Source: a virus. Taken from it: 32,057 bases of DNA. Position numbers and translations under genes: made by a program. The notes below the pieces were generated by a model. The model did no database searches. It saw only the letters and a program-made list of their open reading frames with translations, and had not been told where the DNA came from. Shown here in pieces: positions 1-32,057 of this stretch; position 1 is the first letter of the stretch, and every line of letters starts with the position of its first letter. The DNA lies in IMG/VR virus record IMGVR_UViG_3300049491_000135, positions 1-32,057 of that record. One strand, written 5' to 3'.

Positions 1-182
1 TCGTAGGTCCGTGCGTCTCGTTCGGCGTCGTACACGTCAACTCCAGAGAGCGTCTTGTAGTGGCTGTCCGCACGCGCAAACAGCACGGCTACTTCGTGCG
101 GGGGCGGGCTAACCCTTCCATCGAGCAGACACGCCCCAGCAGGCGGGTTCGGCTCGTCAAACTGTGCGGGCGTGCTGCTCAT
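1..182 (-). CDS. N-terminal part of a phage DNA-modification-like protein (cut by window edge)
   Basis: The frame is open from ATG at 182 to the window edge (60 codons). From about residue 31 it reads VAVLFARADSHYKTLSGVDV, then YDAERDAR. I associate this N-terminus with a phage family often annotated as DNA methyltransferase-like, in which a PPC motif follows; that part lies outside the window, so the function is tentative. The first 24 or so residues are encoded by the attC-like palindrome at 107-196, so the N-terminal tail may be a fusion. The start is uncertain: no clear Shine-Dalgarno precedes ATG 182, which lies 8 bases after the stop of the preceding minus-strand gene, and a GTG near residue 33 is an alternative. 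It is the last visible gene of the leftward operon at this end. Confidence 0.5.
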   Translation of the reverse strand, partial: MSSTPAQFDEPNPPAGACLLDGRVSPPPHEVAVLFARADSHYKTLSGVDVYDAERDARTY

Positions 183-196
183 GTCAAACGTTAGGC
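107..196. repeat. attC-like integron recombination site A
   Basis: The outer 7-mers are GGCTAAC (107-113) and GTTAGGC (190-196). The first differs from the RYYYAAC consensus at one position. Inside them, ATCGAGCAG pairs with CTGCTCAT with one bulged C, and the stem continues with a bulged A into ACGCCC/GGGCGT. Bulged bases in the inner box are typical of attC sites. The spacer between boxes (CCTTCC against TCAAAC) does not pair, also as in attC. The arms ctaacccttccatcgagc and catgtcaaacgttaggc recur exactly in site C (31857-31951). Compared with the published aadA-type attC layout, the site reads in the plus direction, while the genes around it lie on minus. The site is partly translated by the gene that starts at 182. 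Confidence 0.8.
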
Positions 197-409
197 CGCA
201 CGATCCCAATACACGCAGTGCTCGGCCACGTCTTTGCGCCGGTTGATCGCTCCGCCGTTCGCTCTCGGCGGGAATCCATCCCACCACATCGACGCGGGCA
301 GTTCCGGGATTTGTAGCAACCACATGCACATACCATCACCGCTCGGGTGCAGCTTGTCAGAGGCGGTTCGCTGCCAGTTGGCGTATTTGCAGTCGGTACA
401 GTTTTTCAT
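191..409 (-). CDS. Small cysteine-containing phage protein (72 aa)
   Basis: The protein starts MKNCTDCKYANW and has a second pair of cysteines (GMCMW and EHCVYW), so a small metal-binding fold is possible. Similar short proteins of unknown role occur in the early regions of betaproteobacterial phages (recognition from memory). The ATG at 409 overlaps the stop of the upstream gene in an ATGA, so the two are translationally coupled. A longer frame extends upstream but is shadow sequence of that gene. Its TAA stop lies inside the GTTAGGC core of attC-like site A, so the recombination site provides the stop codon. With the upstream gene it forms the cargo of one cassette-like unit. Confidence 0.7.
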   Translation of the reverse strand: MKNCTDCKYANWQRTASDKLHPSGDGMCMWLLQIPELPASMWWDGFPPRANGGAINRRKDVAEHCVYWDRAA

Positions 410-669
410 GGGGCGGGCCAGTTCAGCGCCAGTTGCAAGCCTTCGTCCCACTGGCGCGGAACGCAGCACGCCATGTGCATTGGTCGGGCTTCCGAAATGT
501 TGCCATCTAGTGTGCCAGCAATCGGCACGAGCACCGTTTCGCCTTCGTCGGTCGTTCCGCAAATCGGGCACGTCGAGTCAGCGGGAAACCGCGCAAAGGT
601 TCGCGGGTGCTGCCTAACTGGTCGTTGGAGCGGACCCGCTCCGGCTTGGTTACTTTGAGTCATCGTCAT
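406..669 (-). CDS. Small CPxCG-type zinc-motif phage protein whose N-terminus is translated from an attC site
   Basis: An 87-aa frame ending in an ATGA overlap with the next gene. The core from about residue 24 (TFARFPADSTCPICGTTDEG) resembles small phage proteins with a CPxCG knuckle; a later CC pair may complete a zinc site. The first 20 or so residues (MTMTQSNQAGAGPLQRPV) are translated from attC-like site B (612-714): the ATG at 669 lies in its loop and the frame runs through the stem. No good Shine-Dalgarno precedes ATG 669, and I see no better internal start. The tail may therefore be a product of cassette insertion that now supplies the start codon. Function is unknown. Confidence 0.6.
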   Translation of the reverse strand: MTMTQSNQAGAGPLQRPVRQHPRTFARFPADSTCPICGTTDEGETVLVPIAGTLDGNISEARPMHMACCVPRQWDEGLQLALNWPAP

Positions 670-714
670 CCTTTGGTGCGGGCCGGAGCGGGTCCGCTCA
701 ACTCTGCGTTAGAC
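612..714. repeat. attC-like integron recombination site B
   Basis: The ends are GCCTAAC (612-618) and GTTAGAC (708-714), both fitting the RYYYAAC/GTTRRRY consensus. The inner arms gagcggacccgctccggc (628-645) and gccggagcgggtccgctc (682-699) are an exact 18-bp inverted repeat around a 36-base loop. The stretches between end and inner arm do not pair, as expected for the central spacer of an attC. The minus-strand gene at 709-1056 takes its TAA stop from the GTTAGAC core, and the next minus-strand gene starts in the loop. In sequence it differs from sites A and C, as attC sites of unrelated cassettes do. Confidence 0.78.
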
Positions 715-1056
715 CTCAATTGCAGCAATGCACTGCGCTGCTCCAGCAGCTTGCAACTGGTGCTGCATGCGCACCCGCTCCGACGACAGCAAGCGCCCAG
801 CCGGGTCGCCGCCGTATCCGGTCATGATCGCAACGCAGGCGGCAATGCACCGCTCGCGCTCTGCTTTGCGCACGGACTGCAACTCGTCGGCCAACTCGCC
901 CACGATCAAATCACGCAGCGCCTCACGGTTCTCGCGCGGGTCGTTGCGCCGAATGTCGCTGTACTTCAGCAGGCGTTGTGGTACACCATGCTGCGCGCTC
1001 GGGTCCGGGACTAACCCATCGGTCCAGGCGACAGCCCCGGCGTTGCTTTCGTTCAT
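709..1056 (-). CDS. Conserved-type small phage protein (115 aa), unknown function
   Basis: The protein is charged and helical in its middle (RNDPRENREALRDL, then a KAERERCIAACVA segment). No known domain is recognised. The AERERCIAAC pattern followed by a short tail is common in small early proteins of betaproteobacterial phages. ATG 1056 lies five bases downstream of the stop of the Sak3-like gene, so it belongs to the same leftward operon. Its stop TAA is part of the GTTAGAC core of attC-like site B. It is either the last backbone gene before the cassette-like array or itself cassette cargo. Confidence 0.65.
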   Translation of the reverse strand: MNESNAGAVAWTDGLVPDPSAQHGVPQRLLKYSDIRRNDPRENREALRDLIVGELADELQSVRKAERERCIAACVAIMTGYGGDPAGRLLSSERVRMQHQLQAAGAAQCIAAIEV

Positions 1057-1061
1057 GCTTG

Positions 1062-1835
1062 CTACTCAGGCTTATTTGCCTTGATCGTGCTGCGCAACTT
1101 CGATTCCGTTGCTAGCAGCTTCCACACGTACTTCATCTGCTCTTGCTTATCGCCCACGTCTTCACTCCAAGTGCTTGCGTCGTACCAAACACCGATTGCA
1201 TCAAGGTCGCGGCCATCCTTGTGCATGTCAATCAGCGACATGGCAAGGTCAACGCAATAGGCTTTCGATACCTCTTCCAGCCCATCGCCAGCACCATCGG
1301 TGGGGGTTGCCTTCATGTCGTGGGGCAGTTGCATGCTTTTCGGATGCTCGGGCTCGGCATCGGTTTGCTTTTCGCGCTGCCTCCATTCTTTGTTTGCTTC
1401 AGCAACGTAGCGCGAATCATCCCAGCGGCCAGAGAAAATGTCGCCAGCAAAGCCGAGGTAGCTGGCGCACTTCACCAGCGCATCGGTGACAGACTTCTTT
1501 GGTGCATCTTCGTCAAGCATGAACTTGCCGGCAGCGGTTGTGTAGCTGGATTTTGTCTGGCCGACCTGCTCAAGCTCGCCGCGCTTGCTGTCCAGCATGT
1601 ACCAGAAGCGCACCACGGCGACGTGCAGGGTGTCTGTCTCGCTGAAACGCTCGAAGCGCTCGTTCAGGATCGTGAACCCCCAGCCGATTCCGCACGGGCC
1701 GAACTCGTCTGTCAAGCGCTCGACGATCCAATACGGCTTTGGACTGTTGCCGCTGTACTGCTTGCCGGTGATGGCCTTCACCGCCTTCGGGTCGGTTGTG
1801 AAGGCGCGCTTCCATAGTGCTTTGTTATCGCTCAA
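1062..1835 (-). CDS. Putative Rad52/Sak3-like single-strand annealing protein
   Basis: A 257-aa protein. After an N-terminal WKRAF...DPKAVKAITGK segment it has SPKPYWIVERLTDEFGP and GIGWGF, then a beta-rich part (VRFWYMLDSK). A helical KKSVTDALVKCASYLGFAGD segment and GRWDDSRYVAEANKEW follow. The combination of 'GxGW', a strand describing ligand properties, and 'KSxTDALxKxxSxLGF' resembles Sak3/DUF1071 and other Rad52-like phage annealing proteins; this is inference from pattern. The family promotes strand annealing in phage recombination and replication. I chose TTG 1835 because it overlaps the stop of the upstream gene (TTGA) and AGGA lies about 9 bases before it; a longer frame to 2012 is shadow. 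It is the largest gene of the leftward operon. Confidence 0.6.
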   Translation of the reverse strand: MSDNKALWKRAFTTDPKAVKAITGKQYSGNSPKPYWIVERLTDEFGPCGIGWGFTILNERFERFSETDTLHVAVVRFWYMLDSKRGELEQVGQTKSSYTTAAGKFMLDEDAPKKSVTDALVKCASYLGFAGDIFSGRWDDSRYVAEANKEWRQREKQTDAEPEHPKSMQLPHDMKATPTDGAGDGLEEVSKAYCVDLAMSLIDMHKDGRDLDAIGVWYDASTWSEDVGDKQEQMKYVWKLLATESKLRSTIKANKPE

Positions 1836-2185
1836 AACGCGGTTCCTTTCACGGCAATCTGCCAGGCAACCCACGCGCTGTACTTGATCGAATGTCCGCA
1901 GGCTCTGTGCATGCGGTACATGGCTGCAAACTCTCTGGCTGTTTTCATGCCGGCGCCTTTGGTAGCGGCATCCAGTGGGTTGGTTCCCATAACATCCAGT
2001 CGGATCGCACATAGACAGTTCATGCCATCGCAGTACGCCGTCAGGCTGATTGCGGCAGCAGAGTCAATCAAGTGCCGGCGCAGTTCCTCGCGTGCTTGCA
2101 GGAACGGCTGACCGGCTGCGGGGGCCATGATTGCCATTTGGTCGGCAAAGGCCATGGTCATGGCGACAAATTCATCGGTGCTCAT
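1832..2185 (-). CDS. Hypothetical early phage protein (117 aa)
   Basis: Begins MSTDEFVAMTMAFADQM and contains several cysteines (YCDGMNCLCAIRLD) and an HRACGHS segment near the C-terminus. No domain is recognised. Its ATG overlaps the upstream stop in an ATGA and its stop overlaps the TTG start of the Sak3-like gene, so it is translated in a coupled series. The position immediately before a recombination gene suggests a role in early DNA metabolism, but nothing in the sequence proves it. Confidence 0.7.
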   Translation of the reverse strand: MSTDEFVAMTMAFADQMAIMAPAAGQPFLQAREELRRHLIDSAAAISLTAYCDGMNCLCAIRLDVMGTNPLDAATKGAGMKTAREFAAMYRMHRACGHSIKYSAWVAWQIAVKGTAF

Positions 2186-2394
2186 TCGGACCTCGCTTTC
2201 AGCATGGCATCAGCCATTCGATAGGATGCGTTGGCGATCCTGTCTTCCACGCCATACAACACGGCAAGCTGCGGATCACCGACAAGCGCTTCCATTGCCT
2301 TGCCCGCAAAGTAGTCGCGCAAGGTCATGCCAGCGTACCCTCGGTCGCCCAAATCATCTTCCGCAAGCCTTGGGAATGCGTACTGTGTTGTCAT
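2182..2394 (-). CDS. Hypothetical early phage protein (70 aa)
   Basis: Starts MTTQYAFPRLAEDDLGDRGY and ends with the helical IANASYRMADAMLKARSE. The 'GMTLRDYFAGKAMEAL ... ADAML' pattern is a recurring one in small early proteins of proteobacterial phages, with unknown function. ATG 2394 overlaps the upstream stop (ATGA) and the stop overlaps the next ATG, which decides the start over a longer upstream frame. Confidence 0.72.
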   Translation of the reverse strand: MTTQYAFPRLAEDDLGDRGYAGMTLRDYFAGKAMEALVGDPQLAVLYGVEDRIANASYRMADAMLKARSE

Positions 2395-2603
2395 TTCAGC
2401 ATTTCCCAAAGTTGCGGGGTGAACCACACGCTTGCCAGCAAGGCAACAGCAGCAGCCCAGCACAGAAGCTCCACGAAGTGGCCAAACAGGCTTACGGGTG
2501 GCGGTGTGATGGCGCTGGCGTAAGTTGCATCCCTGAACGCATCGTCTGCCGTGCGCGGGTGCCGGCGAGTAGTGGGCCAGTCGGTGTAAATCTTGCCGCT
2601 CAT
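2391..2603 (-). CDS. Small single-pass membrane protein (70 aa)
   Basis: An N-terminal polar half (MSGKIYTDWPTTRRHPRTAD) is followed by a hydrophobic stretch at about residues 43-66 (FVELLCWAAAVALLASVWF), predicting one membrane span near the C-terminus. No family is recognised. ATG 2603 overlaps the stop of the 48-aa gene upstream (ATGA), and its own stop overlaps the next start. It is part of the leftward coupled operon. Confidence 0.65.
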   Translation of the reverse strand: MSGKIYTDWPTTRRHPRTADDAFRDATYASAITPPPVSLFGHFVELLCWAAAVALLASVWFTPQLWEMLK

Positions 2604-2746
2604 GACGCCACCACCGCAGCGACTACGATCAGCCAGCACAGGCACCCGGCCAGAGTGATCGTCCAAAACATGGCGTCATCCCCGCCATCGTATTCGACGG
2701 GGCAGTCACGCCCCTGCCGGGGGTCTTGGTTGCAGCAGTTCATCAT
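2600..2746 (-). CDS. Small membrane protein with N-terminal cysteine-rich segment (48 aa)
   Basis: Translation gives MMNCCNQDPRQGRDCPVEYD followed by a hydrophobic C-terminal span (about residues 26-47). Two adjacent ATGs exist (2746 and 2743); AAGGGAC lies just upstream as ribosome site. The first ATG overlaps the stop of the preceding gene, and the TGA overlaps the next gene's ATG. Tight overlaps on both sides make this short frame credible. Small 'CNQxCxQGRxCP' membrane proteins are common in phage early regions; the role is unknown. Confidence 0.6.
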   Translation of the reverse strand: MMNCCNQDPRQGRDCPVEYDGGDDAMFWTITLAGCLCWLIVVAAVVAS

Positions 2747-2913
2747 TCGTCCCTTTCAGCAATCAGCCGATCGCGCAGTTCATCTGCTTTCTGCTCGTCG
2801 CGGAGTTCGCACACGCGCTCGAACGTCATGCCCAGCTCGCCGGCCATCTGCTCTTCGGCTTGAGTTTCGCGGATGTCGCGCAGGACTTGGCTAATCTTGT
2901 CGGCGTGGTTCAT
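2743..2913 (-). CDS. Small charged helical protein (56 aa)
   Basis: Reads MNHADKISQVLRDIRETQAE and continues as an acidic, arginine-rich helix to KADELRDRLIAERDE. The segment around residues 23-36 (MAGELGMTFERVCEL) could form a short helix-turn-helix-like unit. Its ATG overlaps the stop of the first gene of the operon, and its stop overlaps the next ATG. The frame choice rests on these overlaps and on the strong amphipathic pattern. Confidence 0.6.
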   Translation of the reverse strand: MNHADKISQVLRDIRETQAEEQMAGELGMTFERVCELRDEQKADELRDRLIAERDE

Positions 2914-3092
2914 TGCAGTCCCCCAAAGCCAGTCAGCGGCTTGTCATCGCGCAGCCGGTTCAGCCAGCGAGCATCGGCACGGGCCAGCAGGTTTGCTACG
3001 GCGTCAGCGCGCGGCTGGATCAGCGGGAAGGTGCCTGCGTAACCGGCAAGTGTGTCGAGCACTTGCGCGGTGTTGGTGTTCTCGGTGTTCAT
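2910..3092 (-). CDS. First gene of the leftward early operon, hypothetical (60 aa)
   Basis: Reads MNTENTNTAQVLDTLAGYAG and ends RDDKPLTGFGGLQ. No domain is recognised; LARADARWLNRLRDDK is a probable amphipathic helix. GGAG eight bases before ATG 3092 sets the start, and the frame further upstream is shadow. The promoter at 3133-3161 would give a leader of about 30 bases. The stop overlaps the next ATG. Confidence 0.65.
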   Translation of the reverse strand: MNTENTNTAQVLDTLAGYAGTFPLIQPRADAVANLLARADARWLNRLRDDKPLTGFGGLQ

Positions 3093-3132
3093 CTTTGGGC
3101 TCCGGCGCCATCGAAGTGCAGCGCGTAGAAGG

Positions 3133-3161
3133 ACTATCGGCGAAGTGGCACAGCGAGTCAA
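3133..3161 (-). promoter_or_regulatory. Leftward early promoter (PL-like)
   Basis: On the minus strand TTGACT (3161-3156) and GATAGT (3138-3133) are separated by exactly 17 bases, a good sigma-70 arrangement. The spacer contains one copy of the operator-like 11-mer AAGTGGCACAG (3143-3153, plus strand). A bound repressor there would block the promoter. Confidence 0.65.
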
Positions 3162-3224
3162 GCGGTATTTGCAAATGACCATGCCAATCGGTGTGCCATT
3201 AGTCGCGCTTGCTCTGTGCCACTT
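3143..3224. promoter_or_regulatory. Operator cluster between the divergent promoters
   Basis: AAGTGGCACAG (3143-3153) and its exact inverse CTGTGCCACTT (3214-3224) lie within the spacers of the two divergent promoters. A third related copy, GGTGTGCCATT (3190-3200), lies between them. This layout is typical of a lambdoid-type switch bound by a Cro/CI-like protein; the natural candidate in the window is the 57-aa protein encoded just downstream. Confidence 0.55.
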
Positions 3225-3237
3225 GATGATCTATGAT
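3209..3237 (+). promoter_or_regulatory. Rightward early promoter (probably leaderless transcript)
   Basis: TTGCTC (3209-3214), a 17-base spacer and TATGAT (3232-3237). The expected transcription start, 6-8 bases beyond the -10 box, falls on or next to the ATG at 3244. No proper Shine-Dalgarno site is available (GGAG lies one base from the ATG). A leaderless mRNA is the simplest reading. Confidence 0.6.
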
Positions 3238-3243
3238 CGGAGC

Positions 3244-3417
3244 ATGCGAACAATCAAACAGCTTCAAGCAGCGCTGCTCAAGCAGAACGCGCTCCAGTTT
3301 TCCAAGCTGCACAGCCTGCCCCTACGAACCATCATGCGCATCCGTGCCGGCTCAACGCCGCGTAAGTCAACGCATCTAGCGATTGACGCGGCACTCAACC
3401 ACAGAGGAAAGAAATGA
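3244..3417 (+). CDS. Cro-like small helix-turn-helix regulator (candidate)
   Basis: 57 aa: MRTIKQLQAALLKQNALQFS then KLHSLPLRTIMRIRAGSTPR. The segment from about residue 19 to 45 has the spacing of a lambda-type helix-turn-helix: 'SLPLRTIMRIRAGSTPRKST' corresponds to turn plus recognition helix. The gene lies directly behind the divergent promoter/operator block, where Cro sits in lambdoid phages. It probably controls both early promoters. ATG 3244 is chosen because it follows the -10 box by six bases. Its stop overlaps the next ATG (ATGA). The call as Cro is inference from position and short pattern. Confidence 0.6.
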   Translation: MRTIKQLQAALLKQNALQFSKLHSLPLRTIMRIRAGSTPRKSTHLAIDAALNHRGKK

Positions 3418-3655
3418 ACATTGACAATCTCACTTTCGGCGAACTGAAAACCATTGCCGCCATGTTACCCGTGTCAGCACACGCAAAGGTCGCGCATCAA
3501 AAGACGGCGTTGCGTTGTCTGGTGTTGCGCAATACGGTTTGAAGGACAAAGGCTGCAAGGTCGATGTAATCAATCCGTTGATTTATCTCGCAGGTGTGTG
3601 CGAGTTGATCCCGGTAGGCGCAGGGGTGGAGGAGTCTATCAATGCCTGCAAATAA
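3414..3655 (+). pseudogene. Broken early phage gene: N- and C-terminal parts in different frames
   Basis: With a strong ribosome site (AGAGGAAAG), ATG 3414 opens MNIDNLTFGELKTIAAMLP, a familiar start of a small phage protein, but the frame runs out at 3542. From about 3470 the -1 frame reads RVSTRKGRASKDGVALSGVA, then a GLKDKGCKVDVINPLIYLAG segment, and stops at TAA 3655. This looks like the conserved C-terminal half of the same protein type. The joined length (about 80 residues) is shorter than I would expect for the intact protein, so an internal deletion that also shifted the frame is likely. No canonical slippery heptamer is visible, so programmed frameshifting is less likely. Confidence 0.55.
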
Positions 3656-3704
3656 GTTTTGCGACGGCGACGGCTCCAGCTGCGGCTCCGGCTACGGCAC
3701 GTAA
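3642..3704 (+). CDS. Possible 20-aa cysteine/glycine-rich micropeptide
   Basis: ATG 3642 overlaps the end of the broken gene and gives MPANKFCDGDGSSCGSGYGT then TAA. GTGGAGGAG upstream is a good ribosome site at a slightly long distance. The C-x6-C with alternating Gly/Ser is not random-looking, but a frame of 20 codons can arise by chance. Confidence 0.35.
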   Translation: MPANKFCDGDGSSCGSGYGT

Positions 3705-3742
3705 GATGATTGCTCATTTCTCCCACGCTAAGGCCGAACACT

Positions 3743-3831
3743 CCTCCCGGCCCTTCGGTTCGACTCCGTTGCGCGTGTTTCAGCCTCGCATCGGTTCACG
3801 CTGATGCGGGGCTGTCTTTTTTGCCGGGAGG
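3743..3831 (+). promoter_or_regulatory. Leader RNA whose long-range stem covers the ribosome site; includes terminator-like hairpin
   Basis: CCTCCCGGC (3743-3751) is an exact inverse of GCCGGGAGG (3823-3831), which contains the Shine-Dalgarno of the gene starting at 3837. Inside, CGCATC...GATGCG (3787-3808 area) forms a hairpin followed by GGGCTGTCTTTTTT, which resembles an intrinsic terminator. Together they could make expression of the downstream winged-helix gene conditional. Confidence 0.45.
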
Positions 3832-3836
3832 GCTTA

Positions 3837-4238
3837 ATGAAAACCAAAGAATTGTTCATACGACAAGCGATAGGAACCATGACCACACGAATCAAGCCAG
3901 CAACCCCCCGCCATTTGCGCCGCAGCTATGTCACCCCCCGCATGCAACAGGTGCTTGATGTAGTCGCCAGTGCAGGCGCAGAAGGCATCAAGCGAACCGA
4001 AATCGAGGCCCAGCTAGGTTTGGCTGCATCGAACCTCCGCGACCTGTTGCAGGCCCTCCGATTCCTCGGCATGGCTGACACCATCGGCAGCAAAAAGTTT
4101 TCGCGCTGGGTTGTGCCTGGCAAGAAGGTTAAAGATGCTGAGGATGACGCAACCGATTTGCCCAGCCGTCAGATCACACGCAAGCAGGGCGAATGGCAAG
4201 CAAAGATCAAGCAGGCTCAGGCATGGCACCCGCGATGA
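3837..4238 (+). CDS. Winged-helix DNA-binding protein (133 aa)
   Basis: The middle (about residues 35-95) reads TPRMQQVLDVVASAGAEGIK, then RTEIEAQLGLAASNLRDLLQ, then ALRFLGMADTIGS and KFSRWVVP. This is helix, helix-turn-helix and wing, as in MarR/LexA-type winged helices. The C-terminus is basic and polar. ATG 3837 follows GGGAGG at ideal distance; an internal ATG at the MTTRIKPATP segment with AGGA is an alternative start. It opens a series of overlapping small genes, so a regulatory or DNA-binding role in early or replication genes is likely. The exact family is not recognised. Confidence 0.65.
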   Translation: MKTKELFIRQAIGTMTTRIKPATPRHLRRSYVTPRMQQVLDVVASAGAEGIKRTEIEAQLGLAASNLRDLLQALRFLGMADTIGSKKFSRWVVPGKKVKDAEDDATDLPSRQITRKQGEWQAKIKQAQAWHPR

Positions 4239-4468
4239 TTGAAGACCTAATTGACCGAATGAATGGGGTTTCTGGTGAAGGCTACAGATTCGCCGGGGAG
4301 GCTGCGGAGGCTCTTGCGGCCCAGCGCGCAGAAATTGAGAGGCTGCGGAAAGCGCTTGAGTGGTATTCGCATGCAGTAGTCGTGACCATCCACCCAAAGC
4401 ATCCCGGATTGGTTGACGATGGGAATTTTGCGCGGCAGACGCTTTTGGAGGTCATGCGCCATGACTGA
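4223..4468 (+). CDS. Hypothetical phage protein with coiled coil (81 aa)
   Basis: Starts MAPAMIEDLIDRMNGVSGEG and contains AAEALAAQRAEIERLRKALE, a short coiled coil common in small phage early proteins. A tryptophan/histidine-rich region follows. It overlaps the preceding gene by 16 bases; ATG 4235 is an alternative start. Function unknown. Confidence 0.6.
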   Translation: MAPAMIEDLIDRMNGVSGEGYRFAGEAAEALAAQRAEIERLRKALEWYSHAVVVTIHPKHPGLVDDGNFARQTLLEVMRHD

Positions 4469-4628
4469 CTACCCCGCCGGCTACTTCACCGAGCTAGTGC
4501 GGAAGCATCACTTCCCACCCATGTACCAGCCCAAACCTTGGAGCGAGAAGTACATCAGCCCCGCCCTTGCAAAGCAACGAGCGGAGAACTTGGCTAAAGG
4601 TTGCATTCACCCGAAAGGCAGCAAATGA
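4461..4628 (+). CDS. Hypothetical small phage protein (55 aa)
   Basis: Starts MTDYPAGYFTELVRKHHFPP and ends AENLAKGCIHPKGSK. It overlaps its upstream neighbour and shares an ATGA with the next gene. No domain is recognised; it is basic and without membrane segments. Confidence 0.6.
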   Translation: MTDYPAGYFTELVRKHHFPPMYQPKPWSEKYISPALAKQRAENLAKGCIHPKGSK

Positions 4629-4786
4629 CTCGCACCGAATTTCACATCTTGATTGACACAGCAATGTCCCTTGTTTGCATGGGCGCACTTTCGTTTGCGG
4701 CATGGTGGGCGCCGCTTGTTGCATGCGTGCTGGCGCTGTGGAATTTCTACCAAGGCTTGGCGTTTTATCGGAGGATCGACCAATGA
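4625..4786 (+). CDS. Small membrane protein (53 aa)
   Basis: After MTRTEFHILIDTA there are two hydrophobic segments (about residues 10-27 and 28-44) separated by a short WWAP turn, so a hairpin of two membrane spans is possible. It shares ATGA overlaps with both neighbours. Small membrane proteins of unknown role are frequent in phage early operons. Confidence 0.6.
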   Translation: MTRTEFHILIDTAMSLVCMGALSFAAWWAPLVACVLALWNFYQGLAFYRRIDQ

Positions 4787-5031
4787 GAGACCCCATCACG
4801 TTTGACAGGCTCCCCGCCAAGCCTGCCAAAACCACCAAATGCGAAAAGCTTTTTCACATGCTCGGCAAGCGCTGGATGACTGCCGCTGACAGCATGGAGC
4901 TATGCGGCGTGTTGAGCCTGAGCCAGCGTGTCAGCGAGTGGAGAGCTGAAGGCGTCCAGATCATGGACAAGTGGCTTGAAGTAGACGGGTCGCGGTTCAA
5001 AATGTACCGAAGATTTCGCGGGAGGCCTTGA
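4783..5031 (+). CDS. Helix-turn-helix type protein (82 aa)
   Basis: Starts MRDPITFDRLPAKPAKTTKC. The part from about residue 26 (FHMLGKRWMTAADSMELCGV, LSLSQRVSEWRAEGVQIMD) has the order helix, helix-turn-helix, and is followed by a wing-like GSRFKMYRRFRG. This layout resembles small helix-turn-helix proteins of phages that contain the 'SQRVSEWR' recognition helix. It is the last gene before the structured segment at 5070-5185. Its target is unknown. Confidence 0.6.
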   Translation: MRDPITFDRLPAKPAKTTKCEKLFHMLGKRWMTAADSMELCGVLSLSQRVSEWRAEGVQIMDKWLEVDGSRFKMYRRFRGRP

Positions 5032-5069
5032 CAAGCTGCGGGCCATCAATCATGATTTATCAACTACTG

Positions 5070-5185
5070 CTGCCAGGCGTAGAAAACAGCATGAGGCCAC
5101 TTTCTCATGCGCTCCGTGGGGCACTTGCCCCTTCAGCCTGGCAGCACGGAACGCAGCAGAAAGTGGCCTTTCTGCGTTCTGGCCT
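5070..5185 (+). ncRNA. Strongly structured RNA element with alternative folds (candidate)
   Basis: Exact 12-bp stem AGGCCACTTTCT (5094-5105) with AGAAAGTGGCCT (5158-5169). Inside it are a 10-bp stem with one mismatch (GCGCTCCGTG 5109-5118 / CACGGAACGC 5145-5154) and the hairpin GGGC-ACTT-GCCC (5119-5130). CTGCCAGGC (5070-5078) is exactly complementary to GCCTGGCAG (5136-5144) inside this structure, which would form a pseudoknot. The 3' arm can instead fold with downstream bases as GCAGAAAG-TGGC-CTTTCTGC (5156-5175), excluding the long stem. No protein frame with phage-like features covers it. A regulatory RNA, attenuator or sRNA is likely; no Rfam family is recognised. Confidence 0.5.
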
Positions 5186-5210
5186 CCAGTCGGGCAGTGG
5201 TAAACGAGTC

Positions 5211-5327
5211 ATGCCCATGAAATCGGGGCACTGGAAGTCAGACAACCCCTTGCGAACGACCAACGCACGGGTGCAAGCGTCGATAGAGCGACTTGCGCAG
5301 GCAGAGACTGATTGTGACTACGCTTAG
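5211..5327 (+). CDS. Doubtful small protein (38 aa)
   Basis: ATG 5211 gives MPMKSGHWKSDNPLRTTNAR and ends ERLAQAETDCDYA. The helix-like second half looks protein-like, but no good ribosome site is seen and the longer frame upstream is clearly read-through of the structured RNA region. It lies just before a terminator-like hairpin. Apart from this frame and the RNA element, nothing else is supported in 5032-5443. Confidence 0.3.
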   Translation: MPMKSGHWKSDNPLRTTNARVQASIERLAQAETDCDYA

Positions 5328-5337
5328 CAGTCTTTTT
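5305..5337 (+). terminator. Possible intrinsic terminator
   Basis: AGACTG (5305-5310) pairs with CAGTCT (5328-5333), followed by TTTTTC. The stem is short (6 bp) with a 17-base loop, so the call is moderate. It would end transcripts from the early operon or from the structured RNA before the ParB-like gene. Confidence 0.4.
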
Positions 5338-5443
5338 CGATGAATCTATCCCTCATGGGCACTTGAGGTGCGTAGGGCAGAAGAACCGCGCACCCGGAGC
5401 AGTGGCATCGGTCACCCGGCGTAGCTATGGAGAAAAGACAAAA

Positions 5444-6001
5444 ATGAGTCTTGGAACAATCCTTGAAATGTGCGAGGCTGGAATCCTCAGCATCCCGCAC
5501 CTACCGCTGAATGAGCAAGTCGAAGCGTTGAACAAAACCCGCCTGATGCTCCACGAGGCCGGTCCGTTTGCTGGTGAGCCCGTGGGCCTTGTGGAGTGGG
5601 TGCCTGCTGAGGTTGTGCATGCAAACGACTACAACCCAAACAGCGTCGCACCTCCTGAAATGGAGTTGCTTCGGCTGTCGATCATGGCAGATGGCTACAC
5701 GCAGCCAATCGTCACCTACCACGAAGATGGCAGGCGCACCGTCATTGATGGCTTTCACCGCAACCGCGTCGGGAAAGAGTGCGCAGACGTTGCCGAGCGC
5801 GTCAAAGGCTACCTGCCGGTGGTCCGCATCCGCTCCGACGAATTGCGAGCGGCGATCCATGCAAACGATGTGATTGCCATCGAGCGAGAATGCCTAGACC
5901 TCGCGGCGCCTTTTTTGCGTATGGCCGAGCAGTTGCAGGACAAGAAACGATTGTTGCGCCGGGAGGCCCGCGCACTTGCAGCTTTGGGGGCGGCAGAATG
6001 A
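5444..6001 (+). CDS. ParB-like nuclease-domain protein (185 aa)
   Basis: About residues 48-110 form a ParB/Srx-type domain: VGLVEWVPAEVVHANDYNPN, then GYTQPIVTY and TVIDGFHRNRVGKE. The last element corresponds to the GEHRR-like nucleotide-binding motif of ParB and IbrB. C-terminal helices (KKRLLRREARALAAL) are basic. Phage members of this family are linked to partition-like DNA binding, transcription control or nuclease activity; which applies here cannot be told. ATG 5444 follows GGAGAAAAG; an in-frame extension to 5363 lacks a ribosome site. It overlaps the next gene by ATGA. Confidence 0.75.
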   Translation: MSLGTILEMCEAGILSIPHLPLNEQVEALNKTRLMLHEAGPFAGEPVGLVEWVPAEVVHANDYNPNSVAPPEMELLRLSIMADGYTQPIVTYHEDGRRTVIDGFHRNRVGKECADVAERVKGYLPVVRIRSDELRAAIHANDVIAIERECLDLAAPFLRMAEQLQDKKRLLRREARALAALGAAE

Positions 6002-6333
6002 TTGCTCTACCTCAGTACATTGACCGGGAAGCATGGCAGGGGTTTGAGGACATGCGCGCCCTAGCCAAAAAGCCTATGACAGACCGAGCAAGAAAGCTGA
6101 TTGTTTCCGAGCTTCAAAAGATCAAAGACGCCGGCCACTGCCCAAACGCCGCGCTTGACCAGTCCACGAACCACTGCTGGGCCGATGTTTACGTCCCTCA
6201 AGACAAGCCCATCAAAGCCGCAGCCACAAGCGACGCCGACAGAACTGCCCGCTACCTTGCCGAAGAACGTCAGCGAGATGCTGCATTGCAGGCCACAAGG
6301 AGCCAGCGGCAACCAATCAGGCGGGTAGCATGA
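5998..6333 (+). CDS. Conserved early phage protein (111 aa), possibly replication-linked
   Basis: Contains WQGFEDMRALAKKPMTDRAR then KLIVSELQKIKDAGHCPNAA and LDQSTNHCWADVY. This 'KPMTDRARKLI..EL..IKDAGHCPNAALDQS' block is known to me as a recurrent element in phage early proteins, often next to or at the C-terminus of replication proteins. This gene has only that block plus a polar tail. It is coupled to the ParB-like gene and to the next gene by ATGA overlaps. Confidence 0.6.
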   Translation: MIALPQYIDREAWQGFEDMRALAKKPMTDRARKLIVSELQKIKDAGHCPNAALDQSTNHCWADVYVPQDKPIKAAATSDADRTARYLAEERQRDAALQATRSQRQPIRRVA

Positions 6334-6539
6334 AGATCGAGCCAATTCAACCCTGCATGGGCGGGTTTTGCAGGCTCCGCGACAAGTGCCTACACCACGC
6401 CGACCCCGACAACAGCCACCGCCCCTCCGAGCGCATGTGCAGCCCAGGCAAGGAAGAGGCGCAGTTTTTCATCCGCCATGTAACGTGGCGCGATCAAATC
6501 TCACTGAAGGAAGGAGACAACGAATGTCTGAACACCTGA
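6330..6539 (+). CDS. Small cysteine/histidine-rich protein (69 aa)
   Basis: MKIEPIQPCMGGFCRLRDKC then LHHADPDNS: cysteines and histidines in C-x4-C-x5-C-x2-H-H spacing suggest a small metal-binding module. The rest is polar. It overlaps the upstream stop by ATGA and the next gene's start lies within its 3' end. Function unknown. Confidence 0.6.
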   Translation: MKIEPIQPCMGGFCRLRDKCLHHADPDNSHRPSERMCSPGKEEAQFFIRHVTWRDQISLKEGDNECLNT

Positions 6540-6706
6540 ACCGCCGCCTTGAAGTGCTTGCCAAGCAGATCGCCGCCGAGAAAGCGAAACAGTACCAGCG
6601 CGTCCCCGACTTCCCCATTGCGCCGCCAAACGTGAGCACGCAAGTGCTGAATGGCAAAGTGAAGGCGACAACCGCTGACGGGCAGGAACTGTGGATTGAC
6701 GCATGA
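6524..6706 (+). CDS. Hypothetical small phage protein (60 aa)
   Basis: Starts MSEHLNRRLEVLAKQIAAEK, a basic helix, then a proline-rich link and a short beta-like tail (VKATTADGQELWIDA). AAGGAAGGAG 7-8 bases upstream clearly decides ATG 6524. It overlaps the end of its neighbour in another frame and the start of the next gene by ATGA. Confidence 0.65.
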   Translation: MSEHLNRRLEVLAKQIAAEKAKQYQRVPDFPIAPPNVSTQVLNGKVKATTADGQELWIDA

Positions 6707-7035
6707 GCAAGCCAATTGACCCGCAGTCATCTATACAGATGATGCTGGACACCGCTCCAAGGCTCGCAAAAGCAAAAGGTGAGCGCGTGTACTTGGAAGA
6801 GTACCGCAAGAGCCTGAAGGCAATTCTGATGAAGGCCAGCGTACAAAGCACGGCGGCCATGCAGGAGCGTGAGGCCTACGCCGCCCCTCAATACATCGAG
6901 CACCTGAAGGCCCTGCGCATCGCAGTGGAGGGGGAGGAGGCGCTACGCTGGCGGATGGTGGCGATGCAGGCCAGTGTGGAAGTCTGGAGGAGCCAAGAGG
7001 CTAGCAATAGAGCAATGGATCGAGCAACGCAATGA
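6703..7035 (+). CDS. Conserved helical phage protein (110 aa)
   Basis: All-helical: SIQMMLDTAPRLAKAKGERV, EEYRKSLKAILMKAS, then AAPQYIEHLKALRIAVEGEE and LRWRMVAMQASVEVWRSQEA. This pattern (short lysine-rich helix, 'AxPxYxxHLxxL', 'RWxxVAAxAxxEVWRSxEAS') is widespread in phages of Gram-negative hosts as a protein of unknown function in the replication/recombination region. ATGA overlaps on both sides. Confidence 0.7.
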   Translation: MSKPIDPQSSIQMMLDTAPRLAKAKGERVYLEEYRKSLKAILMKASVQSTAAMQEREAYAAPQYIEHLKALRIAVEGEEALRWRMVAMQASVEVWRSQEASNRAMDRATQ

Positions 7036-7223
7036 TCGAAGATAACCATAGTTTCAGTTGCTATTGTGCCCGCCCCGAGTGCGTTCGTGAGCGCGAGCAA
7101 CTAGCTACGCTTCGCGCGGCACTTGAACTGATTGCAACTCCGATTCGCCCGGATGGGACATGGAATCGAGACAGGGCGTCCTGTCAAACATTGGCCCTAA
7201 TCGCACTTGGCTTGCAAGAATGA
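7032..7223 (+). CDS. Small cysteine-containing protein (63 aa)
   Basis: MIEDNHSFSCYCARPECVRE then a helix with REQLATLRAALELIA. The N-terminal C-x-C-x4-C cluster could bind a metal. It directly precedes ninG with an ATGA overlap. Function unknown. Confidence 0.6.
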   Translation: MIEDNHSFSCYCARPECVREREQLATLRAALELIATPIRPDGTWNRDRASCQTLALIALGLQE

Positions 7224-7774
7224 AGCAATGCACAATCTGTGCCAAGGACTTTGAGCCAAAGTACAGCAGCATGCAGGTAGTGTGTAGCCGAATATGCGCT
7301 CAGCGCGTGCCAGTGCTTGCCAGAAAGAAAGAGCGGGCAGAAACCAAAGCCAAGCGCGAAGCACAAAAGACGCTTCCAGACCTCCGCAAAGAGGCTCAGA
7401 AAGCGTTTAACGATTTCATCCGAGCCAGGGATGCCGACAAGCCGTGCATCTGCTGCGGCCGTTGGCCTAGCGGGGCTGAGGCGCTTACGGGCGGGTCATG
7501 GGATGCAGGGCACTTCAGGGGCAGAGGCGCAAACCTAGAGCTATCGTTTGACGAAGACAATTGCCACAAACAACTGAAAGGCTGCAATCGGGGAGATTGG
7601 GACCGCGTGGCTTACGAGGCAGAGTTGGTCCGGCGCATTGGCCCCGAGCGGGTGGCAATCCTCAAAGGACCACATCCAATGCTCAAGCTAACCCGAGACG
7701 ATTTGCGGGCCATCCGCACCAAATATCGGCTTAAAGTGGCACAAAGCAAGCGAGAGCACGATTCCGCTTCCTAA
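7220..7774 (+). CDS. ninG: NinG/Rap-type recombination protein
   Basis: 184 aa. N-terminal Cys4 zinc ribbon (C4, C7, C22, C26). A long lysine/arginine-rich helix with TLPDLRKEAQKAFNDFIRAR (51-70) follows, then CICCGRW (76-82), GGSWDAGHFRGRGANLELSF (91-110) and CHKQLKGCN (115-123). This is the order and spacing of lambda NinG (Rap), an HNH-like protein acting on Holliday junctions and recombination intermediates. The length is near the family's. ATG 7220 overlaps the upstream stop. In lambdoid phages ninG lies just upstream of the late regulator Q, as it does here. Confidence 0.88.
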   Translation: MKQCTICAKDFEPKYSSMQVVCSRICAQRVPVLARKKERAETKAKREAQKTLPDLRKEAQKAFNDFIRARDADKPCICCGRWPSGAEALTGGSWDAGHFRGRGANLELSFDEDNCHKQLKGCNRGDWDRVAYEAELVRRIGPERVAILKGPHPMLKLTRDDLRAIRTKYRLKVAQSKREHDSAS

Positions 7775-7791
7775 ACCACCCGAGGAACTAC

Positions 7792-7893
7792 ATGAAACAC
7801 ATCATCGCCGCCGCACTGGTCCTGTTCGCCACTTTAAGCCAGGCCCAAACCACCGCCTACAGTGTCAGCGGCACGTTCACTGTTCAACAGTAA
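7792..7893 (+). CDS. Small exported protein with signal peptide (33 aa)
   Basis: MKHIIAAALVLFATLSQAQ is a clear signal peptide (K, 12-residue hydrophobic core, AQA-type cleavage site). It leaves a mature peptide of about 14 residues (TTAYSVSGTFTVQQ). GAGGA precedes ATG 7792 at proper distance. Tiny secreted proteins of this form are found in phage genomes; the role is unknown. Confidence 0.5.
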   Translation: MKHIIAAALVLFATLSQAQTTAYSVSGTFTVQQ

Positions 7894-7904
7894 GGGGCAA
7901 GCAA

Positions 7905-8288
7905 TTGGGCGTTGACGGCACACAGGAAATACTGAACAACTTGCTTGCCTCATGGCACCGCTGGGCATCGGCAGCCCATGCCTCAGCAGGTTTCTATACC
8001 ACCAACGCCGCTTGCAAGCTGTACCGGTGCAGTCGGCAGTACGACAGCCACAACGGCGCCAGCGACACCGACCACGAGAGTGAGCGGATGGAGGCTGTAG
8101 GCTACTGCATTGATCGCATGGAGCAGCCATGGCGCACTGCCGTGGAGTTCAACGCCCGCAACCTTGCTACAGGTGTAGTGGTATGGCAAAGCCCCCGCTT
8201 ACCGACCAATGACATTGAGCGCGCTTATGTCCTCATTGCTGCGAGGCGAATGTTATCAAACCTGCTTGAAAGGGACGGCATCATATGA
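7905..8288 (+). CDS. Putative late-gene antitermination (Q-like) protein
   Basis: 127 aa from TTG 7905 with AAGGGG seven bases before it. The N-terminus (GTQEILNNLLASWHRWASAA) has the Trp-rich helix seen in several phage antiterminator families. The C-terminal half (RMEAVGYCIDRMEQPWRTAV ... RAYVLIAARRML) resembles the sigma-region-4-like part of Q-type proteins. Its position fits late regulation: last gene before the untranslated region that precedes the terminase genes, directly after ninG. No motif is decisive, so the call rests mostly on place and layout. Confidence 0.5.
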   Translation: MGVDGTQEILNNLLASWHRWASAAHASAGFYTTNAACKLYRCSRQYDSHNGASDTDHESERMEAVGYCIDRMEQPWRTAVEFNARNLATGVVVWQSPRLPTNDIERAYVLIAARRMLSNLLERDGII

Positions 8289-8327
8289 ACTTTGAACGCC
8301 GATTATTTGGCATGCAAACAATAGCAG

Positions 8328-8357
8328 TTGCAAGACACGCACGAAACGTGCTTTAAT
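8328..8357 (+). promoter_or_regulatory. Candidate late promoter upstream of the packaging genes
   Basis: TTGCAA (8328-8333), an 18-base spacer and TTTAAT (8352-8357). The spacer holds the small palindrome CACG-AAA-CGTG (8339-8349 area). It lies in the only sizeable gap between the early/middle operon and the terminase genes, where a Q-dependent late promoter is expected. Confidence 0.4.
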
Positions 8358-8384
8358 TCGGGCCAGCGGAGCCGACTCCGCATC

Positions 8385-8416
8385 AAACGCACCTTTGAGC
8401 AATCTCGGGTGCGTTT
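8385..8416 (+). terminator. Hairpin, possible terminator or Q-type leader element
   Basis: AAACGCACC (8385-8393) pairs exactly with GGTGCGTTT (8408-8416) around a 14-base loop. A run of A before and T after makes it look like a bidirectional intrinsic terminator. Placed just downstream of the candidate late promoter, it may be the site that an antiterminator overcomes. Confidence 0.5.
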
Positions 8417-8517
8417 CCATTTCGGCGGGCCGTTCTACATCCCCAGTAGTTGCTACAACTCAAGGACGCGCCCGCCACTCATTCCATTTACGCATCAATA
8501 AGTTAGCGGCTGCAACC

Positions 8518-8838
8518 ATGGCGTTCGAAAAAGGCAACAAGCTGGGCCAAAAAGGCAAGCTGTTTGACGGCGCCCTGAAACGAGCCATTGCCCAAGATAA
8601 CGGGGAGCGTTTGAGGCAAGCCGCAGAGCAACTGTTGGACATGGCTGCTGCTGGTGAGCCTTGGGCCATCAACACCTTGGCTGATCGGCTAGATGGCAAG
8701 GCAGCACAAAGCGTGACTATCGAGGCACCTGATGTCGAACAACTCAGCCTCACAGACCTCAAAGGCGCACTTGCTGCGGTTATCGCAGGAACTGGATCGC
8801 AGGCTGGCGGCGCAGACGAACCTAGCCAAGTTCATTGA
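8518..8838 (+). CDS. Terminase small subunit (candidate)
   Basis: 106 aa: MAFEKGNKLGQKGKLFDGAL, then KRAIAQDNGERLRQAAEQLL, then GEPWAINTLADRLDGKAAQS. The 'GNKLGQKGKLFxxALKRAI' start followed by 'LADRLDGKPAQ' is characteristic of small terminase-type DNA-recognition proteins placed directly before TerL. It would select the packaging site and load the large subunit. ATG 8518 has a weak ribosome site but matches the expected N-terminus. Its last 107 bases overlap the annotated start of terL in another frame. Confidence 0.65.
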   Translation: MAFEKGNKLGQKGKLFDGALKRAIAQDNGERLRQAAEQLLDMAAAGEPWAINTLADRLDGKAAQSVTIEAPDVEQLSLTDLKGALAAVIAGTGSQAGGADEPSQVH

Positions 8839-10180
8839 GTATCGCGATGCAGGGATTGCCCCTGCGCTTCACCACCGGCTGCTGATAGACCACCTTGAAG
8901 CGGTAGAGCGCGGAGAGTTAGAGCGGCTGATGGTCTGCATGCCTCCGGGCAGCGCCAAGAGCACGTACACCAGCGTGGAGTTTCCCGCATGGTTCCTCGG
9001 TCGCAACCCAGCGCTATCAGTGATTGCTGCAAGTCATACGCAAGAGCTGGCCGAAAGGTTTGGCCGCCGCGTGCGGAACATCTCCGGCTCGACTGAGTTT
9101 GGCCGGGTGTTTGGTTTCGGCGTGGCTGACGACAGCGCAAGCGCCGGACGTTGGGAAACGCAAAAGGGTGGTGAGTACTTTGCTGCCGGCGTTGGCGGCT
9201 CGATCGCTGGCCGTCGCGCTGACCTTGCTGTGATTGACGATCCGGTCAAAAGCCGGGAAGACGCTGACAGCGAGCGCAGCAGGCAAAAGGCTTGGGAGTG
9301 GTACACAAACGACCTACTGACTCGCCTTAAGCCTGGCGCGCGGCAGATCGTGGTGATGACCCGCTGGCATGAAGACGATTTAGGCGGCCGGCTCCTTGAG
9401 CGTGAGCGCGCCCGTTGGACGGTGCTTGAGATTGCCATGGAAGCCATGCCAAACGACCCACTAGGCCGAAAGGTAGGCCAGCGGCTGTGGCCTGAGTGGT
9501 TCACCGACGAAATGGTGCAGGTAGCAAAGATGGACATGCGGTCTTGGAATGCGCTGTATCAGCAGCAGCCGACCGCAGACGTGGGCGACTACTTCAAGGC
9601 TGATTGGTTCGGCGAATACGAAGCATTGCCGGAAGTGCTGGCGATCTACGGGGCCAGCGACTACGCGGTGACTGAAGGCAGCGGCGACTACACAGAGCAC
9701 GGCATTTTCGGTCTTGACCCGATGGGCAATGTCTACGTGCTTGACTGGTGGCGCGGTCAGGAAACCGCTGATGTGTGGATTGACCAGCAGTGCGACTTGA
9801 TCGTGCAGCACAAGCCGCTGATGTGGTTTGGTGAAGCTGGGCCGATCCGCAGAGCCATCGAGCCATTCATGCTGCGTCGGTTCAACGAGCGCCGGGCTTT
9901 CGTGAATATGGAGTGGATGGCGAGCATCAACGACAAGCCGACACGCGCTCGGAACATCCAAGCGCTTGCCAGTATGGGCAAGGTGTTCTTCCCGAAGAAC
10001 GCGGTTTGGAAATCGGACGTGATCGGGCAAGCTCTGCGGTTTCCCGCTGGCAAGCATGATGACGCGGTAGACGTGCTGTCGCTGGTTGGCCGGGCGCTTG
10101 AGCATGTTCAGCCCCCGTATCAGAAGAAAGATCGGCCCAGTGCGCGGCAGATCGCAAGCAATCAAGGGTGGATGGGTTGA
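8732..10180 (+). CDS. terL: Terminase large subunit
   Basis: 482 aa. ATPase part: Walker A PPGSAKST (71-78), Walker B LAVIDD (165-170), coupling-type motif MTRWHEDDLGG (209-219). RNase H-like nuclease part: acidic IYGASDYAVTEG around D310 and the distal KHDDAVDV near residue 450. It cuts concatemers and pumps DNA into the prohead through the portal, probably by headful packaging as in P22 (inference from the head module). ATG 8732 gives a long overlap with the small subunit; a start a little downstream (TTG near 8771) is possible. The stop overlaps the next ATG. Confidence 0.92.
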   Translation: MSNNSASQTSKAHLLRLSQELDRRLAAQTNLAKFIEYRDAGIAPALHHRLLIDHLEAVERGELERLMVCMPPGSAKSTYTSVEFPAWFLGRNPALSVIAASHTQELAERFGRRVRNISGSTEFGRVFGFGVADDSASAGRWETQKGGEYFAAGVGGSIAGRRADLAVIDDPVKSREDADSERSRQKAWEWYTNDLLTRLKPGARQIVVMTRWHEDDLGGRLLERERARWTVLEIAMEAMPNDPLGRKVGQRLWPEWFTDEMVQVAKMDMRSWNALYQQQPTADVGDYFKADWFGEYEALPEVLAIYGASDYAVTEGSGDYTEHGIFGLDPMGNVYVLDWWRGQETADVWIDQQCDLIVQHKPLMWFGEAGPIRRAIEPFMLRRFNERRAFVNMEWMASINDKPTRARNIQALASMGKVFFPKNAVWKSDVIGQALRFPAGKHDDAVDVLSLVGRALEHVQPPYQKKDRPSARQIASNQGWMG

Positions 10181-10566
10181 TGCAAACAGGTATCCGCAAG
10201 GTAGGGCCGGCCAGCGTGAAGGTGCGGCAAACTAACGCCATTCCTTTGCGCATGCGTGATCGCACTCGTGAAGTGACCAGCCTTGAAGTCCCCGAGGCTG
10301 ACCAGCGCAAGGGCTACGCCACCACCTTGATGCACAAGGTCTGCCGTGAAGCAGACGCTGCAAACATCGTTCTGATGTTGTGGCCCATGCCTTACGGCGA
10401 CAACATCGCGCTGAGTCAGGCGCAACTTGTGGGCTGGTACGCGCGACAGTTTGGGTTCTCGGTGATTCAGCCCGAGCCCATCTTGATGGCCCGACTTCCC
10501 CACTCAAACCCGCGTGTGCTGGCGCTTAACCCAGTGGCGGAAGCAATGATGAAAGAGAAAGCGTGA
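10180..10566 (+). CDS. GNAT-family N-acetyltransferase
   Basis: 128 aa with the GNAT core. TSLEVPEADQRKGYATTLMH contains the acetyl-CoA pyrophosphate loop QRKGYA (42-47). It is followed by a helix and strand (VLMLWPMP) and the C-terminal WYARQFGFSVIQ, typical of the family's last strand and helix. The substrate is unknown: it may be a host protein or phage component. ATG 10180 overlaps the terL stop (TGATG); the in-frame GTG at 10168 is less likely. It sits between terminase and portal, outside the head-assembly logic, as cargo does. Confidence 0.8.
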   Translation: MQTGIRKVGPASVKVRQTNAIPLRMRDRTREVTSLEVPEADQRKGYATTLMHKVCREADAANIVLMLWPMPYGDNIALSQAQLVGWYARQFGFSVIQPEPILMARLPHSNPRVLALNPVAEAMMKEKA

Positions 10567-10751
10567 ACCTCTATCACTGCCTTGCAAACGGCCAAGGCGA
10601 GCTGCCGTTGATCGGGGTTGATGTGGCCGCGATGAATGAAGTTGACGCCATGACAGAAGCGCAGCGTCAGTTCATGAACTACGCCGATTTGGCAGGCAAG
10701 CAGGTGCAGCAAGTGGTGCTGTTCTACGAAGGCAAGGAAAAGAAAGCGTGA
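10563..10751 (+). CDS. Hypothetical small phage protein (62 aa)
   Basis: GTG start overlapping the previous stop. Sequence MNLYHCLANGQGELPLIGVD then a helix (AMTEAQRQFMNYADLAGK) and a final strand QQVVLFYEGKEKKA. It looks like a compact alpha/beta protein of unknown role located between the acetyltransferase and portal. Stop and portal start overlap (GTGA). Confidence 0.65.
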   Translation: MNLYHCLANGQGELPLIGVDVAAMNEVDAMTEAQRQFMNYADLAGKQVQQVVLFYEGKEKKA

Positions 10752-12982
10752 GTTCAGCCCCGGACAAGTCGCAGGCAGAGGAGGACGTTCTCGCGTCCAA
10801 GACTGATGACGACGCCATCATCAAGGAGTGCCAAGATCGTCTGGCGATCAGCATTGCCGCCGATGGTGACAACCGCTCCAGCGGGCTCGATGACCTTGCT
10901 TTCATCAAAGGCGACCAGTGGGACCCGGTGATCAAGGCTCAGCGCACGCGAGACATGCGGCCGTGCCTGACGATCAACAAGTTGCCTACCTTCCTGCACC
11001 AAGTCACCAACAGCCAGCGGCAGAACGTGCCGAGCATCAAGGTGCATCCTGTCTCCGATGGGGATGTGGAAGTCGCCGAAATCATGCAAGGCGGTATTCG
11101 GCACATCGAGTACGCCAGTAACGCGGACGTGTGTTACGACACCGCAGTCAACAGCGCGGCGGCCATCGGGTTCGGCTACTTCCGCCTGGTGACCGACTAC
11201 TGCGACGACACATCGTTCGACCAAGAGATCAAGTTCAAGCGCATCCGCAACGCTTTCACGGTCTACATGGACCCGGCCCACATCGAGCCTGATGGATCGG
11301 ATCAGCAGTGGTGCATCCTGAGCGTCAAGGTGCCTCGCACCGAGTTCAAGGTGGAGTATCCCGACGCCGATCCATGCGACGCCAGCACGATTCGAGGCAT
11401 GGGCGACAGCGGCACCGATTGGATCACCGCTGATCAGGTTCGCATCGCCGAGTACTACCGCCTGCACCGCGAGAAAGCCACACTGATGCAGTTGAGCAAC
11501 GGCGAAAGTGGGTGGCAGCAAGACTTGCTTGAAATGCCACCCGGCGTGACCGTGGTTGCCAAGCGCGAGAGCACGAAGGTCACCGTGCAGTGGTTCAAGC
11601 TCACCGCAGTGGAAGTCTTGGCCCGCGCCGACATCCCGTGCAAGTGGATCCCGGTCTTCCCGGTCTACGGCGACGAGGTGGACATCGACGGCAAGGTCTA
11701 TCGCTCCGGTTTGATTCGGAACGCCAAAGACCCGGCCCGGATGTACAACTTTTGGACCACGGCAGCGACCGAGGAAATAGCCCTTCGGCCCAAGACGCCT
11801 TACATCGGCGCTGAAGGCCAGTTTGAAGGCCACGAGGCCGAATGGGCTGCGGCAAACAATAGTTCCTTTCCGTTCCTTGAGTACAAACCCAAAGCGCTGG
11901 GTGGTGTTCTCGCCCCTCCGCCTGCTCGCCAACCCATGGCTGCGTTCCCCTCCGGTTTGATGGAGATGGGACGCAACGCCAATGAAGACATCAAAGCCAC
12001 GACCGGCATTTTTGATGCAAGCCTAGGCGCTCGAAGCAACGAGACAAGCGGTAGGGCGATCAACGCCCGCGACAAGCAGGGCGAAACGTCCAACTACCAC
12101 TACACCGACAACCTGCACATCACCTTGCGCCATGTTGGACGCTGTATCGTGAATATGTGGCCCAAGGTGTACGACGCGCCCCGCACCCTGCGCATCCTCG
12201 GGGAAGACAAGAAGATGTCATCGGTCGAGATCAACACTCCGATCCCTCCTGAGAAGCAGAAGCCCGACAAGACTGGCGCGGTTCAGACGATCCTGAACGA
12301 CATGAGCGTGGGTCAATACGACATCACCGTGGGTGTTGGCCCGAGCTACGACACCATGCGCCAAGAGGCTGTCGATGGGATGCTCCATACTGTGCAAAGC
12401 TGGCCCAAGTTGATGGATGTGGCTGGCGACAAGATCGTGCGCGCAATGGATTGGCCTGGCGCTGAAGAAATCGCCGAGCGCATTGAGAAGACCATGCCGC
12501 CTGAGCTGCGCGACAAGCTTAAAGAGGGCGAAGATGGTCCTCCCCCCATCCCGCCCGAAGTTCAGGCGCAGATGCAGCAGCAAGACCAAGCCATGCATCA
12601 ACTCATGGATCAACTCGACGAAGCCAAGAGCGGCATGGATAAAGCTCGCTTGCAGGCCGAAACCTCAATCCGCGTGGCCGAGATTCAGGCTGAGAGTCGC
12701 GGCGACACTGAGGAACTGAAGGGGATGATTCAACTGCTGCTGGCGAAGATGCAGCCCCCTCCCGCCTTGGCAAATGACGTGCAGGAAGACTTGGTAAAGG
12801 ACGACAAGCCGCAGCAAGTGGTGGACAACACCCCAGCAATGCTGGCTCAACTCGTCAACGCCCTGCACCCACCGAAGCGCAAGAGCATGAGCATCCAAGC
12901 CCCGAGCGGCGCGATGTACCACGGGCAAGTGCTCGAAGAAGTCGATCCGCAAGAGCCGGTCGGTAGTGAAGGGGCGATGTAA
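10748..12982 (+). CDS. Portal protein, P22 type
   Basis: 744 aa, close to P22 gp1 length. DRLAISIAADGDNRSSGLDD and LAFIKGDQWDP near the N-terminus, then LTINKLPTFLHQVTNSQRQN, are the hallmark of P22-like portals. The C-terminal third has helices rich in Gln (IPPEVQAQMQQQDQAMHQLM), which corresponds to the long barrel of P22. The dodecameric portal forms the DNA channel at one vertex and docks terminase, then the gp4/gp10-like tail factors. Start GTG 10748 overlaps the upstream stop. The following gene starts at its stop. Confidence 0.92.
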   Translation: MSSAPDKSQAEEDVLASKTDDDAIIKECQDRLAISIAADGDNRSSGLDDLAFIKGDQWDPVIKAQRTRDMRPCLTINKLPTFLHQVTNSQRQNVPSIKVHPVSDGDVEVAEIMQGGIRHIEYASNADVCYDTAVNSAAAIGFGYFRLVTDYCDDTSFDQEIKFKRIRNAFTVYMDPAHIEPDGSDQQWCILSVKVPRTEFKVEYPDADPCDASTIRGMGDSGTDWITADQVRIAEYYRLHREKATLMQLSNGESGWQQDLLEMPPGVTVVAKRESTKVTVQWFKLTAVEVLARADIPCKWIPVFPVYGDEVDIDGKVYRSGLIRNAKDPARMYNFWTTAATEEIALRPKTPYIGAEGQFEGHEAEWAAANNSSFPFLEYKPKALGGVLAPPPARQPMAAFPSGLMEMGRNANEDIKATTGIFDASLGARSNETSGRAINARDKQGETSNYHYTDNLHITLRHVGRCIVNMWPKVYDAPRTLRILGEDKKMSSVEINTPIPPEKQKPDKTGAVQTILNDMSVGQYDITVGVGPSYDTMRQEAVDGMLHTVQSWPKLMDVAGDKIVRAMDWPGAEEIAERIEKTMPPELRDKLKEGEDGPPPIPPEVQAQMQQQDQAMHQLMDQLDEAKSGMDKARLQAETSIRVAEIQAESRGDTEELKGMIQLLLAKMQPPPALANDVQEDLVKDDKPQQVVDNTPAMLAQLVNALHPPKRKSMSIQAPSGAMYHGQVLEEVDPQEPVGSEGAM

Positions 12983-13395
12983 TGGCCGCGTATATCAAGG
13001 TCGCTGGTGCAATTGACTTCCTTGTCGAAGGCATCAACGCTGGCACGGACCAATGGGCCTTTGCGCTTACCAACACGGTACCGGCAGGAACCACATTCAC
13101 CGCCGGCACGACCGACCTTGCAACGGGCGGTGGCTACACGCAGGGCGGGACAAACGTCACCACGACGAGCAGCACGGAAGCGGCGGGCACCTATGCGCTC
13201 AAGCTGACCGTTCCGGCGACGTGGACTGCCTCCGGTGGTGGATTCACTTTCCGCTATGTCATCTTGGTGGACAAAACCACGAACATCAATGTCGGCTATT
13301 GGGACAACGGCTCATCCATCGTGATGAACGGCACCAACGCCGACACGTTCGTTTTCACGCCTGACACAACCAACGGTGTGTTCACCATCGCGTAA
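12982..13395 (+). CDS. Beta-rich putative virion protein (137 aa)
   Basis: Threonine- and glycine-rich with alternating hydrophobic pattern (WAFALTNTVPAGTTFTAGTT, FTFRYVILVDKTTNINVGYW), so beta-sandwich-like and without a signal peptide. Many phages carry such a protein (start AAYIKVAGAIDFL) in the head region; it may be a decoration or tail-associated protein. Function not shown by motif. It touches the portal and the next gene at the stop/start. Confidence 0.6.
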   Translation: MAAYIKVAGAIDFLVEGINAGTDQWAFALTNTVPAGTTFTAGTTDLATGGGYTQGGTNVTTTSSTEAAGTYALKLTVPATWTASGGGFTFRYVILVDKTTNINVGYWDNGSSIVMNGTNADTFVFTPDTTNGVFTIA

Positions 13396-13682
13396 TGGCT
13401 ACTGGGCAAGGAACTGCGACTATCGACTTCGGGGTATTCCCTGGGGCGCAAGAGGCATCCATTACTTTCACAGCCGCAACGATTAGCGGGACCTCGAAGG
13501 TCGAGGTGTACGTGATGGCCGGAGACAGTACGGCAGACCACACGATCAACGATCACCGATACCTACCAATTTTGGCGCATTTCACGGCATCCCCCAGCGC
13601 TGGTGTTGGCGGGACGATCTACGGCCGCGCGCTTATAAAAATGGTCGGCACTTTCGCCCTTCGCTACGTCTGGGCTGACTGA
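13395..13682 (+). CDS. Beta-rich putative virion protein (95 aa)
   Basis: Sequence ATGQGTATIDFGVFPGAQEA followed by ISGTSKVEVYVMAGDSTADH and a final ALRYVWAD. The Gly/Ala/Thr content and beta pattern point to a small virion surface protein, similar to short 'TIDFGxFPG' phage proteins. No enzymatic motif. Directly continuous with the preceding gene (start overlaps stop). Confidence 0.6.
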   Translation: MATGQGTATIDFGVFPGAQEASITFTAATISGTSKVEVYVMAGDSTADHTINDHRYLPILAHFTASPSAGVGGTIYGRALIKMVGTFALRYVWAD

Positions 13683-13690
13683 GGAAAATC

Positions 13691-14506
13691 ATGGCATTCG
13701 AATCGCTCATTCTCGACGCACGCGGTAACCCGTTCGGGGGCCAGATCGACACCATTGGTGGCGAGACGTTCGCCGATGCGCGGACGGCTGGCGCAACACT
13801 GGCCGCGCTGAACGCCGAGCTTGTGATGGACCTGAACGGCAAGGCGGTTGCGCTGTTTGACGTGCGCACCGCCGCCGGGGTGCTGACGCTGGTATTTGAG
13901 GCAACGTTGGACGGCACGAACTACTTCGCGCTCCCGGCATTTGCGAACCAGCAGCTTCTGGCAGCGGCGATTGTGCAAGAGCAGTTCGTGCCGTCGATCA
14001 TCATTGCGACGACGCAATCCGGCCTGTACACAGTGGGAGTTTCCGGATTTCGTCGCGTTCGAGCGCGGGTGTCTGCCTACACGTCCGGGAACGTCACTGT
14101 CGTGGCCCGTGCGAGCATCGCCGACCAGATCATTCAGACGCGTGACCTGCCATCCAACTTCCACGTCACGGCGACCGCTGCCGCGAACACTGCGGCCACT
14201 GCGACCCTCCCAGCCGCAGGTGTCGGGTTGTTCCACTACATCACGCACATCGACATCACGCGCAACGCAACAGCAGCTCTTGCGGGCACTGCTACGCTGA
14301 TCCATACGACGACCAATCTACCGGGCTCTCCGGCATGGTCGGTCGGCAACGCAATGGCCGCAGGCGGGACGGAAAAAGACGTGGTGTACGAACCATCGAC
14401 ACCGCTCAAATCGTCGGTTGCGAACACCGCGACGACCGTTGTCGCTGCTGCAGCCGGCGCTGCGGTTCTTTGTCGCGTGAACGTTTCGTACTACGTGGGA
14501 GCGTAA
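13691..14506 (+). CDS. Putative virion structural protein (271 aa)
   Basis: MAFESLILDARGNPFGGQID, then a beta-sandwich region with FEATLDGTNYFALPAFANQQ and GFRRVRARVSAYTSGNVTVV, and a C-terminal half rich in Ala/Thr. The middle is the type of domain found in many phage proteins annotated simply as structural ('F.GTLDGTNW..V', 'V.GFRRVRVRVSAYTSG'). Likely on the virion surface. ATG 13691 has GAGGAAAAT before it. Confidence 0.65.
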   Translation: MAFESLILDARGNPFGGQIDTIGGETFADARTAGATLAALNAELVMDLNGKAVALFDVRTAAGVLTLVFEATLDGTNYFALPAFANQQLLAAAIVQEQFVPSIIIATTQSGLYTVGVSGFRRVRARVSAYTSGNVTVVARASIADQIIQTRDLPSNFHVTATAAANTAATATLPAAGVGLFHYITHIDITRNATAALAGTATLIHTTTNLPGSPAWSVGNAMAAGGTEKDVVYEPSTPLKSSVANTATTVVAAAAGAAVLCRVNVSYYVGA

Positions 14507-14509
14507 GCC

Positions 14510-15496
14510 GTGTCACTGCTGCTTGCGCTCACGGCAGGCGGTGGCGGCGGGGCCGTCAACTACACGCTCTCGGGTGCAGTTGGCAGTTATGCGATAGCGG
14601 GGCAAGCGGCGACATTCAAAGTCGGGCGGCTGCTGAGTGGTGCCGTAGGCGCTTATGCCATCATAGGCAACGCAGCGACGTTCAAAGCGGGCCACACGCT
14701 TGCCGGGGCGGCTGGGGCTTATTTCCTGTCCGGGCAAGCGGCAACGTTTAAGGTAGGCCGTCTGCTGTCGGGTAGCCCCGGCGCGTATGTGATATCGGGC
14801 CAAGCTGGGACGCTGACGTACACGCCCGGCTCCGCGGCGGTCAATTACACGCTGAGTGGCGCTACTGGTGCGTACAGCCTCACCGGGCGTGCAGCAACGT
14901 TCAGCGCCGGCAGGAACTTGGCTGGTGCGGTCGGCGCATATGCCATCACTGGGCGTGCCGGGACGTTTTCCTACACGCCTGGTACAGGGTCAGTCGCTTA
15001 TTCGCTGTTTGGTGCGACTGGCGCCTATGTCGTATCAGGGCGCGAAGCAACATTCACTGTTCCGTCAAGTCAACCGGCATCTGTCGGCGGGTTCCCCGCT
15101 AGGCAGTGGAGCCGCAAGACTGAGACAGAGTCAGAGAAGCTAGCTCGACGGCTTGCGCAGGGGATTATTGAAGCGCAACCCCTTGCGCAGCCTGTAGCGG
15201 CGCGCGACGCCGCAGCCGACACATACGTTCAGAGCCTGAAGGCCAGCGTCGTAGAGGCAATGGCTGACGTAGAGCGTTGGAAGGCGAAAGCCCTCGCGTT
15301 TGAGAAAGCCAAGAGTGCGCAAGACCTCGCCGACAAGCTAGGTGCGCAGCTACAGGATGAGATTCAGAAGGCAGCAGAAGCACAAGCGCAGATCGCCTTG
15401 ATGCTTGCTGAGGCTGAGCGTCAGGCAGAGATTGCCGCGCAGGAACTAGAGGCGCTGGACATCGTGTTTGTAATGTCAATCCTCGCCGAAATGTAA
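14510..15496 (+). CDS. Structural protein with seven ~22-residue repeats and a C-terminal coiled coil
   Basis: 328 aa from GTG 14510. Residues 18-184 hold seven tandem copies of 'xxLxGAxGAYxIxGxAATFxxGx'; examples are YTLSGAVGSYAIAGQAATFK and LLSGAVGAYAIIGNAATFKA. Two copies are extended by YTPG...V linkers. Each unit looks like two short strands. Residues about 205-318 are charged heptads (ESEKLARRLAQGIIEAQ through LAEAERQAEIAAQELEAL), a long coiled coil, ending in a hydrophobic IVFVMSILAEM. A fibrous virion appendage or decoration protein is likely. Such repeats vary in number by slippage. Exact role unknown. Confidence 0.65.
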   Translation: MSLLLALTAGGGGGAVNYTLSGAVGSYAIAGQAATFKVGRLLSGAVGAYAIIGNAATFKAGHTLAGAAGAYFLSGQAATFKVGRLLSGSPGAYVISGQAGTLTYTPGSAAVNYTLSGATGAYSLTGRAATFSAGRNLAGAVGAYAITGRAGTFSYTPGTGSVAYSLFGATGAYVVSGREATFTVPSSQPASVGGFPARQWSRKTETESEKLARRLAQGIIEAQPLAQPVAARDAAADTYVQSLKASVVEAMADVERWKAKALAFEKAKSAQDLADKLGAQLQDEIQKAAEAQAQIALMLAEAERQAEIAAQELEALDIVFVMSILAEM

Positions 15497-15587
15497 GACC
15501 TCGCTCCATTGCTGGCCCGGCAGTGGATCAAAGCGCACAGGGCAACGTCGCACCCGCCGACACAACAGCGGGGCAAGGAATCGCTCA

Positions 15588-16415
15588 ATGAGCGTCGAAG
15601 ACCAAGCAATCGAGCAGCCGACCGAAGTAGCAACTGAAGTCGTTCAACAGCCCGAAAAGGTTGAAGAAACTGCGCAATCACAGGAACCCCAGCAAGCGGA
15701 CGCCTCTGATGGCGAGCCAGAGCGGGACGAAAAGGGCCGGTTCAAAGGTGTGCAGCCGCGCATTGATGAACTGACACGCAAGCGCCATGAAGCAGAGCGA
15801 GAAGCTGCCTATTGGCGCGGCGTTGCAACCCAGGGTAAGGCGCAACCATCGGCAGAACCTGCCGCCCCAGCAAAGCCTACCCCGGATCAATTCGACGATC
15901 ACAATGCATACGTCGAAGCCCTGACCGATTGGAAGGTGACAGACCGACTGTCCAAGGAACTGAGCGCACGGGATGCCAAGCAAGCAGAGATGCAGCAGGC
16001 CACCCAGCGTGAGGCTACATGGGCAGAACGCCAAGCCGCAGCGCGCACCGCGATGCCGGACTATGACCAAGTTGTCGGGGCCTCAGACGCTCCGATCGCC
16101 GACCACGTAGCCCAAGCATTGAAGGACAGCGAGCACGGCCCGGCACTGGCCTATCACCTTGCCAAGCATCCCGAGGTTCTGGATCGCCTGAACGGCATGG
16201 ATACCCGGAGCGCTGACCGAGAAATCGGGCGCATCGAAGCCCGCCTTACGCCGGCTGCTGAAGCGCAAGCAATTCCTGTGAAGACAACTCAAGCACCGAA
16301 GCCCGCAAGCATCAACGGCTCGCAAGGGCGCAGCACGACTCCAAACCTGCAAACCGCAAGCATGGACGAATACATGCGTCAACGCAAAGCCCAAGGCGCG
16401 CGATGGGCTCGGTAA
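15588..16415 (+). CDS. Scaffolding protein (P22 gp8-like place)
   Basis: 275 aa, acidic and highly charged, Gln/Glu/Ala-rich with no hydrophobic core at the N-terminus, DEKGRFKGVQPRIDELTRKR, then a coiled-coil region. The C-terminal tail ends SMDEYMRQRKAQGARWAR, a basic helix typical of the coat-binding end of scaffolds. It lies directly before the coat gene as in P22. Scaffold directs coat assembly and leaves before DNA packaging. AAGGA eight bases before ATG 15588. The 91 bases before it hold only a small hairpin-like CTGGCCCGGCAG stretch. Confidence 0.8.
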   Translation: MSVEDQAIEQPTEVATEVVQQPEKVEETAQSQEPQQADASDGEPERDEKGRFKGVQPRIDELTRKRHEAEREAAYWRGVATQGKAQPSAEPAAPAKPTPDQFDDHNAYVEALTDWKVTDRLSKELSARDAKQAEMQQATQREATWAERQAAARTAMPDYDQVVGASDAPIADHVAQALKDSEHGPALAYHLAKHPEVLDRLNGMDTRSADREIGRIEARLTPAAEAQAIPVKTTQAPKPASINGSQGRSTTPNLQTASMDEYMRQRKAQGARWAR

Positions 16416-16443
16416 ACACCAATCCGATTAAGGAACTTTCACT

Positions 16444-17655
16444 GTGAGCAATACCCTTGTTACCTGCTCGATTGTCGCCAAGGAAGCCATGGCGATCCTC
16501 GAAAACATGCTGTCGTTCTCGACCATGGTCAACCGCGACTATGAAACCGAGTTCACCGGCAACCAGTCGCGCGGCTACTCGCCGGGCCAAACCATCAACA
16601 TCAAGAAGCCGCCGCGTTACACCTATCGCGCTGGCCGTGTTGCCGTCCCCCAAGCGACCGTCGAAACCACGGTTCCGCTGACCCTCAGCCAAGGCGGCTG
16701 CGACCTGAATTTCACCAGCTTGGAGCGCACCCTGTCGCTTCAGCAACTGGAAGACAAGCTGCAAGCTGCAATGGCGACGGTTGCCAACGAAATCGACCGT
16801 CAAGGTCTGCAACTGGCGCACTACAGCACGTTCAACACCCTGAACACCACGGGCGCCCTGCCGACCACGCAAGCACTCGCCATCGGCGCTGTGACTGACG
16901 TGAATCGCCGTCTGGACGAAATGGCGGCCCCGCGCGACAAACGCCGGGCGTTCGTCATGAACCCGGCGCTCAACGGTGCCGCTGTGCAAGGCTTCGCGGG
17001 TCTGTTCAACGCTCAAGCCACGGTGTCGAAGCAATTCGGCTCGGGCATGATGGTTGACTCGCTGGGCCTGGCTTACGCCATGGACCAAAACGTCGATGTG
17101 CACACCAACGGCGCCGCAACCGCAACCAACATCAACGGTGCTGGTCAAACCGGCTCGACGATCACGGTTGTGGCGATCGCTGGCGGTACGTTGGCTCGCG
17201 GAACCACCATCACCCTGCCGGGTGTGTTTGCGGTCAACCCGCAATCGCGCACCACGACTGGCGTGCTGGCAAACTTCGTGGTGACGGCTGACGCACTGGC
17301 CGGTGCGACCTCCATCTCGATCAGCCCGGGCATCGTGACCTCTGGCGCATTCCAGAACGTCACGGCCTCGCCGACGACTGGTGCACCCTACGTCATCTTC
17401 GGCGCCGCATCGACCTCTTACGGCTGCAACATCGGCTATCACCGCGACGCGTTCACGCTGGCGATGGTTCCGATGTGGTCTCCGCCTGGCGGCAAGGGCG
17501 TCATCGATGTGGCCCAGGAAACCTACAAGGGCTTCACCTTGAAGGTGACCGAGTTCTACGACGGGGTCAATGATAACAGTATAATGCGGCTGGATGTCCT
17601 ATTTGGTTGGGTTGCGACTTACCCGGAATTGAGCGTCAAGTACCTAACGGTCTAA
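16444..17655 (+). CDS. Major coat protein, P22 gp5 type
   Basis: 403 aa. ETEFTGNQSRGYSPGQTINI then KKPPRYTYRAGRVAVPQATV and QGGCDLNFTSLERTLSLQQL are typical of the P22 coat family, which has the HK97 fold with an extra inserted domain. GTG 16444 follows AAGGA. Most of the gene uses strongly GC-biased codons, but the last ~90 bases (from about 17566) are richer in A and T, up to the stop. The opposite-strand homing endonuclease gene ends inside this tail (20-base overlap), suggesting replacement of the 3' end. Confidence 0.92.
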   Translation: MSNTLVTCSIVAKEAMAILENMLSFSTMVNRDYETEFTGNQSRGYSPGQTINIKKPPRYTYRAGRVAVPQATVETTVPLTLSQGGCDLNFTSLERTLSLQQLEDKLQAAMATVANEIDRQGLQLAHYSTFNTLNTTGALPTTQALAIGAVTDVNRRLDEMAAPRDKRRAFVMNPALNGAAVQGFAGLFNAQATVSKQFGSGMMVDSLGLAYAMDQNVDVHTNGAATATNINGAGQTGSTITVVAIAGGTLARGTTITLPGVFAVNPQSRTTTGVLANFVVTADALAGATSISISPGIVTSGAFQNVTASPTTGAPYVIFGAASTSYGCNIGYHRDAFTLAMVPMWSPPGGKGVIDVAQETYKGFTLKVTEFYDGVNDNSIMRLDVLFGWVATYPELSVKYLTV

Positions 17656-18148
17656 CTCTGGTAGTTAATTTCCTGCTCGCAGGATGCATTTCTGCTTTGG
17701 CTTTGGCATAAACAGCCGCAGCTTCTTCAATATCCTTGAAGTAACCAAGGTGGATTTGTTTTTTGTTGCAGGTAATTTGCACACGCCAGCGGTTGGTTTT
17801 TGCAAACCAGAACAGCCCCGGACGGCCCGATTTGTTACGGCGAGTCGGGCCAGCTTGATTTTGTGCGTTGACAATACCCCCAACGCACAAGCGAAGATTG
17901 GCGATCCTGTTGTCGAGTTTGTCGCAGTTAATGTGGTCAATCTCGGCGGTAGGCCATTCGCCATTCATGTACAGCCATGCAAGCCGATGAGCTTTGTACA
18001 TGCGGTAGTCAATGCCAATTCGCCAGTATCCATCGGCATCAAGGCATCCGGGCTTGGCGCTTCGGCCTGAACCAGTCGAATTCCACTGGAATGCGCCAGT
18101 TTCTGGGTTATAAGCCAACACTTTTCGCAATCTTTCGGCAGTCAACAT
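17636..18148 (-). CDS. HNH homing endonuclease with AP2-type DNA-binding domain
   Basis: 170 aa on the opposite strand to all surrounding late genes. HNH part: YWRIGIDYRMYKAHRLAWLY (H54), then EIDHINCDKLDNRIANLR (D71, H72, N74) as in phage HNH homing enzymes. The C-terminal part from about 110 (LFWFAKTNRWRVQITCNKKQ IHLGYF, EEAAAVYAKAKAEM) is an AP2-like domain, the usual partner in free-standing homing endonucleases. ATG 18148 follows GGGGGA. Its own promoter is seen upstream. It lies between coat gene and next head gene and overlaps the coat gene's end by 20 bases. It would nick or cut related genomes lacking it and spread by repair. Confidence 0.9.
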   Translation of the reverse strand: MLTAERLRKVLAYNPETGAFQWNSTGSGRSAKPGCLDADGYWRIGIDYRMYKAHRLAWLYMNGEWPTAEIDHINCDKLDNRIANLRLCVGGIVNAQNQAGPTRRNKSGRPGLFWFAKTNRWRVQITCNKKQIHLGYFKDIEEAAAVYAKAKAEMHPASRKLTTRVRPLGT

Positions 18149-18175
18149 CTTGTCCCCCAGTTCTGTGACGCGCTT

Positions 18176-18184
18176 AGTATAACA
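18176..18184 (-). promoter_or_regulatory. Extended -10 promoter of the homing endonuclease gene
   Basis: On minus the sequence reads TGTTATACT, i.e. a TGn element directly before TATACT, about 28 bases upstream of the ATG at 18148. The -35 region is poor, as allowed for extended -10 promoters. It would give the endonuclease gene its own expression against the direction of late transcription. Confidence 0.5.
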
Positions 18185-18208
18185 GAACCAAACTTCAAAG
18201 GAACCATC

Positions 18209-18601
18209 ATGATTCTCCTCGGTCGCGCATACGCTGGCTATCTTGCCGGCACCATCGTCCAACTCGCCACGCAAGAAGAAGCGGCACTCGTCGCCCAAGG
18301 TTTTGCGTCCGTCTCTGCCGGCCCGGTCACTCCGGGTGCTGTGACCACGACTAAGCCATTTGGCCGCGTCGGTATCGCAGCGGCTGGTACTTCGGTTGTC
18401 GTCACCAACTCGTCGTTCAACACGGAAAGCCGTTTTCAAGCCTACCTGGCGAACGCTGCGGCTGACGGCACGGCTCTGTACATCACCCGCATCACCCCGG
18501 CTGCTGGCTCGGTTACGTTCACTCTGAACGCGGCTGCTACTGCTGCTGTGGCGATTGATTGGCTGCTTGTGCTGGTCAGCGGCGAACTTCAGCCGAACTG
18601 A
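18209..18601 (+). CDS. Small head-region structural protein (130 aa)
   Basis: MILLGRAYAGYLAGTIVQLA is followed by a beta-rich part (FGRVGIAAAGTSVVVTNSSF, SRFQAYLANAAADGTALYIT). Probably a head decoration or completion protein placed behind coat. AAAGGAACC precedes ATG 18209. The homing gene interrupts the spacing between it and coat. Function not proven. Confidence 0.6.
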   Translation: MILLGRAYAGYLAGTIVQLATQEEAALVAQGFASVSAGPVTPGAVTTTKPFGRVGIAAAGTSVVVTNSSFNTESRFQAYLANAAADGTALYITRITPAAGSVTFTLNAAATAAVAIDWLLVLVSGELQPN

Positions 18602-18607
18602 TCCGAC

Positions 18608-18627
18608 CCGGGGGCTTCGGCTCCCGG
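18608..18627 (+). terminator. Strong GC hairpin after the head gene
   Basis: CCGGGGGC-TTCG-GCTCCCGG: an 8-bp stem (one G-T pair) with a stable TTCG loop. No U-run follows, so it may act as an RNA stabiliser or weak terminator. Between it and the next gene (18628-18749) is an A/T-rich tract (TTGGTTAAAAATATACAC) that could hold a promoter, but no good -35/-10 pair is seen. Confidence 0.45.
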
Positions 18628-18749
18628 TTCTCTGGCCCCCGCGAGCAAAACAGTGTCGCTGACTGCGATCCCCTGGTGCCTGTGTTCTGTACAGGTGCTG
18701 CTTGGGTTATTGGTTAAAAATATACACAACGCGCGTAAAAAGGCCCTAA

Positions 18750-19457
18750 ATGCCCAGCCCAACCACAGCATATGACCTGATTGTCAGGTCCATGAAGCTC
18801 GCCAAGATTCTTGAGGCGGGCGAAACCCCGACTGGAGAAGAAGCAACCGATGCGCTGGCGACGTTGAATGACGTGCTCGAAAATTGGGACACCGAACCGA
18901 TGTCACTTTGGAGCACGTCCAACTTTGTCGGGGCAACAGTTGCAGGGCAGGCCACGTACACCATTGGCCCATCCGGAAACTTCAACACCACCCGGCCCAG
19001 CCAAATCAGCGGCGGGTACGTTACCTTCAGCGGTGTTGACTTCACTTTTGATGTGATTGGACAGCTTGAGTACAACGGTTTCAGCCTGAAAACCTTCCAG
19101 CAGCCGATCCCCGAGAAACTGCTGTACGTGAACGATTTCCCGCTGGGATTGGTTACGCTGTGGCCCGTTCCTTCGCAGGTTCTTCCGATCACGCTGACAT
19201 TTGACCGGCTGATCACGCAAATCCCCACGCTGGCGACTGCAATCAACTACCCGCCTGGCGCAGTCAAAGCTCTGCGTTACGCGCTAGCAATCGAGCTGGC
19301 GACGGAATACGGTTCGCCCATCGATACGAGCCTTGCAGCTATCGCCGCTGATTCAAAGGCCGACTACAAACGCGCCAACAAGTCCCCAGTCAAGGCAAAC
19401 TATGACAGCGCTTTGATCGGCATTCATGGAACCGGGAACTATCGGATTGGTTACTGA
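18750..19457 (+). CDS. Tail accessory factor, P22 gp4 type
   Basis: 235 aa. The N-terminus (AYDLIVRSMKLAKILEAGET, ATDALATLNDVLENWDTEP) and the middle (YTIGPSGNFNTTRPSQI) match the known P22 gp4-like head-completion proteins. The C-terminus contains NYPPGAVKALRYALAIELAT. In P22 gp4 binds under the portal and forms the site for gp10 and tailspike. The gp4 of P22 also has lytic activity, but no catalytic motif is evident here. Start codon ATG; the stop is followed at once by the gp10-like gene. Confidence 0.85.
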   Translation: MPSPTTAYDLIVRSMKLAKILEAGETPTGEEATDALATLNDVLENWDTEPMSLWSTSNFVGATVAGQATYTIGPSGNFNTTRPSQISGGYVTFSGVDFTFDVIGQLEYNGFSLKTFQQPIPEKLLYVNDFPLGLVTLWPVPSQVLPITLTFDRLITQIPTLATAINYPPGAVKALRYALAIELATEYGSPIDTSLAAIAADSKADYKRANKSPVKANYDSALIGIHGTGNYRIGY

Positions 19458-20917
19458 TGGCGCAGTTTGATTTCATCGGTGGGTCAAGCACTGCTCGAAG
19501 CAAGAATTTCGACGCGCAGGAAAGTTTGAACCTATACGCTGAAATCGGCAGCGGGAACAGCAAATCGCCTGCCATGCTCGTCGGCACACCGGGGATGGCC
19601 GGATGGCAGACGCTGGCGGCATCGCTCAATACTGGAGTGCGCGGGCTGTATCGGTTCAATGATCAGATTGCAATTGCAGTCATGATCGATTACGTATGGA
19701 TCGTGTATCCTGATGGCGGCGCCCCGGCACTGTTGCTTGGCCCGATTGCATCTGCAACAACGCCGGTCAGTATGGCTGACAACGGCAGTTTGGTAATGAT
19801 GGTTACCGGCTCTGCCGGCTACTTCATCGACCCAGTGGCAGCAACGATTACGCAAATCACAGATGCTGATTTTGTGGGCGGGGATAAAGTCGGCTTTCTT
19901 GCTGGACGATTCATCTGGAACAAACCCGGTACGGGGCAGTTTCAGTGGACCGAGTTGTATGGCACGAACATCGATTCACTGAGCTTTTCAACGGCCGAGG
20001 CATCGCCTGATGTAATTGTTTCGCAAATCGTTGGGTTTGGTGAACTTTGGGAGTTCGGCGTTAACTCTACCGAAGTCTTCCAGCCATCGGGCGACGCTGA
20101 CACCCCATTTGTAAAGGTACAAGGCGCTGCAATGGAAATCGGCTGCGCTGCGAAAAACTCCGTAGCAAAGATCGACAGCAGTTTTTTGTGGCTTGGCCGA
20201 TCCGACGAAGGCAGTGGCGTCATCTGGCGGTCAATCAATTATCAGCCGCAGCGGATCAGCACCCACGCAATCGAATTTGCCATTGCAGGCTACTCGCGCA
20301 TTGATGACGCGGAAGCGTTCACTTATCAACAGGAAGGGCATAGCTTCTACGTTCTGTCCTTCCCTACTGCTAACGTGACGTGGTGCTATGACGTGTCTAC
20401 CGGGCTTTGGCACCAGCGCGGGTGGAGGAACCCAACGTCTGGATTGCTTGAGCGAGCGCGCCCAAATTGTCAGATGCAGTTCAATGGTGAAACCGTTGTC
20501 GGTGATCGAAATTCAAATACGCTTTGCTATTTGCAACTCGACACGTACCTCGATGTCTTAGACACGATTGTTCGTCGCCGTGCTGCGAAGCACATTTCCA
20601 ACGATCTAAGGCGAGTGTTTTACAACTCTTTCCAGTTGGACTTTGAATCTGGCGTTGGCATTCCAGAAGCAAGCGGAGGCTCTACCCCTGTTGTTGGCTC
20701 AGACCCCCAGGCTATGCTTGATTGGAGCGATGATGGTGGTCATACGTGGAGCAATGAGCATTGGGCCAGCATCGGGAAAATTGGACAGTACCGAAGGCGT
20801 GTGAAGTGGCGCCGGCTTGGCACGAGTCGGGATCGCATTTTCCGCGTCACCATCTCTGACCCGGTAAAGGTGGTTATCGTCGGCGCTTCGTTGGAAGCGG
20901 TGGCGAGGAGCGCTTGA
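19457..20917 (+). CDS. Packaged-DNA stabilisation / tail hub protein, P22 gp10 type
   Basis: 486 aa. AQFDFIGGSSTARSKNFDAQ, ESLNLYAEIGSGNSKSPAML and PGMAGW at the N-terminus are the hallmark of P22 gp10-like proteins. Beta-propeller-like repeats follow. It forms the second ring of the tail machine, onto which tailspikes and the needle attach. It directly follows gp4-like, as in P22. The length matches the family. Confidence 0.88.
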   Translation: MAQFDFIGGSSTARSKNFDAQESLNLYAEIGSGNSKSPAMLVGTPGMAGWQTLAASLNTGVRGLYRFNDQIAIAVMIDYVWIVYPDGGAPALLLGPIASATTPVSMADNGSLVMMVTGSAGYFIDPVAATITQITDADFVGGDKVGFLAGRFIWNKPGTGQFQWTELYGTNIDSLSFSTAEASPDVIVSQIVGFGELWEFGVNSTEVFQPSGDADTPFVKVQGAAMEIGCAAKNSVAKIDSSFLWLGRSDEGSGVIWRSINYQPQRISTHAIEFAIAGYSRIDDAEAFTYQQEGHSFYVLSFPTANVTWCYDVSTGLWHQRGWRNPTSGLLERARPNCQMQFNGETVVGDRNSNTLCYLQLDTYLDVLDTIVRRRAAKHISNDLRRVFYNSFQLDFESGVGIPEASGGSTPVVGSDPQAMLDWSDDGGHTWSNEHWASIGKIGQYRRRVKWRRLGTSRDRIFRVTISDPVKVVIVGASLEAVARSA

Positions 20918-21267
20918 TGGCATTGCCTTTCGTCATCCCGCAAAACTCACAGCCTCCGCTAGACGCCAACGGCATCTTCAATCGTACGTGGTATCTGTTT
21001 TTCCAGTCAGTGTTTCAGCGCATTGGTGGAGCCACCGGCCCCAGCGCGACCGACCTAAGCGCTTCAATGTTTGAAGACGCTGGCGGAAGTGAAACCAACG
21101 CGGTGCTTTTCCGTTCGATCCAAGACGCCGGCCAATCGCAGCAACCCATGATTGTGATGACGGCAGATGCATGGTCAGACCTTGCGCTGCAAGTGGGGTC
21201 GCTCCAAGACCAAATCACCGAGTTGACCAAAGAAGTGCAGGGCATTCGCCAAGGCACGCTGATTTAG
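20917..21267 (+). CDS. Hypothetical tail-region protein (116 aa)
   Basis: Starts MALPFVIPQNSQPPLDANGI then FNRTWYLFFQSVFQRIGG, a pattern found in short proteins following gp10 in podoviruses of proteobacteria. It ends with a coiled coil (LQVGSLQDQITELTKEVQGI). It may contribute to the tail needle or knob assembly, but this is speculation. Stop of the preceding gene overlaps ATG 20917. Confidence 0.6.
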   Translation: MALPFVIPQNSQPPLDANGIFNRTWYLFFQSVFQRIGGATGPSATDLSASMFEDAGGSETNAVLFRSIQDAGQSQQPMIVMTADAWSDLALQVGSLQDQITELTKEVQGIRQGTLI

Positions 21268-21274
21268 GACCACC

Positions 21275-21610
21275 ATGACAATCACCGCCAAACCGCTGTT
21301 TGAGGCATTGAATGCCGCCGTTGCTGAGACAACGCAGTACGTCACGCCTTCAGGCACCAAAACGATCGTTGACAAGTTTACAGGCACCAACACCACTGGA
21401 GCAGCCATCACGTTTACCGTGAAACTCATTCCTAGTGGTGGTGCGGCTGGTGCAACGAACACCATTGTTTCGGCAAAGACGCTTGCGGCTGGTGAGTGCT
21501 ACACATTCCCCGAGGTGGTTGGTCACGTCCTGTCGGCAGGCGACTTCATCAGCACGCTTCCAAGCGCCACGGGCGTGACTGTTCGCGGCAGTGGGCGTGA
21601 GGTGACTTGA
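21275..21610 (+). CDS. Putative virion protein, beta-rich (111 aa)
   Basis: Contains TTQYVTPSGTKTIVDKFTGT then ITFTVKLIPSGGAAGATNTI and ends TGVTVRGSGREVT. Such 'IDKFTxTNTxxxxxTVxVxLVPxGG' proteins are common in phages and thought to be head/tail surface proteins. No enzymatic motif. ACC ATG start with weak GGACC ribosome site. The stop overlaps the cupin gene. Confidence 0.6.
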   Translation: MTITAKPLFEALNAAVAETTQYVTPSGTKTIVDKFTGTNTTGAAITFTVKLIPSGGAAGATNTIVSAKTLAAGECYTFPEVVGHVLSAGDFISTLPSATGVTVRGSGREVT

Positions 21611-21942
21611 TGGCGTACACCGATACGCTCGAACGGGCTGGAGTAAAGATCGTTCACCACTTTGGTGGAGGCACTTACGCCAAGGAAACGCTTATCCCGG
21701 CCGGGTGCATGCTCATACAGCACATGCACCCGCATGCTCACCTGTCGATCCTCGGGGCGGGCCGGGCAATTGTTCAAACTGGTGGGGCGGCGGAAGAATT
21801 TGAAGCGCCTGCCTGCATCACCATTCCAGCAGGCATGGCGCATTCAGTCTCAGCGCTCACAGATGTGGTTTGGTTCTGTTGTCATGCAACGGGCGACACC
21901 GACCCGGCCAGCGTGGACACGAGCATTCTGGCGGGGCACTGA
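21610..21942 (+). CDS. Cupin-domain protein (110 aa)
   Basis: Cupin motif 1 is seen in TLIPAGCMLIQHMHPHAHLS (His 38, 40, 42, 44), followed by ILGAGRAIVQTG. Motif 2 is in ACITIPAGMAHSV (His 78), with a further His 92. This indicates a small metal-binding beta-barrel. The substrate is not known. It starts on the stop of the preceding gene and touches the glycosyltransferase gene at its end, so the three cargo genes (cupin, glycosyltransferase, oxygenase) form a coupled set. Confidence 0.75.
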   Translation: MAYTDTLERAGVKIVHHFGGGTYAKETLIPAGCMLIQHMHPHAHLSILGAGRAIVQTGGAAEEFEAPACITIPAGMAHSVSALTDVVWFCCHATGDTDPASVDTSILAGH

Positions 21943-22664
21943 TGATCATTGGTGATGGCGTCATTCCCGAGGCGGCATGCGTCTATGACGTGCGCGACGC
22001 TATTGGTCGGGATGACGTGGTGTTGTTGGCTCATGTGGCAAAAAAGCTAGGCCAAACCATCCCCGAAGGATCAACGATCTACAACTTTGAACCACTTTAT
22101 GACGGATGCCGCTCGCTGTCGCTTGGCTATCTTGACGTGTTGCGGGCACACAAGGTGTGGGACTATCAAGCCAAAAACGTCGAATGGTTGAAGCGGCGGG
22201 GCGTCGATGCTATGCGCGTGCCCTACGGATACACGCCAGCCCTTGAACGCGCGCCAGTGAAGTCGAAAGATATTGACGTGCTTTTTTTTGGAAGCATGTC
22301 ACCGCGACGAGATGCCAAGTTGGCGGAAATTCGTGAGCAGTGTAAAGTGGTGACGGCACATGGAGTTTATGGCGCGGAGCTTGATTCGCTGATTGCTCGC
22401 GCGAGAGTTGTCGTGAATATCCATTTCACCGACCACCCACACCCGCTTGAAGTGGTGCGTATCAATTACTTGATGGCGAATGGCTGTGCGGTGGTGACAG
22501 AGCCCGGATGGGATGAGCAAGAAAACGCAGCCTACGCGCCTGGCGTTGTCTTTTCAGACAATCTCGCCTTTGATTGCGCAAAGTGGGTGAAGGCTGATCT
22601 TTCAGCAATAAGCGAAGCTGCAAGACGAACAATTCAATCCATGCCAATGAAGGTTCCCGCATGA
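21942..22664 (+). CDS. Glycosyltransferase-like protein (240 aa)
   Basis: Residues 112-123 (DVLFFGSMSPRR) start a Rossmann-like domain. VVNIHFTDHPHPLEVVRINY and LMANGCAVVTEPGWDE (to about 193) carry the conserved Glu and 'G.xVVTE' of GT-B glycosyltransferases (GT1/GT4-like C-terminal half). The N-terminal half is short and has IYNFEPLYDGCRSLSLGYLD. Likely transfers a sugar from a nucleotide sugar to phage or host polymer; the acceptor is unknown. The real start is ATG 21942, overlapping the cupin stop; a long upstream frame is shadow. ATGA overlap with the oxygenase gene. Confidence 0.72.
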   Translation: MIIGDGVIPEAACVYDVRDAIGRDDVVLLAHVAKKLGQTIPEGSTIYNFEPLYDGCRSLSLGYLDVLRAHKVWDYQAKNVEWLKRRGVDAMRVPYGYTPALERAPVKSKDIDVLFFGSMSPRRDAKLAEIREQCKVVTAHGVYGAELDSLIARARVVVNIHFTDHPHPLEVVRINYLMANGCAVVTEPGWDEQENAAYAPGVVFSDNLAFDCAKWVKADLSAISEAARRTIQSMPMKVPA

Positions 22665-23191
22665 ACCTGTGTTTGATTCAGCGCGATATCCCAGTGGCCG
22701 GGCTGTACTGGGCAATCCAACAGCATCCAGAACTGTGGAATCAGAACCGCGCACGCACGCAAGATCCGACCAGCCCGCATCATCAGCTTGATGACATTTG
22801 GGTCCGATACGGTGATGCAAATCAAGACCCGCGCCAGCCGCACGACTCGAAATGGCACGCGCCAGCCGAAATCCTCGGTGTTAAAGCTGTTTGCCTTGAC
22901 ATCATGCGACTCGTGGGGGGCTCCATCCTCGGCGGTGTTTTGATTACGCGGGTCCCGCCTGGCGCTGAATGCAAGCGACATGCTGACAAAGGCTGGCATG
23001 CTGACGCGCACGATAAATATGCGCTTCAGATCACCAGCGCACCTGGGCAGTTTTTCTGCTTTGACGGTGAGTCTCTCGAATCTCGCCCCGGTGACCTGTA
23101 CGAGTTCAAGAACGAACACCCTCACTGGGTGACGAATGAAACGCCATATGAGCGCATCACGATGATCGTGTGTGTGCGGAAGGAGCATTGA
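22661..23191 (+). CDS. 2OG-Fe(II) oxygenase-like protein (176 aa)
   Basis: The double-stranded beta-helix part reads ITRVPPGAECKRHADKGWHA, with the metal motif H107-x-D109, then SAPGQFFCFDGESLESRPGD. The distal His is in KNEHPHWVTNE (153/155) and the 2OG-binding Arg in TPYERITM (164). This is the aspartyl-hydroxylase/P4H-type order. Such an enzyme hydroxylates a protein, sugar or nucleic acid; the substrate is unknown. It belongs to the coupled trio with cupin and glycosyltransferase. The N-terminal 90 residues are not recognised. Confidence 0.75.
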   Translation: MNLCLIQRDIPVAGLYWAIQQHPELWNQNRARTQDPTSPHHQLDDIWVRYGDANQDPRQPHDSKWHAPAEILGVKAVCLDIMRLVGGSILGGVLITRVPPGAECKRHADKGWHADAHDKYALQITSAPGQFFCFDGESLESRPGDLYEFKNEHPHWVTNETPYERITMIVCVRKEH

Positions 23192-23192
23192 T

Positions 23193-23963
23193 ATGCCGTG
23201 GGTTGCAGCAATTGGGGCCGTTGCCGGCTCACTTATTTCGGCGGATGCTTCCGGCAATGCGGCAGACGCGCAGGCAAAATCTGCCGAAGATGCGAACCGC
23301 CTAGCGCAAGATCAGTTCAATCAAAACCGCGCCGACTCTCAGCCATGGCGCGACGCTGGAACTCAGGCGCTTGGTCAACTGACATCCGGGACTTCTGCCG
23401 GTGGTGACTTCTCCCGCGACTTCACGCTAGCCGATTTCAACAAAGACCCCGGCTATCAATTCCGCATGGATCAAGGCTCCAATGCTTTGCAAACCAGCGC
23501 AGCATCGCGTGGCGGGTTGCTCAGTGGCGGCACGCTGAAGGCGCTTGATCGCTATGGCCAAGACTACGCCAGCGGCGAGTACAGCAATGCATACAACCGG
23601 TTCAACAACGACCGTACCCAGCGCTTCAACCGACTTTCGTCGATTGCAGGGCTGGGGCAGACCGCAACCCGTGACGTTGCACAGCAAGGCACGGCCCTTG
23701 CCGGCCAGCTTGGCGAAAACGGCATGCAAGCGGCGAATGCTCGTGCATCTGGCTACATCGGCACGGCCAATGCGATCAATGGTGGTGCGCAGAGCTTGGG
23801 CAACTGGTATCAAGGCCAGCAAGCTGTTGGCAATCGATATGGTGGTGTCGGGTCATCCGGTTGGCAAGCGGGCGGCATGAACGGAACCAACGATGCCAGC
23901 ATGTTCAGCAACAGCGGCAACGCAAATGACTGGTTCCTGCGCAACGGTTCCAGCGGAGACTAA
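23193..23963 (+). CDS. DNA transfer (ejection) protein, gp7-like position
   Basis: 256 aa. MPWVAAIGAVAGSLISADAS is a hydrophobic N-terminus, followed by alanine-rich helix (AADAQAKSAEDANRLAQDQF), and FNKDPGYQFRMDQGSNALQT, SAASRGGLLSGGTLKAL. This last region is typical of phage DNA transfer proteins. The C-terminus is Gly/Asn/Ser-rich. In P22, gp7, gp20 and gp16 are packed in the head and ejected to form a conduit. Here three such genes follow in a row. GGAAGGAG precedes ATG 23193. Confidence 0.72.
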   Translation: MPWVAAIGAVAGSLISADASGNAADAQAKSAEDANRLAQDQFNQNRADSQPWRDAGTQALGQLTSGTSAGGDFSRDFTLADFNKDPGYQFRMDQGSNALQTSAASRGGLLSGGTLKALDRYGQDYASGEYSNAYNRFNNDRTQRFNRLSSIAGLGQTATRDVAQQGTALAGQLGENGMQAANARASGYIGTANAINGGAQSLGNWYQGQQAVGNRYGGVGSSGWQAGGMNGTNDASMFSNSGNANDWFLRNGSSGD

Positions 23964-23966
23964 GCA

Positions 23967-25385
23967 ATGCCCCTCAATACCTCAATCGCGCTGCAAGCTA
24001 AGCCCATCGAGTTCGACAACCCTATTGACGTTCAGTCAAAAGCGCTGACCCTTCGCCAACTGGCGGGCCGTGGGCAGATGCAGGACATGGAGCTTCAACA
24101 GGCGCAGGAATCGCAACAGCAACAGCGCACGCTTGGCGATATCTACCGCAACGGCGTTGGGGCAGACGGCCAGCCGAACCACACGGCCATCGTGCAACAG
24201 ATGGCGCAGCAGGGTCTCGGGAAGATGATTCCCGGATATCTCAAGCAAGTGGCCGATGCCGACAAGTCGCGCGCTGATGTGGGGCATGTCGGTGCGCAGA
24301 CCGCCGAGCTTGGCGCAAAAACGCAAGCGGCTAATTGGGAACTTGCGAAGAAGAAAAATGATGCTATGAACGGCGCAATTTCTTCACTCTTGACTCGCCC
24401 GAATTTGTCGCATGATGATGTAATCGCAGAAATCGTCAATTTGAAAAATGCCGGGATCATTGACGCGGGGCAAGGCTTCCAGATGACGCGAGGGTTGCCC
24501 AGCAATCCGGCAGAGTTGCGGCAACGGCTGACCGAAGCGGGGTTGAAAGTCATGGATGCCGCCAATCGGCTTAAAGCCATGACTCCGCAGTTCCAGATGG
24601 TTGACAACGGCAAGACCAAGACGCCGATGGATTTCAACGCCATCACGAATCCCGCAGGCCCCGCCACGGTGCAGATGACGACCACGCCGGGTGAAGACCT
24701 CAGCGCGACAACTCAGCAGCGCGGGCAGAACATGACGGCATCGACGGCAGCGGCTGGGCGCGCGCAAACCGAGCGGCATTTCCAAGTCGGACAAAACACG
24801 CCCCAGTACATGGAAACCGATGCAGGATTGGTTGCGCTTCCGAAAAAGTTGGTGCTCGGCCAATCGCCTACAGCAACACCTGTCATGTCGGCAGATGGGG
24901 CGCCTCTTGGAAAGCCGCTGAAGGACATCCCGCCGGCAGTGAACAAGAAAATCATCGAAGGCCGGCAAAGCTTGAACAACATTGCCCAAGCGATTGCGGT
25001 AGTCAAGGCAAACCCGGATGCCTTCGGGATCATCAATGCGGTTCCGTTTGTTGAGCGTGCTCGACAAGGGGATACGAAAGGCGTTGATGCACGCGCTCAA
25101 GTGGCGAATATCGGCAGTTTGAAACTGCATGATCGCTCTGGCGCTGCTGTGTCTGCCTCAGAGTTTCCTCGCCTTGCTCCGTTCATTCCATCCAGCTCCG
25201 ACAAGCCAGAAGCAGTCGTGACGAAGCTCCAGCAGATGAAGCGCATTGCCGAAGAGGAATTGGGCTTGTACACAGAGGCATACAGCAAGCCGAACGGGTA
25301 CAAGGAAAGCAAGGCGCTCCCAAAGGCCGATCCCAGCGTGCCTGACGACATTGCAGCCATTCTCCGCAAACACGGAGGCAACTGA
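23967..25385 (+). CDS. Internal virion / ejection protein, gp20-like position
   Basis: 472 aa, polar, glutamine-rich helices at the N-terminus (QMQDMELQQAQESQQQQR) and no membrane spans or signal. This matches the composition of P22 gp20-like ejection proteins and the place between the gp7- and gp16-like genes. No sequence motif allows a firm assignment. Start overlaps nothing upstream (3-base gap), stop overlaps the next ATG. Confidence 0.65.
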   Translation: MPLNTSIALQAKPIEFDNPIDVQSKALTLRQLAGRGQMQDMELQQAQESQQQQRTLGDIYRNGVGADGQPNHTAIVQQMAQQGLGKMIPGYLKQVADADKSRADVGHVGAQTAELGAKTQAANWELAKKKNDAMNGAISSLLTRPNLSHDDVIAEIVNLKNAGIIDAGQGFQMTRGLPSNPAELRQRLTEAGLKVMDAANRLKAMTPQFQMVDNGKTKTPMDFNAITNPAGPATVQMTTTPGEDLSATTQQRGQNMTASTAAAGRAQTERHFQVGQNTPQYMETDAGLVALPKKLVLGQSPTATPVMSADGAPLGKPLKDIPPAVNKKIIEGRQSLNNIAQAIAVVKANPDAFGIINAVPFVERARQGDTKGVDARAQVANIGSLKLHDRSGAAVSASEFPRLAPFIPSSSDKPEAVVTKLQQMKRIAEEELGLYTEAYSKPNGYKESKALPKADPSVPDDIAAILRKHGGN

Positions 25386-27085
25386 TGGCAACCCGCGACG
25401 AAGTGATCGCAGCGATCCGCAACGCAGACGCTGCGGGTGACTCGGCAAGCGTGCGCAAGCTCGGGGCGTTCCTGCAAACGATGCAGCCTGAGATTGCGCC
25501 GACCGCGCCCGATCCATCCATGGGCGAGCGCATCAAACAAGGCGCCGGCGACCTCGCTGCTGGTGCTGTTCGTGGCGCTGGCAGCATCGGCGCAACACTC
25601 CTTGAGCTTGCAAAGACCGGCAACCCTGCAACTGGCGGCGCGGCCCCTTCGACGTTCAAAGAGCGGCTGTCAGATCGCCGCACGGGCATGGATGCTGGTT
25701 TGACTGAGATGGGCGCCGACCCGAACTCGCTTGCGTTCAAGGCCGGCAAACTCGGCGGAGAAATCGCCGGTACGGCTGGCGTTGGTGGCGCATTGGCAAA
25801 CGGCATGCGCGCTGTTCCTGTCGTCGCCAAGTACGCGCCGGGCCTAGTCGAAGCGGTTCAGACATCCGGCATGACTGCTGGCGCAGCAAAGGCAGGCATC
25901 CCCGGAACGCTCGCAAACCTTGCTACGCGGACCGCTGGCGGCGCTGTAACTGGCGGCACAAGTGCTGCATTGGTGGACCCTGAAAAAGCAGGAACCGGCG
26001 CATTGATTGGCGCAGCCATGCCGGGGGCATTGAAACTTGCAGGAGTTGCGGGCAAGACACTCGGCAAGATCGTGCGAGGGCCAGAGCAAGCGCCAGAGAT
26101 GGCCGCCGCTGTACAAGCCGCACGGAGTGCCGGATATGTCATCCCGCCGACTCAAGCAAACCCCACGCTTGCCAACCGACTGCTTGAAGGCGTGTCCGGG
26201 AAAAGCAGCATAGCCCAAAACGCAAGCGCCGCCAATCAAGCGGTGACCAACAGAAAAGCCGCTGCCGCATTGGGCCTCGCACCTGATGTGAAGTTGACAC
26301 CGGAAGTCTTGGCTGATGTTCGCAAAACAGCCGGGGCGACTTACGATGCCGTGAGCAACTCGGGGACGGTCGTTCCTGGGCAAGCTTATTCCGATGCGCT
26401 TGACAAGATCGCCGCACCCGCTTTGAAGGCGGCCCAAGGGTTCCCGAATGCCAAAGCAAGCCCTGTCATTGACTTGGTAGAGTCCCTTCGTTCGCCGAGC
26501 TTTGATGCTGGTTCGGCTGTTGCAAAATTGAAAGAGCTTCGCAGCGCTGCCGACGATGCTTTCCGCGCAGGCAATACAGATGTGGCGCGAGCATCAAAAG
26601 CCGCCGCTTCAGCGCTTGAAACTGCGCTGGGATCACACTTGGCGCAGTCAGGCAACCCACAAGCTTTGCAGGCATTCCAAGAAGCTCGGCAATTGATCGC
26701 CAAAACCTACAGTGTCGAAAAGGCGCTGAACCCTGCAAGCGGCAGTGTCGATGCTCGAAAACTCGCTGCGCAACTTGCCAAGGGCAAGCCGCTGTCTGGT
26801 GAGTTGAAATCTGCCGCAGAGTTTGCCGCTCGGTTTATGGGGAGCCTCCCTCAAACAAGCCCGCTGGGTTGGATGGCCGGTGCGGGGATGTCTGCTGCAA
26901 TCGCCAATCCGTTGTGGCTTGCCGCTGTAGCTGCTCGCCCTGCTGCGCGAGCTTTGACGCTTTCAGACTTGGTTCAAAACCGACTGGTGCAACAGCCGCC
27001 CGGTAAGCTGTCTGGGTTGCTGGCTAGCCCGGCAGGTCAGCAGGCGCTTTATCGTGCTGCCCCTGTTGCACTGAGCGACCGCTAA
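25385..27085 (+). CDS. Ejection protein, gp16-like position
   Basis: 566 aa. MATRDEVIAAIRNADAAGDS then VRKLGAFLQTMQPE is the familiar N-terminus of large ejection/internal proteins of such phages. A central Ala/Gly-rich, weakly hydrophobic region (GALIGAAMPGALKLAGVAGK) could insert in membranes. A long helical C-terminal half with many Ala/Lys (FDAGSAVAKLKELRSAADDA) follows. In P22 gp16 is required for DNA passage across the inner membrane. The last 62 bases overlap a possible small gene on the opposite strand. Confidence 0.68.
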   Translation: MATRDEVIAAIRNADAAGDSASVRKLGAFLQTMQPEIAPTAPDPSMGERIKQGAGDLAAGAVRGAGSIGATLLELAKTGNPATGGAAPSTFKERLSDRRTGMDAGLTEMGADPNSLAFKAGKLGGEIAGTAGVGGALANGMRAVPVVAKYAPGLVEAVQTSGMTAGAAKAGIPGTLANLATRTAGGAVTGGTSAALVDPEKAGTGALIGAAMPGALKLAGVAGKTLGKIVRGPEQAPEMAAAVQAARSAGYVIPPTQANPTLANRLLEGVSGKSSIAQNASAANQAVTNRKAAAALGLAPDVKLTPEVLADVRKTAGATYDAVSNSGTVVPGQAYSDALDKIAAPALKAAQGFPNAKASPVIDLVESLRSPSFDAGSAVAKLKELRSAADDAFRAGNTDVARASKAAASALETALGSHLAQSGNPQALQAFQEARQLIAKTYSVEKALNPASGSVDARKLAAQLAKGKPLSGELKSAAEFAARFMGSLPQTSPLGWMAGAGMSAAIANPLWLAAVAARPAARALTLSDLVQNRLVQQPPGKLSGLLASPAGQQALYRAAPVALSDR

Positions 27086-27179
27086 GGTCTTTGCCTGTCA
27101 AGCCGCAATAGATGCCCCAGCAAAATGCCGCAAACACCATTGCGCAGAATTTGAAGACCAGCCAGTCCGTGTAATCCAT
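27024..27179 (-). CDS. Possible small membrane protein, antisense and overlapping the gp16-like gene
   Basis: From ATG 27179 on minus: MDYTDWLVFKFCAMVFAAFC then WGIYCGLTGKDL and a polar tail, 51 aa. The hydrophobic first part gives one membrane span and the 'MDYxDWxVFK ... WGxxxGLTG' layout resembles small phage membrane proteins seen elsewhere. It ends inside the 3' end of the gp16-like gene (62 bases shared). The ribosome site is weak (GGGCGG). The plus strand between 27086 and 27208 has no other frame. Confidence 0.45.
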   Translation of the reverse strand: MDYTDWLVFKFCAMVFAAFCWGIYCGLTGKDLSGRSVQQGQHDKAPADLPG

Positions 27180-27208
27180 CGCCGCCCAAAGAAACCAAGG
27201 AATAGATC

Positions 27209-29059
27209 ATGGCCGTATTGCTCCCCGAAGGCAAGCAAAGTTTTGAAACCAGCACGGGGATTCCGCTTGTCTCCGGTAAGGTGTTTACATATGACGCGGG
27301 CACATCGACCCCGCGAAACACCTACGCCGATGCGGCGGGGACGACTCCGAATGCAAACCCGGTCATTCTTGATGCTCGGGGTGAGGCAACCATCTTTTGG
27401 TCTGGTGCGTACAAGGTAGTCCTAAAAGACGCCAGCGATAACATCATTTGGACTGTTGATGGAATTGTTGATCCCACCACCGCATCGACTGGGTTGGTTA
27501 ACACTTTGCGCGCGGACCTTGCCGATACTTCTAGCGCCGCCAAAAATTCAGGGCTGGTTGGCCTGAATGCCACGCTGGCTTACGCTGCCTATACGCTTGG
27601 GGCGCGCCTGGTGCAAGAGGCGGTACACGTCAAGGATTATCCATGGGGCGCCAAACTTGACGGCACAACCGACGACACCTCGGCAATCCAATCGGCGATC
27701 ACAGCAATCCAAGGCACGACGAAACGGCTTGTCATCAACGGCCCGGCTAAGATCACATCCGCGCTGACGATCACCGCCAAGATCACCATCGACTTCTGCA
27801 ATAGGCAAGGGCAACTCCTGCTTGCTACGCAAAACATGGACGGCATCAAGATCGGCGACGGCACTGCTCCGGCGCGAACGGCATGTTTCAACACGGTGCT
27901 ACTCGGGCCGGCGTTTGCGCCATTCCCCGGCGTCGGCCAATTCACGACTGGCGCGTGCATCAACGAGAACTATGTCGCCTACGTCGATGTCATTCGCCCC
28001 TCGTTCTACGGGCTCGACGCTGGCACGCGCAAGCTGTTCAACGGCCTGCTTCAGTTGCGCGCTACCGAGTGCGACACCCCGTACATCCTCGGGCAAGAAA
28101 TGCACGGCGACATCGTGACCGCATCCGGCACGGCCACGGTGGCTAACCGCACTGTCGATTGCAATTACGACAACGCACGGTTTCTCAGCAGTGACGGCAA
28201 CGGCATGACGTGGGGCAACAACTGCGCTGGGCTGGGCATGCTTCGCCCCGAGGCATATGGACTGATCGGCTGGTGCCTGAAGATCGACACCCCTGCTGGC
28301 GCGAATGGGCAAAACTTCTTCGTCACGGATCCCGACTTCGAGATTGAGCCGACAAGTGCTGGGGGCATCTGGGCAAAGAGCGGCTCGGCACTCATCTGCC
28401 GTGGCGGCTGGATGGGAGCCAACGGCATTTCCGGCACGCTGCCCATTGGCTTTCAGATTGACTCGACATTCGACACGGCAGAGATCGGGATCGGTTCGCT
28501 CTACGGCACACGCAACATCATCAACGGTCCGGCCTGCAAGGTGACATCAGGCGACTTCGCTGGCGATAACACCACAGCAGGTGTATGCATCACCATCGGC
28601 GCGAACGATACGCAGGTTGCATCGGATGTGTCGATCCGCCAGTACGTAGGAACTGGCATCGGCTGGTCTGGTACGCCGACTGGCGTTCTCATCGGCGCAA
28701 TGAAGTTCAAAAACAATGGCACGGACATCACCGCCCCCAGCGCGTGGGGGGCTTTGGTTGGTCCCGTGATTGGCAACTGTCAGACCGACAAAGCCCGAAC
28801 GGGCTACACAGCAGCAGCGACGACAAACATTCCTGCGACGGTCAACTTCACGCAGATCACTGGGACGACCAATATCACCACGATCCCCGTGCAGGGCGTT
28901 GGAAGCGCTCTCACAATTCAGGCAACCGGCTCGACGGTGAATCTTGCCGCAGGCGGGAATTTGCAACTCCGCGCCGCGCCCGTGGCAATCGCCGCTGGGT
29001 TTGCGATCCACCTAAAATGCGATGGCGTTAACTGGTTTGAACAAGGGAGAAACTTCTGA
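27209..29059 (+). CDS. Tailspike / tail fibre with beta-helix region
   Basis: 616 aa. The N-terminal 80 residues (LPEGKQSFETSTGIPLVSGK, FTYDAGTSTPRNTYADAAGT, NPVILDARGEATIFW) are a widespread phage tailspike/fibre head-binding module. Then AKLDGTTDDTSAIQSAITAI begins a pectate-lyase-like right-handed beta-helix, as in many polysaccharide-binding or -cleaving spikes. The C-terminus is a Thr/Gly-rich beta region. It likely recognises a surface polysaccharide of the host. Its catalytic residues cannot be named. Located after the ejection genes as in P22-like phages. Stop overlaps the next ATG. Confidence 0.85.
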   Translation: MAVLLPEGKQSFETSTGIPLVSGKVFTYDAGTSTPRNTYADAAGTTPNANPVILDARGEATIFWSGAYKVVLKDASDNIIWTVDGIVDPTTASTGLVNTLRADLADTSSAAKNSGLVGLNATLAYAAYTLGARLVQEAVHVKDYPWGAKLDGTTDDTSAIQSAITAIQGTTKRLVINGPAKITSALTITAKITIDFCNRQGQLLLATQNMDGIKIGDGTAPARTACFNTVLLGPAFAPFPGVGQFTTGACINENYVAYVDVIRPSFYGLDAGTRKLFNGLLQLRATECDTPYILGQEMHGDIVTASGTATVANRTVDCNYDNARFLSSDGNGMTWGNNCAGLGMLRPEAYGLIGWCLKIDTPAGANGQNFFVTDPDFEIEPTSAGGIWAKSGSALICRGGWMGANGISGTLPIGFQIDSTFDTAEIGIGSLYGTRNIINGPACKVTSGDFAGDNTTAGVCITIGANDTQVASDVSIRQYVGTGIGWSGTPTGVLIGAMKFKNNGTDITAPSAWGALVGPVIGNCQTDKARTGYTAAATTNIPATVNFTQITGTTNITTIPVQGVGSALTIQATGSTVNLAAGGNLQLRAAPVAIAAGFAIHLKCDGVNWFEQGRNF

Positions 29060-29175
29060 TGGAAAACGAAAACCTCATTTATTGGCGTGGCGTGGCCGTT
29101 GGCATTGAAGGTGCTGGCGGGCGGATTGTGTGGTTTGGCAATACTTCCCGAGAAGCCATCGAGGCCTTGTCATGA
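29059..29175 (+). CDS. Small protein behind the tailspike (38 aa)
   Basis: MENENLIYWRGVAVGIEGAG then GRIVWFGNTSREAIEALS. Start overlaps the tailspike stop (TGATG), with AGGGAGAAAC upstream as ribosome site, and its stop overlaps the next ATG. Short coupled genes of this kind behind tail fibres are often fibre chaperones or unknown small proteins. Confidence 0.55.
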   Translation: MENENLIYWRGVAVGIEGAGGRIVWFGNTSREAIEALS

Positions 29176-29267
29176 AGGCGTACATTGCAAACCTCTGGCG
29201 CGCACTACTTAACCGTCCGCCCGCGCAAACCCGTGGCGGTGGCCCCGGCCCGTTCAGGCCGAAATGA
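29172..29267 (+). CDS. Possible 31-aa basic peptide
   Basis: MKAYIANLWRALLNRPPAQT then RGGGPGPFRPK. Overlaps the upstream stop in ATGA and the next gene's start. An amphipathic helix with a basic Pro/Gly tail; similar mini-proteins ending GGPGPFRPK-like are seen in phages (from memory). Very short, hence uncertain. Confidence 0.45.
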   Translation: MKAYIANLWRALLNRPPAQTRGGGPGPFRPK

Positions 29268-29590
29268 GCCCACTCACCTTGCTTGGGTGCCTTACCCTCA
29301 CCTATGCTGGGTGGCAGGTGTTCGATGACGGCCCGCTGGCTTTCTACGTGTCAGCGGGTTTGTTGATCGTCGTCCTGTTGTGGAAGATCGGCTCAGACCA
29401 TGGGGGTACGTGGTGGCCTGTTTGCGTGTTCGGCATTGCCCTTGGCTTGATGCAGGCAGGCTGCGGCATGCTCTACGCGGGCGACGGCAGGAGCTTCATC
29501 TGCGACGCCGGGACTGGACTACCTTTGTCACTCGTGGTGATGGGCGCGGCCTCGATAATTGCCGGCTGGCTCACAAGGAAAGCGCGCTAG
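29264..29590 (+). CDS. Membrane protein, three spans or more (108 aa)
   Basis: Hydrophobic segments near residues 3-18, 25-40, 50-68 and 85-103 separated by charged turns (KIGSDHGG, DGRSFICDAG). It stands at the start of the lysis region and could be a holin or a holin partner, but the similarity is by topology only. ATGA overlap with the small gene before it. Confidence 0.6.
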   Translation: MSPLTLLGCLTLTYAGWQVFDDGPLAFYVSAGLLIVVLLWKIGSDHGGTWWPVCVFGIALGLMQAGCGMLYAGDGRSFICDAGTGLPLSLVVMGAASIIAGWLTRKAR

Positions 29591-29652
29591 TTTTCACGCA
29601 CCTGTCAACCTGTGAGGCTTTACACGTCACAAGCCTTAAGAATTCACGCATC

Positions 29653-29934
29653 ATGAACGAACGTAGACCGGCGACAACCATCGGTGAATTGGACATTCAC
29701 CTTGGGTTCCTGATGCAAGAGCTAAAAGCAATGCGCGAGCGCGTGGACGGCATGTTTAACCTGATGGCGACCAAGGAAGAATTGGCGCGGGAGATTGCCG
29801 CCCTTCGCGCTGAGGTAAAGGAAAACTCGCCTCGGTCTTTCATGCGAACGGTCACGGAACTTGCTACGGGTGTCGCTGCGGTTTCCGCTGCTGTTGGCAT
29901 CATCGCGGCCCTGCTCCACTACGGTGCGAAATGA
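29653..29934 (+). CDS. Coiled-coil protein with C-terminal membrane anchor (93 aa)
   Basis: MNERRPATTIGELDIHLGFL then MQELKAMRERVDGMFN and a coiled coil (TKEELAREIAALRAEVKE), followed by a hydrophobic span at about 69-89 (LATGVAAVSAAVGIIAALL). This N-coil/C-anchor layout is common in small phage proteins next to holins. The 62 bases before the ATG contain the hairpin AGGCTT...AAGCCT. ATGA overlap with the holin-like gene. Confidence 0.6.
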   Translation: MNERRPATTIGELDIHLGFLMQELKAMRERVDGMFNLMATKEELAREIAALRAEVKENSPRSFMRTVTELATGVAAVSAAVGIIAALLHYGAK

Positions 29935-30167
29935 AGCGGTCACACGTTTGGCTCGGCGTATGCATCTGCGCCATGTTCATTTCAGCGGTGGTCGGCCTGT
30001 TTCTTGCTGAGCCCCCAGCATCTGCGCGGGAACCCCTGTTCCTGCTGCTAGGTTCGCTGTCTTCAGCTTTTGGGGCGGTGGTGTCGTATTGGTTCGGCAG
30101 CAGTTCTGGCAGTGCCGCAAAGTCTGAAACCATCGCAAAGCTTACAGCGGACAACCCGACGCCATGA
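29931..30167 (+). CDS. Holin-like protein (78 aa)
   Basis: Two membrane spans (about 7-25 and 36-55) joined by a short AEPPASAREP loop, and a polar, Ser/Lys-rich C-terminus (GSSSGSAAKSETIAKLT). This is the class II-type holin layout, and the tail 'SYWFGSSSGSAAKSE' is typical of phage holins. It would form lesions in the inner membrane timed for lysis. Spanin genes follow about 0.8 kb downstream. Confidence 0.72.
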   Translation: MKRSHVWLGVCICAMFISAVVGLFLAEPPASAREPLFLLLGSLSSAFGAVVSYWFGSSSGSAAKSETIAKLTADNPTP

Positions 30168-30796
30168 AACGCTTACTGTTCATCCTGTCGATGGCTTTTG
30201 CCACGCTGGCCCAGGCCGCACCATGCCTACCGGGTTTGATGGAAACTCAACCTCAGGTCTATGAAGGCAACCTCGGCACCTGCCTGTCATGGTTCTGCCC
30301 TGACTCCAGCGTAGCGAAGCGTAGCGGCCCATGGCGACTGTGCGCGACTTCAGAGAACCGCCTGCCGTGGCTGTACCTCGCGCAGAAGTCCGCTGAAATT
30401 GCATCTGCATTTGATCGCCTTGCAGCATTCAACGCAGCCGCTGAAGCCGCCCGCGTGGCGCCGGTAACGCCCCGGCAGGTCTACGAATATGCCGAGCTTC
30501 GCTGGCTGGCGTGCATGGATGCAAAGTTGAGCGGTGTTCGGATGAATGAAGCCATCTGCGGCAAAGAGCCCGTAGAGCCGCCTGCGGTGTGGCTGGTGGC
30601 GCCAAACATCGCCAGCACCACTACACCCCCATCTCGCCCAATGTGGAGCCCTGACGGCACCAAGGCAATGACTACGCGCGCTGTTGTGGGGGCAGAGTGC
30701 GCCTGTCCTGCTACACCTCTGGTGAAGAACACGCAGACCCTGTGCCCGCTGGCCGTGGGCGGGAGCCCCAATCTGGCATACTGCGTCAAGCAGTGA
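30164..30796 (+). CDS. Exported cysteine-rich protein of unknown function in the endolysin position (210 aa)
   Basis: MKRLLFILSMAFATLAQA is a clear signal peptide with cleavage after AQA. The mature part has about ten cysteines (e.g. CLSWFCPD, ECACP), no TM segment, and no muramidase, amidase or transglycosylase motif that I can recognise. It lies directly between holin-like and spanin genes, where an endolysin is normally found. It may be an unusual lysin, an accessory lysis factor or a superinfection-exclusion protein. ATGA overlap with the holin-like gene; the GTG of the next gene overlaps its stop. Confidence 0.65.
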   Translation: MKRLLFILSMAFATLAQAAPCLPGLMETQPQVYEGNLGTCLSWFCPDSSVAKRSGPWRLCATSENRLPWLYLAQKSAEIASAFDRLAAFNAAAEAARVAPVTPRQVYEYAELRWLACMDAKLSGVRMNEAICGKEPVEPPAVWLVAPNIASTTTPPSRPMWSPDGTKAMTTRAVVGAECACPATPLVKNTQTLCPLAVGGSPNLAYCVKQ

Positions 30797-30972
30797 CGTG
30801 CAAGCACTGTGCCCACTGCCAACGCCTTGAGATTGCCAAGAAAGCGCGGGCGCTGAAGATGAAGCTGATCTCAGCGCCAGGCCAGATCAACAAGCCGAAC
30901 CCGGCTAAGGCGCTGAAGGCTCGGCTGATTGCTGAGAATCGAGCAAAGAGCACCAGAGGCAAGAAGCCATGA
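30793..30972 (+). CDS. Small basic Cys-rich protein (59 aa)
   Basis: GTG 30793 overlaps the previous stop. The N-terminus TCKHCAHCQRLEIAKKAR has C-x2-C-x2-C spacing, and the rest is lysine/alanine-rich (NPAKALKARLIAENRAKS). It may bind nucleic acid or metal; no family is recognised. ATGA overlap with the Rz-like gene. Confidence 0.6.
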   Translation: MTCKHCAHCQRLEIAKKARALKMKLISAPGQINKPNPAKALKARLIAENRAKSTRGKKP

Positions 30973-31475
30973 CGCCGATTTACATGAAGGCGGCAATCGT
31001 CCTGACGCTGCTATCAGCTATCGGAGTCCAGACGCTGCGCCTAGACCACGCAAAGCTCGACCTTGCCGAAGTGCAAAAAGCGTGGAGCGCAGACCGCCAG
31101 CAGGCAGCGGAGGCGAGCCAGAAGGCCGAAGCAGCCGCGCGAGCAACCGAACAGCTTTGGATCAAGCAGCAAAAGGAACGCGACGATGCAAACGAACTCA
31201 GGTTACAGAGCATCCGTGCTGATGCTGTCATTGCTGGCGCTGCTGCTGACCGCCTGCGCCAGCGTCTCGCCGCCATTGCCTCCGTCCCCAGTCAAGCCCC
31301 CGCAGATTCCCACGCTGTCGCAAGCGGCGAGGCAACCACCGATTACACCCCTGTGCTTGCCAACATGCTCACGCAGTGTGGGCAACATCTTCGAGCAATG
31401 GCTCAGATTGCTGACACCAGCCGAGCCGCAGGAAACGCCTGCGTCGCCCAGTACGAAGGGCTGACTGCGCCATAG
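30969..31475 (+). CDS. Rz-like i-spanin
   Basis: 168 aa. One N-terminal membrane span (about 6-21, MKAAIVLTLLSAIGVQ) with the rest periplasmic. A long coiled coil rich in Ala/Gln/Arg (KAWSADRQQAAEASQKAEAA and following) continues to about 100, then a C-terminal part with two cysteines (TQCGQHL, GNACVAQY). This is the Rz-type (DUF2514-like) i-spanin layout. The Rz1-like gene is embedded in another frame inside it, the classic spanin arrangement. Together they fuse inner and outer membrane at lysis. Confidence 0.85.
   Translation: MTPIYMKAAIVLTLLSAIGVQTLRLDHAKLDLAEVQKAWSADRQQAAEASQKAEAAARATEQLWIKQQKERDDANELRLQSIRADAVIAGAAADRLRQRLAAIASVPSQAPADSHAVASGEATTDYTPVLANMLTQCGQHLRAMAQIADTSRAAGNACVAQYEGLTAP
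31186..31464 (+). CDS. Rz1-like o-spanin lipoprotein, nested in Rz
   Basis: 92 aa in a different frame, entirely within the Rz-like gene. MQTNSGYRASVLMLSLLALL then LTAC: lipoprotein signal with the lipidated Cys at position 24. Right after it is the proline-rich PPLPPSPVKPPQIPTL, typical of Rz1. AAAAGGAACG before ATG 31186 serves as ribosome site. Longer than lambda Rz1. The protein sits in the outer membrane and pairs with the Rz-like coiled coil. Confidence 0.85.
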   Translation: MQTNSGYRASVLMLSLLALLLTACASVSPPLPPSPVKPPQIPTLSQAARQPPITPLCLPTCSRSVGNIFEQWLRLLTPAEPQETPASPSTKG

Positions 31476-31544
31476 CTAGGTTTGTTACTCACAACTTGAA
31501 ATGGCTATAGGTGCCTCAGGAATGCCTAGATGTGGCAAAGGGTT

Positions 31545-31568
31545 GGGGCCTATATCACGTTAGGCCCC
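31545..31568. terminator. Hairpin at the convergent gene end, containing a GTTAGGC core (possible cassette insertion point)
   Basis: GGGGCCTA (31545-31552) and TAGGCCCC (31561-31568) pair exactly around TATCACGT. It separates the late operon from the minus-strand gene whose TAA stop lies in it and may end transcription from either side, though it lacks a U-run. It contains GTTAGGC (31559-31565) preceded by GGCCTATATCAC, which resembles the right half of an attC; the left half is not found. Confidence 0.45.
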
Positions 31569-31832
31569 ATGCAATTTACGCCCCACCGCTTTCAGCGTGC
31601 TCACCGGCGGCAGTGCCAGCACGGTCTTGGGCTTCGTGTCGTGGCCGCCTTCGGCGCCGCTGTCCAGCGTCCATTCCAGCACCTCGCATTCATACTTCCC
31701 GCCGCGATAGTCGCTCTCGGTCTTTGCGGACTTCAGCGCGGCGTGCTTCTTTGAGTACACGCCCACGCTGTAGCTGTGGCATTCACGGTCGCCCCATCGA
31801 TAGGCATGCACTGTGTAAACGGTTGGCTTCAT
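31560..31832 (-). CDS. Small phage-type protein as cassette cargo (90 aa)
   Basis: MKPTVYTVHAYRWGDRECHS, then YSVGVYSKKHAALKSAKTES and YRGGKYECEVLEW. The type is familiar from phage genomes as an early protein of unknown function. AGGAGGAAAG before ATG 31832 gives an excellent ribosome site; an in-frame upstream start at 31871 would begin inside attC-like site C and is not needed. The stop TAA lies within a GTTAGGC core at 31559-31565. The gene therefore fills the space between that core and site C, as a cassette gene does. Confidence 0.7.
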   Translation of the reverse strand: MKPTVYTVHAYRWGDRECHSYSVGVYSKKHAALKSAKTESDYRGGKYECEVLEWTLDSGAEGGHDTKPKTVLALPPVSTLKAVGRKLHGA

Positions 31833-31856
31833 CTTTCCTCCTGCCGCCAGCATGTG

Positions 31857-31951
31857 GCCTAACCCTTCCATCGAGCCGAAAACTCCGGCTTACGGGTGGT
31901 TCAAATCAAAGTCTGCGCGGCCGGGTTTTCGGCGCATGTCAAACGTTAGGC
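31857..31951. repeat. attC-like integron recombination site C
   Basis: GCCTAAC (31857-31863) and GTTAGGC (31945-31951) are perfect mates. The inner arms ATCGAGCCGAAAACTCCGGC (31871 region) and GCCGGGTTTTCGGCGCAT pair with a few bulges, as attC inner boxes do; the spacer CCTTCC/TCAAAC is unpaired. The outer arms are identical to site A over 17-18 bases on each side, while the centres differ. This is the pattern of attC sites of the same lineage in one array. Confidence 0.8.
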
Positions 31952-31958
31952 AGACGCA

Positions 31959-32042
31959 TCAATACCCCAAGCCGAGCGCCTGTGCGTCGTCCGCCATCCG
32001 CTGTAAAGCGGCCTTCTGTGTCGGCAGCAATACTGCGCGCAT
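31959..32042 (-). CDS. Possible small protein (27 aa)
   Basis: MRAVLLPTQKAALQRMADDA then QALGLGY and TGA, eight bases before site C's GTTAGGC core. The ATG (32042) overlaps the TGA of the gene entering from the right edge, of which only the last codons (ending GNV) are visible. Overlap coupling and helical pattern favour it, but the short length keeps it uncertain. Confidence 0.4.
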   Translation of the reverse strand: MRAVLLPTQKAALQRMADDAQALGLGY

Positions 32043-32057
32043 CAGACATTCCCCGCG

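Follow-up and report, generated by a model that had tools for sequence, protein, structure and literature searches.

Integron attC sites and reversed gene polarity at the distal end of a phage early operon

Whether small genes of a phage can be carried as integron cassettes within the phage genome itself is the question raised by three palindromes that lie among small genes at the end of a phage early operon. The window (the whole stretch of DNA analysed, which is an entire virus record of 32,057 bases) encodes a terminase of podovirus type, a portal, a major head protein and a spanin. A preliminary description, made from sequence alone, had read the palindromes as attC sites without an integrase, a CALIN-like cluster that could swap accessory early genes by means of a host integron integrase.

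The attC sites and the extent of the array

The palindromes had been reported at 107-196, 612-714 and 31857-31951, with RYYYAAC/GTTRRRY-type ends and, in two of them, identical outer arms around different centres. All three are present at these positions (Table 1). Their R'' and R' cores are complementary and follow the RYYYAAC...GTTRRRY pattern, with a single mismatch to RYYYAAC in the R'' core of site 1 (GGCTAAC). The outer arms of sites 1 and 3 are near-identical and their centres different, and site 2 has different arms. The orientation test and the model alignments revealed the other structural features expected of attC, namely L''/L' inner arms with one or more extrahelical bases on the L'' side, unpaired spacers and a terminal loop. 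The large loop of site 2 contains AAAGGATGACG-ATG, which is the start of the next gene on the minus strand, and the folded bottom strand of site 1 is the coding strand of the array genes.

A HattCI-like scanner, which combines R''/R' cores with complementary inner arms, recovered the three palindromes and nothing else scoring ≥19, versus 0.02 sites of that score per genome in dinucleotide shuffles. A covariance model (R1) was trained on bacterial loci gathered by the arm TAACCCTTCCATCGAG, from which 34 diverse attC-like sites were drawn and oriented by the extrahelical base, not by genes; several of the training loci (L024, L112 and L041) are typical arrays. When bacterial loci found via their integron integrase were used as a control, 25 of 25 model sites lay 5' of intI and pointed away from it, which is the expectation for real attC sites. 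On the window, R1 gave exactly three matches at E≤1, all in standard orientation on the plus strand. The scores of sites 1 and 3 are raised because their arm motif is shared with the motif used to select the bacterial loci; site 2 lacks this motif, yet reaches 38.7 bits. The three palindromes are genuine attC sites, with recombination by IntI inferred in the absence of an assay. Sub-threshold scores for all three sites, which would have refuted the earlier reading, did not occur.

Sites 1 and 2 are 415 bp apart, and the window meets the CALIN criterion (at least two attC sites close together with no integron integrase nearby). The CALIN-like description is fair for this contig because a TIGR02249 search of the window found no integron integrase, an absence that remains provisional because the contig breaks inside the array. 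The criterion for a complete integron (intI, attI and attC together) is not met in the window and is met in the phage arrays of G029 and L390-L394 discussed below. An Rfam scan of the window returned no family matches. A circular contig with a gene running across its ends was excluded: a terminal repeat is absent, and the frame obtained by joining the ends terminates at once. Elsewhere, at 5094-5169, the window contains a strong inverted repeat with arms of 25 nt that are 88% complementary and 26 nt apart, which is not attC-like.

The extent of the array was judged from the syntenic relative G007, whose gene near the lysis genes and early gene are 83% and 58% identical, respectively, to those of the window, in matching order. 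From its lysis genes to RecT, G007 carries 12 attC sites on a single strand; the window counterpart of this stretch comprises the end of the contig from ~31,480 onward together with positions 1-1,056. Because both contig ends fall inside the array, the array is incomplete with an unknown part missing, and the segment linking attC3 to attC1 is absent from the contig. For the same reason, only 196-612 bears out the earlier statement that small minus-strand phage genes lie between consecutive sites. The preliminary description overlooked this truncation, as well as the inverted polarity and the relatives' own IntI described below.

The gene at 1062-1835 is an anchor shared with related array-carrying phages. 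Homology of the gene at 3-182 starts after an attC-encoded N-terminus, with phage tblastn matches from residue 29-30 onward. The gene at 31560-31832 is 74% identical at the amino acid level to a gene of the related phage G018 that has no adjoining attC, and the DNA homology begins at the Shine-Dalgarno (SD)/ribosome-binding site, 13 bp past attC3. Likewise, a G014 cassette gene is 75% identical to a gene of the attC-free phage G016, and a DHH phosphoesterase is found behind attC in both G009 and L230 (56%). The genes carried in the phage arrays are those of phages, and homologues of them occur in phages without attC.

Table 1. Positions of attC sites and array genes in the window, and of an integron integrase gene in a related contig
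Feature	Position	Strand	Evidence and remarks
attC site 1	107..196	+	R'' GGCTAAC, R' GTTAGGC; 60.3 bits, E=2.6e-12 (bacterial attC covariance model); scanner score 20.0
attC site 2	612..714	+	R'' GCCTAAC, R' GTTAGAC; 38.7 bits, E=2.8e-7; scanner score 25.7; perfect 18-nt arms
attC site 3	31857..31951	+	59.4 bits, E=4.2e-12; scanner score 21.0
Cassette gene behind attC1	3..182	-	phrog_12600 family, 1e-8 over residues 29-60; runs off contig start
Cassette gene	191..409	-	ORF; stop TAA within attC1 R' core; ATG overlaps stop of preceding gene
Cassette gene	406..669	-	ORF; ATG in attC2 loop behind AAAGGATGACG; weak DUF5346 match, Pfam E=4e-4, below cut-off
Early gene upstream of array	709..1056	-	ORF; stop TAA in attC2 R' core (GTCTAA^C)
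Early recombination protein, PHROG 'exonuclease' family	1062..1835	-	phrog_7838, 1.9e-47
Rz-like spanin	30969..31475	+	phrog_312, 1.5e-24; convergent array border, order as in G007
Cassette gene behind attC3, 90 aa	31560..31832	-	own SD AGGAGG shortly past attC3
3' end of gene running off contig end	31959..32057	-	sequence; stops just before attC3
Integron integrase gene	L388 (G029) 6645-7661		

Reversed gene polarity and spread among phages

Every array gene in the window is antisense to the standard orientation of attC, and the window thus does not meet the criterion for bacterial-type cassettes, in which the gene follows the attC sense direction. With the same model and gene caller applied to both groups, bacterial sites with both neighbours called were sense in 44 cases and antisense in 2, whereas phage sites in the chosen records had both neighbours antisense in 53 cases and both sense in none. 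The polarity was repeated in a RecT-based sample (31 antisense, 0 sense), giving 84 antisense versus 0 sense for all phage sites with both neighbours on one strand. Counted per gene, the sense/antisense numbers are 155/27 in bacteria and 9/195 in phages, and sites within one record are not independent. Most of the apparent sense-polarity cases obtained by simple ORF picking proved to be antisense by a codon-based caller combined with the model strand call.

The junctions between genes and sites are regular. The stop codon of the upstream gene is a TAA within the attC core in 22 cases, at an identical offset, and the next gene usually begins 18-39 nt after attC; in 12 of 49 cases it begins inside attC. 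At L002 653-754, at 612-714 of the window and at similar sites, the SD and the start codon are located within the terminal loop of attC, so that translation of an attC arm yields an N-terminal tail, of which ...PAKV..MEGLG in L002 is an example. A single attC with bacterial (sense) polarity was observed at L004 577-648, close to the beginning of a viral record derived from an isolate, and could possibly belong to a flanking host integron. No report of reversed polarity in phage integrons was found in the literature searched, from which subscription papers and preprints were excluded.

The sites are not confined to the window. Of 19 chosen viral records, 17 gave R1 matches, the largest number of sites in one record being 12, and about 30 related viral records carry attC sites in total. 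Relatives of the window's early recombination gene include carriers of sites (G009, with nine matches, G017, G018, G008 and L011) as well as G016, which gave no model matches. When relatives of the G007 RecT were sampled without any selection for the attC motif, 11 of 79 loci matched at E≤0.01. Nearly all relatives of the terminase lack sites, the sole R1 match among the terminase loci searched being L157, thus indicating a patchy distribution and a low false-positive rate. A search for DnaB relatives of G010 recovered only the G010 contig itself, and attC3 had no blastn match among 50,697 isolate phage records. The arm family CCTAACCCTTCCATCGAG is also present in bacterial integron arrays, largely of Burkholderiales.

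Conservation of the fold was assessed in 81 phage attC sites, in which 91.9% of cells are paired and 311 double changes occur, versus 97 in shuffled data. The covariation score of 0.485 (0.116 shuffled) was reached by none of 500 shuffles, and slid controls drop to 0.035-0.079. This alignment is biased toward structure because it was fitted to the model. Phage attC sites retain their structure through compensatory change.

Turnover of units and integron integrases in related phages

Comparison of related phages revealed that units are gained or lost at or near the attC core, and the outcome that would have counted against the earlier reading, palindromes carried as ordinary conserved coding sequence, did not occur. 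L360 and L361, which derive from two metagenomes, have flanks that are 100% (390 bp) and 99.85% (2689 bp) identical and differ in the cassette block between them, which is 287 bp with one cassette in one and 1,073 bp with three in the other. The left identity stops 2-3 nt past the TAA^C cut; the right identity resumes 12 nt before the core cut, not at the cut. A gene unit starting at the attC core is likewise present in L011 and absent in L012 and L014, or vice versa. Between L011 and L012, 571 bp take the place of 18 bp and the flanks show small differences; as this is no clean insertion, the comparison is used as supporting evidence only. Homologous recombination may have contributed to both comparisons because the right breakpoint lies off the core in the former and the flanks differ in the latter. 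Near-identical phages from different metagenomes do differ by whole cassettes, with breakpoints at the attC core or within 12 nt of it, and, among the records open to search, no near-identical relative showing gain or loss of the window's own three sites was found.

An integron integrase is encoded by some of the related phages. G029, the contig of L230, carries a complete gene that scores 465.7 bits with TIGR02249 (cut-off 265), has IntI4 as its best PDB match (1.4e-91) and lies directly before a RusA gene; the contig is that of a phage, with a terminase (1e-171), a primase and a repressor. Outside G029 and its relatives, no integron integrase over the cut-off was found in the other array records searched. 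Identical IntI is present on five contigs from five metagenomes, and two of these, L390 and L393, are 99.9-100% identical on either side of an array that measures 2,752 bp in one and 358 bp in the other. The attI junctions read GGCCAA^CTTAAATTC in L390 and L391, GCTTAA^CTTAAATTC in L392 and L393 and GTCTAA^CTTAAATTC in L394. Three different cassettes are thus joined to one attI at AA^C, and as they share little beyond the core, site-specific rather than homologous joining is indicated. That IntI produced these junctions is inferred.

In the phage integrons attI lies on the 5' side of intI and the attC sites point away, with all cassette genes reading toward intI. L395, which has tail genes of another phage type, shows the same attI start, CTTAAATTCG / GGCTAACTTAAATTCGGCGACA, before its IntI. 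Taken together, L388 and L390-L396 place integron integrase genes, along with a conserved attI, on contigs from at least two types of phage. Integron integrases are present in 105 of 300 sampled genomes of the order Burkholderiales, and the G029 IntI is at most ~65% identical over its full length to these. Three phage IntIs group together with support of 93/98, in a tree that sampled only the best-matching bacterial relatives. In KX853513.1 (L400, Virus Rctr41k), a gene annotated as xerD at 4680-5678 is 45% identical to the phage IntI, and the R1 model found no attC beside it.

Proposed explanation, alternatives and known systems

We consider it very likely (roughly 0.85) that the window palindromes are integron attC sites marking the two cut ends of an exchangeable cassette array in the distal early operon; exchange in the window is inferred, without a recombination assay. 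What is shown is the identity of the sites as attC, the polarity and, for relatives, both the phage-encoded IntI with attI junctions and the unit-wise differences located at the core or close to it. A mechanism is proposed in which each unit would consist of attC, a ribosome-binding site (or a start codon in the attC loop), a small phage gene and a stop codon, the last often within the next attC core (RYYTAA^C). In phages the coding strand is the one on which attC folds; an integron integrase would recognise this folded strand and cut at the core, so that whole units of attC plus gene could be gained, lost or swapped and the operon would remain intact and unidirectional. In relatives, the phage has an intI of its own, which is preceded by attI and lies downstream of the array within its operon, and new cassettes are predicted to enter at this end.

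As the window contains no integrase, exchange there would need one in trans, putatively from the host or a co-resident phage. The preliminary proposal that a host integron integrase swaps accessory early genes remains an inference for the window, and the host enzyme is not the sole candidate because some relatives carry their own IntI. Hints on the source are that integrases are common in the Burkholderiales order sampled and that the attC arm type of the window is largely found in Burkholderiales; the host is undetermined. That the window array is still active, the source of its IntI, and transcription from an upstream early promoter are likewise inferred. Genes beside attC in related phages include a Lar-type restriction-alleviation protein (L298 12725-13210) and a DNA methyltransferase (L292 4128-4823), and phages may therefore trade counter-defence genes by cassettes.

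A bolder reading, towards which the balance tips only slightly, is that phages own an integron lineage, with a distinct IntI clade, a conserved attI in the early operon, cassettes of opposite polarity, phages lacking intI that share the pool in trans, and many attC sites doubling as translation-start leaders. Insertion preserves attC polarity, so under this reading an operon of this kind would express phage-type cassettes alone, and the reversed polarity could therefore separate the phage cassette pool from the bacterial one.

Several alternatives were considered. The palindromes could be purely RNA elements, that is, hairpins in the early transcript that keep genes apart and influence translation initiation, without any role in recombination. 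The foldable strand is indeed the mRNA sequence in phages, and the 22 core stops and the downstream genes that start inside attC (12 of 49), for some of which the loop contains both SD and start codon, would fit this. Such hairpins, however, leave the unit-wise replacement at the core and the presence of phage IntI and attI in the same operon unexplained, and a model trained on bacterial attC gives high scores with strand discrimination; we regard this alternative as unlikely. An improbable explanation to a similar degree is that the sites are short homology blocks at whose repeated arms phage single-strand annealing proteins recombine without an integrase. The arrays do adjoin recombination genes of the RecT type or the exonuclease family; in L360/L361 the 12 nt preceding the cut are shared at the right breakpoint, and slight flank differences separate L011 from L012. 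Against this, arms within one phage differ widely and their pairing is preserved by compensatory change, and the three cassettes joined to attI lack extended homology beyond the core.

Less probable still is a passively captured, decaying piece of a bacterial integron (a CALIN relic), which would account for the occurrence of the arm family CCTAACCCTTCCATCGAG in bacterial integron arrays, largely of Burkholderiales, and has precedent in the captured integrons of temperate phages described by Qi et al. 2023 (PMC9892861). Across the array records, however, genes face the other way from those in bacterial cassettes, and the cassette genes are of phage origin, with homologues in phages that lack attC; the sites are well conserved, and array content turns over among near-identical phages. 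Chance palindromes in coding sequence could explain why parts of the sites read as coding (the attC-encoded N-termini), but are practically ruled out by the 0.02 sites per shuffled genome versus three observed, E-values of 1e-7 to 1e-12 and the strong covariation across 81 phage sites.

If the integron reading is correct, a site-specific cassette system would account for part of the modular exchange among phage early genes, for which homologous or illegitimate recombination is usually held responsible. The arrays also show that gene polarity in integrons can be reversed, which bears on the separation of cassette pools and on the origin of attC sites and cassettes.

Phage attC sites and CALINs, and their recombination by IntI1, are already known. 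Qi et al. 2023 (PMC9892861) described 17 phage CALINs, including those of Tetrasphaera phage TJE1, Polaribacter phage P12002L and Pseudoalteromonas phage PH101, and IntI1 recombined five of six phage sites tested. The present arrays resemble these in being attC clusters without an integrase in phage genomes. The TJE1 and PH101 arrays are described as having the typical bacterial layout (PMC9892861), whereas the present arrays are reversed; with R1, TJE1 gave only one match, of 13.8 bits and sense polarity, and P12002L none. The present arrays further differ from those CALINs in comprising phage early genes near recombination genes and in having relatives with their own IntI. An integrase on the phage genome is also found in the complete integrons captured by temperate phages (Vibrio phages p16/p42, an E. 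coli P1 isolate and Shewanella M16-3; PMC9892861), but these are bacterial integrons carried by phages, with IntIs 43-58% identical to the phage IntI reported here.

The reverse integron of Treponema denticola (PMC4909258, PMC7691350) has an integrase that is turned round, with the first cassette downstream of intI, and a gene stop codon in R'', which corresponds to sense polarity. The phage integrons do not meet the criterion for this type (an integrase turned relative to the array): their intI is placed with respect to attI and attC as in ordinary integrons, and it is the genes inside the cassettes that are reversed. The chromosomal integrons of Burkholderiales share the attC arm family, and their best IntIs are 60-65% identical to the phage IntI. 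In these integrons, as in the phages, attC lies on the 5' side of intI and points away; the bacterial cassette genes follow the sense direction of attC and run away from intI, whereas the phage cassette genes read toward it.
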